Assembly (NCBI GenBank): GCA_021781345.1
Contig: JAJXWZ010000001.1
Span: forward strand, 1 to 64,000
Reading direction: 5' to 3'
Source of the DNA: Pseudomonadota bacterium
GTDB taxonomy: Bacteria; Pseudomonadota; Gammaproteobacteria; Xanthomonadales; Rhodanobacteraceae
Length of the DNA stretch: 64,000 nt
Of the stretch, positions 1-64,000 are shown in pieces (positions within the stretch are counted from its first letter, which is position 1; each line of letters begins with the position of its first letter). The notes beneath the pieces were generated by a model. It saw nothing but the letters and a program-made list of their open reading frames with translations. It was not told where the DNA came from and searched no databases. Made by a program: the position numbers and the translations under genes.

Positions 1-121
1 CCGCGTGCGTCGAATGATGGTGCCGGGGTTCATCGTGCCTGGTGCGCGGCGTCGGGGAAGCGGCAGGCCGGAAGGGTCCCGGAATCTACCGAGACTACAT
101 CAATTATCGCGCGCAAGTATT

Positions 122-208
122 TGGTGCCGAAGGTGGGACTCGAACCCACACGCTTTTAAGGGCGGCGGATTTTGAGTCCGCTGCGTCTACCGATTCCGCC
201 ACTTCGGC
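122..208 (-). tRNA. tRNA-Leu (anticodon CAA)
   Basis: Reverse complement reads GCCGAAGTGGCGGAATCGGTAGACGCAGCGGACTCAAAATCCGC...GTGGGTTCGAGTCCCACCTTCGGCACCA; class II tRNA with long variable arm, loop CTCAAAA, encoded CCA. Confidence 0.97.
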
Positions 209-244
209 CAAGCCCTTTAGTATGCGGGAATCACCCTGCACAGG

Positions 245-829
245 CTAGTGGGCGGGCCCGCGATCGTCCAACCGCAGCGTGCGTTCGCGCCGCAGGTACC
301 ACTCGCCCTGGTCGGGTTCGAAGACGCTGCAATGCGTCATTTCGTCCTGGTATACGTGCACGCTGACCGCGAGTTCGGTGCCGCTGGCGTTGCAGATGGT
401 GTGGTGTTCGTGTGGCGGGATGAGGCTCCCGGCCGAACCGGTGCCGGCCCGGATCGCCCCGGCCGGGACGAAGCGATAGTGCACGTCGTCGTGTTCGCGC
501 AGTTCGTATTGCACCACGTCCAGCGCGCCTTGCCATACGGCTTCGACGCACCACATGCCGGCGTGGTCGTGGATCGGGGTGCCCTGCCCGGGACTCCATG
601 TCATCGCCACCACGCTGTAGCCGTGATCGGCACTGCGGTACAGTTCCCGCCGCGCATAGTGCTCCGGGCAGCCCTGGAACACGCACTCGGGCAGGCGCAC
701 GCTGCCTGCATGGATGGCCTCGCAAAGCGCGGACCTCAGCGCCCGCATGGTGGCCTCGGTGCCTTGTACGCAGACTGCCGCGTCGAATGCGCGGATCAAC
801 CTGTCGCGTCCGGGAAAGTCGATGCTCAT
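245..829 (-). CDS. Cysteine dioxygenase-like cupin protein (cysteine / 3-mercaptopropionate dioxygenase family)
   Basis: 194 aa; cupin motif YSVVAMTWSPGQGTPIHDHAGMWCVEAVWQG and later HEHHTICN. Confidence 0.8.
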   Translation of the reverse strand: MSIDFPGRDRLIRAFDAAVCVQGTEATMRALRSALCEAIHAGSVRLPECVFQGCPEHYARRELYRSADHGYSVVAMTWSPGQGTPIHDHAGMWCVEAVWQGALDVVQYELREHDDVHYRFVPAGAIRAGTGSAGSLIPPHEHHTICNASGTELAVSVHVYQDEMTHCSVFEPDQGEWYLRRERTLRLDDRGPAH

Positions 830-878
830 GGCACAAGCATATTACGCCGCAGCCCGGCTGGGCCAATGACGGTCGAGT

Positions 879-1994
879 TCACGAGGCGTCCATGAATTGG
901 CCGATCGCGGCGCCGAAGCGGCCGGTGTCGACCAGGAACGCGTCGTGGCCCTGCGGCGAGTCCAGACCCACGAAAGTCGTGTCGGTACCGGTCGTGCGCA
1001 GGTCCTCGGCCAGTTGCTGCTGCTGCTCCAGCGGGAACAGGATGTCGGTCTCGACGCCGATCACCAATGCGCGCTCCAGTTTCATCCTTGCCAATGCGTT
1101 GCGCACGGAGGTGGCGGGATCGGGGGCGCCGCCGTATTCGGCGAGGTCGAACCAGTCCGAAGCGCGCGACAGGTACAGGTAGCAGTTGGGGTCGAATGCA
1201 CGGGTGAAGCGGCGCGCGTGCGCGTTGAGGTAGGACTCGATCTCGAACTCGGCGCCGAACGGATCGTCCTCGCGCTGCCCCGGATCGAGGCGGATGCGGC
1301 CGAAGCGACCGCTCCACTCCAGCGCCGAGCGGTAGGTGATCACCCCGAGCTTGCGCGCGATGTTCATGCCCGCCTCGGGGTAGTGTGCGTCGTCGTAGCG
1401 GCCTTCGTTCCAGTTCGGATCGAGGCGGATCGCCTCGCGTTGCAGGGAGCGGATCGCGATAGCGAACGGCTGTGCGCGCGGCGCGGTGCACACGCTCACG
1501 TGCGCACGCGCGAATCCCGCATGCTGCGCCAGACATCCAAGCGCAGCCATGCCTCCCATGGAGCAGCCGACCAGCGCGGCCAGGCGTTCGATGCCGAGCC
1601 CGCGCGCCAGTTCGTAGCCTGCGTGGCCGACATCTTCGAGCGCGAGGTCGGGAAAATCGAGGCGCCACGGCTCGCCGGTGGCGGGATTGATCGAGGCCGG
1701 TCCGCTCGAGCCCTTGCAACTGCCCAGCGAGTTCATGCAGATCACGAACCAGCGCCGGGTATCGATGGCCTTGCCCGCTCCGACGATGTCCTCCCACCAG
1801 CCCGGCGAATCGTCAATGGCGTTGCTGGCAGCGTGCGCGCTCGGCGACAGTCCGGTCATGATCAACACCGCATTATCGCGCGCTGCGTTCAACGTGCCCC
1901 AGGTTTCGTAGGCGATCCTGGCGTCGAGGAGTTCGCCGCCGCGCTTCATCCGGTACGGCGAGGGCAGGGTGAAGTACTGGCGGGCGTCGGCCAT
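879..1994 (-). CDS. MetX-family O-acyltransferase, probable L-serine O-succinyltransferase (SST) rather than homoserine acetyltransferase
   Basis: AYETWGTLNAARDNAVLIMTGLSPSAHA, VGCSMGGMAALG nucleophile elbow, ARRFTRAFDPNCYLYLSRASDWFDLAEY; recalled similarity to the Xanthomonas/Stenotrophomonas SST subgroup. ATG at 1994 chosen. Confidence 0.8.
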   Translation of the reverse strand: MADARQYFTLPSPYRMKRGGELLDARIAYETWGTLNAARDNAVLIMTGLSPSAHAASNAIDDSPGWWEDIVGAGKAIDTRRWFVICMNSLGSCKGSSGPASINPATGEPWRLDFPDLALEDVGHAGYELARGLGIERLAALVGCSMGGMAALGCLAQHAGFARAHVSVCTAPRAQPFAIAIRSLQREAIRLDPNWNEGRYDDAHYPEAGMNIARKLGVITYRSALEWSGRFGRIRLDPGQREDDPFGAEFEIESYLNAHARRFTRAFDPNCYLYLSRASDWFDLAEYGGAPDPATSVRNALARMKLERALVIGVETDILFPLEQQQQLAEDLRTTGTDTTFVGLDSPQGHDAFLVDTGRFGAAIGQFMDAS

Positions 1995-2132
1995 GGGGAT
2001 CCTCGTGCGAGTGGAATCCGCAAGGGTAGCGAACGCGCGGGACACGGCCAAGTGACGCATCGGCCCGCGAGCGGCTCTTGCGGGCCGCGTTTCCGATGCG
2101 TCATCCCGGCGCAGACCCGGACGGCGAAAGCT

Positions 2133-3206
2133 TCAATCCACCTTGTCGATCGTCAGCGCCACCGGCGCATGCGAATCGGTGGCGACCTCCACCGGCGCGG
2201 ATTCGAGGTCGCCGGGCCGCGGCATCGCCTCGCCGGTCTTGCTGACGCGCGCGACGACGCTGACCTTCGCGAACTTCGAGAGTTGCAGCGCAGGAGACAT
2301 CGCCATCGCGTCGGTCAAGGTCACCTTTGCCGGCAGGTCCGACAGTTTCAGGCGCGCCACCGCCAGCGGCATCGGCGGTCCATCCACGGCACGCGCGAAC
2401 ACGAATACGGTGTCGCCGGGTTGCGCCCTGGCACTGAGCCTGGGGTCGAGCTTCACGTCGACGTAGAGTGCGACCCTGCCGCTAGTGCCGGAGGCGACCG
2501 GCGTGGCCTGCGATGCCGTGTCGGCGGTAGCTGGTGCCGCGGCCGGCGATCCGCCGCCACGCGCTTCAGCCTCGGCAAGTTCCTGCTTGACCGCTTCGGC
2601 GACCTGGGAACCGGGCTGCAGCAGCGGCAGCAGGGTTTTCCAATGCGCCGCGGCACCGGCGTAATCCCCGCGCTGGAAATCGCTGATGCCCAACAGCCAG
2701 AGCGCGCGCTGGTGGGTCGGATCGATCCGCAGCGCCTGTCGCAGCCTGGCGCGCGAAGCGTCGTCGATCAGATGCGTGGAGCTGCTGGCCGCCCGGGCCT
2801 CCACCCATGCGACCAGCGCATCAGGATCGTCGGGTTTCAACTTCAGCAGATGGTCGAGCGCGTCCTGGGCCTGCTGTGGCCGGTCGAGCGCGGAATACGC
2901 TTGCGCCAGCAACGCCCAACCCTGTGCATCGTCCGGATTGCGCGCGAGGCTTTGCTGCAGTTGCTGCACGGCCTGCGCAAGCGTGGCGTGGTCGCCGGAG
3001 GGCGCGACATCTAGCGCTTGCGGCGTGCCGACCAGCAGGTACATCCCAAGCACTAGGGGAGGCGTCACCAGCGCCAGCAACAGTGCCAGGACGAACGGCG
3101 CGCGCGGCTGGCCTGCACGGCGGGCGCTGAGCAACAGCGGCACCAGCACGCAGGCGAGGGCGGCCAGCACCATCACGGCCGCGATGACGATGAAACGGAT
3201 GGTCAC
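2133..3206 (-). CDS. ccmI: Cytochrome c biogenesis protein CcmI (TPR)
   Basis: N-terminal TM segments, TPR region (NPDDAQGWALLAQAYSALDRPQQAQDALDHLL), last gene of ccm cluster; GTG start at 3206. Confidence 0.85.
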   Translation of the reverse strand: MTIRFIVIAAVMVLAALACVLVPLLLSARRAGQPRAPFVLALLLALVTPPLVLGMYLLVGTPQALDVAPSGDHATLAQAVQQLQQSLARNPDDAQGWALLAQAYSALDRPQQAQDALDHLLKLKPDDPDALVAWVEARAASSSTHLIDDASRARLRQALRIDPTHQRALWLLGISDFQRGDYAGAAAHWKTLLPLLQPGSQVAEAVKQELAEAEARGGGSPAAAPATADTASQATPVASGTSGRVALYVDVKLDPRLSARAQPGDTVFVFARAVDGPPMPLAVARLKLSDLPAKVTLTDAMAMSPALQLSKFAKVSVVARVSKTGEAMPRPGDLESAPVEVATDSHAPVALTIDKVD

Positions 3207-3637
3207 CAGTCGTCTCCTGCATCTTCGGCAATGGCGTCGGCGGGACGGGTGCGCCGACGCAGCAGCACGATCACGACGATGCCGCCCGCGACCAGGACCG
3301 CGGGCGTGCCGAACCACAGCACGATGGTGCTCGGTGCCAGCGGCGGGTCGTAGAGGATGAACGTGGAATAGCGCGCGACCAGCCAGTCCTTGATTTGCCG
3401 GTCGCTCTTGCCCTGCTGCATCATGTCGAAGATCTGCCGCCGCAGTTGCTTGGCGAAGTCGGCGTTGGACGACAGCAGGCTCTCGTCCTGGCAGACCATG
3501 CAGCGCAGATCCCGGGTCAGGTTCTGGAAGCGGTCGCGCTGGGCGGCGTCCTTGAATGGCAGCGGATCGATCGCGAACGCGGCGGCGCTCGATGCCAACG
3601 CAAGCACAACGATCACCACGGCGAGCAGGCGCCTCAT
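3203..3637 (-). CDS. ccmH: Cytochrome c maturation protein CcmH/CcmL (LRCxxC thiol protein)
   Basis: 144 aa, signal peptide, LTRDLRCMVCQDESLLSSNADFAKQLRRQI. Confidence 0.92.
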   Translation of the reverse strand: MRRLLAVVIVVLALASSAAAFAIDPLPFKDAAQRDRFQNLTRDLRCMVCQDESLLSSNADFAKQLRRQIFDMMQQGKSDRQIKDWLVARYSTFILYDPPLAPSTIVLWFGTPAVLVAGGIVVIVLLRRRTRPADAIAEDAGDDW

Positions 3638-4200
3638 GTGCCTTCCCGCTCGAGTTCGCGGATCTTGGGCTCCAGCCTCTTCGCGATCACGTCCGGCGTC
3701 AGCGGACCGATGTGCTTGTAGCGAATGATGCCCTTCGCGTCGATCAGGTAGGTTTCCGGCGCACCATACACGCCGAAGTCGATCGCGGTATCGCCGGACT
3801 GGTCGGTGATCACTTCCCGGTAGGGATCGCCGTGCCGCTGCAGCCAGTCGCGTGCAGCCTGCGGCGTGTCCTTGTAGTCGTAGCCGATCAGCGCAATCCC
3901 GAACTTGTCGCGGTATGCCATCAGGGTCGGATGCTCGTCGCCGCAGGCGAAGCACCAGCTTGCGAACACGTTGAGGAGGTACGGCTTGCCGAGCAGGTCG
4001 GCCTTGCTCACGAATTGGGCGGGATGCGCCAGTCGCGGCAGACGGAACGCCGGCGCCGGCTTGCCGATCAACGGGCTCGGCACGAAGCTGGCGTTGTGGT
4101 CCTGGTTCCACGCCAGCCCGACCACGAAGAACACCAGCAGCGCCGCGAACACGATCAGCGGCACGAAACGGGCCACGGGCTTGCGCGCGACCTCGTTCAC
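3634..4200 (-). CDS. ccmG: Thiol:disulfide interchange protein CcmG/DsbE
   Basis: 188 aa thioredoxin fold, NVFASWCFACGDEHP; GTG start overlapping the ccmF stop. Confidence 0.92.
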   Translation of the reverse strand: MNEVARKPVARFVPLIVFAALLVFFVVGLAWNQDHNASFVPSPLIGKPAPAFRLPRLAHPAQFVSKADLLGKPYLLNVFASWCFACGDEHPTLMAYRDKFGIALIGYDYKDTPQAARDWLQRHGDPYREVITDQSGDTAIDFGVYGAPETYLIDAKGIIRYKHIGPLTPDVIAKRLEPKIRELEREGT

Positions 4201-6179
4201 GCTTCGCCCTCCGCCAGCTTGCGCGGCGTTGCGGGTGCCGGATGAGGGCGTATGGTTTCGGTTTCCTCCACGCGCTTCAGCCGGAAGCGCTTGTCCAGCA
4301 CCACGGCGAAGCCACCCAGCATCATCAACACGCCGCCGCCCCAGATCCAGCGCACGAACGGCTTGTCGTACACGCGCAGCGACCATGCGTCGTCGCCGAG
4401 CGGGTCGCCCAGCGACACATACAGGTCGCGGAACACGCCGGCCTGGATCGCCGCTTCGGTCTGCACCTGCCCGCCGGTGTAGGTGCGCTTTTGCGGGTGC
4501 AGGGTCGCGACCGGGGCGCCGTCGCGCGTGATCACCATGGTGCCCTGCTCCGCCCGGTAGTTCGGGCCGGGCAGCTCGCGCACGCCCTCGAAACGGAAGG
4601 CATACGGTCCGATCCCGACGCTGCTGCCCGGCTTCATGCTGACATCCTGCTCGACGCTCATCGAGCGCGTAAGGATCGCGCCGGCAATGAACACGCCGAT
4701 GCCGAAGTGCGCCAGCATCATGCCCAGCATTTCGAACGGATAGCGCTTTCCGCGTGGTGCTTCGCGCCAGCGCTTGATCGCGAAAAACAGCACGCCGGCC
4801 ATCACCCAGGTCGCGGCGGTGACGCCCAGCAGCTGATGCCAGCCGCGCGCGCCGAACAGGAAGCCGACGATGCCGGCGGCGACCGCCATCGCGACGATCC
4901 TGGCCAGCGCACGTTTCCACACAGTCAGATCGGCCTTGCCCCAGCGCGACAGCGGCCCGAACGGCAGCGCCAGCACCAGCGGCGTCATCAGCAGCATGAA
5001 CAGCGGACCGAAATAGGGCGGTCCGACCGAGATCCGTCCGATGTTCAACGCCTCGCCGACCAGCGGGTACAGCGTGCCCAGCATCACCATCGCGCAGGCC
5101 ACCGTCAGCATCAGGTTGCCGAGCACCATCAGGGTTTCGCGCGACGCCAACGCGAACGACTTGCCGCCGGTCACCTTCGGCGCACGCAAGGCGTACAGCA
5201 GCAGCGAACCGCCGACCACCACCGCCAGGTACACTAGGATGAACACGCCGCGCGCGGGCGAGAACGCGAAGGCGTGCACGCTGGTGAGCAAGCCGGAGCG
5301 CACCAGGAAGGTGCCAAGCAGCGAGAACGCGAAGCCGAAGATCGACAACAGCAGCGTCCATGCGCGCAGTCCGTCGCGCTTGTCGGTGATCGCCTGGGCG
5401 TGGATCAGCGCCGCGCCGATCAGCCACGGCATGAACGAGGCGTTCTCGACCGGGTCCCAGAACCACCAGCCGCCCCAGCCCAGTTCGTAATACGCCCACG
5501 CGCTGCCGGCCACGATGCCGAGGGTCAGGAAACCCCAGGCGGCGTTGGTCCACGGGCGCGCCCAGCGCACCCAGGTCGATTTCAGTTCACCGCCCAGCAG
5601 TGCGGCGATCGCGAACGCGAAGGCGACGCTGAATCCGACGTAGCCCATGTAAAGCGTGGGCGGATGGAAGGTGAGCCCCGGGTCCTGCAGCACCGGATTC
5701 AGGTCCGCACCGTTGCCGGGGGCCGGCAGCATGCGCCCGAAAGGGTTGGACGTCGTGATCATGTACAGCAGGAACCCGAACGAGACGAACCCGAGCACGC
5801 CGATCACGCGCGAGAAGAAGGCCTCGGGCAGCCTGTTCCCGAACGCGACCAGTGCCACCGTCCACAGGTTGAGGATCAGCATCCACAGCAGCAGCGAGCC
5901 TTCGTGCGCGCCCCAGACCGCCGCGAGCTTGTAGAACAGCGGCAGGCTCAGGTTCGAGTTCTGGGCCACATAGGCGACCGAGAAATCGTTGGTCGCGAAG
6001 GCCCACATGAGGATCCCGAAAGCCATGGCGACGAACGTGAACTGGCCGATGGCGAGCGTGGACGCGGTGGCCATCAGCGGCTTGCTGCCTCGCCACGCAC
6101 CGATGATCGGCAGCAGGCATTGCAGCCCCGACAGCAGCAGCGCGAGGATCAGGGCGACCTGGCCGAGTTCCGGGCTCAT
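4197..6179 (-). CDS. ccmF: Heme lyase subunit CcmF
   Basis: 660 aa polytopic protein with WWFWDPVENASFMPWL (WWD-type motif). Confidence 0.96.
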   Translation of the reverse strand: MSPELGQVALILALLLSGLQCLLPIIGAWRGSKPLMATASTLAIGQFTFVAMAFGILMWAFATNDFSVAYVAQNSNLSLPLFYKLAAVWGAHEGSLLLWMLILNLWTVALVAFGNRLPEAFFSRVIGVLGFVSFGFLLYMITTSNPFGRMLPAPGNGADLNPVLQDPGLTFHPPTLYMGYVGFSVAFAFAIAALLGGELKSTWVRWARPWTNAAWGFLTLGIVAGSAWAYYELGWGGWWFWDPVENASFMPWLIGAALIHAQAITDKRDGLRAWTLLLSIFGFAFSLLGTFLVRSGLLTSVHAFAFSPARGVFILVYLAVVVGGSLLLYALRAPKVTGGKSFALASRETLMVLGNLMLTVACAMVMLGTLYPLVGEALNIGRISVGPPYFGPLFMLLMTPLVLALPFGPLSRWGKADLTVWKRALARIVAMAVAAGIVGFLFGARGWHQLLGVTAATWVMAGVLFFAIKRWREAPRGKRYPFEMLGMMLAHFGIGVFIAGAILTRSMSVEQDVSMKPGSSVGIGPYAFRFEGVRELPGPNYRAEQGTMVITRDGAPVATLHPQKRTYTGGQVQTEAAIQAGVFRDLYVSLGDPLGDDAWSLRVYDKPFVRWIWGGGVLMMLGGFAVVLDKRFRLKRVEETETIRPHPAPATPRKLAEGEA

Positions 6180-6643
6180 CGTGCGCCTCCGTGTCCCGCT
6201 TGCGGCGGAATGCGATGTTCGGCCCTGGCCCTGGCGATCGCCTGCGCGACTTGCGGCGGCATGTAGGTGGAGTCGTGCTTGGCCAGCACCTGGGTGGCGA
6301 CGAACGTGCCGCCGACCATCTTGCCGGTGGTGATGGTGCTCTGGCCCACGCGGAACAGGTCCGGCAGGATCCCGGTGTAGCGCACCGGGATGTTGTCGAA
6401 ACGATCGGTGATCACGAAGTCGGTCGTGAGCGTGCCCGGCACGCGATGGATGCTGCCTTCGAGGACGATGCCGCCCAGTCGGAACGGATGTCCCGCCGGC
6501 GCCTTGCCGGCTTCGACTTCGCTCGGCGAGTAAAGGTAGGTCATGTTCCGTTGCAACGCGAACACCGACAGGCTGGCCGCGATCGCGACCGCGCCTAGGA
6601 TCAGCAGCGTCACGATCAGGCGCCGTTTGCGAACCGGATTCAT
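6176..6643 (-). CDS. ccmE: Heme chaperone CcmE
   Basis: 155 aa; MNPVRKRRLIVTLLI..., heme-binding region LAKHDSTYMPP. Confidence 0.95.
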   Translation of the reverse strand: MNPVRKRRLIVTLLILGAVAIAASLSVFALQRNMTYLYSPSEVEAGKAPAGHPFRLGGIVLEGSIHRVPGTLTTDFVITDRFDNIPVRYTGILPDLFRVGQSTITTGKMVGGTFVATQVLAKHDSTYMPPQVAQAIARARAEHRIPPQAGHGGAR

Positions 6644-6834
6644 GTCGAAACCTCCGCGCCTTCGGCGCGCGTCCTGCGGGTGTGTTCGCGCGCGAGGCGA
6701 CCGCGCAATTCGCGCGTCAACCTGCGCCGGCGCAGCGCAGGCGCGAACCAGTCCCACGCCAGTACGATGAAGAACACCGCATACGCGGGCCAGACATAGA
6801 TGGCGTAGCCGCCCATCGCGAGCCAGTGCATCAT
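6640..6834 (-). CDS. ccmD: Heme exporter protein CcmD
   Basis: small single-TM protein MMHWLAMGGYAIYVWPAYAVFFIVLAWDWF between ccmC and ccmE. Confidence 0.88.
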   Translation of the reverse strand: MMHWLAMGGYAIYVWPAYAVFFIVLAWDWFAPALRRRRLTRELRGRLAREHTRRTRAEGAEVST

Positions 6835-7589
6835 GGCGATTGCTCCGCCGCCAGCGCGCGCACCCATTGCTTGCCGCTTTCAAGCGACAGCAAACCGGTA
6901 CGTGCGCGGCCGAGGATGCTGGCGAAGAAATAAAGGTGTGTTGCTAGCGCCATCACCAGCAGCGGCCACAGCATCGATGGCGCGATCGATGATTTGCCGA
7001 ACAGGTCGACCGTGGTGCCCTGGTGCAATGTGTTCCACCAGACCACCGAGTAATGCACGATCGGCAGGTTGACGATGCCGACCAGCGCCAGCAGCGAGGC
7101 CGCGCGCGCACCGCGGCGACGGTCCTCGAAGGCGTTGTACAGGCCGATCACGCCGAGATACAGGAAGAACAGCACCAGTTCCGAAGTGAGCCGCGCGTCC
7201 CACGTCCACCACGTGCCCCACATCGGCTTGCCCCACAGAGATCCCGTCAGCAACGTGATAAACGTGAAGGCGGCACCGACCGGGGCGCATTCCATAGCGA
7301 CAACCTCGGCCAGCTTGACCCGCCACACCAGCGCCGCCAGCCCGGCCACCGCCATGCCGGCGTAGATGAACAGGCTCATCCACGCGCTCGGCACGTGGAT
7401 GAAGATGATCCGATAGGCGTCGCCCTGCTGGTAATCGGGCGGCGCCAGCACCAGGCCGCCGTACAGGCCGATCACGGCGGAAGCGAGCGCGGCCGCCATC
7501 AGCCACGGCTGCCATGCGCCGGCGAACCGGTAGAAATTCGGCGGGGAGCCGAGCCAGTGCATCCAGTGGGGGAGATAGCTGCGTGACAT
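6831..7589 (-). CDS. ccmC: Heme ABC exporter permease CcmC
   Basis: WGTWWTWDARLTSELVLFFLYLG WWD motif; ATG at 7589. Confidence 0.95.
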   Translation of the reverse strand: MSRSYLPHWMHWLGSPPNFYRFAGAWQPWLMAAALASAVIGLYGGLVLAPPDYQQGDAYRIIFIHVPSAWMSLFIYAGMAVAGLAALVWRVKLAEVVAMECAPVGAAFTFITLLTGSLWGKPMWGTWWTWDARLTSELVLFFLYLGVIGLYNAFEDRRRGARAASLLALVGIVNLPIVHYSVVWWNTLHQGTTVDLFGKSSIAPSMLWPLLVMALATHLYFFASILGRARTGLLSLESGKQWVRALAAEQSP

Positions 7590-7590
7590 T

Positions 7591-8295
7591 TCAACTTTCA
7601 ACCGCGATCCGCAGGGCCGCGGCGCATGCAAGCGGCGCCAGCACGATCGCCAACACCAAGGCCGCCGCCAGCCACGCCAACGGAGCGAGGTACGGCAGGC
7701 CGGACTGCGCCGCCGCGATGGCGCCCGCGGCAAAAATCACGACCGGAACCGCCAGTGGCAGCAGCATCAGGGCCAGCAGGATACCAGAGCGGCGCGCCCC
7801 CGCCGTCAATGCCGACAGCACTGCGCCCAGCAGGACCAGCAGCGGGGTTGCCAGCAACAGCGCCAGCAACAGCACCGGCAGCACGATCGCCGGCAGGTTC
7901 AGGAGCGCGCCCAGCAACGGCATCACCACGATCAGAGGCAGCACGGTGGTCAACCAGTGCGCCATGACCCGGGCGAGTGCCAGCAACGCCAGCGGTTGCG
8001 GCGCCAGCAGCCATTGTTCGAGCGTGCCGTCTTCGAGATCGGCGCGGAACATTGATTCCAGGGCCGGCAGCATCGCCAGTACCACGATCACCAGAAGCAC
8101 GCCACCGGCAATACGCTGGAGCAACCTGGGGTCCGGGCCGAGCGCGAAGGGAAACAGCGCCGCCACGATCACCGCGTACAGCAACGGCAGGAACAATTCG
8201 CCGCGCCGCCGCCAGGCGAGCACGAAGTCGCGGCCCAGCAGTGCGCGACAGGCGGCAAGCGCGCCGGGTACGACGATTCGCGCACCATTCGGCAT
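7591..8295 (-). CDS. ccmB: Heme ABC exporter permease CcmB
   Basis: hydrophobic protein, FVLAWRRRGELFLPLLYAVIVAALFPFALGPDPRLLQRIAGGVLL; start uncertain (8295 chosen). Confidence 0.88.
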   Translation of the reverse strand: MPNGARIVVPGALAACRALLGRDFVLAWRRRGELFLPLLYAVIVAALFPFALGPDPRLLQRIAGGVLLVIVVLAMLPALESMFRADLEDGTLEQWLLAPQPLALLALARVMAHWLTTVLPLIVVMPLLGALLNLPAIVLPVLLLALLLATPLLVLLGAVLSALTAGARRSGILLALMLLPLAVPVVIFAAGAIAAAQSGLPYLAPLAWLAAALVLAIVLAPLACAAALRIAVES

Positions 8296-8534
8296 GGCGA
8301 CGGAGTTGCCGGTCGTCGGTTCGATGGTGACCATGAATCCGATACATTCCATTCCGGTTGGGCGGCGGACGGCGCCCCGATCGCCGGTGCGCGAGGCGAC
8401 CGTGCCGAGCAAGGCAATTGTCGCGCATCATTGCATGCTGCGCGACTTCGCCGCGTGCTGGCATCGCACCAGCCTCGCCACGGCGTGCCGGATACAGCCC
8501 GCTCCGGCAACCGCGGGACCGGATCGCGCCGGAC

Positions 8535-9578
8535 TCACTGTTGCGGACGGGGCGTGCCGGCCGCGCTCGGCGGGAGATCCGGCAACACCACCGAAGGCTG
8601 GCGCCCTGTGAGGGTCGTCAGGAACTCGGTAATCTTGGTCACCTCATCATCGGTCAGCCGTGCCCCGAGTTGACTGCTGCCCATGATCGCGACGGCCTGT
8701 CGCAGATCCCACGACTTACCGGAGTGGAAGTACGGCGGTGTCAGGGTGACGTTGCGCAACGACGGCACGCGGAACACGTATTCGTCGCTGGCGGTCTTGG
8801 TCACCGCGAAACGGCCTTTGTCACCCGGCGGGAGTATCTCCGCACCGGGGCGTTCGACGACGCCGAACGGCGCGTACATGCCGCCTCCGACGTTGATGCC
8901 CTTGTGGCACGCCGCGCAGCCCTTGTTGATGAACAACGCAAGGCCTGCCTTCTGGGCCGTGTCGAGTGCACCGTCGTCACCCTTGAGGTAACGGTCGAAG
9001 CGCGCCCCCGGGGTAATCAACGTGGCTTCGAAAACCGCGATGGCCTGACGTACGTTCTCGAAGGTGATCGGATCGCGGACGCCCGGATAGGCGTTGGCGA
9101 AATACGGGGCGTAGCCGGGGATGGCCTTGAGTTGCTCGATCACGTGCTGTTCACTGGTATCCATCTCCACCGGGTTGACCATGGGCCCACCGGCTTGCTG
9201 TTCCAGATCCTTCGCGCGTCCATCCCAGAACTGGGCGACGTCGAAGACGGCGTTGTAGACAGTGGGGGCGTTGCGGGAACCGCGCTGCCAGCGGTGTCCA
9301 AGGGAGGTTTCCTGCAGGTCGACGCCGCCCATGCCGATCATGTGGCAGGAGTTGCAGCTGATCGAATGGCTTCGGGACAGCCGCGGATCGAAGTAGAGCA
9401 TCTTGCCCAGCAGGACCTTGGCCGGCGTGGCGGGGTTGCCTGGCAATGCGGGCGGCTTATCCGGGAGCGGCTTGAACAGGCCCTGCGCCTGTTTCATCAA
9501 AGCCGACTGCGACCAGGCGGACGAACAGGCAAGGCAGCCTGCCAATGCCAGCATGATGCACGTTGTTCGACGAGACAT
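8535..9578 (-). CDS. Di-heme cytochrome c peroxidase (CcpA/MauG family)
   Basis: signal peptide; two CxxCH sites (SCNSCH, GCAACHKG); RLSRSHSISCNSCHMIGMGGVD and RVPSLRNVTLTPPYFHSG; ATG 9578 preceded by AAGGAGG. Confidence 0.93.
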   Translation of the reverse strand: MSRRTTCIMLALAGCLACSSAWSQSALMKQAQGLFKPLPDKPPALPGNPATPAKVLLGKMLYFDPRLSRSHSISCNSCHMIGMGGVDLQETSLGHRWQRGSRNAPTVYNAVFDVAQFWDGRAKDLEQQAGGPMVNPVEMDTSEQHVIEQLKAIPGYAPYFANAYPGVRDPITFENVRQAIAVFEATLITPGARFDRYLKGDDGALDTAQKAGLALFINKGCAACHKGINVGGGMYAPFGVVERPGAEILPPGDKGRFAVTKTASDEYVFRVPSLRNVTLTPPYFHSGKSWDLRQAVAIMGSSQLGARLTDDEVTKITEFLTTLTGRQPSVVLPDLPPSAAGTPRPQQ

Positions 9579-9761
9579 ACGACAGCCTCCTTGGCAATCC
9601 GATACCTTCGATATCGTCTTTGCAGTGCCGACCTGACTTGCAACCTCGGTCGGAAACCATGCCCGTCCGCCACCGCGGGACCCCTCGCACCACCGGCGTG
9701 ATGGCGATCGTCGGCGGGGCGACAAGCAATCGCGAGCATGCGCCGTCGTCGGCGGACGTTG

Positions 9762-9775
9762 TTGACATGGGTCAA
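9762..9775. promoter_or_regulatory. Candidate FNR/ANR/CRP-family operator TTGAC-N4-GTCAA
   Basis: palindrome TTGACATGGGTCAA in the ccmA-peroxidase gap; CATGCT -10-like element about 25-30 nt downstream on the minus strand. Confidence 0.5.
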
Positions 9776-9890
9776 TCCATGCGTGCGTTCGCGAACGGCC
9801 GTGGTCGCCCGCATCGAGGGCTGACGTGCCGGGGCCACGCTGGTTGGCTCGTGCAGGAAACGCGGCGCGATCGATGCGTAACCGAATCGC

Positions 9891-10529
9891 CTACGTCGTC
9901 AAGTGCACATGTCGCGCGCCCGGGTCGGCGAAACGCACCGCACCGTGGCTGGTCACCAGTGCCGCTCCGCCGCATGCGCAATGTTCGGCGATCAGGGCGT
10001 TCACCAATTCGATGCCGTGGCGGTCGAGGTTGGCGTAGGGTTCGTCGAGCAGCCAGACCTCGCCCGGCAGCAGCAGCAGGCGCGCGAGGCCCACGCGTTT
10101 TTTCTGGCCGGCCGAGAGCGTGTTCAGGGGCTCGTCGAGCCACGCCGCAATGCCGACGCGCTGCATCGCCGACGCCACGGTCGTGCCGCTGCGCGTGCCG
10201 TAAAGGCCCGCCAGGAAAACCAGGTTCTCGCGCGCACTCAGCGATTCGTTCATGCCGGGGCGATGTCCCAGCAACAGGGCCCGGCCGTTGCGGTTGTCGC
10301 GGGTCGCCGTGGCGCCGGCGAAACGGATCTCGCCGTCGCTTGCCGGCAACATGCCAGCGAGTACCCGCAGCAGGGTGGTCTTGCCGGACCCGTTGTCACC
10401 CTCGACGAGCAAGGTCTCGCCGCGGTCCAGGCTGAAATCCAGCGGACCGAACACGGGCTCGTCGTTGCGCGAGAACGCAAGCCGGTGCACCGACAGCAAG
10501 GGTGCGGCTGGAGTGGAGGAAGGGTTCAT
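9891..10529 (-). CDS. ccmA: Heme ABC exporter ATP-binding protein CcmA
   Basis: Walker A GDNGSGKTT, signature LSAGQKKRVGLARLLL, Walker B WLLDEP. Confidence 0.93.
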   Translation of the reverse strand: MNPSSTPAAPLLSVHRLAFSRNDEPVFGPLDFSLDRGETLLVEGDNGSGKTTLLRVLAGMLPASDGEIRFAGATATRDNRNGRALLLGHRPGMNESLSARENLVFLAGLYGTRSGTTVASAMQRVGIAAWLDEPLNTLSAGQKKRVGLARLLLLPGEVWLLDEPYANLDRHGIELVNALIAEHCACGGAALVTSHGAVRFADPGARHVHLTT

Positions 10530-10593
10530 GGCATGCAGCGACGCATTTTCGCTGTACCGCACCTGGCTGTCCATGTTCCTTGCGCGGGCTTTG

Positions 10594-11010
10594 TCAGGTC
10601 AGCTCGTGCAGTTCCGCGGGGCCGACGCCGGCGCCTCGAATCACACCCAGCTGGCCGAAGCGGCGCGCCAGCGCGTCGAGCTGGGAATGCTTGATGCCTG
10701 GTACGAAGAGGCTCGGTTCGCGCCAGTCGAGGGGGCCGATGCCGACGCCCCCGAAATAGCGGTGGTGATCGGCACGCAGTTCGTCGCGGAGCCGCCGCTG
10801 CCGGATCCTGTTGGTGGCCAGCGGCAACCGCACGCTGGCTGGATTCCAGGCCGTGATGTAACCCCAGGGCTCATCCTCGCGCCGCAGCATGGCCAGCAAT
10901 GGTGCGGGCAGCGGTTGTCCGCAGCGGATGCACGCATAGCCGCCGTGGCTCAGGCGTATGCGGTATTCGGTATCCAGCCAAGTGCGTCGGATCGATTCGG
11001 GTACCGGCAT
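10594..11010 (-). CDS. DUF3293-like protein
   Basis: 138 aa; YITAWNPASVRLPLATNRIRQRRLRDEL. Confidence 0.65.
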   Translation of the reverse strand: MPVPESIRRTWLDTEYRIRLSHGGYACIRCGQPLPAPLLAMLRREDEPWGYITAWNPASVRLPLATNRIRQRRLRDELRADHHRYFGGVGIGPLDWREPSLFVPGIKHSQLDALARRFGQLGVIRGAGVGPAELHELT

Positions 11011-11014
11011 GCGC

Positions 11015-12385
11015 TCAGGCGCCTTCTGGAAGGGGAGGAAGCGTCGCGCGCACGCGTGCTGCCGCGGCTTCGAGGTCGACGTCGGCCAGGGTGTCGTGGC
11101 CGGCCAGGATCGACTCCATCAACGCGGTCTGTTCGCGATCGCGGGCGATGCAGGTTGCGTAGGGTATCGAGGTGAAGCTGACCATCCGGTAACGCGACAT
11201 GAAATACCCGGGCGCGCGTTCGGTCAATGCTGCCGCGAGTTCGCGTTTGAGCAGGTAGCGCGGGTCGGCTACGCCATCGCGCATCTCGATGTAATTGGCC
11301 AGCGACAACGCCGCGATCGCGTCGGCGTTGGGCTTGCGTCGGTCCTCGAACGCGGCGAACGCGGCGGCGGGATCGCCTGCTTGCTGCTCGAGTAGCGCCG
11401 CCAGCTCCGCGGCATCCTCGAACCCGGCGTTCATGCCCTGGCCGTGGAAGGGCACGATCGCGTGCGCGGCGTCGCCCAGCAGCAGCGCACGGCCGTCGAG
11501 GTGCCAGCGGTCGAGGTACAGCGTCGCGAGCTGGCCGACCGGATGCGCGCTCCAGACTTCTTCGAAGGCCGGCATCAGGGCCAGCGCATCGGGGAACTGT
11601 TGCGCGAAGAAGTCGCGTGCGGCCACGACATCGGTAAGCGTGGCGAAACTGGGCGGTGCGCCCTCGTTCGGCAGGAACAAGGTGACTGTGAAATTGCCTT
11701 CGGTGTTGGGCAGCGCGATGCACATGTAGTGGCCACGCGGCCAGATGTGCAGCGCGTGGGGATCGATGGCGAAACCGCCGGCGGGCGGGGGCGGGATTTC
11801 GAGTTCCTTGTAGCCATGCCCCAGCGGCTCGATGCGTTCGCCGAGATTGGCGGTCTTCGACATGGCCGCGCGCAACGCGGAGCCGGCGCCGTCGCAACCG
11901 ATCAGCAACCCGGCGGCCTGGGTGCGCGTGGCGCCGTCGTTGCAGGCCAGCGCGACGGTGCCGCCGGTGAAATCGACGCCCGCGAGCGTGGTGTCGAAGT
12001 GCAGTCCGGCGCCCGCACGCTCGGCCGCGTCCAGCAGGAGGATGTTGAGGCCGCCGCGCGAGACCGAGCGGATCACCTCCGAATCGTCGACGCCGTAGCG
12101 CTGCAGGTTGGTCGCGCCGTCCAGCGGATGCACCATGCGCCCGCGCATCATCACCGCCTGCGCCAGCACCGCGTCCGCGAGTCCCGCTTGTCGCAGCGCC
12201 CGCAATCCGCGCTCCGCCAGCGCGAGGTTGATCGAGCGCCCGCCGAGGAAACCATGCGCGCGCGGATCGGGCCGGCGTTCGAAGACCTCGACCGTGAATC
12301 CTCGTTGCGCTAGCAACGTCGCCAGCAATGCACCAACCAGTCCGGCGCCGACGAGGGTGACGGGCTTGCGCGCGGGCATGTTCAT
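11015..12385 (-). CDS. kmo: Kynurenine 3-monooxygenase
   Basis: FAD monooxygenase VTLVGAGLVGALLATLLAQRGFTVEVFERRPDPRAHGFLGGRSINLALAERG...GDAAHAIVPFHGQGMNAGFED; ATGA overlap with kynU. Confidence 0.95.
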   Translation of the reverse strand: MNMPARKPVTLVGAGLVGALLATLLAQRGFTVEVFERRPDPRAHGFLGGRSINLALAERGLRALRQAGLADAVLAQAVMMRGRMVHPLDGATNLQRYGVDDSEVIRSVSRGGLNILLLDAAERAGAGLHFDTTLAGVDFTGGTVALACNDGATRTQAAGLLIGCDGAGSALRAAMSKTANLGERIEPLGHGYKELEIPPPPAGGFAIDPHALHIWPRGHYMCIALPNTEGNFTVTLFLPNEGAPPSFATLTDVVAARDFFAQQFPDALALMPAFEEVWSAHPVGQLATLYLDRWHLDGRALLLGDAAHAIVPFHGQGMNAGFEDAAELAALLEQQAGDPAAAFAAFEDRRKPNADAIAALSLANYIEMRDGVADPRYLLKRELAAALTERAPGYFMSRYRMVSFTSIPYATCIARDREQTALMESILAGHDTLADVDLEAAAARVRATLPPLPEGA

Positions 12386-13671
12386 GTGGTCCGTGAACGC
12401 CATGCCCGCACGGCTTCCACGCAGCGCAGGCAGTCGACGTAGGTGTTGTACAGCGGCGCCGGGGCGACGCGCACCACATCGGGCTCGCGCCAGTCGCCCA
12501 GCACGCCGCGCGCCACCAGGTGTTCGAACAGCGACTTGCCGGCGTCGCGCCCCGCGCGCACGCGCAACGACAGTTGCGCGCCACGCCGCTCGGGCTCGGC
12601 GGGCGTCAGGACCTCCAGCACGTCACCGAGCTGCGTTTCGATCAGCCAGGCGAGGTAGGCGGTAAGCCGGCGCGACTTCGCGCGCAGTGAGGCCATGCCC
12701 GCGCGCCGGAACAAATCCAGCGAGACGCGCAGCGGCGCCAGCGCGAGGATCGGCGGATTGGACAACTGCCAGGCTTCTGCGCCGGGCGCGGGGTCGAACT
12801 CCGGGCGCATTTCGAAGCGCGTGGCCTGGTTGCGGCCCCACCAGCCTTCGAAGCGCTGCAGTCGCGCATGCGCATGGCGCGCATGCACGAACGCACCTGC
12901 CACCGCGCCTGGGCCCGAATTGAGGTATTTGTACGAACACCATGCGGCGAAGTCGCAGCCGGCATCGTGCAGCGCGAGGCTGATGTTGCCGGCCGCATGC
13001 GCGCAATCGAAACCCACCGTGCAGCCTTGCGCATGGGCCAGCCGCGTGATCGCCCGGATGTCGAAGGCTTGCCCGGTGAGGTATTGCACGCCGGGCCACA
13101 ACACCAGCGCGATGCGCTGCCCGTGCTCGCCGAGCACGCGTTCGATCGCGGCCATCGAGAGCGTGCCGCCGGTTTCATCGGCGTCCAGCTCGATCAGGGC
13201 CTCGGACGGATCGAGGCCGTGGAAACGTATTTGCGACGCGGCGAGGTCGCGGTCGGAAGGAAACGCATGGCGTTCGATCAGGATGGCATGGCGTTCGGGC
13301 GTCGGCCGGTAGAAGCTGACCATCAGCAGGTGCAGGTTGGCGGTCAGCGAGTTCATCGCGACCACCTCGCCCGGTTCGGCACCAACTACGTCGGCCAGGC
13401 CGTCGCGAACCTCGCGGTGGTAAGGCAGCCACGGATGCCGCGCGTGCAGGTGGCCTTCCACGCCCAGCCTCGCCCAGTCGTCGAGTTCGTCGAGCATTGC
13501 CTGGCGCACGCCGCGCGGCTGCAGGCCCAGAGAGTTGCCGACAAGGTAGGCCTGTTCGCCGCCGTCGTGCGGGGGGATCAGGAATTCATCGCGCCATCTC
13601 CGCAGCGGATCGTGCTCGTCCTGCGCACGGGCCCATTCGGCGTCCGCGCGGAATTCGTTGGCCGGCGACAT
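12382..13671 (-). CDS. kynU: Kynureninase
   Basis: YLVGNSLGLQPRGV; PLP-lysine region CSYKYLNSGPGAVAGAFVH. Confidence 0.95.
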   Translation of the reverse strand: MSPANEFRADAEWARAQDEHDPLRRWRDEFLIPPHDGGEQAYLVGNSLGLQPRGVRQAMLDELDDWARLGVEGHLHARHPWLPYHREVRDGLADVVGAEPGEVVAMNSLTANLHLLMVSFYRPTPERHAILIERHAFPSDRDLAASQIRFHGLDPSEALIELDADETGGTLSMAAIERVLGEHGQRIALVLWPGVQYLTGQAFDIRAITRLAHAQGCTVGFDCAHAAGNISLALHDAGCDFAAWCSYKYLNSGPGAVAGAFVHARHAHARLQRFEGWWGRNQATRFEMRPEFDPAPGAEAWQLSNPPILALAPLRVSLDLFRRAGMASLRAKSRRLTAYLAWLIETQLGDVLEVLTPAEPERRGAQLSLRVRAGRDAGKSLFEHLVARGVLGDWREPDVVRVAPAPLYNTYVDCLRCVEAVRAWRSRTT

Positions 13672-13673
13672 GT

Positions 13674-14180
13674 TCAGTGCTCGACGGCGCTCACGATCGA
13701 CTGGCAACCTGCATCGAAGGTGGCGCGCCAGTCGGCTGCCGCCATCGACGGGCGGATGCAGCGCACCTGGATGGCGAGGTTGGAGCGGTAGGCGTAAACC
13801 TCGGTGTAGGCGTTCTTTTCGCCGTTCTCGCTCGCCGTGTAGCGCAGGCTGGAACTGCCCAGCGTGCGATCGGCGACATAGCCCGGCAACTTGCGCGCGC
13901 GTGCGGTACTGTCATCCAGGAACTTCTGGAACCCCGCCACGCCGTCGACTTGTTCGACGGTGACGGTAATTCGCGCGAGCGCGTTGGTATCGGCAGGGTC
14001 CTTCACCTGCAGCGCCACGAACTGGCGCGGGCCATCCGGCTTCTCCATCAGCATGGGCCACGCGTCCGGCGCGGAGAACTTCACCGCGCCGTTGGCCAGC
14101 GAGTAATCCGCCGCGGACGCGGCAGGCGCCAGCGCGGATGCGCCGAGCAGGATCAGGAACAACCGGGCCTTGTTTTTCAT
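13674..14180 (-). CDS. Exported protein of unknown function
   Basis: 168 aa with signal peptide MKNKARLFLILLGASALAPAASAADY; start overlaps the stop of the upstream amidohydrolase gene (ATGA). Confidence 0.8.
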   Translation of the reverse strand: MKNKARLFLILLGASALAPAASAADYSLANGAVKFSAPDAWPMLMEKPDGPRQFVALQVKDPADTNALARITVTVEQVDGVAGFQKFLDDSTARARKLPGYVADRTLGSSSLRYTASENGEKNAYTEVYAYRSNLAIQVRCIRPSMAAADWRATFDAGCQSIVSAVEH

Positions 14181-15202
14181 GCAGCCTCCGAGGGGGTGGT
14201 GAAGCGTTGCCTGGACAATCCCAGCCACTCCAGCGCCGCGCCGTGGAACAGGCGCGCGCGCTGGGACGGTTGCAGGTCGAGCGCGTCGATCCCGCTGCCC
14301 GGTTGCTGCTCGCCGAGCGGGAACGGATAGTCGGTACCCAGCATCACGCGCTCGTCTCCGACCACGTCGAGAAGATGGCGGAGCGCCTGCGGATCGTGCA
14401 CGCACGAATCGAAGAACAAACGATGGAAGTACGCACGCGGTTCGCGGCTGTTGTCGGTGGCCACCAGGTCCGGGCGCATCCGGAAGCCGTGCTCGATGCG
14501 GCCGATCGTGAAGGGGAACGAACCGCCGCCGTGCGCGAACGCGATGCGCAGCGACGGCAGCCTTTCCAGCACGCCGCCGAAGATCAGGCAACAGGCCGCG
14601 CGCGACTGCTCGGCCGGCATTCCCACCAGCCACGGCAGCCAGTACTTGGGCATGCTGTCCTTGCCCATCATGTCCCAGGGGTGGATCAGGATCGCGGCAC
14701 CGAGGTCGGCCGCGGCCTCGAAGAACGGGAAGAGTTCCGGCGCATCGAGATTCCATTCGTTGACGTGCGAGCCGATCTGCACGCCCTGCAGTCCGAGCTG
14801 TTCGATGCAGTGCTCCATTTCCTCGATCGCGAGCCGAGGCGATTGCAGCGGCACCGTCCCGATGCCGGCGTAATGGCGCGGATGCCTGCGGCAGATTTCC
14901 GCGGCATGCATGTTGAGGTGGCGATGCAGTTCGCGCGCCTGGTTGGGTTTTGCCCAGTACGAAAACAACACCGGGACCGTCGAGATCACCTGCACGTCGA
15001 CGCCGAGCTTGCCGCATTCCTCGATGCGGAATTCGGGATCGAACGAGCTCTTCCAGATTTCCCGGAAGAACTTGCGGTCCTTGTAGATGCGATGGCGGCC
15101 GCCCGCGTTGACCATCACCGGGAAACGCGGATCACCGTATTTTTCGGCGAGGTCGGGCCACTCCTCCGGCAGGATGTGCGAGTGGGTGTCGATCTTGAGC
15201 AT
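14177..15202 (-). CDS. 2-amino-3-carboxymuconate-6-semialdehyde decarboxylase (ACMSD) family amidohydrolase
   Basis: IDTHSHILPEEWPDLAEKYGDPRFP, IHPWDMMGKDSMPKYWLPWLVGMPAEQ, GTDYPFPLGE. Confidence 0.92.
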   Translation of the reverse strand: MLKIDTHSHILPEEWPDLAEKYGDPRFPVMVNAGGRHRIYKDRKFFREIWKSSFDPEFRIEECGKLGVDVQVISTVPVLFSYWAKPNQARELHRHLNMHAAEICRRHPRHYAGIGTVPLQSPRLAIEEMEHCIEQLGLQGVQIGSHVNEWNLDAPELFPFFEAAADLGAAILIHPWDMMGKDSMPKYWLPWLVGMPAEQSRAACCLIFGGVLERLPSLRIAFAHGGGSFPFTIGRIEHGFRMRPDLVATDNSREPRAYFHRLFFDSCVHDPQALRHLLDVVGDERVMLGTDYPFPLGEQQPGSGIDALDLQPSQRARLFHGAALEWLGLSRQRFTTPSEAA

Positions 15203-15324
15203 GACGCAAGTATAACCAGCGGTTTGCGAGCGCCGCGGCTGGCGGGCCACGTTCAGGGCGTTTGCCGTCCGGCTATCGGCAAGGCCGGTGCGATCGTGCC
15301 CGCGCGATCCGCACGCCATGCGCG

Positions 15325-17457
15325 TCAGGGTTGTCCGGTGTGCGATTGGTCTCCGAGTGGGTCGCGCGTCAGTCCGTGGAGCAGGCTGTCGATGGCATCG
15401 ACGATGCGGTCGCTGGCATCGCGCAGACTGGCGTCGAGTGCGCTGCCAGGTTGCGGCAGCGCCTCCGCCAGCGCCTGCTGGCGGGCACGGAGCGCATGCC
15501 CGCCTTGCGGTGTGCGGGATTCGCGCAGCGCATTGGCGGCGTCGCGCAGGGCGGCGTCGCACGAGCGGGTGAAATCGTCGAGGGTTGGGTTCGCCGGTAC
15601 TTCGGCGTCATCGCGGGCGGCTTCCAGGGCCATCGCGGCGCGGATCAGGCGGTTGGCCTGCGCGACCAGCGTCTCCGCGCGCGGCAGGTGCCGACGGCCG
15701 TTGGGCTCCTGGCGCAGCCTATCCAGCGATGCAAGCGCATTGCTGCGCGCCGCGCGCGCCGCGATGCGCGTATCGCGGCGCCGGCGCGGGCTGCCCTTGA
15801 GTACCGCGACCAGGTATTCGCGATAGCCGTCCAGCAGGCCTGCCAGGACTTCGCGTTCGCGGCCACGCTCCCAGGTCGGCCAGACCAGGTAGGCGATCAG
15901 CGCCAGCGCACTGCCGATGACCGTGTCGTTGGCACGCGCGGTCATCGATGCCTCCGGCGCGATGCCGTAGAAGGACAGCAGGATCACCACCACGCCGGTC
16001 AGGCAGGCCACTGCGACGCCATAGTGGACCGTGGCGAGTTCGCGATAGGCAAAACACAGGACCGTGAACAACAGCAGTGCTTCCCAGAAGTCGTCGAATC
16101 CGAAGTGCAGCAGCGTGGTGGTAAGCAGCAGTCCGCCCAGCGTGCCGGCCACGCGCAGAAGGCCATAACGCCAGGTGGTTCCGAAGTCGGGTTTCAGGAC
16201 GATGGCGACCGTCATCGGGATCCAGTAGCCCCGGGCGAGCGACAGCAGGTGAGCGATGGCCAACGCGAGCGCGAGGCATGCGCCGCAACGCAGTGCATGG
16301 CGGAACGCGACCGAGGAGAAATCGAGGTTGGCGCGCAGGATCGCCAGCGGGTTGGCCGGGCGCAGCGCGCGCGGCAACCGTAGTTCCGCGCGTTGCACGC
16401 GGGCCTCGCCGCGGCTGCCCGCCGCCTCCGCGTTGCGGGTTGCGGCGCGCAACTGCCCACCCAGAGCGGCGGCACGCGCGTCGGCGACCTGCACGATCCA
16501 GCCGGTCGATGCATCGGAAATTCGCCAAGCGGCAAGTCGCTGCGTGGCTCCGGCATATTCCGCCAGCGCGGCATCCGAGGCGGGCGGTTCGCCGGCTTCC
16601 AGCGCATCCGCGAGCGTGGCCAGCACCGTGGCCGCGCCCTCCCGGACCGCCTGCAAGGCTTCCCGCAGCGACGACGAAGCGCACGCGGACTGCAAGTCGG
16701 CCAGCGCCAGCAGTTCGACCCGCACGCGTTCGGCCTGTTCGGCCAGCACCTGGAAGGCCTCGACGGCGCGACCGCGTGCGCGGTCAGCGCCGAACAGCAT
16801 CGCCTGCAGGTCGTTGAGCGAAGGCGGCAGTGCGATCGGATTGTCGTGGCCGACGTTCGCGCGTGCCTCGCCGGCAAGCGCGCGAAGCGCGGCGGCCATG
16901 GCCATGCGCTCCGGCCGGTAGCGTTGCAGCGGCCAGGCCAGGATCGCGAACAGGGTTTGCAGCAAGCCGCCGGCGATGATCAGCAATGCCGTCGGCAGCG
17001 CTTGCGCGGCGGCCTGCGGCTCGGCCCCCAGGACCATCAGCAGGATCATGCTGACCATGCCGGCACGGGTGGCGTTCGGGCCGATGGCGACCAGCATCGC
17101 CGCCGCGAAACCCCACAACGCCGCGACGAACAGCAGCGCCAGTGGCCACTGGCCGAGGGTGGCGCCCGCGAATGCGGCCAGCCCGGCGGCGAGCGTCGTC
17201 AGCAGTAGCCGTCGCGCACGCAGCAGGTAGGGGCCGGGCTGGTCGGCGAACATCGTGTTGAGTGCGCCGGCGGACACGCCGAGGCCCGCGATGAGGTGCC
17301 CGCCGATCGCGCCGATCGCGAGGGGCAGCACGATCGCGGCCGTATTGCGAAGGGCCACCAGCCAAGGTACATCGCGCTTGTTGGTGGCCAGCAGCCCCTG
17401 CAGCAGGGGGTGTCGGTACAGGCTTGGGGCGGTCGGCATCCGCCGATTGTGCATCAA
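15325..17457 (-). CDS. FUSC-family / YccS-like inner membrane protein
   Basis: about 710 aa, two TM halves, GYWIPMTVAIVLKPDFGTTWRYGLLRVAGTLGGLLL. Confidence 0.85.
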   Translation of the reverse strand: MMHNRRMPTAPSLYRHPLLQGLLATNKRDVPWLVALRNTAAIVLPLAIGAIGGHLIAGLGVSAGALNTMFADQPGPYLLRARRLLLTTLAAGLAAFAGATLGQWPLALLFVAALWGFAAAMLVAIGPNATRAGMVSMILLMVLGAEPQAAAQALPTALLIIAGGLLQTLFAILAWPLQRYRPERMAMAAALRALAGEARANVGHDNPIALPPSLNDLQAMLFGADRARGRAVEAFQVLAEQAERVRVELLALADLQSACASSSLREALQAVREGAATVLATLADALEAGEPPASDAALAEYAGATQRLAAWRISDASTGWIVQVADARAAALGGQLRAATRNAEAAGSRGEARVQRAELRLPRALRPANPLAILRANLDFSSVAFRHALRCGACLALALAIAHLLSLARGYWIPMTVAIVLKPDFGTTWRYGLLRVAGTLGGLLLTTTLLHFGFDDFWEALLLFTVLCFAYRELATVHYGVAVACLTGVVVILLSFYGIAPEASMTARANDTVIGSALALIAYLVWPTWERGREREVLAGLLDGYREYLVAVLKGSPRRRRDTRIAARAARSNALASLDRLRQEPNGRRHLPRAETLVAQANRLIRAAMALEAARDDAEVPANPTLDDFTRSCDAALRDAANALRESRTPQGGHALRARQQALAEALPQPGSALDASLRDASDRIVDAIDSLLHGLTRDPLGDQSHTGQP

Positions 17458-17554
17458 GCCCGGCCTGGCGTGCTCCCGCGCCGGGGTTGCATTCGACCGC
17501 TGGCGCGATTTAGGGCTGGCGGGCGGGTTGCGCCGCGGCCATGGGGGTCAGGGA

Positions 17555-18205
17555 ATGATTCGAGTCGTTCTGGTCGACGATCATGAGCTGGTGCGTTCGG
17601 GCTTTGGCCTGATCTTTTCCGGGCAACCGGACATCGAGGTGGCCGGCGAGGCCAGCAACGCGGAAGATGGTCTGCGCCTGGTGCGCGCGATCAAGCCGGA
17701 TGTCGCGCTGGTCGATGTGCACATGCCGGGCATGAGCGGCATCGAACTGACCGGGCGCGTGCAACGCGCCGGCCTTGATACCCGCATCGTGATCCTGACC
17801 GTGATGCAGGATGCGCAATTCCCGCGCCGCCTGTTGCAGTCCGGAGCGCTCGGATATCTGACCAAGGGTTGCGCGGCGGAAGAATTGCTGCAGGCGGTGC
17901 GCACGGTCGCGCGCGGGAAGCGCTACCTGGATGCGGCGGTGGCGCGCGAAATGGCGCTGTCCGCGGTGGACGGCGAGGGGTCCCCGCTGGAGTCCCTGTC
18001 CTCGCGTGAACTGGAAGTGGCGTTGATGCTCGCGCGCGGACTGGCCGTGAACGAAATTGCCAAGCGCCTGCACTTGAGCGCCAAGACCGTTTCCACCTAC
18101 AAACAGCGCCTGTTCGAGAAGCTCGGCGTGCAGCACACGATCGCGCTTGCCCACGTGCTCACCGCGCACGGGCTGCTCGACGATCCGGTCGTCCCGGCCG
18201 GGTGA
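17555..18205 (+). CDS. NarL/GacA-UvrY-like response regulator
   Basis: receiver IRVVLVDDHELVRSGFGLIF...LVDVHMPGMSGIE and LuxR HTH LSSRELEVALMLARGLAVNEIAKRLHLSAKTVSTYKQRLFEKL. Confidence 0.9.
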   Translation: MIRVVLVDDHELVRSGFGLIFSGQPDIEVAGEASNAEDGLRLVRAIKPDVALVDVHMPGMSGIELTGRVQRAGLDTRIVILTVMQDAQFPRRLLQSGALGYLTKGCAAEELLQAVRTVARGKRYLDAAVAREMALSAVDGEGSPLESLSSRELEVALMLARGLAVNEIAKRLHLSAKTVSTYKQRLFEKLGVQHTIALAHVLTAHGLLDDPVVPAG

Positions 18206-18260
18206 ATTGCTTTACCCGGAAGGAATCCGCCCGGACGCCTGTCCGGGCGGAAACTTTCCG

Positions 18261-21185
18261 TCACTCCGGGGGCTTGTCGCGGCTTGCCTGGCCGTCGGTG
18301 GCCGGTGCCGGTGCCGGTGCCGGTGCCGGTGCTGGTGTCGGTGACTTCGGCAAGACCTGTGGTGCCAGCATGGGCCGGATGGCGCCCGACAACGGACGTG
18401 GCGTGGGAATCGCAGGATGGCGCGGCAACGCCTGTGCGGAGGGTTGCGACGGTGGCGGCGCCGCGAATAGCGAGGGGGTGACCGGTTCCGCCTTCGGCAT
18501 GACAGGTGCGGCGGGAGTCGTGGCTGTTGTCGGCGATGCGGTCGCTGGTGCCACTGACGGCTTCTCCCGGGTGGGTTCCGGGATTGCCGGTGCAGGCGGG
18601 GGTGCCGCCTCGCGTGCCGCATCCGGTCGGGTCGACGGCGGCGGTGCGGGCGTCGCGGCCACGACGCCCGGTGGGCGTTCGGATGACGCAGGGTCCGGCG
18701 TGGCGGTCGCGGGCGCCTGCTTCGGCCTTGCGGACGGTCCGGGGCCGCCGTTCGAAGACGTCGCGCTGGCGGACTCGCCGGTTTCGGATGCGTGCCCCTG
18801 GGTGCCGGTTTCATCGCGCTTCGCCGGTGGGCCGGAACGCCGGCCGCGATCGGCATCCTCGTCGTCGATGTCGCGCGGCAAGTCGGGCGTCGTGTCGTTC
18901 TGACCGGTGTTGGCGTGCTTGCGGCGACGTCCGCCGCGACGTCCGCGGCGACGCTTGCCGGTGCCGCCCGCGGTCGAGCCCGCAGCGTCGTCGGTGCCGG
19001 CGGGTGGCGCGGCAGCCTCGACGCCGGCGGGTTGCCGGGGTTCCGGTTCGGGCACGGTCATGCCGACGGGCTGTGCCGGCTGATGTGCGGGTGCCGTGCG
19101 CGGTGTTTCCGCTTGCGGCTTGTCCTTCGGTTCGCCACGCGCCGGACGTGCTTCCTGGGGGCGCGATTCGCTGGCTGCCCTGGCTGCAGCAGGCGCTGCC
19201 GGTTTCGGCGCCGGGCGTGATTGCCGCTGCGAGTCATCGGCGTGCGACCGGTTCGACTTCGCTTGCGGCGAAGCCTTGGATGTTTGCGCGTTTTGCTGTC
19301 GCGTGCGACGGCCATCGCCTTCGCGATCGGGGCGGTTGCGGCGAGCGCCGCCGTGCGACGCCTCCACCGGACGGTCGCCGGGGCGTTCGCGCCGACTGCT
19401 GCCGGTCGATCGCGGCGTGCGCGAAGCCGGTGCCGCCGCGGGCTGGACGTCGACGGCCTCAGCCGCGGGTTCGCCCCGGAACCAACCGAACAGCCGGCCC
19501 AGCAATCCCCCGGAAGCGGCCGAAGGCGCAGCAGCGGCAGGCCCCGCGACCGCTGCCGGAGCGGTTGCCGCTTCTTCGCGCAGCGGCAGCGGCGCGGCGC
19601 GCGGGACGCCGCTGACGGCCGGCTCCTCGCCGTGCACCACCACGCCCATGCGCGGTTGCGGCGTGGCGGCAGCTTCGGTCATGCGCTCGTAGCTCGGCTT
19701 GGCGTGTTCGCCCATCTCGCTTTCGCGGATGCGCATGATTTCCAGGTGCGGTGTCTCCAGGTTCTCGTCGGCGACGATCACCACGTGCACCTTGTGGCGC
19801 ATCTCGATCTCGACCACGCCGGAACGCTTCTCGTTGAGCAGGAAGTTGGCCACGCGGGTTGGCGCCTGCACCAGCACCTGCCCGGTGTTTTCCTTCATCG
19901 CGTGTTCTTCGATCAGGCGCAACGCGGACAGCGACAGCGACTCGATACCGCGGATGCGGCCGTGACCGTCGCAACGCGGGCACACGATCTGGGTGGATTC
20001 CTCCAGGCTCGGACGCAGGCGCTGGCGCGACAGCTCCAGCAGGCCGAAGCGCGAGATGCGGCCGACCTGCACGCGGGCGCGGTCGAGCTTCAGCGCGCTG
20101 CGCAATTTCTCCTCGACCTCGCGCTGGTGGCGCGAACTTTCCATGTCGATGAAGTCGATCACCACCAGGCCGCCGAGGTCGCGGATGCGCAACTGGCGCG
20201 CGATCTCGACCGCCGCCTCGCAGTTGGTGTGGAACGCGGTGTCCTCGATATCGCTGCCCTTGGTGGCACGCGCCGAGTTGATGTCGATCGCGGTCAGCGC
20301 TTCGGTCTGGTCGATCACGATCGAGCCGCCCGACGGCAGCCGCACGCTGCGGTCGTAGGCGCTCTCGATCTGGGTCTCGATCTGGAAGCGCGTGAACAGC
20401 GGCGTAGGATCGTCGTACAGCTTGAGCTTGCGCAGGCTGTTGGGCATCACCTGCTGCATGAACTCGCGCGCGTCCTCGTAGAGCGAAGGCTCGTCGATCA
20501 GGATCTCGCCGATATCAGCGCGCAGGTAGTCGCGCAGCGCGCGGATGAACAGCTTGGATTCCTGGTAGATCAGGAACGGCGCCGACTTCGCGGCGGCGGC
20601 TTCCGAGATCGCTTTCCACAATTGCAGCAGGTAGTCGAGGTCCCACTGCAATTCCTCGGCGTCGCGGCCGACACCGGCGGTGCGCACGATCAGGCCCATG
20701 TCGTCGGGCACGCTCACGTGCTGCAGGGCGTCCTTCAGCGCCTGCCTGTCCTCGCCCTCGATGCGGCGCGACACGCCGCCGGCGTTCGGGCTGTTGGGCA
20801 TCAGCACCATGTAACGGCCGGCCAGCGAGATATAGGTGGTGAGCGCGGCGCCCTTGTTGCCGCGTTCCTCCTTCTCGACCTGCACGATGAGCTGCTGGCC
20901 TTCCTTCAGCAACTCGCGGATGCCGGCCTTGTTGGGGTCGGCGCCGGGCGTGAAGTATTCGCGTGAGATTTCCTTCAGCGGCAGGAAGCCGTGGCGCTCG
21001 GCGCCGTAATCGACGAAGCAGGCTTCGAGGGAAGGCTCGACCCGCGTGATGCGGGCCTTGTAGATGTTGGACTTCTTCTGTTCGCGGGCCGGGATTTCGA
21101 GGTCGAGGTCGTACAGGGCTTGGCCATCGACGATGGCCACACGCAACTCTTCACGCTGAGTCGCGTTGATCAACATGCGTTTCAT
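18261..21185 (-). CDS. rne: Ribonuclease E
   Basis: [30 protein letters not shown]; catalytic region [12 protein letters not shown], Zn-link [11 protein letters not shown]; Pro/Ala-rich C-terminus. Confidence 0.96.
18297..18343. repeat. Hexanucleotide (GCCGGT)n microsatellite in the rne 3' coding end
   Basis: (GCCGGT)x5 plus degenerate units, encoding [12 protein letters not shown] near the C-terminus. Confidence 0.9.
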
Positions 21186-21524
21186 TGTGTATTCCTTGAA
21201 GTCGCCTGCGCAGCGCGTCTTCGGCGGCGCCTTCATGGGGCGGCCGGCCGGATGACGTGCCGCGCCTGGCGGCAGTCGCCGGGCCCGTTCAGCGGCCCCG
21301 GCTGGTGATTGATCGGGTTCGTCGCGTCCCGAGTCCCCCGGCCGCCATGACGGCGGTGGGCAAACATCGACCCGAACGTTACGATGGCGAGGTACCGGCT
21401 GCTCCCGGTCAGGAATGGCAGGCGGAAGCCTTGTCCGCGTTGCGAACGGATACAGGGTCGCCCATGAGGGGCGAGAGCCTGCTTGACGCAATGGCAATCC
21501 TATCATCGCAAAGGGTTTTTTCCA

Positions 21525-22469
21525 ATGGGGACGGCAACTTCGGCCAAGGATTTCAGTTCGGTGCGAACCGTGGAGGTGGGCCCCGAACGGGAAGGCCAGC
21601 GACTCGACAACTGCCTGGCGGCATTGCTGAAAGGCGTGCCCAAGGGCCACGTCTACAGGCTCCTGCGGACCGGCCAGGTCCGGGTCAACGGACGGCGCGC
21701 GAAACCCGACACCCGGCTGGCCGCCGGCGACCGGCTCAGGATCCCGCCGGTCCGGACGGCCGAACGCGAAGCATCCGGCACGCCGCCCCCGTCGATGCTG
21801 GACGAGGTCCGGCGCGCGGTGATTTTCGAGGACCGCGACTTCCTGGCCATCGACAAGCCCGCCGGCATCGCCAGCCATGGCGGCAGTGGCGTGGCTTTCG
21901 GTGCGATCGAGTCGATGCGCGCGGCCCGCCCGAACGAACATCTCGAGCTGGCGCACCGGCTGGATCGCGACACGTCCGGCGTGCTGGTGTTCGCGCGCAG
22001 CCGGCGAGGCCTAGCGGGCCTGCAGGAATTGATCCGTACCGGACAAACCACCAAGCAGTACCTGTGCCTGCTGACCGGCAAATTGCAACGCGTGAAGTTC
22101 GACGTCAACGCGCCCCTGCGCAAATCGACATTGGCGGGCGGCGAACGGATGGTGCGGGTGGACAGCGACGGCAAGCCGGCGTTGACCTTCTTCCGCGAGA
22201 TCGAGCGCTTCCGTGATGCAAGCCTGGTCGAGGCCACCCTCGCGACCGGACGCACGCACCAGATTCGCGTGCATGCCGCGCATGCCGGCCACCCGCTCGC
22301 TGGCGATCCGAAATACGGGGAACGCGAGGCCAACAAGCGTTTTCGTGCGCTCGGTCTGAAGCGGATGTTCCTGCATGCGGCCCGCTTCGAGTTCGAGCTG
22401 GACGAGCGTGCCTACAGCTTTTCCGCGCCGCTGCCCGATGACCTTCGCGCCGTGCTGGACCGCCTGTAG
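21525..22469 (+). CDS. rluC: 23S rRNA pseudouridine synthase RluC
   Basis: S4 domain [35 protein letters not shown]; catalytic [17 protein letters not shown]. Confidence 0.93.
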
Positions 22470-22521
22470 CCATGCGGATGACTGCTAGAATCGCGGTCCG
22501 TCCCGTTGCCCGGAATCGCGC

Positions 22522-23877
22522 ATGAAAGTCACCATCTTCGGCACCGGCTATGTCGGCCTCGTGACCGGCACCTGCCTCGCCGAAATGGGCAACCACGTGT
22601 TGTGCATGGACGTGGATGCGGACAAGATCGCGCGCCTGGAACAGGGCGGCATCCCGATCTTCGAGCCGGGGCTGGAGCCGCTGGTCAGGCGCAACCACGA
22701 AGCGGGCCGGCTGGCGTTCACCACCGATGCCAGCGCCGCCGTCGCGCATGGCGACGTGGTTTTCATCGCGGTCGGCACGCCACCCGACGAGGACGGCAGC
22801 GCCGACCTCAAGTACGTGCTGAGCGTGGCACGCAGCATCGGCCGGCACCTCGGCCGTTACGCGGTGGTGGTCGACAAGTCCACTGTTCCGGTCGGTACCG
22901 CCGATCGCGTGCGCGCGGAGATTTCCGCGGCATTGACCGAGCGTGGCGACGACATTCCTTTCGACGTGGTCTCCAACCCCGAATTCCTGAAGGAGGGCGA
23001 CGCGGTCAACGACTGCATGAAGCCCGACCGCATCATCGTCGGCGCGTCCTCGCCGCGCGCGGTCAACGTGCTGAAGTCGCTGTATGCGCCGTTCAATCGC
23101 AACCACGAGCGCATCGTTGTAATGGACGAGCGTTCGGCCGAGCTCACCAAGTATGCGGCCAACGCGATGCTGGCGACCAAGATCAGCTTCATGAACGAGA
23201 TCGCGAACATCGCCGAGCGCGTGGGTGCCGACGTCGAGATGGTGCGCCACGGCATCGGCGCCGATCCGCGCATCGGCTACCACTTCATCTATCCCGGTGC
23301 CGGTTATGGCGGTTCCTGTTTCCCCAAGGATGTGCAGGCGCTGGAGCACACCGCACGGTCCAACGGTTACGCCGCGCGCCTTCTGGGCGCGGTGGAAGCG
23401 GTGAACCGCGACCAGAAGTGCAAGCTGTTCGAGCTGGTTTCCCGGCATTTCCACGGCGACATGCGTGGTCGCACGATCGCGTTGTGGGGGCTGGCGTTCA
23501 AGCCCAACACCGATGACATGCGCGAAGCGCCAAGCCGCGTCCTGATGGAGTTGCTGTGGCAGGCCGGTGCGAAAGTGCGCGCGTTCGATCCCCAGGCGCG
23601 CGCTGAGACAGCACGCATCTATGGCGAGCGGGACGACCTGGTGCTGTGCGACGATCCGTGGGCCGCTCTCGATGGCGCCGACGCCCTGGCGGTCGTGACC
23701 GAGTGGAAGGTTTTCCGCAGCCCCGACTTTGCGCGCATCAAGGCAACGCTCGGCACGCCGGTGCTGTTCGACGGACGCAACCTGTACGATCCCGCCATGG
23801 TCGAATCCGCGGGCATCGCCTATTACGGGATCGGCCGCGGACGCAGCACGACACGATTGCAGGAGCAGACCGCATGA
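22522..23877 (+). CDS. ugd: UDP-glucose 6-dehydrogenase
   Basis: [32 protein letters not shown]; catalytic [14 protein letters not shown]. Confidence 0.96.
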
Positions 23878-24092
23878 CGCCCACGCCCCCTGACGAACGC
23901 CTCGACGATGTCGAGATGCGCCTCACCTTCCTCGACGATGCCGTGTCCTCGCTGAGCGACACGGAAATGCAGCAGTCGCAGCGCCTGCTGCGTCTGGAGA
24001 ACGCCCTGGTGGAATTGCGTCGGGAACTTGCCGCGCTCCGCACCAGTCTGTCGGAGGACGTCAGGAACGAGCCGCCGCCCCCGCATTACTGA
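23874..24092 (+). CDS. slyX: SlyX-like coiled-coil protein
   Basis: 72 aa; [36 protein letters not shown]...PPPPHY; ATGA overlap with ugd. Confidence 0.85.
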
Positions 24093-24245
24093 TGCAGCCA
24101 TCCATGATTGCGGCGATGTCCGGTCATCGGTGGGCGCAAGCGGGCTTGTCGGTCCATAACGGACATCCGTTACCTGACTTCCCACCAAGGCACCCCGGAG
24201 CCGGCTTCGCGAAAGGCATTGAAGTCGAGATGCGTTGAAGTGCAT

Positions 24246-24770
24246 ATGAGCGAATCCCTGCGCGACCAATTGCTGAAGGCCGGGTTCAAGCCTTCGCTAT
24301 CCGTGAAATCCGGCATGCCGGTTCGACACCCGCCGCAATCGCGCCCACGCAAGTCGCGCGATCCGGGTGAACCGGATCTGGCCAAGGCGTTCGCATTGCG
24401 CGCGCAGGTAGAGCGTGCCGAGCGCGAAAACGCCGAGCGCGAAGCGCGCGAGAAGGCCGCCGCGCGCAAGGAACGCAAGCGCAAGTTGCACGAACTCCTG
24501 GACGGCAAGGCCCTAAACAGGCTCGATGCGGACCAACCGCGCCATTTCGAGTTCGCCGGCAAGATCCGCCGTGTTTACGCGACCGGGGAACAGTTGCGCC
24601 AGCTCAACTCCGGCGAACTCGGCGTGGTGATGCAAGGCGGCCGTGCATTGATCGTGGCGCGCGAAGTTGCATTGAAAGCCCAGCCAATTGCCCCGGAGGT
24701 CGTCGCGTTGCTGGTTGATCCGGATACGCCCGCCGCCGATGACGGCGTGCCCGACGATTTGATTTGGTGA
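24246..24770 (+). CDS. DUF2058 (YaiL-like) protein
   Basis: MSESLRDQLLKAGFKP..., charged coiled-coil centre, C-terminal IAREVALKAQPIAPEVVALLVD. Confidence 0.8.
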   Translation: MSESLRDQLLKAGFKPSLSVKSGMPVRHPPQSRPRKSRDPGEPDLAKAFALRAQVERAERENAEREAREKAAARKERKRKLHELLDGKALNRLDADQPRHFEFAGKIRRVYATGEQLRQLNSGELGVVMQGGRALIVAREVALKAQPIAPEVVALLVDPDTPAADDGVPDDLIW

Positions 24771-24806
24771 GCCGGTGGCCGGCAGCGGCGCAACAGAACT
24801 CCAGAC

Positions 24807-26879
24807 TCAGTCGCGATCCGTCAATGCGGAGTTGAACCAGCCCGGTTTGGGCGCGAAGCGCGCGCCGTGGGTTTTCGCCAACGACTCCAGCTTTTCGCGC
24901 AGTACGCCGGCGCCGGCGCTGCGGATGTACTGGACCGGACCGCCGCGGAATGGCGCGAAGCCGGTCCCGAAGATCACGCCCGCGTCCAGCAGGTCGGCGT
25001 CCGCGACCACGCCGTCGTGCAGGCAGGCCACGGTTTCGTTGAGCATCGGCAGGATCAGGCGATCTTCCAGGTCGTCCGGCGCGCGATAGTTCGAATCCAG
25101 TTTCGGCTTCTCAGCCTTGCCGTCCTTCCACGCGTAGAAGCCCTGGCCGTCCTTCTTGCCGCGCTTGCCGGCTTCGACCCGGTCGGCGATGCCGTCGGGA
25201 AGTTCGAGTCCCAGGAATGGACCAAGTTCGCGGCCCACTGACAAGGCGACGTCGAGTCCGACCGTATCCGCCAGTTCGATCGGTCCCATCGGCATGCCGA
25301 AACGTTTCGCGGCACGGTCGATGACCGGGTCGGGGATGCCCTCGGCATGGCAACGCACGGCTTCGAGCAGATACGGCATCAGGATGCGGTTGACCAGGAA
25401 ACCCGGCGTCCCCTCGACCGGCAGCGGCAGCTTGCCGATGGCCTTGACCCAAGCCAGTGACCGTTTTTCGATGACCGGATCCACTGCGTCGTGGCGAACC
25501 ACTTCCACCAGCGGCATCTGCGCGACCGGGTTGAAGAAGTGCAGTCCGAGGAACCGCTGCGGATGCACGAACGCGCCGCGCAGTTCGTCCAGCGGAATCG
25601 ACGAGGTGTTGGTGGCGATCAGCGCGTCGTTCGCCATGTTCGGTTCGAGCGAACGATACACCGCTTGCTTGGCCTCGGGATTCTCGTAGATCGCCTCGAT
25701 CGCCAGTTGTGCCGGGGCGATGCCGGCGCCGCCGACATCGGCCGTGAGGCGGCTGATTGCAGCGTCGATGTGATCGGACGCTTTGAGTTTCTTCTCGAAC
25801 AGTTTCCGTGCGCGTGCGAGCGCCGGCTCGATGAATTTCATCTCGCGATCCTGCAGCGTGACCTTGAAACCGCGCAATGCACTCCATGCCGCGATGTCGC
25901 CGCCCATCACCCCGGCGCCGACCACGTGCACGTGGCGGATGTCGTGCGGCGTGTCGCCCGCGAGGCCGCGCAGGCGCTCGCGCAGGAAGAAGATCCGGAT
26001 CAGGTTGTGCGCGGTGGGCGTAGCCGCGAGTTTCGCGACCGAGCGCGCCTCGAGTCGGAGGCGTTGCGAGATGTCGGCGCCGCCGCGTCGCCACGCCTCG
26101 ATCAATGCGAACGGCGCGGGGTAATGTTGCGGGAGTGCCTTCGCCGCTGCCTGTTTGCGCACGATCGGCGCGAGTATCCGGCGCGCCGGCCAACAGTTGG
26201 TCAACCATGCCGTGGCGCGTTGCACGAACGGGCGCGTGATGGGATGCAACGCAAGGTTGCGGGCTTCGTCGAGCAGGGCATCGGGTTCGGCCAGCCGGTC
26301 GACCAAGCCCTCGGCGTGCGCGCGTTCGGCGGACGCAGCACGCCCGGTGAGCATCATCGCCAGCGCCTTCGGAGCGCCGATCAGGCGTGGCAGGCGCGCT
26401 GTGCCGCCCCAGCCGGGATGGATGCCGAGTTGCACTTCGGGCAGCGCGATGCGCGTCTCCGGTGCGCGTGAAGCTACGCGCATCCGGCAGGCCAGGGCGA
26501 GTTCGGTGCCACCACCCATGCAGGTGCCATGGATTGCCGCCACCGTCGGCATCGGCAGGCGCGCCAGGCGTTCGAACACGCTCTGGCCGTGCTCGATTTC
26601 CTCGCGCACCGTGCCGGCGCGCTCGTAACCTTCGAATTCCCTGAGATCGGCGCCGACCGCGAAGCCCGAGATCTTGCCGGAACGGACCACTACGGCAGCC
26701 GGTCGTTCGATGACGATGCGTTCCAGCATGGCATCGAGCTCGTCCAGCAGCGCGCGCGACAGCGCGTTGACGCGGCGGTCGGCGCGGTCCATGGTCAGGA
26801 TCAGGACCCCGTCGCCGCCGCGGTCCGCCTGCCAATGCTTGAACCGCAACCCTTCGAACACGCCGCGCTCCTGCTCCAA
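24807..26879 (-). CDS. Bifunctional enoyl-CoA hydratase/3-hydroxyacyl-CoA dehydrogenase (FadB/FadJ type)
   Basis: crotonase domain IHGTCMGGGTELALACRMRVAS; HAD domain VHVVGAGVMGGDIAAWSALRG, GLHFFNPVAQMPLVEVV. Confidence 0.93.
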   Translation of the reverse strand: MEQERGVFEGLRFKHWQADRGGDGVLILTMDRADRRVNALSRALLDELDAMLERIVIERPAAVVVRSGKISGFAVGADLREFEGYERAGTVREEIEHGQSVFERLARLPMPTVAAIHGTCMGGGTELALACRMRVASRAPETRIALPEVQLGIHPGWGGTARLPRLIGAPKALAMMLTGRAASAERAHAEGLVDRLAEPDALLDEARNLALHPITRPFVQRATAWLTNCWPARRILAPIVRKQAAAKALPQHYPAPFALIEAWRRGGADISQRLRLEARSVAKLAATPTAHNLIRIFFLRERLRGLAGDTPHDIRHVHVVGAGVMGGDIAAWSALRGFKVTLQDREMKFIEPALARARKLFEKKLKASDHIDAAISRLTADVGGAGIAPAQLAIEAIYENPEAKQAVYRSLEPNMANDALIATNTSSIPLDELRGAFVHPQRFLGLHFFNPVAQMPLVEVVRHDAVDPVIEKRSLAWVKAIGKLPLPVEGTPGFLVNRILMPYLLEAVRCHAEGIPDPVIDRAAKRFGMPMGPIELADTVGLDVALSVGRELGPFLGLELPDGIADRVEAGKRGKKDGQGFYAWKDGKAEKPKLDSNYRAPDDLEDRLILPMLNETVACLHDGVVADADLLDAGVIFGTGFAPFRGGPVQYIRSAGAGVLREKLESLAKTHGARFAPKPGWFNSALTDRD

Positions 26880-27122
26880 CCCGATCTTGCCGGTCGAAGG
26901 GCATCATCGGACGGGCTGCCGGCGCGGTCAACGCCTTGCCGGGCGCCGGGTTGCAATGGCCGTGGCCCGGGTTACGCTTGATCTTGAGGGTAACCGACCC
27001 AACCATGGCCAAGTCGTGTTGATCGGGACTTCGGGATGGCCAGGCTGGTTGAACTTTCGCGCGAGGAGCGCGGTCATACCGGTGCGCATGCTGCGACCGG
27101 CGCCGTAGGGAGTGCCGCCCGG

Positions 27123-27710
27123 ATGGGCGATGTGGAAACCGATCGTGCACTGGTAGCGCGCGTGCGCAAAGGTGACAACAAGGCCTTCGACTTGTTGGTG
27201 CGCAAGTACCAGCACAAGATCATCGGCCTGGTGTCGAGGTACGTGCACGACTGGAGCGAGTGCGAGGACGTCGCGCAGGAAGCCTTCATCCGCGCCTACC
27301 GCGCGATCGGCGCGTTCCGCGGAGAAAGCGCGTTCTACACCTGGATGTACAAGATTGCCGTGAACACCGCCAAGAACCATCTGGTTGCCCAGGGCCGCCG
27401 CCCGCCCGCCGAAGACATCGACGCCGACACGGCGGTGCAGTTCGATTCCGGTACCCGCCTGCGCGACGAGGCCACCCCAGAGCACGAGCTGGCGCGCCGC
27501 GAGATTGAACAAACGGTGTTCGCCACGGTCGAAAAATTGCCCGAGGAGCTGCGCGATGCGATCACCCTGCGCGAAGTCGATGGCCTGTCCTACGAGGAAA
27601 TCGCCGAACGCATGGAGTGTCCGATCGGCACCGTGCGTTCACGCATCTTCAGGGCCCGGGAAGCGATCGACGAAAAATTGCGTCCCCTGTTGTCCAACGA
27701 CGAAGCCTGA
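27123..27710 (+). CDS. rpoE: RNA polymerase sigma factor RpoE
   Basis: DRALVARVRKGDNKAFDLLVRKYQHKIIGLVSRYV...LREVDGLSYEEIAERMECPIGTVRSRIFRAREAI; ORF can start at 27036, ATG 27123 preferred. Confidence 0.95.
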   Translation: MGDVETDRALVARVRKGDNKAFDLLVRKYQHKIIGLVSRYVHDWSECEDVAQEAFIRAYRAIGAFRGESAFYTWMYKIAVNTAKNHLVAQGRRPPAEDIDADTAVQFDSGTRLRDEATPEHELARREIEQTVFATVEKLPEELRDAITLREVDGLSYEEIAERMECPIGTVRSRIFRAREAIDEKLRPLLSNDEA

Positions 27711-27743
27711 ATTTCCGACGAGTGCCGTGAGAGGAATCCGCTG

Positions 27744-28418
27744 ATGGATCCGAGCAGCCGAGAAGACCTTTCCGCCCTGATGGACGGTGAACTGGCCGCA
27801 GAACCGACCCGCTTCCTGTTGCGGCGCCTGGACCACGATCCCGAACTCGCCGCGATCTGGTCGCGCTGGCACGTGATCCGTGCCTGCCTGGCCTCCGATT
27901 CGTCACGGTTGTCGATGTCTAAGCCCGGCGATGACTTGGCGGCGCGCGTGGCCGCCGCGCTCGAGTCTGAGGCCGGCACGCACGCGCGGCAGCGGCACTG
28001 GACGCGCTACGTGGGCGGGGGCGCGATCGCCGCCGGCGTCGCGGTCGCGGCACTGATGCTGAATGCCCCGAATCCCCGCATCGATACCCCCGCGCCGGTG
28101 GCGCAGAGTCGTCCCTCGGCCGGTGCGGCCGGCGGCAACACTTCGCTGGCCGAGGCGACTAACCCCGCCTCTGGCGCCGTGGCACCGCCATGGATGCTGT
28201 CGCGCCAGCCAACCGTGTTGTCGGCGGAGCCGGCTTCCGCGAATGTCGTCTATGGTACCGGCCTGATGCAACCCGATTACTTGCGTCGCGCCACGTTCGC
28301 GCGCGATGCGATGCTGCCGTTCGCGAACGCGCAGCCACAGGATCGATCCGGCGTGCCATTCTCGATCGTGCTGCTGCCGGGAGCGCCGGCGTCCGGCAGC
28401 TCCGCTGCCCGGCACTGA
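27744..28418 (+). CDS. rseA: Sigma-E anti-sigma factor RseA-like
   Basis: DLSALMDGELAAEPTRFLLRRLDHDPELAAIWSRWHVIR; TM segment; adjacent to rpoE. Confidence 0.9.
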   Translation: MDPSSREDLSALMDGELAAEPTRFLLRRLDHDPELAAIWSRWHVIRACLASDSSRLSMSKPGDDLAARVAAALESEAGTHARQRHWTRYVGGGAIAAGVAVAALMLNAPNPRIDTPAPVAQSRPSAGAAGGNTSLAEATNPASGAVAPPWMLSRQPTVLSAEPASANVVYGTGLMQPDYLRRATFARDAMLPFANAQPQDRSGVPFSIVLLPGAPASGSSAARH

Positions 28419-28575
28419 TTCGGCGTTCGGGGCCGGTCGTTCGGCGACGACCGACCCTGGACCATCCATGCGGGTTTTCGACGTGTGCGAATCCACGAGC
28501 GACGTCACGGGCCAGGGCATGCGCCTGCGCATCGACTCATCGACCAGTTTTCGCCAATCACATGAGGAGAACAGC

Positions 28576-30018
28576 ATGTTGAAACGGGTGAGGCGGATGG
28601 CCGCCGTATTCGTTCTTTTGTGCCTTGCCGGCGTGGGCACGGCGCTGGCGGCGACGCCCAGCGTCGCGTTGCCCGATTTCACAAGCATCGTCAAGCAGTA
28701 CGGCCCGGCGGTCGTCAACGTGGTCGCGCACTACAACCACGCCAGCGAGATGGGAAGCGACAGCCCGGGCGGCGAGCAAACCCAGTCGCCGCCGATTCCG
28801 GACATCTTCCGCTTCTTCGGGATTCCGGGGCCCCGGTTCCAGCAGCCGCCGGACCGCGGCGGCGAATCGCTGGGCTCCGGCTTCATCATCTCGCCGGACG
28901 GTTACATCCTTACCAACCGCCACGTGGTTGCGCACGCCGATTCGGTCAGGGTGCACCTGTCCGACCATCGTACGTTTGCGGCCAAGGTGGTCGGCGAGGA
29001 CAAGATCTACGACATCGCCCTGCTGAAGATCGATGCCACCGGTTTGCCGACGGTGCAGATCGGCAATTCGAGCGGCCTCGAACCCGGGCAGTGGGTGGTC
29101 GCGATCGGCTCGCCGTACGGGCTCGACCATTCGGTGAGTGCCGGCATCGTCAGCTACGTCGGCCGCAGTCTCGGTAGTGACCAGTCCGACGTGCCCTTCA
29201 TCCAGACCGACGTGCCGATCAACCGCGGCAACTCGGGTGGCCCGCTGTTCAACCTCGCCGGGCAAGTGGTCGGCATCAACTCGCAGATCTTCTCGACCGA
29301 CGGCGGTTCCATGGGTCTGTCTTTCTCGATCCCGATCAACATCGCGATGGATGCCGCGCACCAGCTCAGGACCAAGGGCTACGTCAGTCGCGGCATGCTT
29401 GGCGTGACTGTCCAGCAAATCAGCGAAGGCATCGCCAAGAGCAAGGGGCTGGCCCAGGCGCAGGGCGCGCTGGTCGCGCAGGTCCAGCCGGGTGGTCCGG
29501 CACAGAAGGCGGGGCTGGAAGTCGGCGATGTGATCACCGCGTTCGATGGCCACAAGATCTACGATTCATCGCAATTGCCGCCGTCGGTGGCGATGACCGC
29601 ACCCGGCACGGAGGCCAGCGTGAGCATCCTGCGCAACGGCAAGCCGATGACCGTCAAGGTCAAGGTCGGCGAGATGCCGCGCAATGGCCTCACCCAGGAG
29701 TTCCTGGCGGGCGGGCCGGCCGCCAGCAGCGGCAGCAGCCTGCTGGGGCTGACCGTGCAGGACATCACGTCCGGCATGCGCCAGCAGCTCGGTTACAACG
29801 GCAAGGGCGGCGTGGTGATTACCGATGTCAAGGGACCGGCAGCGATGGCAGGTTTGTCGCCGGGCGACGTTATCCTGCGCGTAGGCAACCGGCCCGTGAA
29901 CAGCGTGTCCGAGTTCCGTCGCGAAACCGCGCGCGTGAAGGCAGGCAGCACCGTGTTGTTGCTGGTGTCGCACCAGGGCCAGAACCTGTTCATCGCGGTG
30001 AGCGTGCCGGAGAAATAA
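28576..30018 (+). CDS. mucD: Do-family periplasmic serine protease (MucD/DegQ)
   Basis: signal peptide; catalytic GNSGGPLFNLAGQVVGIN; two PDZ domains. Confidence 0.94.
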   Translation: MLKRVRRMAAVFVLLCLAGVGTALAATPSVALPDFTSIVKQYGPAVVNVVAHYNHASEMGSDSPGGEQTQSPPIPDIFRFFGIPGPRFQQPPDRGGESLGSGFIISPDGYILTNRHVVAHADSVRVHLSDHRTFAAKVVGEDKIYDIALLKIDATGLPTVQIGNSSGLEPGQWVVAIGSPYGLDHSVSAGIVSYVGRSLGSDQSDVPFIQTDVPINRGNSGGPLFNLAGQVVGINSQIFSTDGGSMGLSFSIPINIAMDAAHQLRTKGYVSRGMLGVTVQQISEGIAKSKGLAQAQGALVAQVQPGGPAQKAGLEVGDVITAFDGHKIYDSSQLPPSVAMTAPGTEASVSILRNGKPMTVKVKVGEMPRNGLTQEFLAGGPAASSGSSLLGLTVQDITSGMRQQLGYNGKGGVVITDVKGPAAMAGLSPGDVILRVGNRPVNSVSEFRRETARVKAGSTVLLLVSHQGQNLFIAVSVPEK

Positions 30019-30047
30019 GCGTCCGGTGCATGCATCGCCTCTACGCA

Positions 30048-30076
30048 AAGGCCCGCCGCAAGGCGGGCCTTTTTTG
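30048..30076 (+). terminator. Rho-independent terminator after mucD
   Basis: AAAGGCCCGCC-GCAA-GGCGGGCCTTTTTTT. Confidence 0.9.
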
Positions 30077-30110
30077 CCACCTGCACATCGTCAATCTGTC
30101 GACGTTCAGG

Positions 30111-30120
30111 CCCCCCCCCC
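30111..30120. repeat. Homopolymeric C10 tract
   Basis: ten consecutive C in the mucD-MBL intergenic region. Confidence 0.9.
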
Positions 30121-30231
30121 GCGCCCGCCCGCCAACGCGATGCGGCGGATCGATCCGCGCGTAATCGAGGCATGCAAATCGTGGATCCCGCCGGCGTCGG
30201 CGTGCCGAGTATCATTCCGTGGGGAAGGGCC

Positions 30232-31119
30232 ATGGCAACGCAACGCGACATGAAACTGTATTCGATCGAAGGCAACACCCAGAAGCTCGACGGTGGTGCG
30301 ATGTTCGGGAATGCCCCCAAGGCGATGTGGTCGAAGTGGCTTCCGGCCGACGACCAGAACCGCATCCCACTGGCCTGCCGTTGCCTGCTCGCCACCGACC
30401 TCGATGGCCGCAACGTGTTGTTCGAGACCGGCATCGGCGCGTTCTTCGAACCGAAGCTGCGCGAGCGCTATGGCGTGGTCGAGGAACGGCACGTGCTGCT
30501 GGATTCGCTGAAGGCCGCCGGCATGGGCCACGAGGACATCGACGTGGTGGTGCTCTCGCACCTGCATTTCGATCACGCGGGTGGGTTGCTGGAGCCATGG
30601 GAAGATGGCGCTCCGTTGCGCCTGCTGTTCCCGAACGCGACGTACCTCGTGGGTGCGGTGCACTGGGGGCGGGCGACGCATCCGCATCCACGCGACCGTG
30701 CCTCGTTCATTCCCGGCGTGGCCGAATTGCTGGAGCGGAGCGGCCGCCTGGAGAAAGTCGAGGGCGGCCATTCGCGCACGCTCGGCAAGGCGGTGCGCTT
30801 CCACTATTCGCAGGGCCACACGCCCGGCTTGATGTTGTCCGAAGTCGTCGGGCCGCATGGCAAGGGCGGCGTGGTGTATTGCGCGGACCTGATCCCCGGC
30901 ACGCAGTGGGTGCACCTGCCCGTGACCATGGGTTACGACCGCGCACCCGAGATGCTGGTGGACGAGAAGCGCGGGTTCCTGGACGACATGCTGGCGCGCG
31001 GCGTGAGGTTGTTTTTCACCCACGATCACGCCGTCGCGATGGCCTCGCCGTGGTGCGACGAGCGTGGGCGCTACGGGGTGGTCGACGAACAGGCGCATTT
31101 TGCCGGTACTTCGTTGTAA
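30232..31119 (+). CDS. Metallo-beta-lactamase-fold hydrolase (lactonase-like)
   Basis: HLHFDHAGG (HxHxDH) motif, [16 protein letters not shown]. Confidence 0.85.
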
Positions 31120-31128
31120 GCTCGCGGC

Positions 31129-32169
31129 GTGAGCCGCCTGTCCGGACTGATCGCCGATCCTGCGCGCAACACCGCCGTGTTGGGCGGCGCGTTGCTGCTG
31201 CTGGGTGCGCTGCTGCTCGGGTTCACGGAACACACCGATCGATTGCGCGCCATGGGCGAGGATGCGCTGGGAGGGTTCGTCCTCACCGGGAGCGCGGCCG
31301 TGCCAGGTCCCGGATCAAACGGCAAGCTGGTGCTCGCAGTAGGCGTGCCGAAGGTCCATGCGCCTGCCCGCGACGCCCAGTTCGGCGTCGAGGTCGATGC
31401 GCCGGCGCTGGTGCGCAAGGTCGAGATGTTCCAGTGGAACGAGACGCGTTTTGGCGGCGAACGCAGTTACGAAATGGACTGGTTCGATCATCCGATCGAT
31501 GCCTCGACGTTCGGGCACCCCGCAGGGCACGAAAACCCGGGCGCGTTTCCGATCCTCGCCGAGCGTTTCGATTCGCCCGGCGTGACTGTTTCCGGATTCA
31601 GGCTGGCGCCGCCCCTGGTGCGACTGATCGCAGGGATCCAGCCGTTCAATCCGGATCTCTCGCACGTGCCGGCCAACATGGCCGCGACCTTCCAGCCGCA
31701 CGGTAGTGCGCTGGTCACCAGCAGCGACCCTGCGCGCCCGCAGGTCGGCGACTTGCGCATCCGCTGGATGAAGATCGATCCTTCCGCCATCACGGTGTTC
31801 GCGCGCGACGAGGACGGGACATTGGTGCCGGCGCGCGACCCGGAAGGCAACCCGATCGACCAGGTACTGGTCGGAAAGCTCTCGCTGACCGACGTGCTGA
31901 CCGACGCGCCGCAACCCCCGCACTTCAAGTGGGCGCGGCGCATCCTCGCGATCCTGCTGGCGTGGGCCGGGGCGTCGATGCTGCTGCCGCGATCACGGCG
32001 GCAGGACCGGGTGCTGTCGCTGGCAATCTCGGTGGTGCCGCTGGCAGCGATCGCGGCGTTCTTTTGGTTCGACGTCAGGATGCTGGCGTTCTCGATCCTG
32101 ACACTGGTCGCGGTGCTGGCTGCGCTGGTCGCGCTGTGGCGCTGGCACCACGCCATCCAGGGCGGATAG
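31129..32169 (+). CDS. TMEM43/LUMA-family membrane protein
   Basis: EMFQWNETRFGGERSYEMDWFDHPIDASTFGHPAGHENPGAF; N-terminal TM and three C-terminal TMs; GTG start. Confidence 0.82.
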   Translation: MSRLSGLIADPARNTAVLGGALLLLGALLLGFTEHTDRLRAMGEDALGGFVLTGSAAVPGPGSNGKLVLAVGVPKVHAPARDAQFGVEVDAPALVRKVEMFQWNETRFGGERSYEMDWFDHPIDASTFGHPAGHENPGAFPILAERFDSPGVTVSGFRLAPPLVRLIAGIQPFNPDLSHVPANMAATFQPHGSALVTSSDPARPQVGDLRIRWMKIDPSAITVFARDEDGTLVPARDPEGNPIDQVLVGKLSLTDVLTDAPQPPHFKWARRILAILLAWAGASMLLPRSRRQDRVLSLAISVVPLAAIAAFFWFDVRMLAFSILTLVAVLAALVALWRWHHAIQGG

Positions 32170-32171
32170 AA

Positions 32172-32573
32172 ATGCTGATCGCGGGCCTTTACGCGGGACT
32201 CGGAGCGCTGCTGATCATCGTGCTGGCGATGAGGGTGATGTGGTTGCGCAATACCCATGGCGTGGGACTTGGCAGCGGTGGCCACGAAAGCCTGGCGCGT
32301 GCGATTCGCGCACACGCGAATGCGATCGAATACCTGCCTATCGCTTTGCTGCTGCTGGTCGTGCTTGCCTTCGAACAGACCCGACCATGGCTGTTGCACC
32401 TGTTCGGCATCGTGTTGATCGCGGGCCGGAGCCTGCACGCGATCGGACTTTCCGGAAGCCCCGGCAGGTCGTTCGGGCGTGCCACCGGCATCGCGTTGAC
32501 CGTGCTGGTCATGCTGGCGATGGCGGTGCTGCTGGTGGTGCGGTTTGCCATGCTCGCGGCCATCGGGGGCTGA
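32172..32573 (+). CDS. MAPEG-family membrane protein
   Basis: 133 aa; RNTHGVGLGSGGHESLARAIRAHANAIEYLPIALLLL. Confidence 0.88.
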   Translation: MLIAGLYAGLGALLIIVLAMRVMWLRNTHGVGLGSGGHESLARAIRAHANAIEYLPIALLLLVVLAFEQTRPWLLHLFGIVLIAGRSLHAIGLSGSPGRSFGRATGIALTVLVMLAMAVLLVVRFAMLAAIGG

Positions 32574-32696
32574 GCAGGCGGCTGCAGCCGCCACGGACTG
32601 AAGGGATGCGGGGCCTTGCGACACCATCGTCGCGGGACGTGGCCATGTTCATGCCCGGGCCGCCACGCCGCCCGGATCGGCAACCGGATCGCACGC

Positions 32697-33248
32697 CTAG
32701 GGGTGTTCGAGGAACCACAATCCGGCGAACAGTTTCGGGTCGATCGAGTAGCCCTTCCCGGACATCTCGCGCAGCCAGGCGCCGGCCTGGACACGCGGGA
32801 CCGCGTGCACCACGATGTTTTCGGTTTCATCGCCGCCGCCGTCCCCGATCCTGCGCAAATCCAGCGCGCGCACGAAGTGCATCAGCTCGGTGCTCATGCC
32901 CGCCGAGGACGGTCCCGTATGCAGCGGCACGACGCGTCCGCAGGTCCAGCCGGTCTCTTCCTCGAGTTCGCGCCGTGCGGCGTCGATCACGTCGGCGTCG
33001 GCGTGGCCGGCATCCCCGATCAGGCCGGCCGGCATCTCGATGGTGAAGCGGCGGATCGGCACCCGGTACTGTTCGACGAACAGCACCCGGTCCTCCGGCG
33101 TGACGGCGACGATGATCACCGCGCCTTCGGGGTTGTTGCGCTCGACGAATTCCCAGCGTCCGCGCCGCCTCAGGGTTAGCCAGTCGCCGCCGTAGAGCGT
33201 CTCGGCCGCCGCGTCGGCATCGGCGGGTATGCGCGGATCACGGATCAT
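32697..33248 (-). CDS. NUDIX hydrolase (ADP-ribose pyrophosphatase-like)
   Basis: Nudix box GLIGDAGHADADVIDAARRELEEETGW. Confidence 0.9.
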   Translation of the reverse strand: MIRDPRIPADADAAAETLYGGDWLTLRRRGRWEFVERNNPEGAVIIVAVTPEDRVLFVEQYRVPIRRFTIEMPAGLIGDAGHADADVIDAARRELEEETGWTCGRVVPLHTGPSSAGMSTELMHFVRALDLRRIGDGGGDETENIVVHAVPRVQAGAWLREMSGKGYSIDPKLFAGLWFLEHP

Positions 33249-34162
33249 GCGGCGGATTCCGTGCGCAGGATTTCATGCGCACGCGAGCGGGTGAGCGGGC
33301 CGATGCGCAGGCGCTCGAACAGCGCGTCGAGCGCACCGATGTCGGGGGGGCGTCGCAGAAGGCCGTCGGCGTTGCGCGGCACCGGCGCATCCAGCGCGAT
33401 GCGCGCAAGGCGTTGCGACAGGCGCGCCTGGTCTTCGTGCGCACGCAATTTCACGGCCAGCGAGGCGGCGCCGCGCAGGCGCAGGAACGGTACTTCGTCG
33501 ACGCGTTCGAGGATCGTGTCGAGGTCGCCGAAATGCGCGAGCAGCGCAGCCGCACCCTTGGGGCCGACGCCCGGCACCCCGGGAATGTTGTCGGTGGCGT
33601 CACCCGTCAAGGCGAGGTAATCGACGACCTGGTGCGCTTCCACGCCCAGCCGCGCGGGCACGCCCGCGGCGCCCCAGCGTTGGCCGCGCGCGTAATCCCA
33701 TTGCTCGGTGTCCGGCCCGAGCAACTGCCCGAAATCCTTGTCCGCCGACACGATGACCGCACGCAGGCCTTCGCCGCGCGTGGCGTCCAGCACGCTGCCG
33801 ATCAGATCGTCCGCCTCGTAGATGGCGTCCGCAAGCACCGCCAGTCCGAACGCGGCGGCGAGTTCGCGGCAGTATTCGAACTGGCGCTTCAATTCCGGCG
33901 GCGCCGGTTCGCGGTTGGCCTTGTAAGCGGGATAGATGGTGTTGCGGAAGGAGCTGGTGAGCGCAATGTCGAAGGCCGTGACCGCGTGGGTCGCGCGCGT
34001 GCGCTCAATGAAATCGAGCAGGAACCTCGCGAATCCGTGCACCGCGTTGACCGGTTGGCCATCGACATCGAAAAACGCGTCCGGCATCGAGTGCCAGGCG
34101 CGGAACACGTACATGCTGGCGTCGATCAGGTAGAGCGTCGAAGCCGGTGCCCCGCCGTTCAT
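33245..34162 (-). CDS. Stand-alone 5'-3' exonuclease (FEN-like)
   Basis: YLIDASMYVFRAWHSMPD, YEADDLIGSVLD, VSADKDFGQLL, LTGDATDNIPGVPGVGPKGAAALL. Confidence 0.92.
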   Translation of the reverse strand: MNGGAPASTLYLIDASMYVFRAWHSMPDAFFDVDGQPVNAVHGFARFLLDFIERTRATHAVTAFDIALTSSFRNTIYPAYKANREPAPPELKRQFEYCRELAAAFGLAVLADAIYEADDLIGSVLDATRGEGLRAVIVSADKDFGQLLGPDTEQWDYARGQRWGAAGVPARLGVEAHQVVDYLALTGDATDNIPGVPGVGPKGAAALLAHFGDLDTILERVDEVPFLRLRGAASLAVKLRAHEDQARLSQRLARIALDAPVPRNADGLLRRPPDIGALDALFERLRIGPLTRSRAHEILRTESAA

Positions 34163-34740
34163 GGCTGCCAGCTACCCACCACGTCGTCGACCGCCGGCCG
34201 CTTGCGTTCAGGCGGTTCGTCGCCGCGGCCACCGATGTGGATGTAGGCGATCACGCGCTCGTTGTCCTTGAGCTGCAGCAGCCGCGCCGCATCGCGGTCG
34301 TAGCACGACCAGCCGGTCAGCCATTGCGCGCCGAAGCCCGCGGCCTGCGCGGCCAGCAACAGGTTGAACGCCAGGCAGCCTGCCGAGAGCAACTGTTCCT
34401 GCGCCGGAATCTTCGGGTGCCGTTCATCGATGCACGCGACCACGGCCAGCACCGATGGTGAATGGGCGAAACGATCACGGTCCTTGGCGAGCTTCGGCTC
34501 GGGCACGCCAGGGTCGATGCGCCGGTGCAGTTCGGCCAGTGCGGCGCCAAAACGCACGCCTGCCTCGCCGCTGAATTCGATCAGCCGCCACGGCACGAGC
34601 TTGCCGTGGTCGGGCACCCGGATCGCTGCAGCGATGATTTCGCGAAGCTGCTCCGGCGAGGGGCCGGGAGCCTGCAGTTGAGCGGAGGGAACGGAACGGC
34701 GGTCGCGCAGGAACTGGAGAGCTGTGTCGTTTCGCATCAC
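34159..34740 (-). CDS. Nitroreductase-family protein
   Basis: RDRRSVPSAQLQAPGPSPEQLREIIAAAIRVPDHGKLVPWRLIEF...GFGAQWLTGWSCYD. Confidence 0.88.
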   Translation of the reverse strand: MMRNDTALQFLRDRRSVPSAQLQAPGPSPEQLREIIAAAIRVPDHGKLVPWRLIEFSGEAGVRFGAALAELHRRIDPGVPEPKLAKDRDRFAHSPSVLAVVACIDERHPKIPAQEQLLSAGCLAFNLLLAAQAAGFGAQWLTGWSCYDRDAARLLQLKDNERVIAYIHIGGRGDEPPERKRPAVDDVVGSWQP

Positions 34741-34805
34741 TCAAGTTTAGCAGCCGTGCGTGATCCCTTTGCGCTAGGATGCGGTGTTCGCAACGGAGTC
34801 CAGCC

Positions 34806-35909
34806 ATGCCGATCACCATTGCCGCCTTGCGCGAATCCGTCGACGGCGAACGCCGAGTGGCGATCACGCCGGAAACCGCGAAGAAGTATGCGTCGCGCGG
34901 GATGCGGGTGATGCTGGAACACGGGGCCGGCGAAAAGGCGGGGTTTCCCGATGCGACCTACGCGGGCGTCGAATTCGGTGAAGTGCGTGGCGTGGCCGCA
35001 GCGGCCGACGTGCTGCTGTGCGTGCAGCCGCCGGCCAACGATCGTGTCGCGGCCATGCGGTCGGGAGCAGCCTTGATCGGGCAATTGCGGCCGCACGCCG
35101 CCGCCGACCGGCTCGCGGGTTATGCCCAACGCAAGCTCGCCGCGTTCTCGCTCGAACTGCTGCCGCGCAATACCCGCGCGCAGGCGATGGACGTACTGTC
35201 GTCGCAGGCGGCGATCGCGGGCTATCGTGCGATGCTGATCGCGGCAGAGGCGGCACCCAAGTTCTTCCCGATGCTGACCACCGCGGCCGGCACCCTGCGG
35301 CCCTCCAGGGTGCTGGTGATCGGCGCGGGCGTGGCCGGCCTGCAGGCGATCGCGACCGCACGTCGACTGGGCGCCATGGTGGAAGGTTTCGACGTGCGCC
35401 CCGAGACGCGCGAGCAGATCGAATCGCTGGGCGCGAAATTCCTCGACCTCGGCGTCAACGCGGCGGGCGAGGGTGGCTACGCGCGCGAGCTCACCGCCGA
35501 GGAGCGCGCGGCCCAGCAGGCCAGGCTGGCCGAGCACGTGAAGACGGTGGACGTGGTCGTGACCACCGCCGCAGTGCCGGGACGGCCGTCGCCGAAGATC
35601 ATGCCGCTGTCCATGGTGGACGGCATGAAAGCCGGTGCGGTGATCGTCGATCTCGCCGCCGAGGGCGGCGGCAATTGCGAGGCCACCCGGCCGGGTGAGC
35701 GCATCGAACGGCACGGGGTCACCGTGATCGGACCGCTGAATCTCGCGTCCGGTGCGCCGCTGCATGCGTCGGAAATGTATGCGCGCAATCTGGCGAACTT
35801 CAGCGAATTGGTGATCGCGGACGGCGTGTGGAAGCCGGATTTCGACGACGAACTGGTGGCGAAAACCTGCGTCGCGCGCGACGGCGACGTGGTGTTCGGC
35901 AAGGCCTGA
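34806..35909 (+). CDS. pntAA: NAD(P) transhydrogenase subunit alpha, domain I (PntAA)
   Basis: MPITIAALRESVDGERRVAITPETAKKYASRGMRV; VLVIGAGVAGLQAIATARRLGAMVEGFDVR; ends after dI without membrane segments. Confidence 0.93.
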   Translation: MPITIAALRESVDGERRVAITPETAKKYASRGMRVMLEHGAGEKAGFPDATYAGVEFGEVRGVAAAADVLLCVQPPANDRVAAMRSGAALIGQLRPHAAADRLAGYAQRKLAAFSLELLPRNTRAQAMDVLSSQAAIAGYRAMLIAAEAAPKFFPMLTTAAGTLRPSRVLVIGAGVAGLQAIATARRLGAMVEGFDVRPETREQIESLGAKFLDLGVNAAGEGGYARELTAEERAAQQARLAEHVKTVDVVVTTAAVPGRPSPKIMPLSMVDGMKAGAVIVDLAAEGGGNCEATRPGERIERHGVTVIGPLNLASGAPLHASEMYARNLANFSELVIADGVWKPDFDDELVAKTCVARDGDVVFGKA

Positions 35910-35927
35910 CGGCGCGCGTCGGGGATT

Positions 35928-36473
35928 TCAATGTCCCGCGGACCCCGGTCGCGCGGGATCCGCCTGTCGGGCCCGGCGCAGTCGCTGTTGCCGCGACATC
36001 GAACGCCAGCGCTCGCGCAGTGCGCGCCGTTCGGCGGGTGGCAGTGACTGGAACCTGCGGAACGCGGCGCTGACCTTGGCGCGTTCTGCGGGCGTGAGTT
36101 GACGGAAGGCACGTGCGTTCTCGCGCAACTGGCGGCGCTGCTCCGGCGTCATCGCGGCCCAGCGGGCCAGGTGCTGGCGGATCAATTCCTGCCTGCCGGG
36201 CGCGAGGGTTGCCCAGTGCGCCGCGTGCTCGGCGAGGCGTCGTTGCCTGCGCGGGGGGAGTCGATCCCATTGCCCATGCACCGGCGCGAGCATCCGTTGC
36301 TGCCCGGGAGCCAGGCTCGACCAGTCCAGCGGCCTCGCCGGCGCGCCCATCGTCGTGGCCGCAGGCGGCCGTGCGTCGCGCATCGGCAGCGCGCGGGCCG
36401 TCCGGGTCGTTGCCGAGGCCGCGGCCAGCAGGCATGTGGCCGCAAAAAGCACCCTTGCATTCAAGCTTCGCAT
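35928..36473 (-). CDS. DUF3106-like protein
   Basis: signal peptide; repeated LAPGQQ/MTPEQRRQLRENARAFRQLTPAERAKVSAAFRRFQSLPPAERRALRERWR. Confidence 0.82.
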   Translation of the reverse strand: MRSLNARVLFAATCLLAAASATTRTARALPMRDARPPAATTMGAPARPLDWSSLAPGQQRMLAPVHGQWDRLPPRRQRRLAEHAAHWATLAPGRQELIRQHLARWAAMTPEQRRQLRENARAFRQLTPAERAKVSAAFRRFQSLPPAERRALRERWRSMSRQQRLRRARQADPARPGSAGH

Positions 36474-36474
36474 G

Positions 36475-36912
36475 TCAGTTCCGGCCTCCCGAGCCGGCGG
36501 CTGCGACATCCGGCTGCGCGGCCAGCCAGCGGTAGAAGTCGAGGTCCTGCACCATCTCCATCTGGCTGCTTCCGACTTCGGGGATCAGTTCGTCGCTGAC
36601 GTCCTGGCTCGCGACGATCGGCGCCGATGACGCGATCGTCGACGTTGCACCAGCCCTGATCCGCGTAGCCGGATGCAGCCAGGCCGCGGCAACCACGGCG
36701 CAACATGCGGCGGCGCCCGCGAGCGGCAACCATACCCGCATCGCGGCATGCGAACCGCGGGCATTAAGCGACTTGCGCCGCGCCAACCCAAGCCGCAGTG
36801 CGTGGTACGAATCGGCGTGCTCGCAAGCATCCCTGAACACGGCCCGGGCGCGCGACGCGATTGCGGCATCGTCGGGCAAATGATGGAGATCGGCTTGTGG
36901 AAGGTTGCTCAT
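36475..36912 (-). CDS. Membrane protein, probable anti-sigma-like partner of the adjacent sigma factor
   Basis: 145 aa, single TM (AAMRVWLPLAGAAACCAVVAAAWL), conserved-looking C-terminus MVQDLDFYRWLAAQPD; start overlaps the sigma stop. Confidence 0.65.
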   Translation of the reverse strand: MSNLPQADLHHLPDDAAIASRARAVFRDACEHADSYHALRLGLARRKSLNARGSHAAMRVWLPLAGAAACCAVVAAAWLHPATRIRAGATSTIASSAPIVASQDVSDELIPEVGSSQMEMVQDLDFYRWLAAQPDVAAAGSGGRN

Positions 36913-37547
36913 CGCCAGTCCTCGAGTTGCGTACGCAGCGCATCCATGGCCCGCGACAGGTGTGTCTTGACACTGCCGCCGCTGCATCCCATCGCCCTGG
37001 CCGTGTCCGCGACGTCCAGTCCCTCCAGCACCCGCAGCATGAAGGCCTGCTGCTGGCGTCGCGGCAGGGCCCGGATGGCGCGCGACATGGCCGCGTGGGC
37101 TTGCCTCGAAGCCAGCTCGCGCGCCGGGTCGGGGCCCAGGTCCGGCGCTTCCCATGCGGGGAGATTCTCGTCGTCTCCTGCCGCCATCCGGCCGGTCCAG
37201 ACCAGGATCCTGTTGCGGACGCTGCGCCGGCGTTGCAGGTCCGTGATGCGCCGGCGCAGGATGCCCCAGAACAGCGGTGGCCATTCCTCGGCCGGCTTGG
37301 CGGAGTAATGCCGGACCAGCCGCAGCATCGCATCCTGCACCGCGTCCAATGCCTCGTCCGGATCGTGCAGCGCGATTTCCGCCAGACGCCAGGCACGCCG
37401 TTCAACCGAAGCCAGGAACGCATCGATGGTCGCGGCGACTGGTCGCGCCGCATCCACGGCCGGGGCGCGTGCGACCGCTTCCAGTGTCGCCATGCTCATC
37501 GCAACCGCGTCTGCTGGCATCGTTTCGGCATCCGTCGTCTCGTGCAT
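36909..37547 (-). CDS. RNA polymerase sigma factor (ECF/sigma-70 family)
   Basis: LHDPDEALDAVQDAMLRLVRHY, FWGILRRRITDLQRRR, LPRRQQQAFMLRVLEGLDVADTARAMGCSGGSVKTHLSRAMDALR. Confidence 0.9.
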   Translation of the reverse strand: MHETTDAETMPADAVAMSMATLEAVARAPAVDAARPVAATIDAFLASVERRAWRLAEIALHDPDEALDAVQDAMLRLVRHYSAKPAEEWPPLFWGILRRRITDLQRRRSVRNRILVWTGRMAAGDDENLPAWEAPDLGPDPARELASRQAHAAMSRAIRALPRRQQQAFMLRVLEGLDVADTARAMGCSGGSVKTHLSRAMDALRTQLEDWR

Positions 37548-37629
37548 CCCTGGCTTGCCCTTGATAACGCATCGCCGAGGACGCGGTTGACCGCAGCATG
37601 CAGGTCGCGCATACCGGTATGATGGCCCG

Positions 37630-37962
37630 GTGCGGAGGAGGGGACACATGATTACCGGCTTTCTGGCACTGTACATCTTCATGTTGGCGGCGTTCACCGG
37701 CTACGAGATTATCAGTCGGGTTCCAGTCATCTTGCACACCCCGCTGATGTCGGGTTCGAACTTCGTGCATGGCATCGTGCTGGTCGGCGCGATGGTGGCG
37801 CTGGGTCACGCGCAGGGCGCCGTGAACATCGGCATCGGCGTGGTCGCGGTGCTGCTCGCGGCAGGCAACGTGGCCGGCGGCTACGTGGTCACCGAGCGGA
37901 TGCTGGAGATGTTCAAGACCAGCAAGGTGTCCGCCGCGCCATCGCCGGAGAAGAAGCGATGA
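37630..37962 (+). CDS. pntAB: NAD(P) transhydrogenase subunit alpha part 2 (PntAB)
   Basis: 110 aa three-TM protein; FTGYEIISRVPVILHTPLMSGSNFVHGIVLVGAM. Confidence 0.92.
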   Translation: MRRRGHMITGFLALYIFMLAAFTGYEIISRVPVILHTPLMSGSNFVHGIVLVGAMVALGHAQGAVNIGIGVVAVLLAAGNVAGGYVVTERMLEMFKTSKVSAAPSPEKKR

Positions 37963-39428
37963 CGTTCCCTGCGTGGGTGCCGACGGTCGTCGAGGCGATC
38001 TATTTCAGCGCCGCCGTCCTTTTCATCTGGGGCCTGAAACGCATGAGTTCGCCGCGCACCGCGCGGCAAGGCATCGTGTGGGCGGGCGTCGGCATGGCGA
38101 CCGCGATCCTCGCCACCTTCTTCCTGCCGGGGATGCACAATCTCGGCTGGATGGTCGGGGCGATTGCGGTCGGCGTGGTGCTGTCGTGGATCATTGGCCG
38201 GCGCGTGCCTATGACTGCGATGCCGCAGATGGTCGCACTGTTCAACGGCATGGGCGGCGGCGCGGCCGCCGCGATCGGCGCGCTGGAACTGATCAGGTTC
38301 AACGCTGCGTTGCTGTTGGTGCCTGACACCGCGTCCATCCAGCCGGAAGCATGGGCTGGCGCGGCGGCGGGTTTGAGTCCGGTCGAGCTGGTGCTGGCCT
38401 TCGTCGGCGTGCTGATCGGCGCGATCTCCTTCACCGGTTCGCTTGTCGCATTCGCCAAGCTGCAGGGCTGGATGGATCGACGTTTCGTGTTCCCGCTGCA
38501 GCGCTGGGTGAACCTCGCGATCTTCGTCGTGGCCATCGTCTGCGGTGCGATCGCGCTGGCCGCGGGCATAGACGGCCATGCGTTCGCGTGGGGATGGCTG
38601 ACCGCGTTCATCGTGCTGGCATTGGTGTTCGGCGTCGCGATGACGCTGCCGATCGGCGGCGCCGACATGCCGGTCGTGATCTCGATGTACAACGCCTTCA
38701 CCGGCCTCGCGGTTGCGTTCGAGGGCTTCGTGTTGCAGAACGAGGCCATGATCATCGCCGGCATGGTGGTCGGCGCGGCCGGCACCTTGTTGACGCAGTT
38801 GATGGCCAAGGCCATGAACCGTTCGCTGGGCAACGTGTTGTTCGGCAATTTCGGTGGTGGTGGCGGCGCGGCGCAACAGGAAATCGCCGGTTCGTTGAAG
38901 CCGATCGACGCCAACGACGCCGCGGTGATGATGGCCTACGCCGAGCGCGTGGCGATCGTGCCGGGTTACGGCATGGCCGTCGCGCAGGCGCAGCACAAGA
39001 TATGGGAGTTCGCCAAGCTGCTTATCGATCGCGGCGTCAAGGTGAAGTTCGCAATCCATCCGGTGGCGGGGCGCATGCCCGGCCACATGAACGTTCTGCT
39101 GGCCGAGGCCGGTGTGCCGTACGACCTGATCGAGGACATGGACGACATCAATCCGGAATTCCCCAACACCGACGTCGCGCTGGTGATCGGCGCCAACGAC
39201 GTGGTGAATCCGGTCGCGCGCACCGACAAGAATTCACCGATCTACGGCATGCCGATCCTGGATGTCTCGAAGGCGAAGAACGTCATCGTGATCAAGCGCG
39301 GACGGGGCAAGGGCTTTGCCGGCATCGAGAATGCGTTGTTCTATGCCGACAACACGCGCATGCTGTACGGAGACGGCCAGGCCGCGGCGGGCGAACTGGT
39401 GACGGGGTTGAAGTCGCTCGACGGCTGA
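37959..39428 (+). CDS. pntB: NAD(P) transhydrogenase subunit beta
   Basis: VMMAYAERVAIVPGYGMAVAQAQHKIWEF; NTDVALVIGANDVVNPVAR; FAGIENALFY. Confidence 0.95.
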   Translation: MTFPAWVPTVVEAIYFSAAVLFIWGLKRMSSPRTARQGIVWAGVGMATAILATFFLPGMHNLGWMVGAIAVGVVLSWIIGRRVPMTAMPQMVALFNGMGGGAAAAIGALELIRFNAALLLVPDTASIQPEAWAGAAAGLSPVELVLAFVGVLIGAISFTGSLVAFAKLQGWMDRRFVFPLQRWVNLAIFVVAIVCGAIALAAGIDGHAFAWGWLTAFIVLALVFGVAMTLPIGGADMPVVISMYNAFTGLAVAFEGFVLQNEAMIIAGMVVGAAGTLLTQLMAKAMNRSLGNVLFGNFGGGGGAAQQEIAGSLKPIDANDAAVMMAYAERVAIVPGYGMAVAQAQHKIWEFAKLLIDRGVKVKFAIHPVAGRMPGHMNVLLAEAGVPYDLIEDMDDINPEFPNTDVALVIGANDVVNPVARTDKNSPIYGMPILDVSKAKNVIVIKRGRGKGFAGIENALFYADNTRMLYGDGQAAAGELVTGLKSLDG

Positions 39429-39549
39429 CCTGGGAATCGCCCGCGATCGACGAAGCATCCGGACGGTTCGTGGCCTGAACGAGGCCGGGCTTGCGCGCCG
39501 TGATGGTCAGGTACCGATCCGGCGCAACTGTGCATCGCGGGGCGTGGCG

Positions 39550-40038
39550 TCAGCGCTGGTGCGGCGGGCGCGACATCCATGTGGCCAGCATGGCCGCGAG
39601 CACCGCGGCGCCCGCATAGACCAGGATCGAAACGGCACTCAAGCCGAGCTTGGCGACCTGCAGCACGAGCCCGAGTCCGCCCGTCCGCAAGGCCTGCCCG
39701 AATGGAAATCCCGTGGCGGCCGCGACGCGGGCGATCGCGACCAGGCAGGCGGCGTAAAACCCCGCCAGCAGGATCGCGGCTGCCGCGATCGTGCCCGCCC
39801 AGCGTGCGTGCAGGCAACCGCTGAACTTGAATACCAGCGTCAGGGGGATGGCCAGCAGCACGATCGGCCAGCACGGACGGACGTCCGTGACCAACGCGAC
39901 GAACGCCGCCACCGCGCCGGCCGCGAGCGTGCACATCAGCCATCCGAAGGTCGCCATCACGACGGTGGCGATGCACACCAGCAGTGGGCGTGCAGGCCGC
40001 GCGCGGTTGCTGGATGGAGCGTGAATGGATTGATCCAC
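39550..40038 (-). CDS. Small polytopic membrane protein of unknown function
   Basis: several hydrophobic segments; start uncertain (GTG 40038). Confidence 0.55.
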   Translation of the reverse strand: MDQSIHAPSSNRARPARPLLVCIATVVMATFGWLMCTLAAGAVAAFVALVTDVRPCWPIVLLAIPLTLVFKFSGCLHARWAGTIAAAAILLAGFYAACLVAIARVAAATGFPFGQALRTGGLGLVLQVAKLGLSAVSILVYAGAAVLAAMLATWMSRPPHQR

Positions 40039-40217
40039 GTGGTTCGACGACAGTGAAGACCCTCCCGATGATAGAGCACCGGCCCCACCTGCGGACGGTC
40101 GGGCGACGGGTCCCGGCCCGGTGTTCGCGACCCGATGACCTCCGTCAAGGCGCTGTTCCATCGTGTCTTGCTATCCTTTCTGTTTCCGTTATTGCCGATC
40201 GATTGGGCCTTGGGCCG

Positions 40218-40775
40218 ATGTCAGGATTCAGTGCCAGCAGCGAACCATTTACCCTGCAACGCGATTGCCACGCGGTGCACGTGCCTTACGGCGACGTCGT
40301 CAACCTGCCGGCAGGGCAGGCCGGCTATATCACCCAGTCGCTCGGCGGCAGCTTCACCGTCTACGTCGAGGGCAGCCTGTTCCGGATCGACGGCAAGGAC
40401 GCCGATGCGCTCGGCAAGCCGCCACCGGAGCCGATCCGGGTTCCCGAGGGTGCCGGCGACGAGGACATCGAAATGATCGTGTGGGAGCAATTGCGCACCT
40501 GCTTCGACCCGGAGATCCCGATCAACATCGTCGATCTGGGCCTGATCTACGACCTCTCCCTCGAACGCCTCGATGACGGTCAGCGCAAGGTCTATGTGAA
40601 ACTCACCCTTACCGCGCCGGGCTGCGGCATGGGCGACATCCTGGTCGAGGACGCGCGCAGCAAGCTCGAGATGATCCCGACCGTCGCGGAAGCGCAGATC
40701 GACCTGGTGTTCGATCCGCCCTGGAACCAGTCGATGATGTCGGACGAGGCCAGGCTGCAGACCGGCATGATGTGA
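40218..40775 (+). CDS. sufT: SufT-like Fe-S assembly factor (DUF59/MIP18 family)
   Basis: DPEIPINIVDLGLIYDLSLE; LTLTAPGCGMGDILVEDARSKLEMIP. Confidence 0.9.
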   Translation: MSGFSASSEPFTLQRDCHAVHVPYGDVVNLPAGQAGYITQSLGGSFTVYVEGSLFRIDGKDADALGKPPPEPIRVPEGAGDEDIEMIVWEQLRTCFDPEIPINIVDLGLIYDLSLERLDDGQRKVYVKLTLTAPGCGMGDILVEDARSKLEMIPTVAEAQIDLVFDPPWNQSMMSDEARLQTGMM

Positions 40776-41068
40776 GCATACGTGGTGCCCTCGCGCGGCC
40801 GCCGGCAGCGCGATCGACGGTCCGCCCCGGAGTCCCGTTGCGTTGATCGGCGTCGACATCCTTGGTGCAATCCGGCTTCGCGCGAACCGCGGCATCGATC
40901 GTTCGCGACCAGGCCATCCCAGTGGCTTGCATGGCGGTCAACGCACCCCACGCGCCCGCGGCGGATCGGTCGTTACTGGAAGCGCTTCGATGTGGATCCG
41001 GGTCCCTTGCTCGAGCTGGTGGGGGCCTGGCGTTGACACGCAGGAGCGGTCGACGCGCAACGAAGGCG

Positions 41069-41557
41069 TCAGTCGATCTCCTCGAACCTGTTGGCCGAAC
41101 GATTCTTGCGCACGTGCGCCGGATCCCAGATGCGGCCGTTCATGGCGATCCACACGCCATCGCCCAGGCTTTGCACGGCGCCCACCGCGCAGCCGACGTT
41201 GAACACCGCGTCGGAGCCCTGGAAGCGCGCGGGGTTCAGGGCGCCGGTCAGCACGATGGTCTTGCCGGGAATGCCCGCCAGCACACGCGCCGTATCGACC
41301 ATGGTGTCGGTGCCGTGGGTGATCAGGACGTGGCGATGGGGCTGCTGTTCGATCGCGCGGCGGATGGCCGAACGGTCTTCGTCGGTCATTTCCAGGCTGT
41401 CCTTGCGCAACACCGGCACCACCTCGAATTCGAAGGCAACGCCGAGCTGGGCCAGGATCTCGCCGATCTGCGGCGCGCCGACCTGGTAATCGGACTTGGC
41501 ATCGAAATACACCTTGTCGATGGTGCCGCCGGTGGTGATCACGGTCAGATGCTTCAT
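41069..41557 (-). CDS. Asparaginase N-terminal-domain-only protein
   Basis: MKHLTVITTGGTIDKVYF and HVLITHGTDTMVDTARVL; about 162 aa, ends before a C-terminal asparaginase domain. Confidence 0.85.
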   Translation of the reverse strand: MKHLTVITTGGTIDKVYFDAKSDYQVGAPQIGEILAQLGVAFEFEVVPVLRKDSLEMTDEDRSAIRRAIEQQPHRHVLITHGTDTMVDTARVLAGIPGKTIVLTGALNPARFQGSDAVFNVGCAVGAVQSLGDGVWIAMNGRIWDPAHVRKNRSANRFEEID

Positions 41558-41738
41558 CGCGGCGGATCCTCGGGCCGGGGTGGGCCCGGAATTATCGCAG
41601 CGTGCCCGCGGCACGTCATGGCCGCTGTCGCGGCGAACCTTCGCGGGCATGCGCTAGGTGCGAACCCATGGCATAATCCGCTGTCTTTTGGGCAGACCTG
41701 CCGCTTTTCGCGGCGGCCCCGCAACCGAGAGTTCCCAC

Positions 41739-42092
41739 ATGTTGTCATCACTCATCGCCGCCGCGGCGCCGGTCGCGCAGGCCAGCACGGACGCGCAGCA
41801 CGCCGCACCGGGCAATCTTTTCACGTCGCCGATCATCCTCATCTACATCGTGGTGATCGCCGCTTTCTATTTCCTCTTCATCCGGCCCCAGTCCAAGCGC
41901 CAGAAGGAACAGCGCAAGATGATCGCCGAGCTGGCTAATGGCGACGAGGTGGTCGCCGCCGGCATCCTGGGCCGCGTGGAAGACGTCGGCGAGCATTTCC
42001 TCACCCTCGAAATCGCCGACAACGTGCGTATCAAGGTGCAGAAAGGCGCGGTCGCCACCGTGCTGCCCAAGGGCACGATCAAATCCGTCTGA
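41739..42092 (+). CDS. yajC: Sec translocon accessory subunit YajC
   Basis: IILIYIVVIAAFYFLFIRPQSKRQKEQRKM. Confidence 0.95.
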   Translation: MLSSLIAAAAPVAQASTDAQHAAPGNLFTSPIILIYIVVIAAFYFLFIRPQSKRQKEQRKMIAELANGDEVVAAGILGRVEDVGEHFLTLEIADNVRIKVQKGAVATVLPKGTIKSV

Positions 42093-42140
42093 GGCCCTCG
42101 AGGCCCCGCCACTTCCCGCGCACTGTTTCCCCACGTACCC

Positions 42141-44000
42141 ATGATCGACTTTCCCCGCTGGAAATACTGGCTGGTCGGCATCGCGATGGTGCTTGGCCTG
42201 CTGTACGCCGCGCCCAACGCATTTCCTCCGCAGCCGGCCGTGCAGATCTCGCCGAACCGCGACGCCAGGATCGATGCGACCCTGCAGCAGCAGGTCACGG
42301 CCGACCTCGCCAAGGCCAAGATCCCCTACCAGAGCATCACGATCGACAAGAACCGCATGCTGGTGCGTTTCGCCAACACCGAAGTGCAGCTGCAAGGTTC
42401 CGATACGTTGCGTCTGGCGCTGGGCGACCATTACACGGTCGCGCTCAACCTCGCCACCACGGTCCCGCACTGGCTGCAGGCGATCGGCGGACGCGCGATG
42501 CCGCTGGGCCTGGACCTGCAGGGGGGGGTCCACTTCCTGATGTCGGTCGACCAGGATGCCGTGCTCAAGAAGCAGCAGCAGCGTTACCTGGACGACATCC
42601 GTTCGATCCTGCGCCAGAAGCAGATTCCCTACGACGCCGTGTCCCAGAGCGGCAACGGCGTGCTGGCGGTGTTCAAGACATCCGCCGATCGCGACAAGGC
42701 CCGTGGCGCGATCAGCCTCGATGCGACCGACTTGAACCTGGCGGACAGCCGTACTCCTGGTGGCGGTTACGCTCTGACGGCCACCATCAAGCCCGAAGTG
42801 CTGCAGAAGCTCGCGCAGACCGCGATCACCCAGAACGTCACGACCCTGCGCAACCGCGTCAACGAACTGGGCGTATCCGAGCCGCTGATCCAGCAGCAGG
42901 GCGAGAACCGCATCGTGGTGGAACTGCCGGGCGTGCAGGACACCGCCGAGGCCAAGCGCGTGCTGGGCGCGGTGGCGACGCTGGAATACCACGCCGAAGA
43001 CGAGAGCGTGAACCCGCAAGAAGCGGCCCGCACGGGCAACGTGCCGCCGGATGACCGCCTGTACTACACCAAGGATGGCCGACCGGTCGTGCTCAAGAAG
43101 CGCGTGATCGTCAGCGGCGACGAGCTCGTCGATGCCTCGCAGGGCTACGACCAGCAAAGCGGCTTGCCGGACGTGAACGTGACGCTCAATTCGGCCGGCG
43201 CCCGCAAGATGCTGGACTTCACCACCCAGAACGTGGGCAAGCGCATGGGCGTGGTGTACATCGAGCAGACGCCCGAGGTGAAAATGGTGGACGGCAAGGA
43301 GATCCGTACCTCCAAGACCACGGAAACGGTGCTCAACGACGCCGTGGTCCAGGGCGTGTTCGGCAAGAAGTTCCAGACCACCGGCCTCAGCCAGCAGGAA
43401 GCCGAGACGCTTTCGCTGATGCTGCGTTCGGGGTCGCTGGCCGCGCCGATGCAGATCGTCGAGGAGCGCGTGATCGGACCGAGCCTTGGCCAGGACAACA
43501 TCCGGAAGGGCCGGGATGCGGTGATCCTGGGCTTGGCACTGGTATTGTTGGCAGCCGCGTTTTATTACCGCCTGTTCGGATTGGTCGCGGACATCGCGCT
43601 GGTGTTCAACCTGATGATCCTGGTGGCGGTGATGTCCGCGATCGGGGTGACCCTGACGATGCCCGGCATCGCCGGCATCGTGCTGACGCTCGGCATGGCG
43701 ATCGACGCCAACGTGCTGATCTGCGAACGCATCCGCGAAGAACTCCACAACGGCTCGACGCCCTTGGCGTCGATCCGTGCCGGTTACGAGAAGGCGTGGT
43801 CGACGATCCTCGATGCCAACGTCACCCACCTGCTCGCCGCCCTGGGCCTGATCACGGTCGGTTCGGGCGCGATCAAGGGCTTCGGCATCACGTTGTTCAT
43901 CGGCGTGTCGACCTCGCTGTTCACCTCGGTGACCATGACCCACGCGATCACGGCATTGATCCACGGCCGCCGCAAGAAACTCAAGACACTCTGGGTGTGA
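42141..44000 (+). CDS. secD: Protein translocase subunit SecD
   Basis: MPLGLDLQGGVHFLM; GMAIDANVLICERIREEL. Confidence 0.96.
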   Translation: MIDFPRWKYWLVGIAMVLGLLYAAPNAFPPQPAVQISPNRDARIDATLQQQVTADLAKAKIPYQSITIDKNRMLVRFANTEVQLQGSDTLRLALGDHYTVALNLATTVPHWLQAIGGRAMPLGLDLQGGVHFLMSVDQDAVLKKQQQRYLDDIRSILRQKQIPYDAVSQSGNGVLAVFKTSADRDKARGAISLDATDLNLADSRTPGGGYALTATIKPEVLQKLAQTAITQNVTTLRNRVNELGVSEPLIQQQGENRIVVELPGVQDTAEAKRVLGAVATLEYHAEDESVNPQEAARTGNVPPDDRLYYTKDGRPVVLKKRVIVSGDELVDASQGYDQQSGLPDVNVTLNSAGARKMLDFTTQNVGKRMGVVYIEQTPEVKMVDGKEIRTSKTTETVLNDAVVQGVFGKKFQTTGLSQQEAETLSLMLRSGSLAAPMQIVEERVIGPSLGQDNIRKGRDAVILGLALVLLAAAFYYRLFGLVADIALVFNLMILVAVMSAIGVTLTMPGIAGIVLTLGMAIDANVLICERIREELHNGSTPLASIRAGYEKAWSTILDANVTHLLAALGLITVGSGAIKGFGITLFIGVSTSLFTSVTMTHAITALIHGRRKKLKTLWV

Positions 44001-44049
44001 CCGGCCCCGCCGGTGTGCGCCACCGCCAGCCAGATACCAGCGAACCTCC

Positions 44050-45015
44050 ATGGAACTCTTCCACCACGACCTGAACATCAACTTCCTCGGCATGCGCAAG
44101 ATCAGTATCGTCATCTCGGCGATCCTGCTGGCGGTGTCGATCTGGGCCATCGCGGTAAAGGGTCTCAACTACGGCCTCGATTTCACCGGTGGCATCCTGA
44201 TCCAGGTGAACTACCAGCAGCCGGTCGACGTGGGCGATGTCCGAACGGCCCTTGAAAAGGCCGGCTTCCGGCACGCGGTCGTCCAGAGCATGGGCGGCAC
44301 CCGCGAGATCTCGATACGCCTGCAGCCGCCGAAGCAGATGGGTGCCAGGAAGGAAAGCCCGGACAAGGTCGCCGGGGACGTATCCAAGAGCGTGCTGACC
44401 GCGCTGCAGGCTGCGCGGCCGGGCGTCAAGCTGGCCCAGCCGCCGGACTTCGTGGGCCCCGAGGTCGGGCAGGAACTGAAGACCAGCGGCATCTCCGCGG
44501 CGATCGTGGTGATCATCGGCATCATGATCTACCTGTGGGTGCGGTTCGAGAAGCGCTTCGCGTTCGCCGCGGTCGCCAGCGAATTCCACGACACGATCAT
44601 CACGCTGGGCATCATCGCGCTGGTGCAACGAGAATTCGACATGACCGTGCTTGCCGCGGTGCTGGCGGTGATCGGTTATTCGATCAACGACAAGGTGGTC
44701 GTGTTCGACCGTGTGCGCGAACTGTTCCGGCTGACACGCAAGGCCGAAACTGCGCAGATCCTCAATCGCGCGATCAACAACACGTTGTCACGGACCATCA
44801 TCACCTCGGTGTTCACCGCGATCACCATGGCTTCGCTGTACCTGTTCGGAGGTCCCGCCGTTCACGGATTCGCGATCACGATGTTGATCGGCATCCTGGT
44901 CGGCACTTTGTCGTCGATCTTCTTCGCCAGCCCGATGCTGCTGTGGCTGGGCGTGTCGAAGAAGGACCTGATGCCGGTGACGAGGGAAAATCCGGAGTTG
45001 GCGCGCCGTCCATGA
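44050..45015 (+). CDS. secF: Protein translocase subunit SecF
   Basis: GLNYGLDFTGGILIQV; GYSINDKVVVFDRVRE; NNTLSRTIITS. Confidence 0.96.
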   Translation: MELFHHDLNINFLGMRKISIVISAILLAVSIWAIAVKGLNYGLDFTGGILIQVNYQQPVDVGDVRTALEKAGFRHAVVQSMGGTREISIRLQPPKQMGARKESPDKVAGDVSKSVLTALQAARPGVKLAQPPDFVGPEVGQELKTSGISAAIVVIIGIMIYLWVRFEKRFAFAAVASEFHDTIITLGIIALVQREFDMTVLAAVLAVIGYSINDKVVVFDRVRELFRLTRKAETAQILNRAINNTLSRTIITSVFTAITMASLYLFGGPAVHGFAITMLIGILVGTLSSIFFASPMLLWLGVSKKDLMPVTRENPELARRP

Positions 45016-45084
45016 TTTCTGCGATCTTCCATGATCGCTGCACCATCCTGTGCACCCCTGGATGGATGCCGATCGCGTAGCCGG

Positions 45085-45155
45085 CAACCAGAACGGCCTT
45101 CAAGGCCGCCATCCATCGCAAACAGCTTTGTGGCCTGGCCTTCCGCCAGAAGCTG
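45085..45155 (+). repeat. Dispersed intergenic repeat, copy A
   Basis: GAACGGCCTTCAAGGCCGCCATCCATCGCAAACAGCTTTGTGGCCTGGCCTTCCGCC; similar to the reverse complement of about 48100-48175. Confidence 0.6.
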
Positions 45156-45186
45156 CCCGGCTCTGGGCGAAGTCGGTTTGCGCGGG

Positions 45187-48015
45187 TCAGCGCAATGACA
45201 GGAAGTCGGCGCTGACCGCCATCCTCATGGCGTCCAGCCGCGGGCGTGCGCCGGAGAGCGCATGCAGGACGGCCTCGCGTTTGGCTTCTGCTGCGCCGAT
45301 CTCCGTGTCGGTCACAGAGGCAAGCGTCGCCGCCAGCGCGCGCAGTCGTTGCACGCGGGCGTCCAGCGATTCGCGGGCGCAGGCGATGCCCGATTCGATC
45401 ACTGACCGCGTACGTTCGACGGCCAGCGCATCGCACGCTTCCAGCATCGGCGGCACCAATTGGGCGAGGTGTCGGCGGTAGCGCGAAACGTCGGGGTTGC
45501 GTTCCCGGGCACGCGCCAGCGCCGCGACCGAGGGACGGTAATCACGCTGGGCCCGGCGCGAATCGACGCAGACCGCCAGTGGTGTCGGGGGCAGGAATCG
45601 CGGCGTGTCCAGCTCCGCATCCGCGACGCATTCCACGACATACAGCGCTTCCAGCAACACGCTGCGCGCTGGCAGCGCGGGATCGACCAGCAACGCGGCG
45701 TTGCCGGATTCCCCGGCCAGCAGGAGGTCGAAGGCGCCAAGGATCAGAGGATGATCCAACCGCAGCAGCTCCAGTTCCTCGCGTGCCAGTGCCTGGGCGC
45801 GATCGAATGTCGCCCGTCGAGCGCCGTCCGCGAAGCCGGGCAGGGCATCGGTGGACAGGAACTCCGGATCCAGCAGGAAGCTGCCGTCGCCGAGATCCTC
45901 GACGTGGACGCCGAACGGCTCGAAACAGGCTTGCATCAATTCGCGGGCCGATGCGTCGGCGTCCGCTTCGCGCATGTCCGCGATCAAGGCCCGGCCACCC
46001 GCGTGTCGCGCAGCCAGTTCCAGCAGGCGGTCGCGTCCGGCGTGGATGGCCGCGCCGAGCTCCGCATGCGCGCTTGCCGTCGCGCCGACAAGGTCATCCA
46101 GCTCCGGATCGTCGGATTCGCCGGCCTCCGCATGGTCGCGCGCGACGCGTTCGATCCGTCCGCCGAACCGGCGCAGCAACTCGCGGCCGTTCGCGGGACA
46201 CTCTCGCAGCACGCGCGTGCCGCAGGCGTGCCAGCGGATCACTGCCTCCTGCGCGGTGCCCGGCAGGGAGAGCAGGTGCAGGACTACCGGTTCGTTCTGG
46301 CCGATGCGGTCGAGGCGCCCGATCCGCTGCTCGAGCAGGTCCGGGTCCAGCGGAAGGTCCCATAGCACCAGGCGATGCGCAAACTGGAAATTGCGCCCCT
46401 CCGAACCGATTTCCGAGCACAGCAGCAGGCGCGCGCCGTCCGCCTGGGCAAACCATGCCGCCGCGCGGTCGCGCTGCAGCAGCGTCATGCCATCGTGGAA
46501 GCATGCCACGCTGGCGCCGCTGCGCGTGCGCAGCACGGCGTCGATCGCCTCGACCTTGGCACGGCTGGTCGCGATCAGCAGGAATTTCTGGTCACGGTGC
46601 GCGTCCAGCAGTGCGACCAGCCATCCGATGCGTGGATCGTCGGCGTAATCGAGGGCGCGCTGCACCGTGCCCGCGGCGTGCATGTCATCGTCGTATTCCG
46701 ACAGCAGTCGCTGTCGCTGGACTTCCGTCGGCTCCGTGCCTTCGTCGATCATCGGCGCGCGTTCCTGGAAACCGCCCACGGTCGCGCGTCGGTTGCGATA
46801 CATCGAGCGACCGGTGCCATGGCGGTCGACCAAGGCCGACAACAGTTCGTCGGCGCCGTCCGGATAGCCGGCGACGAGGCCATTCAGCTCGGGGTCGCGT
46901 GGAAACCGCGCGCACAACGCGGCACGCTCGGCCTCGGCGAAGGGATCGCGACGGGCGATGCGTTCGGCGATGGGTGAGAGGCTGGCGTAGCCGTCGGCTT
47001 CGGCGAGGTAGGCGTCGAGGTCGTCGTAGCGAGCCGGGTCCAGCAGGCGCAGGCGCGCGAAATGCGCGCTCCGTCCCAACTGCTCCGGCGTGGCCGTTAG
47101 AAGCGCGACGCTGGGCGTCGCGGCGGCAAGTGCTTCGACCGCGAGATACGCGGGGCTTGCGGTTGCCGGCGTCCATTCGAGGTGGTGCGCCTCGTCCACG
47201 ACCAGCATGTCCCAGCCCGCCGCGAGCGCCTGCTCGTGGCGCAGCGGCTCGTGCGTCAGCCAGGCGAGCGAGACGATCGCAAGTTGGTCGTCGAGGAACG
47301 GGTTGTGGCCGGGCTCCGCGGCTTCGATGGCCGTGCAGCGTTCCTCGTCGACGATCGCAAAGGCCAGCTGGAACCGCCGGCGCATCTCGACGAACCATTG
47401 CACCAGCAATGCGTCGGGCAGCACGATCAATACCCGGGCCGCGCGGCCGGTCGCAAGCATGCGCGCGACCAGCATGCCGGCCTCGATGGTCTTGCCGAGT
47501 CCGGCCTCGTCGGCAAGCAGCACGCGCGGATGTTCGCGCTCCATGCAGGCGGCGACCACGCCCATCTGGTGCGGCAGCAGTTCGATGCGGGCGGACAGGA
47601 TTCCCCACGCGTCCGAGCGCCGCGCCGCCGCGCGAGCGAGCAACGCCCGTTTGCGCAATTCGTAATGATGCGGCTTGTCGACGCGCGCGGACATCAGGCG
47701 AGCATCGGCCTGCGACAGCGACTGTTCGTCGTCGAGCTGGCCTTCGGCGAGTTCGCGCTTTTCGCCGGAATACACCAGCAGGCCGTCACGCAGGTCGATG
47801 CGTTCGACAACGAACGAGATGCCGCGTCCCGAGATCCGCTGGCCGACCCGGAAGCTGGCACGCGCGAGCGGGGCGCCTTGCGCGGAATAGTTGCGCACGA
47901 CGCCGGACTTCGCGAACAACACCTGGACGGCGCGTTCGTCACAGCGAAGCAGCGTGCCGAGGCCGAGTTCGGGCTCCGCTTCGGATACCCATCGTTGGCC
48001 CGGAACGTAGTTCAT
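45187..48015 (-). CDS. rapA: RNA polymerase-associated SWI2/SNF2 ATPase RapA (HepA)
   Basis: MNYVPGQRWVSEAEPELGLG; LLADEAGLGKTIEAG; VVDEAHHL; QRIGRLDRIGQ. Confidence 0.95.
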   Translation of the reverse strand: MNYVPGQRWVSEAEPELGLGTLLRCDERAVQVLFAKSGVVRNYSAQGAPLARASFRVGQRISGRGISFVVERIDLRDGLLVYSGEKRELAEGQLDDEQSLSQADARLMSARVDKPHHYELRKRALLARAAARRSDAWGILSARIELLPHQMGVVAACMEREHPRVLLADEAGLGKTIEAGMLVARMLATGRAARVLIVLPDALLVQWFVEMRRRFQLAFAIVDEERCTAIEAAEPGHNPFLDDQLAIVSLAWLTHEPLRHEQALAAGWDMLVVDEAHHLEWTPATASPAYLAVEALAAATPSVALLTATPEQLGRSAHFARLRLLDPARYDDLDAYLAEADGYASLSPIAERIARRDPFAEAERAALCARFPRDPELNGLVAGYPDGADELLSALVDRHGTGRSMYRNRRATVGGFQERAPMIDEGTEPTEVQRQRLLSEYDDDMHAAGTVQRALDYADDPRIGWLVALLDAHRDQKFLLIATSRAKVEAIDAVLRTRSGASVACFHDGMTLLQRDRAAAWFAQADGARLLLCSEIGSEGRNFQFAHRLVLWDLPLDPDLLEQRIGRLDRIGQNEPVVLHLLSLPGTAQEAVIRWHACGTRVLRECPANGRELLRRFGGRIERVARDHAEAGESDDPELDDLVGATASAHAELGAAIHAGRDRLLELAARHAGGRALIADMREADADASARELMQACFEPFGVHVEDLGDGSFLLDPEFLSTDALPGFADGARRATFDRAQALAREELELLRLDHPLILGAFDLLLAGESGNAALLVDPALPARSVLLEALYVVECVADAELDTPRFLPPTPLAVCVDSRRAQRDYRPSVAALARARERNPDVSRYRRHLAQLVPPMLEACDALAVERTRSVIESGIACARESLDARVQRLRALAATLASVTDTEIGAAEAKREAVLHALSGARPRLDAMRMAVSADFLSLR

Positions 48016-48098
48016 CGCCGCATCGCCATCGGGAAAGCTGCGTATTATCGCGCGTCGCAGCCCCGGTTGCCGGATCGCGGCCCGGCAATGGCGGATTC

Positions 48099-48175
48099 GA
48101 AGCGACTCCCGCGGAAAGCCGGGCCACCGGCCTGCTGGCCATGGATGGCGGCCTTGCGGGCCATTCCGGTCCTGA
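48099..48175 (-). repeat. Dispersed intergenic repeat, copy B (inverted relative to copy A)
   Basis: minus strand GGACCGGAATGGCCCGCAAGGCCGCCATCCATGGCCAGCAGGCCGGTGGCCCGGCTTTCCGC aligns with copy A. Confidence 0.6.
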
Positions 48176-48311
48176 CTCCGCGCTCGGGCCCCCTGAGCAA
48201 TGCACTTCGCCGCGTACCAGGCTCCGGGCCCGGCGGCGGCGCGGGCCCGGCGTGTCGCTTGCATCGTGCTTGCCTCGAAACGGACTGCGCCGCGACGCGC
48301 AGCGTCGAATG

Positions 48312-48341
48312 GAAAAAAACGCCGCACGTGCGTGCGGCGTC
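48312..48341 (-). terminator. Rho-independent terminator for the M13 peptidase gene
   Basis: minus strand ACGCCGCAC-GCAC-GTGCGGCGT followed by a T-run. Confidence 0.85.
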
Positions 48342-48348
48342 GAAAGTC

Positions 48349-48380
48349 GCGCTTGTGCGATCCGGGGATCGCACAAGCGC
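48349..48380. repeat. Perfect 15-bp inverted repeat (GCGCTTGTGCGATCC-GG-GGATCGCACAAGCGC)
   Basis: direct reading. Confidence 0.9.
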
Positions 48381-48396
48381 ATGGACAACGTGGCGC

Positions 48397-50553
48397 CTAC
48401 CAGATCTTCACGAGCTTGTCGCCAGTGTGGACCATCTTGTCGCCCGGCTTGCACTGGAAGGCCTGGGCGAACTGCGGCATGTTGGCGGCCGACGCGAAGG
48501 CGCGTATCTTGGCCGGTGCGTGCGGGTCGATGTTCAACAGCAGCTCCGCGGTCTTTTCCCGATCCTTGCCTTCCCAGACCCGCGCGGAGTTGAGGAAGAA
48601 GCGCTGGTCCTCGGTCATGCCGTCGATCTTCTCGTCGGCTTCCTTCGGGTTGTTCTTCAGCGCGGTCTGCAACGCGGTGTAGGCGATGTTGAGGCCGCCC
48701 AGGTCCGCGATGTCCTCGCCCAAGGTCAGCTTCCCGTTGACGTGCAGGTCGGGCTTGCCGGGGATCGGCGTGTAACCGTCGTACTGCTTGACCAGCGCGG
48801 CCGTGCGTTCGTCGAACTGCTTCTTGTCCTGCTTGGTCCACCAGTTGACGCGGTTGCCGTGGCCGTCGAACTGGCTGCCCTGGTCGTCGAATCCGTGGCT
48901 GGATTCGTGCCCGATGACGAAACCGATGCCACCGTAGTTGAGCGCATCGTCGCCGTTGGCATAGAAGAACGGCGGTTGCAGGATCGCGGCCGGGAAGTTG
49001 ATTGTGTTGGTGGTCGGGTCGTAGTAGGCATTGATCGTCTGCGGCGTCATGCCCCATTCCTTGCGGTCCGTCGGCTTGCCGATCTTGCCGATGTCGTAGT
49101 GGTAGTTGTACTTGCCGGCGGCCTCGAGGTTGGCGTACCAGTGGCCGGGTTCGATGGTCAGGCCGCTCCAGTCGCGCCATTCGCCCTTGTCCGGGTAGCC
49201 GATCTTGGGCAGGAACAGCGCCCACTTCTCGAGCGCCTTCTTCTTGGTCGCCTCGCTCATCCAGTCGACGTGCTCGATGTGCTCCTTGAGCGCGGCGCGG
49301 ATGTTGGTGACCAGTTGCTCGGCGCGTTGCTTGGCTTCGGGGGGGAAGTACTTGGCGACGTACAGTTCGCCCAGGCCCATGCCCATCGCGCCGTTGACGG
49401 CGCCGATCACGCGCTTCCAGCGCGGCGCCAGTTCCGGCTGGCCGGTCAGCGTCTTGCGGAAATCGAACTGGTTGTCGACGAAGGCCTGGCTCAGTGCCGG
49501 CGACGCATTGTTGATCAGGTGGAACTTCAGGTAGGCCTGCCATTGCGACGCCGGGGCGGTGGCGAGCAGCTTGTCGAACTCGGCCATGAACTTCGGCTGC
49601 GACAGCGAGAAGCCCTTGCCGACGTCCACGCCCTGGGCCTTGAAGAAATTCTCCCAGCTGAAATGCGGCGTGATCTTGTCAGCCTGCGCGACGCTCACGA
49701 AGTGGTACTCGTTGTCGAGGTTGCGCAGCTCGGTCGGCGACAGCGACGCCTTGGCGAGATCGGTCTCGAACTTCATCACCTCGTCGGCCTGTTTCTGGGC
49801 ATCGGCCGCCGGCGTGCCGACCAGTTCGAACGACTTGGCGATGTACTTCAGGTAGGCATCGCGGATGTCCTTGTACTTCGGCGACAGGTAATAGTCGCGG
49901 GTCGGCAGCCCGAGTCCGCTCTGGAATACGTAGCCGATCTGCTTGGTCGCATCCTTGAAGTCGGCACCCGAGCCGAAGTCGAAGACATAGCTGTCGCCGT
50001 TGTCGAAGCTGGCGTCCAGGAAACCTGCGATGTCGGCGGGAGTCTTGAGGGCGTCGATCGCCGCGAGTTGCGGCTTGATCGGGTCGTAGCCACGTTGGTC
50101 GATGGCAGCGGTATCCATGCCCGCGGCGTAGAGGTCGCCGAGTTTCTGCTGCAGGTCGTTACCCTTGTGTTCCTTGGCATTCTGCGCCGCGGTCTCGAGG
50201 ATCTGCCGCTGCTGCATCAGGCTCTTCTCGTGCAGCATGCTGAACGAGCCCCAGCGCGTCTGGTCGGCCGGGATCGGGTTGGCCTTGTTCCAGTTCGCAT
50301 TGACGTAGTCGGCGAAGTCGTTGCACGGGTTGTACTGGTCGTCGAGATTGAACGCCATCGGCTGGTCTGGCGGAATGCTCACGACGCTCGAGCCGGCGGC
50401 GGGCTTGGCGGCGGACTGCGCCGAAGCCGGTGCCGATGCCGATGCGGCCGGCGCCGAGGCGGACGAATTCTGGGAGGACGTGTTGCTGCAGCCGGACAGC
50501 GCCAGCGCGGCACCCACGGCCAGGGCGATCGGGGTCAACAGGTGTTTGTGCAT
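48397..50553 (-). CDS. M13-family zinc metallopeptidase (PepO/neprilysin-like) lipoprotein
   Basis: lipobox ALALSGC; zinc motif VIGHESSHGFDDQGSQFD (HExxH); GEDIADLGG. Confidence 0.93.
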   Translation of the reverse strand: MHKHLLTPIALAVGAALALSGCSNTSSQNSSASAPAASASAPASAQSAAKPAAGSSVVSIPPDQPMAFNLDDQYNPCNDFADYVNANWNKANPIPADQTRWGSFSMLHEKSLMQQRQILETAAQNAKEHKGNDLQQKLGDLYAAGMDTAAIDQRGYDPIKPQLAAIDALKTPADIAGFLDASFDNGDSYVFDFGSGADFKDATKQIGYVFQSGLGLPTRDYYLSPKYKDIRDAYLKYIAKSFELVGTPAADAQKQADEVMKFETDLAKASLSPTELRNLDNEYHFVSVAQADKITPHFSWENFFKAQGVDVGKGFSLSQPKFMAEFDKLLATAPASQWQAYLKFHLINNASPALSQAFVDNQFDFRKTLTGQPELAPRWKRVIGAVNGAMGMGLGELYVAKYFPPEAKQRAEQLVTNIRAALKEHIEHVDWMSEATKKKALEKWALFLPKIGYPDKGEWRDWSGLTIEPGHWYANLEAAGKYNYHYDIGKIGKPTDRKEWGMTPQTINAYYDPTTNTINFPAAILQPPFFYANGDDALNYGGIGFVIGHESSHGFDDQGSQFDGHGNRVNWWTKQDKKQFDERTAALVKQYDGYTPIPGKPDLHVNGKLTLGEDIADLGGLNIAYTALQTALKNNPKEADEKIDGMTEDQRFFLNSARVWEGKDREKTAELLLNIDPHAPAKIRAFASAANMPQFAQAFQCKPGDKMVHTGDKLVKIW

Positions 50554-50749
50554 GGGGAAATCCTTTGGCGTCACGAAATCGGGGACCGCCGCGTTCGGCG
50601 TACGGTTCGAACCCCCGATTGTGCCAGCAATCCACCGCCCTGCGCGTGGCTAGGCCATAGGTCATGGATGGCGGCGCGTCGCTGCCCGCGTTGCCGCCGG
50701 GGTAGGCGCCGCGCATACTGCGGATCCGTCGGACGTACGGAGCACTCGC

Positions 50750-52135
50750 GTGGACATCGTGTTTCACGGCGCAGCGGGGGAAGTGACCGGATCCTGCCAC
50801 CTGGTCGAAGCCGCTGGCCGGCGCGTATTGCTGGACTGCGGGATGGTCCAGGGCGACCGCAAGGCCGACGAGCGCAACGCCGCGGCGTTTCCGTTCGATC
50901 CGGCCTCCATCGACGTACTGGTGCTCAGTCACGCGCACATCGACCATACCGGGCGCGTGCCACTGCTGGTGAAGCGCGGATTTTCGGGGCCGATCTACAC
51001 GCATCCCGCCAGCGTGGATCTCGCTTCGATCATGCTTGCCGATGCCGCCAACATCTCCGCGATGGATGCCGAGCGCGACAACCGGCACCTGCCGCAGGGC
51101 GAACCGCCTTCGGTGCCGCTGTACGAGCAGGCGGACGTGGACGCCGCGGTCGCGTTGATGCGCCCCGTCGAGTACGGCGCAGCGCGGGAAATCCTGCCGG
51201 GCATTCGCCTGACCTTGCGCGATGCCGGACACATCCTGGGTTCGGCCACCGTGGAACTGGACGCCGAGGAAAGCGGCACCGCGCGTAAGCTCGTGTTTTC
51301 GGGCGATCTCGGGCCGAGTCATTCGCCGATCCTGTGCGACCCGGCGCCCGTGCCGGACGCGGACCTGGTGGTGATGGAATCGACCTACGGCGACCGCCTG
51401 CACAAGTCGCGCGAGGACACCATCGCCGAGCTTGCCTCGATTTTCGCCGCGGCGCACGCGGATGGCGGCAACGTGGTGATCCCCGCATTCGCGGTCGGAC
51501 GCACGCAGGAGATCCTTTATTTCTTCGCCGAGCACTTCGAAGACTGGCGGCTCGGCGCGTTCAAGCTGTTCCTGGACAGTCCCATGGCGATCCGCGTGAC
51601 CGAGGCCTACGACCGCCACGAGGACCTGTTCGACGCCGAGGCCAAGCGGTTGTGGGCCGCGCGGCCGCATCCGCTGCACTTGCCGAACCTCGAGCGTACC
51701 CTCGACGGAGAGGCGTCGCGCAGGATCAACGACATCCATGACCATGCGGTGATCCTGGCCGGCTCGGGCATGTGCACGGGCGGGCGTATCCGCCACCACT
51801 TGCGCCACAACCTGGCCAATCCCGCCGCGCACATCGTGTTCGTCGGCTACCAGGCCAGCGGGACCCTGGGACGCATCATCGTCAATGGCGCCAGACATGT
51901 GCGCCTGTTCGGCGAGGAGATCCCGGTGCGGGCGCAAGTGCATACCGTGGGCGGATTGTCCGCGCACGCCGACCGTGACGGCCTGTCGGGCTGGTACGGC
52001 CGGATCGCGGGACACCCTCCGGTATGCCTCGTGCACGGCGAGGATCCGGGTCGCGCGCAACTTGCCGACACGCTGCGGGCAAAATGGGGCAGCGACGTGA
52101 CGCTGCCCGTGCCGGAAACGCGCGTGGTCGTGTGA
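50750..52135 (+). CDS. MBL-fold / beta-CASP RNA-specificity-domain hydrolase
   Basis: SHAHIDHTGRVP, ESTYGDRLH, GSGMCTGGRIRHHL, VHTVGGLSAHADRDGL. Confidence 0.92.
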   Translation: MDIVFHGAAGEVTGSCHLVEAAGRRVLLDCGMVQGDRKADERNAAAFPFDPASIDVLVLSHAHIDHTGRVPLLVKRGFSGPIYTHPASVDLASIMLADAANISAMDAERDNRHLPQGEPPSVPLYEQADVDAAVALMRPVEYGAAREILPGIRLTLRDAGHILGSATVELDAEESGTARKLVFSGDLGPSHSPILCDPAPVPDADLVVMESTYGDRLHKSREDTIAELASIFAAAHADGGNVVIPAFAVGRTQEILYFFAEHFEDWRLGAFKLFLDSPMAIRVTEAYDRHEDLFDAEAKRLWAARPHPLHLPNLERTLDGEASRRINDIHDHAVILAGSGMCTGGRIRHHLRHNLANPAAHIVFVGYQASGTLGRIIVNGARHVRLFGEEIPVRAQVHTVGGLSAHADRDGLSGWYGRIAGHPPVCLVHGEDPGRAQLADTLRAKWGSDVTLPVPETRVVV

Positions 52136-52147
52136 GCGGGCGCGGGC

Positions 52148-52732
52148 CTACGCACCCGCACGCGGCAGTGGCACGCGTGCCAGTTCGCGGTAGCTCGCCG
52201 CGGATCGTGCCGGGTTGCTCTGCATCAACGCGACTGCGTCGAAGCCGATCGATGCCGGCGGCTTCGGCAGGATGCCGAATGCGCAACCGGGACGCAGGCG
52301 CGCCAGCGTGACGTGCGCGCGGAATTCGCGCTGGTCCGCTGCGTAGCCCGCCGTTCGGGCATGTGCCTCGCAGGCCCGGGCGAGCGCGGACAGGGTGGGG
52401 TCCGCCTCCAGTTCGAGCACCAGCAGGCGCGGTCGGGCCCGGTTCGGCCAGACGCCATAGCGGCGCGCGGCGAAGGCGGGCAACCCGCCTGCCAGCGTCG
52501 GCAGCGTGCGCGCGAGGTAATCGATTTGCGCGCTGCCCGATGTCCCGAGAAAGCGCAGTGTCAGGTGCAAAGCCTCGGGCTCGATCCAGTGCATGCCGCG
52601 CGCCGCCCCGGAAGTGGCGCGCTCCAGACCTTCACGGCCGCGGACCAGCAACGCCCGGGTGGCGGCATCCGGCAGCAACGCCAGGAAGCAACGCGTGCCA
52701 GCGGCGGCGTCGCTGGCCGTGGATCCTGTCAC
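52148..52732 (-). CDS. thpR: RNA 2',3'-cyclic phosphodiesterase (2H family)
   Basis: HLTLRFLG and HVTLARLR HxT/S motifs. Confidence 0.9.
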   Translation of the reverse strand: MTGSTASDAAAGTRCFLALLPDAATRALLVRGREGLERATSGAARGMHWIEPEALHLTLRFLGTSGSAQIDYLARTLPTLAGGLPAFAARRYGVWPNRARPRLLVLELEADPTLSALARACEAHARTAGYAADQREFRAHVTLARLRPGCAFGILPKPPASIGFDAVALMQSNPARSAASYRELARVPLPRAGA

Positions 52733-53418
52733 GGCGCGGTCCGGCCAGGCGATGCGGCCGGTCCCGCCGCGGCGCGCTCCATATCCGGCAGCAGTTCCGG
52801 GCCGACCGCGCCACCGGACACGATGAAGGCCATGGCTTGGTCCATGCTCCAGTCCGTGGCGATCAGGCGGTCGGTCGGCACCAGTTCGAGGTAGCCGCCG
52901 GTGGGGTTGGGCGTGGTCGGCACGTACACCGCGGCGATTTCGCGGCCGGCGGCGTCTATGAAGGTGCGGGTCACGAATCCGATCGACTTCAGTTGCGGCG
53001 ATGGAAAATCGATCAGTACCACGCGTTGGGTTCCGCCGGGCTTGTTGCGCATCAGCGTCATCAATTTCTTGACGCCGCCGTAGATCGTGTGAACCAGCGG
53101 CAGTCGCTCAAGCAGTTTGTCGAAGGTGCCGAGGATGCGGCGTCCGAGCACGTGCGTGGAAAGCCAGCCCAGCAGGTACAACGCGAGGATCGTGAGGATG
53201 AAGGCCAGGATCGAGTCGATCCAGTCGCGTTGCAGCAACCGGGCCGCGTCGGGCGAGCCGAGTCCGATCAGCTCGATGATGCCGGTGACCAGCGGCGCGC
53301 CCACGCCGGCGAGCATCGTGAACACGAGCTTGAATACCGCCCAGGTGATCCAGACCGGGATGAAGGCCAGCAGGCCCGTGATCAGGTAGCGCTTGACGTG
53401 GAGTGCGGGTGCGGGCAA
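52729..53418 (-). CDS. DUF502 membrane protein
   Basis: KRYLITGLLAFIPVWITWAVFKLV; PLVHTIYGGVKKLMTLM; FVPTTPNPTGGYLELVP-type motif (YVPTTPNPTGGYLELVP). Confidence 0.9.
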   Translation of the reverse strand: MPAPALHVKRYLITGLLAFIPVWITWAVFKLVFTMLAGVGAPLVTGIIELIGLGSPDAARLLQRDWIDSILAFILTILALYLLGWLSTHVLGRRILGTFDKLLERLPLVHTIYGGVKKLMTLMRNKPGGTQRVVLIDFPSPQLKSIGFVTRTFIDAAGREIAAVYVPTTPNPTGGYLELVPTDRLIATDWSMDQAMAFIVSGGAVGPELLPDMERAAAGPAASPGRTAP

Positions 53419-53532
53419 TGCGGATATCCCTCGGATTGGTGCATTGTAGGCGAAGGTCTCGACGGTCGAAGGGACGGCGTGTGATTTTTCGCCGCGACCG
53501 TCGAATCATGCAGTGGGCCAGCGGGAACGGAC

Positions 53533-54087
53533 ATGCGCGGTAAACCGGATCGGCAACGCTTCGAAACGCTCCTGCGCGAGCACCGGCGAATCGTGCTGAA
53601 GGTCGCTGGCGCGTATGCGCGCAGCGCCCACGATCGCGACGACCTGGTCCAGGACATCGCGATGCAGCTTTGGCGATCGTTCGGGGCGTTCGATGCCGGC
53701 CGCGCGAAGTTCACCACCTGGATGTATCGAGTGGCATTGAACGTGGCGATATCCTGGGTGCGCAGTGCGAAGCGATCCGGGCTGGAACGTTTCGAGCAGC
53801 TCGACAACGTCCATCTCGAAACGGTTGCCGGCGCCGGCGGCGCGCAGCACGAAGTCCTGGAACGCAATGAACGCCTTGCGGCGTTGTACGACTTCATCGC
53901 ACGCCTCGACCCCCTCAATCGTGCGCTGGTGCTGCTGTATCTGGACGATCGCCCCTACGCCGAAATCGCCGACGTGATCGGCATCAGCGAGACCAACGTC
54001 GCGACCAAGCTCAACCGCATCAAGCAGAAATTGCGCGGGCAGATGGGCGTCACGCAAACCGAAGGAGCCAACAATGGAACTCGATGA
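53533..54087 (+). CDS. ECF sigma factor
   Basis: DRDDLVQDIAMQLWRSFGAFDAGRAKFTTWMYRVALNVAISWVR; LDDRPYAEIADVIGISETNVATKLNRIKQKLR. Confidence 0.93.
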   Translation: MRGKPDRQRFETLLREHRRIVLKVAGAYARSAHDRDDLVQDIAMQLWRSFGAFDAGRAKFTTWMYRVALNVAISWVRSAKRSGLERFEQLDNVHLETVAGAGGAQHEVLERNERLAALYDFIARLDPLNRALVLLYLDDRPYAEIADVIGISETNVATKLNRIKQKLRGQMGVTQTEGANNGTR

Positions 54088-54718
54088 GATGAAACGGACG
54101 TGGGCGGCGATGGAATTGCGACTGGATGGCATGGAATCGCTGTTGCGCAGCGAATCCAGGGAGCGGCGCACGGGCAGGGCACGCGCTGCGCTGCGCCCGC
54201 TGTTCTGGGGACAGTCGCTGCAATTGGCGGTCGGCAATCTGCTCGTGGCTTGCGGAGCGGTTCTCTGGGCCACCCATCTGCATCAATCCGGCGTGCTGGC
54301 TTGCGGCCTGGTGGCAAACGCCTACGGATTGCTGCTGACGATCTTTTCGGCCCGCAATCTTTACCTGATCCATCACATCGACTACGCCGCGCCGGTCCTC
54401 GATATCCAGCGCCGCATGGCAGAGTTGTGCGCGTTCCGCGTGCGCGTCGAAACGCCGATCAACGCCGTGGCCGGGTGTTTCATCTGGATTCCGGTGCTGT
54501 GGGCGAATCTGGCGCTCTACGGACTCGACCTGTGGTCGCCGGGCCTCATCCATTGGGCGCTGGCCAGCGGCGCAGTCGGTTTGATCGCGCTCGCCGCGGT
54601 GGTTTGGGTGATGCGACGGCTCGGCTACGGGCACAAGGTCGACGAGGCCAGTGCCGGTCGCAGCATAGTGCGTGCGCAGGCCGCGCTCGACGAGGTCGCG
54701 CGCTTCGAACGGGGGTAA
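54074..54718 (+). CDS. Multi-TM membrane protein, candidate regulator of the adjacent ECF sigma factor
   Basis: MELDEMKRTWAAMELRLDGMES... plus about 4 TMs; overlaps the 3' end of the sigma gene by 14 nt. Confidence 0.75.
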   Translation: MELDEMKRTWAAMELRLDGMESLLRSESRERRTGRARAALRPLFWGQSLQLAVGNLLVACGAVLWATHLHQSGVLACGLVANAYGLLLTIFSARNLYLIHHIDYAAPVLDIQRRMAELCAFRVRVETPINAVAGCFIWIPVLWANLALYGLDLWSPGLIHWALASGAVGLIALAAVVWVMRRLGYGHKVDEASAGRSIVRAQAALDEVARFERG

Positions 54719-54747
54719 AAAAACCGGCGCGACTTTCGTCGCGCCGG
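54717..54747 (-). terminator. Rho-independent terminator of the S10 peptidase gene
   Basis: minus strand CCGGCGCGAC-GAAA-GTCGCGCCGG-TTTTTTT. Confidence 0.9.
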
Positions 54748-54776
54748 TCGGAAGGTACTACTTTGCAGATTCGGAA

Positions 54777-56435
54777 TTACTGGCCGTTGCCCTGGTTGTC
54801 GGTCGATTGGATGAATTTTACGACGTTGTCGTGCTCCTGCTTCAGCGACGGAATGTTCGCGTAGATCATGTGGCCCGACGGATAGAACGCGTAGGTGATG
54901 TTCTTTTCCAGTCGCTCCGGGATCGGCAGGTGCTGCAGTTCGTAGATCGCCGTGTAGAACGGCGTGGCCAGGTCGTAGAAACCGCCGTTCATCATCACCT
55001 TGAGGTCCGGGTTGTACTTCATCGCGGCGGCGAGGTCGCCCATCACGTTGAGCGAGCCTTCGCGTGCTCGGCGCGAGCCCGGTGCCCGGTGCTTCATGTC
55101 CCAGTGGAAGTCGCCGGCGCCGTACACGTCCGGGCGATAGTTCATGTCCTGGCCGAACTTGAGGTCCTTGCGCACGTAGTCGTTGAAGGCGGAGATGTAG
55201 GCCGAGCTGATCGCCGCCGACTGCGGGTCGTACTCGGAGCCTTTGCTCATGGGGTCCATGCTCGGCCCGGAGAATCGCGAATCGAGACGGCCGGTGGTGG
55301 TGTCGGTGTCGTTCTGCAGTCGGTGTTCGAACATGCCGCCGCTGACGCGCAGGTCCGCCTTCAGCCAGTAGCTCGCCGGCAGCCCGGTGTAATCCTGCAG
55401 CTTCTCGGCCACTTCGTTCCGCTTGGCGGCGTCGAGCGTGGAGCCGGCCTGCAGCGCCTGCTCGTAGTCGGTCTTGGCGAAATGGATGACCTGCTCCAGC
55501 AACGGCCCCAGTTTGCCGTTGTCGAACTTGGGCAGGCGCTTGTGGTACCAGGCCGTCGCCGCGTAGGTCGGCAACGCGAGCACGTAGGGCATGTCCACAC
55601 CGGGGTCGGCGTGCGGGCCGTCGACACTGAGGTTGAAGTTCAGGATCTGCGATTGCAGGATCACGCCGTTGAGGTCGATGTTGTCCTGCAGTTCGAGTAT
55701 CCCGGCCAGCACCGCCGAACGGGTGGTGCCATAGCTTTCGCCGAACAGGTACTTGGGCGAATTCCAGCGGTTGTAGCGGGTGAGGAACTGGTTGATGAAC
55801 TGCGCGAAGGCCTGGCCGTCGCCGTCCACGCCCCAGATTTGCTTGGCCAGTTCCTTTCGGTCCTTGGCCTGTTCTGCCTCGTTCTTGCCCTGTTGCAGAA
55901 GACGGCCGAAGCCGGTGCCGGGCATGTCGATGAACACCAGGTCGCTGGCGTCGAGCAGGCTGTAGTCGTTGTTGACGATCTGGTACGGCGCGGCTGGCGT
56001 ATGGGTGTCGTCGTTGGTGACCACACGCTTCGGACCCCATGCGCCCATGTGCAGCCACATCGTCGAGGAACCAGGGCCGCCGTTGTAGATGAAAGTGATC
56101 GGACGTTTGGAGGCATCCGCGCCCTGCTTGAAATAGGCGAAGTAGCCCATCGCGACTTCCGGTGTGGATTCCTTTACCCCGTTTCCGTGGATCACCAGCG
56201 TGCCGGCGACGGCCTTGTAGGCGATCGACTTGCCCTCGACCGTGACGGTGCCTTCGGTCGTGGATGACATCGGCTGCATCAGGCGCTGGACCAGGGTTTC
56301 GGTCTGCCCGTTGTCATGGCTCGCACCGGAATCGGCGGAAGCCGGGTTCCCGGAACTGGCCGGTGGGACGGCGAAGGCGGGAACGCTGCAAAGGAGCAAC
56401 GACGCGACTGCAACGGCAAGACGATTGGATTTCAT
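54777..56435 (-). CDS. S10-family serine carboxypeptidase, secreted
   Basis: signal peptide; YNGGPGSSTMWLHMGAWGP; catalytic LFGESYGTTRS. Confidence 0.93.
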   Translation of the reverse strand: MKSNRLAVAVASLLLCSVPAFAVPPASSGNPASADSGASHDNGQTETLVQRLMQPMSSTTEGTVTVEGKSIAYKAVAGTLVIHGNGVKESTPEVAMGYFAYFKQGADASKRPITFIYNGGPGSSTMWLHMGAWGPKRVVTNDDTHTPAAPYQIVNNDYSLLDASDLVFIDMPGTGFGRLLQQGKNEAEQAKDRKELAKQIWGVDGDGQAFAQFINQFLTRYNRWNSPKYLFGESYGTTRSAVLAGILELQDNIDLNGVILQSQILNFNLSVDGPHADPGVDMPYVLALPTYAATAWYHKRLPKFDNGKLGPLLEQVIHFAKTDYEQALQAGSTLDAAKRNEVAEKLQDYTGLPASYWLKADLRVSGGMFEHRLQNDTDTTTGRLDSRFSGPSMDPMSKGSEYDPQSAAISSAYISAFNDYVRKDLKFGQDMNYRPDVYGAGDFHWDMKHRAPGSRRAREGSLNVMGDLAAAMKYNPDLKVMMNGGFYDLATPFYTAIYELQHLPIPERLEKNITYAFYPSGHMIYANIPSLKQEHDNVVKFIQSTDNQGNGQ

Positions 56436-56575
56436 GGGCATGTCCGGCTGGTCTGGATGGATGGACGGACGCGCAATGCACATCCGGAGCACCCGAGTAT
56501 GCGCGTCCACGGCGGCGACTTCATACGCCACAAGTCATGCTTCGACCCGCAGGCGGTTGCCCGGACGGGCTGCCG

Positions 56576-58774
56576 TCAATGGCCGGGGACGGCAGGCGGC
56601 GCGGGGTGCGCGGTGTCGATCACGCGCACCACGCGGAATCCCACGTTGGTGTAGCCGACGTCGGAGTCGGCCGTGCCGCGGCGGCCGAGTGGGGTCTGGT
56701 GGTGTCCGTCGCGCCAGGACAGTCCGCGGAACATCCGGGATCCCCGGCTGCCGCCGGCGACCCATTCGCTGACGTTGCCGTACATGTCGTAGGCCCCCAC
56801 GCCGCTGGGCGCATAGTGGCCGACCGGCGCGGTTTGCGCCGCGCCGTCGTTGCATGGCCAGCGATCGTCGTCCATCGCGCTGTGGCGGCTGGCGTCGTCC
56901 ACGTTGCCGAGCTGGCAGGGACCGGTGTTCGGGACGCCCTGGGCCGCGCGCAGCCACTCGTCGGCGCTTGGCAGGCGGTAGGTTTCGTGGGTGGCCTGCG
57001 ACAACCACGCCGCGTAGGCGACGGCGTCGTTCCAGCTCACACAGACGACCGGGTGGTTGTCTGCTTGCTTGAACCCCGGCGATTGCCAAGTGAGGTGCAT
57101 CAGACGCGAGAAGGGATTGTAGGCTTCGAGGCATTTCGACGCGGGACGGTGAGTCGCCTGCACGAATGCGGCGTAGCCGGCACGCGTGACCTCGACGCGC
57201 TCGATGGCAAACGCCGGCGCAGTGGCGGTGGCGGGCACGAACACCATCACCGGACCCCCGCGATCCTGGAGCAGGCTGCCGGCGACGGGTCTGGCCGCCA
57301 TGCGCTCGGCACTGGCGAAGTCGAACCCCTGCGGATAGACCGCGGGGAGTGCCGCCGCCAGCGGTTCGAGTTGCGCCAGCCGCGTGCTGTCGTGGTTGCG
57401 TGCAGCCGCCATGACTGCGGTGCCGACCGCGCGGGCGAGTCCGGCGCGCTGCTCGATCCATTCGCGGTTCGCCACCAGGCTGGCGTGCGAGGCGAGCAGA
57501 TCGCACCGCTTCAGCAGGATGCCGGCCTGTGCCACCTCGTCCTGGCGCCATGCCCCGTCGAGCCGGCCGCGTAGCGTGCCCAGCATGGCGTCGATGCCGG
57601 CAAGCGCGGCCGGATTGCCCGGGTCGAGCATGAGCACGGCGAGATACTGTTCGGCGGCGTTGTCGCCGGGCGGCGAAAACAGATGGTCGCCGGCACGCAA
57701 CGCGGCGGCCTGCGCGATCATCGTCTTGACCTGGTCGGCTACCGCCGAGACGCTGGCGGTACTCGCTGGTGCCGCGGCGGTTGCGGATGCGGCAAGCCGT
57801 GTTGCCGGAGCGACCGCCGTCGCTGTCGTGGCAGCGGCCTGCGGGCTGGTCCGGCGGTGCCTGTCCAGGGTCGCCCATCCCGCCAATGCCGCCGCGGCCA
57901 CCAGCAATGTCGCGGCGGCGGCCATCGCGAGTTTCGAGACGCGCCATCGCCCGGCGGTCCTGGCTGCGGTTCCCTGCCTGCGTTGTCCGTCGATCGCGGA
58001 CAGCGCATCGGCCATCTCCGCCGCGCTCTGGAAGCGCTGTTCGGGCGCCTTGGCCAATGCCCGGTCGATCCACGGCTGCCACGCGGCCATCATGGGCGGC
58101 AAACGCGGGACCGGCTGTTCGACATGCGCGATGGCGGTGGCCACCGGGTCTTCGCCCGCGAAGGGCAGTGATCCCGTCAGCAGTTGGTATGCCAGCACGC
58201 CGACGCTGTACAGATCCGAGCGCTGGCCGGGCGCTTTGCCGCGGGCCTGCTCCGGACTCAGGTATCCGGCGGCGCCGGGGTGCGGATATCCCAGTTCGGC
58301 CGCGCAACGGGCGATGCCGAGGTCGGCAAGCCGTACCTGCCCGCGCTCTTCAAACAACACGTTGGAAGGTTTGATGCCGCCGTGCACGATGCCGCGTGCG
58401 TGGGCGTGGCCCAGCGCGTCCAGGACCTCGCGCAGCAGCGCGGCGATCCGCAGCGGCTTGGCCCGCAAATTGTGGGTGGAGAGCTCGGCGCTCAACAGGA
58501 ACGGCATCGAATGGAACAGCCGCCCGTCCGCGGCGCGCCCGATCTGGTGGATATCGAGGATGTGCGGATGCGAGAGCCTGGCATGGGTCCGCAGCAATTG
58601 CTCGAAGCGGGCCGTGTCGTGGATGTCCGTCGTGGCGAATACCTTTACCGCGACTTGGCGCTCGAGCGCACGCTGCATCGCGAGGTACACCGTGGCGACG
58701 CCGCTGTTGCCGATCGCACGTACCAGTCGGTAGCCCGGCACTTGATCGATGTCGGCGCTATCCGAAGCGTTCAT
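56576..58774 (-). CDS. Ser/Thr kinase-like domain - TM - formylglycine-generating-enzyme-like domain fusion; predicted pseudokinase
   Basis: kinase domain YRLVRAIGNSGVATVYLAMQRALERQVAVKVF...GIVHGGIKPSNVLFEERGQVRLADLGIARC...GYLSPEQARG; TM LAMAAAATLLVAAAALAGW; FGE-like YRLPSADEWLRAAQ...YDMYGNVSEWVAGG...NVGFRVVR. Confidence 0.9.
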   Translation of the reverse strand: MNASDSADIDQVPGYRLVRAIGNSGVATVYLAMQRALERQVAVKVFATTDIHDTARFEQLLRTHARLSHPHILDIHQIGRAADGRLFHSMPFLLSAELSTHNLRAKPLRIAALLREVLDALGHAHARGIVHGGIKPSNVLFEERGQVRLADLGIARCAAELGYPHPGAAGYLSPEQARGKAPGQRSDLYSVGVLAYQLLTGSLPFAGEDPVATAIAHVEQPVPRLPPMMAAWQPWIDRALAKAPEQRFQSAAEMADALSAIDGQRRQGTAARTAGRWRVSKLAMAAAATLLVAAAALAGWATLDRHRRTSPQAAATTATAVAPATRLAASATAAAPASTASVSAVADQVKTMIAQAAALRAGDHLFSPPGDNAAEQYLAVLMLDPGNPAALAGIDAMLGTLRGRLDGAWRQDEVAQAGILLKRCDLLASHASLVANREWIEQRAGLARAVGTAVMAAARNHDSTRLAQLEPLAAALPAVYPQGFDFASAERMAARPVAGSLLQDRGGPVMVFVPATATAPAFAIERVEVTRAGYAAFVQATHRPASKCLEAYNPFSRLMHLTWQSPGFKQADNHPVVCVSWNDAVAYAAWLSQATHETYRLPSADEWLRAAQGVPNTGPCQLGNVDDASRHSAMDDDRWPCNDGAAQTAPVGHYAPSGVGAYDMYGNVSEWVAGGSRGSRMFRGLSWRDGHHQTPLGRRGTADSDVGYTNVGFRVVRVIDTAHPAPPAVPGH

Positions 58775-58928
58775 GGCCGCAGGATTCGTGCGACGCCATC
58801 CACGAGGTGCCGGCAGCACGACCCCATCGGCTGGCGGGTGCATGGCGGTCCGGCATGCATCGGGCGCACCGGAATCGCCACGGGCCTGGGCACGGCATCG
58901 TCAGGCTGTCGCGCTGGATCGAGAGCAG

Positions 58929-59306
58929 TCAATTCCGGCCTTCGCGTTGACCTTCCAGATGGAACCGATGCATCAGGCGATGCATGAATGGTGCCAGCAG
59001 CAGGGCGGCCGTGCCGACCAGCACCAGCCCGCTGTAAAGCGCATACAGGCCGGCGAACAGCTTGCCGGCGCTCGTGTGCAGGGTCGCCACCGGACCCATG
59101 CCGCCGAGGATCATCGATGCGTTCAGGAAGGCATCCAGCCAGCCCATAGATTCGGTCAGACGATAGCCGAGCATGCCAAGGACCAGGGAGACCACGATCA
59201 CGGCCGTGGCCGCCGCCGCGGTCCTGCCCACCCGGTGCAGCAGGAACGCCCGCCACGGGAGCAACGGGTCGCCGCGGTGCTCGTATCGGAACAGGTATCT
59301 GGACAT
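58929..59306 (-). CDS. Small 2-TM pore-loop-like protein resembling an ion channel but lacking a canonical TVGYG filter
   Basis: 125 aa; TM1 - MILGGMGPVATLHTSAGKLFAGLYALYSGLVLVGTAALLLAPFMHRLMHRFHLE. Confidence 0.65.
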   Translation of the reverse strand: MSRYLFRYEHRGDPLLPWRAFLLHRVGRTAAAATAVIVVSLVLGMLGYRLTESMGWLDAFLNASMILGGMGPVATLHTSAGKLFAGLYALYSGLVLVGTAALLLAPFMHRLMHRFHLEGQREGRN

Positions 59307-59423
59307 GCAGGCTTCCGCACAGTGACGACGGCGGTTGATTATGCACCGGCCGCCACGCGTCCAAGCGTGCCCGAGGCCAGCCGGGCGGCGTGCCCCGCGC
59401 AGGGTTCCGGGTTGCTGCGGCGG

Positions 59424-60332
59424 TCAGAACAGCAACGAGGACATCTGGCGGCGCGTGGCCGAGATCAGCGCTTCGTCGTCCACGATCCGGAATGCTTCGA
59501 GCAGGCGCTTGCGCGCGAGTCCGTCGTTCCAGTTCCGGTCGGCGGCGAGGATCGACAGCCAGTGCTGCATCGCGTCCGTCGCGGCACCGCCCAGCAATCC
59601 GCGCACCGCGAGGCCGTCGAGTGCCGCGAAATCACGCGGATCGCGTTCGACGCGCACCCGCAATTCCGCGGCAGGCGGGATCGTCGACAGCGACTGTTGC
59701 ATCGCCAGCAACGCGGCCAGTGCCTTGGCGCGATCATCCTCCGCGAGATCGACTGGCAACGCATCCAACGCGGCCTGTGCGCCGCTCGTGTCGCCCGTGC
59801 GCGCCCTGGCGAGTGCAAGGTCGAGCCTCAGGCCGGCATCTTCGGGCTTGGCGGCCAGTGCCTGCTGCAGCCGCGAGATCGCGGCCTGCGGGGTTTCGGC
59901 AGGGGCGTCCGGACCTGCCTCGGTTGCCGGTTCGGGTGACTCGATGCGTGCAGCGGGTTCGATGCCATGCCGCTTCAGGAATTCCCGCACCTGCGATTCC
60001 GGCAGTGCGCCGGAGAACGCGTCCGCGATCTGGCCGTCCTGGATCAGCACCACGGTCGGGATGCTGCGCACGCCGAACATGCCGGCGAGCTGCTGTTCCT
60101 TGTCGCAGTCGATCTTGGCGAGCCTGAAGGCGCCGGCATACTCGTCGGCCAGCTTTTCCAGGATCGGGCCTAGCGTCCTGCACGGCCCGCACCACGTTGC
60201 CCAGAAATCCACCAGTACCGGCGTCTGCAGCGATGCCTGCAGCACCTCGGATTCGAAGTTGGCTTCGCCGGCCTCGAACACGGAGGTTCCGGCTGGCCGG
60301 GTGATGCTGTCGGTTCGGGCTGCAGGATTCAT
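59424..60332 (-). CDS. YbbN/CnoX-type thioredoxin-TPR chaperone
   Basis: LVDFWATWCGPCRTLGPILEKLADEY; C-terminal TPR-like region AKPEDAGLRLDLALARARTGD. Confidence 0.92.
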   Translation of the reverse strand: MNPAARTDSITRPAGTSVFEAGEANFESEVLQASLQTPVLVDFWATWCGPCRTLGPILEKLADEYAGAFRLAKIDCDKEQQLAGMFGVRSIPTVVLIQDGQIADAFSGALPESQVREFLKRHGIEPAARIESPEPATEAGPDAPAETPQAAISRLQQALAAKPEDAGLRLDLALARARTGDTSGAQAALDALPVDLAEDDRAKALAALLAMQQSLSTIPPAAELRVRVERDPRDFAALDGLAVRGLLGGAATDAMQHWLSILAADRNWNDGLARKRLLEAFRIVDDEALISATRRQMSSLLF

Positions 60333-60357
60333 GGGGCACACCATGGAGGTGGTCGCG

Positions 60358-64000
<3,643 letters not shown>

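Follow-up and report, generated by a model that had tools for sequence, protein, structure and literature searches.

A conserved transmembrane pseudokinase with an FGE-like C-terminal half in a genus-level group of Rhodanobacteraceae

The window analyzed in this study, i.e., the first 64,000 nt of contig JAJXWZ010000001.1 (GenBank assembly GCA_021781345.1, Rhodanobacteraceae), encodes a protein in which a Hanks-type kinase domain lacking its catalytic aspartate is joined, across one predicted transmembrane helix, to an FGE-like domain. This loss is shared by a genus-level clade, and the protein is probably a conserved single-pass inner-membrane pseudokinase receptor, serving as a non-enzymatic sensor or scaffold. 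In the proposed mechanism, the periplasmic FGE-like (C-type-lectin-fold) domain, carried on a helical stalk, would bind a ligand or a partner. The cytoplasmic kinase-fold domain would fold without transferring phosphate, may bind ATP-Mg through Lys44, Asn138, and Asp151, and would pass the signal on either conformationally or as a scaffold for a partner in the cytoplasm.

The gene is a minus-strand open reading frame free of internal stops, whose translation from the window gives a protein of 732 aa (Table 1). An alternative in-frame ATG at position 58843 is possible; the alignment of orthologs gives no support for it. Two Pfam domains were identified, i.e., Pkinase (PF00069) at residues 15–249 (E-value 8.9e-30, 104.4 bits against a cut-off of 31.7) and FGE-sulfatase (PF03781) at residues 515–717 (E-value 1.5e-36). 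The AlphaFold model of the kinase domain is bilobal, with pLDDT mostly between 80 and 92, and the fold matches retrieved with Foldseek were PknB, Stk1, and PknA. The first-pass annotation of this DNA had described the protein as membrane-spanning, which agrees with the single predicted helix separating the kinase half from the FGE-like half. The Arg/Lys-rich N side of this helix predicts an N-in/C-out orientation, which would place the kinase half in the cytoplasm and the FGE-like half in the periplasm.

Table 1. Features of the pseudokinase/FGE-like gene and its product, with positions in the window.
Feature	Position (nt)	Strand	Basis or remarks
Pseudokinase/FGE-like transmembrane protein gene	56576..58774	-	732 aa + stop, ATG at 58774
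Predicted cytoplasmic Hanks-type pseudokinase domain, residues 13-262	57989..58738	-	PF00069, AlphaFold, Foldseek
Beta-3 Lys44 in VAVK (residues 41-44)	58643..58645	-	alignment; retained in 17/17 of the pseudokinase clade
Alpha-C Glu replaced by Leu60	58595..58597	-	Leu throughout the a copies (11/11), R/L/Q among the b copies; HRD orthologs keep Glu
Degenerate catalytic loop HGGIKPSN (HRD to HGG), residues 131-138	58361..58384	-	translation, ortholog alignment
DLG (DFG) motif, residues 151-153	58316..58324	-	alignment; Asp151 retained in 17/17
Activation segment, shortened by 4 residues relative to the HRD orthologs	58259..58306	-	xxGS stretch before Y-x-SPEQ missing
Single predicted transmembrane helix, about residues 282-304	57863..57931	-	sequence prediction and model
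Helical spacer, predicted extracytoplasmic, TPR-like by appearance, residues 341-495	57290..57754	-	AlphaFold model
FGE-like (SUMF/C-type-lectin-type fold) domain, residues 496-720; conserved C548, C578, C620, C641	56615..57289	-	Pfam, model, fold match, alignment
Expected FGE copper-binding Cys pair (S+3, S+8), here Asp689 and Thr694	56693..56710	-	motif spacing

The loop VHGGIKPSN occupies residues 130–138, where Hanks kinases carry HRDxKPxN. The annotation had read both the Arg and the catalytic Asp as replaced by Gly, and this was confirmed by translation and by alignment with the best PDB relatives, StkP and PknA, in which H-G-G falls on H-R-D. The motifs it listed as remaining were also found, with VAVK and DLG at the residues given in Table 1 and SPEQ at residues 173–176. 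Two further losses had escaped it, namely that of the alpha-C Glu and the deletion of four residues in the activation segment. StkP, like the HRD orthologs, has the alpha-C Glu at the position of Leu60, and this residue is absent from all 17 proteins of the pseudokinase clade, i.e., the 11 closest orthologs (termed a copies) and six paralogs (b copies). The catalytic Asp is replaced by Gly133 in each of the 11 a copies. On the other hand, Lys44, Lys135, Asn138, Asp151, Gly153, and Asp187 are kept in 17/17, and the APE Glu and Arg247 are present in every a copy and missing from some b copies; Leu152, giving DLG in place of DFG, is unique to the window copy. In total, 16 kinase positions are fixed differently in the a copies and the HRD orthologs, many of them on the catalytic machinery (60, 61, 132, 133, 158, 162, and 165).

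Bacterial pseudokinases are defined as having lost one or more of the beta-3 Lys, HRD Asp, and DFG Asp (PMC12599244), and here the HRD Asp is missing from all 11 a copies. Judged against an active Hanks kinase, the fold, the beta-3 Lys, the DFG Asp, and the loop Asn are present, and the alpha-C Glu and the HRD Asp are not.

The kinase-FGE family was found by genome search in 14 of the 16 genomes of the same genus-level Rhodanobacteraceae group. Comparison with related kinase-FGE fusions, suggested in the annotation, did not return HRD in all close orthologs, the outcome that would have spoken for a local mutation or error: HGG was present in 11/11, all from this one clade. The codon for the Gly that replaces the Asp is GGC or GGG in these orthologs, and the residue was therefore retained through synonymous change. 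The second copy, present in six genomes, reads HGG (3), HGD (2), or HAD (1), and adjoins the a copy in four of them, two genomes having it on a different contig. Three species of the genus (G010, G012, and G015) encode the HRD version. A scan of 234 genomes of the family with a degenerate DNA pattern (HGG[IV]KPxN, with V, I, or M allowed at the third position) gave matches in 10 genomes, all of this genus and all at this gene, and the HGG loop was not found by it in the other genera; the G009 ortholog, which reads HGGIKSAN, lies outside the pattern. Two extra matches among 399 genomes of the order (G464 and G057) fell among LacI/MFS and integrase ORFs and were rejected, as these are not kinase genes. 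Kinase-FGE fusions retrieved from named genomes outside the genus carry HRD, or HSD/HLD in two cases, so that the Asp is always present.

The HRD and HGG versions share the gene order amidohydrolase, CnoX, small membrane protein, kinase, S10 peptidase, and DUF502, as seen for the HRD orthologs of G010 and G012 (that of G015 lies on a 5-kb contig). In the maximum-likelihood tree, the HRD species branch first and G012 is sister to all pseudokinases (100/98); a and b copies together form a clade on one branch of length 0.43 (100/100), within which the b copies are monophyletic (100/100) and the a clade is weakly supported (68/14). As the HRD lineages lie outside and the a and b copies share one branch, the most economical explanation is a single loss of catalysis, prior to the duplication. 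The pseudokinase would thus have originated once in the genus, its ancestor being a kinase-FGE protein of this locus with an intact catalytic site, and would later have been duplicated in tandem; some species lack it. The HGD and HAD loops of three b copies are most simply explained as a secondary change, the alpha-C Glu being still missing there. The HGD tandem paralogs of G002 and G014 (L038:9344-11773 and L039:10178-12796) lack most of the activation segment, including APE, and are thereby degraded further than the a copies.

In G004 and G006 the kinase gene is missing from an otherwise intact locus, the gap lying between CnoX (in G006 also the small membrane protein) and the S10 peptidase (L186 and L187), and the gene is therefore dispensable in these two species; their placement is weakly supported in the species tree built from neighbour genes. 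The gene of the S10 serine-carboxypeptidase-like protein, with a signal peptide and a likely start near 56435, lies directly downstream in the window (54777-56531, minus strand); it occurs in one to three tandem copies at the locus across the genus and stays where the kinase gene is absent. Further on (53533-54718, plus strand), an ECF-type sigma factor gene overlaps the membrane-protein gene that comes after it; both are conserved at the locus in several members of the genus and may form a sigma/anti-sigma pair.

As the full-length prediction was of low quality in the FGE half, this domain was modelled alone, with 73 aligned sequences, which gave a mean pLDDT of 92.9. Its best PDB folds were PvdO, SUMF2, and FGE, PvdO being the top match in both structure and sequence. 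Compared with FGE of the SUMF1 type, the fold and the domain are there and the copper-binding Cys pair is not. The Pfam FGE-sulfatase family includes many members without this pair, among them PvdO, SUMF2, and PorK/GldK. The annotation had quoted the C-terminus as MFRGLSWRDGHHQTPLGRRGTADSDVGYTNVGFRVV, which is correct, and had noted the missing pair, in agreement with the Asp and Thr found at the expected positions (Table 1). Cys occurs in neither column in any of the 73 relatives aligned, HRD fusions included, the columns being placed by their spacing from the RGGS motif rather than by direct alignment to FGE. Its view that both domains are catalytically dead thus stands for the kinase half, a pseudokinase by its sequence; a recent inactivation of the FGE half in the window protein is ruled out, since the pair, missing from all of the relatives including those with an intact HRD, was not lost in this protein. 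Conserved instead are Cys548 and Cys578 (73/73) and Cys620 and Cys641 (71/73), which suggest two disulphides and a periplasmic location; together with the PvdO/SUMF2/FGE fold, they suggest a putative periplasmic binding domain. A hypervariable C-type-lectin domain targeted by a DGR was also considered and ruled out, the C-terminus (FRGLSWRDG...GFRVV) being nearly invariant across species. The window genome encodes a second FGE-domain protein (L001:16-2106), which has no kinase domain and carries an N-terminal hydrophobic segment and a helical, repeat-like region.

Several other explanations of the degenerate kinase half were weighed. An artefact of sequencing or assembly at this site, or a mutation private to one strain, to which nothing more than the MAG origin of the sequence points, has a negligible probability and is ruled out by the presence of HGG at the same gene in 10 other genomes, with synonymous codon variation; two of these 11 separate genomes (G003 and G014) are single-contig. 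It is also quite improbable that the kinase half is a decaying relic and the FGE-like half alone is in use. Such decay fits the b paralogs in part: their omega values (codon model, IQ-TREE) are 0.208 for the kinase and 0.125 for the FGE domain, the APE Glu is missing in three of six, and most of the activation segment is lost in two. In addition, the gene is absent in two species, and the a copies resemble the HRD proteins more in the FGE half (71%) than in the kinase half (57%). For the a copies, including that of the window, this reading is nevertheless disfavoured, as the constraint on their kinase half matches that on the FGE half (mean identity 78% and 79%; omega 0.076 and 0.079), with no frameshifts or stops in any of them. 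With 0.083 for the HRD kinase domain (three sequences only), and with all omegas approximate because of high divergence, the a-copy pseudokinase evolves under strong purifying selection, with a constraint similar to that on an active kinase, and the b copies are looser. Given this selection and the invariance of Lys44, Asn138, and Asp151, the kinase half is a maintained pseudokinase, which may still bind a nucleotide.

The same retained residues leave room for some ATP-dependent role, and to this extent the annotation's reading of a sensor or scaffold rather than an enzyme, which we also favour, has to be qualified. SidJ is a precedent for a kinase-fold enzyme with altered chemistry. A repurposing of the fold for a different transfer reaction that uses ATP (SelO-like AMPylation, or other acyl or nucleotidyl transfer) would be in line with the invariance, in 17/17, of the set that positions ATP and Mg. 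The AMPylase SelO also lacks the HRD Asp and retains the Lys, the loop Asn, and the DFG Asp (PMC8097203, PMC12599244), a combination that can mean a new reaction (PMC8097203); its E. coli loop HGVMNTDN, with the Lys and D(Y/F)G kept (PMC12599244), resembles HGGIKPSN. No SelO homolog was detected in the genus (profile PF02696, 0/16 genomes including that of the window, with control genomes positive). We nevertheless consider such an enzyme unlikely, since the alpha-C Glu, the partner of Lys44, is gone in 17/17, and the protein-family scans of the window protein gave no SelO match, its kinase domain resembling PknB/StkP-type kinases instead. Bolder still, and rather improbable, is the idea of a receptor-pseudokinase family whose HGG loop and kept Lys/Asn/Asp would perform SelO-like or other non-phosphorylation ATP chemistry under the control of the FGE-like periplasmic sensor, in some hosts without any other Hanks kinase.

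Allosteric activation of a partner kinase is known for STRAD and HER3. A role of this kind, or weak phosphorylation by a non-canonical route, would suit the conserved fold and ATP-site residues, the further PF00069 kinases encoded by other members of the genus, and the PP2C phosphatase genes present in 16/16 genomes. Its likelihood is low, as the catalytic base was lost together with the alpha-C Glu and four residues of the activation segment. Moreover, the PF00069 search found no Hanks kinase domain besides the HGG protein in the window genome (G000) and in G001, and none besides the HGG and HAD proteins in G011, although these are MAG assemblies of 90–96% completeness and a kinase may have been missed in each; a partner there would have been missed or be of another type. 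A non-enzymatic output is therefore likelier than aid to an active kinase. All three genomes encode a PP2C phosphatase, yet no catalytically complete Hanks kinase was found in them. Against the receptor or scaffold reading itself stand the kept ATP- and metal-binding residues, which fit an altered-chemistry enzyme too, the Asp regained by some b paralogs (HGD, HAD), and the absence of the gene at an intact locus in two species.

Among known systems, Hanks kinases of the PknB/StkP/PknA type share with the window protein the kinase sequence and fold, the N-terminal cytoplasmic kinase, the single transmembrane helix, and the extracytoplasmic C-terminus; they differ in possessing the HRD Arg and Asp, the alpha-C Glu, and the complete activation segment, and their ectodomain is PASTA instead of FGE-like. 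The kinase-FGE fusions of Rhodanobacteraceae/Lysobacterales (e.g., Dokdonella, Pseudolysobacter, and the three HRD species of the genus) are direct orthologs with the same domain order, which keep the HRD, the alpha-C Glu, and the full-length activation segment. By analogy, the nearest published working counterpart is EssB/YukC of type VII secretion, a membrane-spanning scaffold whose cytoplasmic pseudokinase domain works without catalysis (PMC12599244). The likeness lies in the kinase fold, as EssB is degraded in all three motifs and the window protein keeps the Lys and the DFG Asp. The families ActPs1-3, GLW, CP1, DYD, and DLHK are likewise bacterial STK-derived pseudokinases, some of them membrane-bound, but their motif pattern differs and none is described as a fusion with an FGE/sulfatase-modifying-factor domain in the review of bacterial pseudokinase families, which makes no mention of FGE, SUMF, or sulfatase domains (PMC12599244). 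PvdO, SUMF2 (the human FGE paralog), and PorK/GldK have the FGE fold too, but are free-standing, with no kinase fusion. No description of an FGE-fused pseudokinase was found in the open-access literature.

Bacterial pseudokinases have been little studied. Within one genus, a single locus occurs here in three states, i.e., an intact-HRD kinase (3 species), a pseudokinase maintained by selection (11), and no gene (2), and is thus a natural experiment on the role left to a receptor kinase once catalysis is gone. As the pseudokinase (with its paralog in one case) is apparently the sole Hanks domain in three of the genomes, its output could be tested there without interfering kinases.
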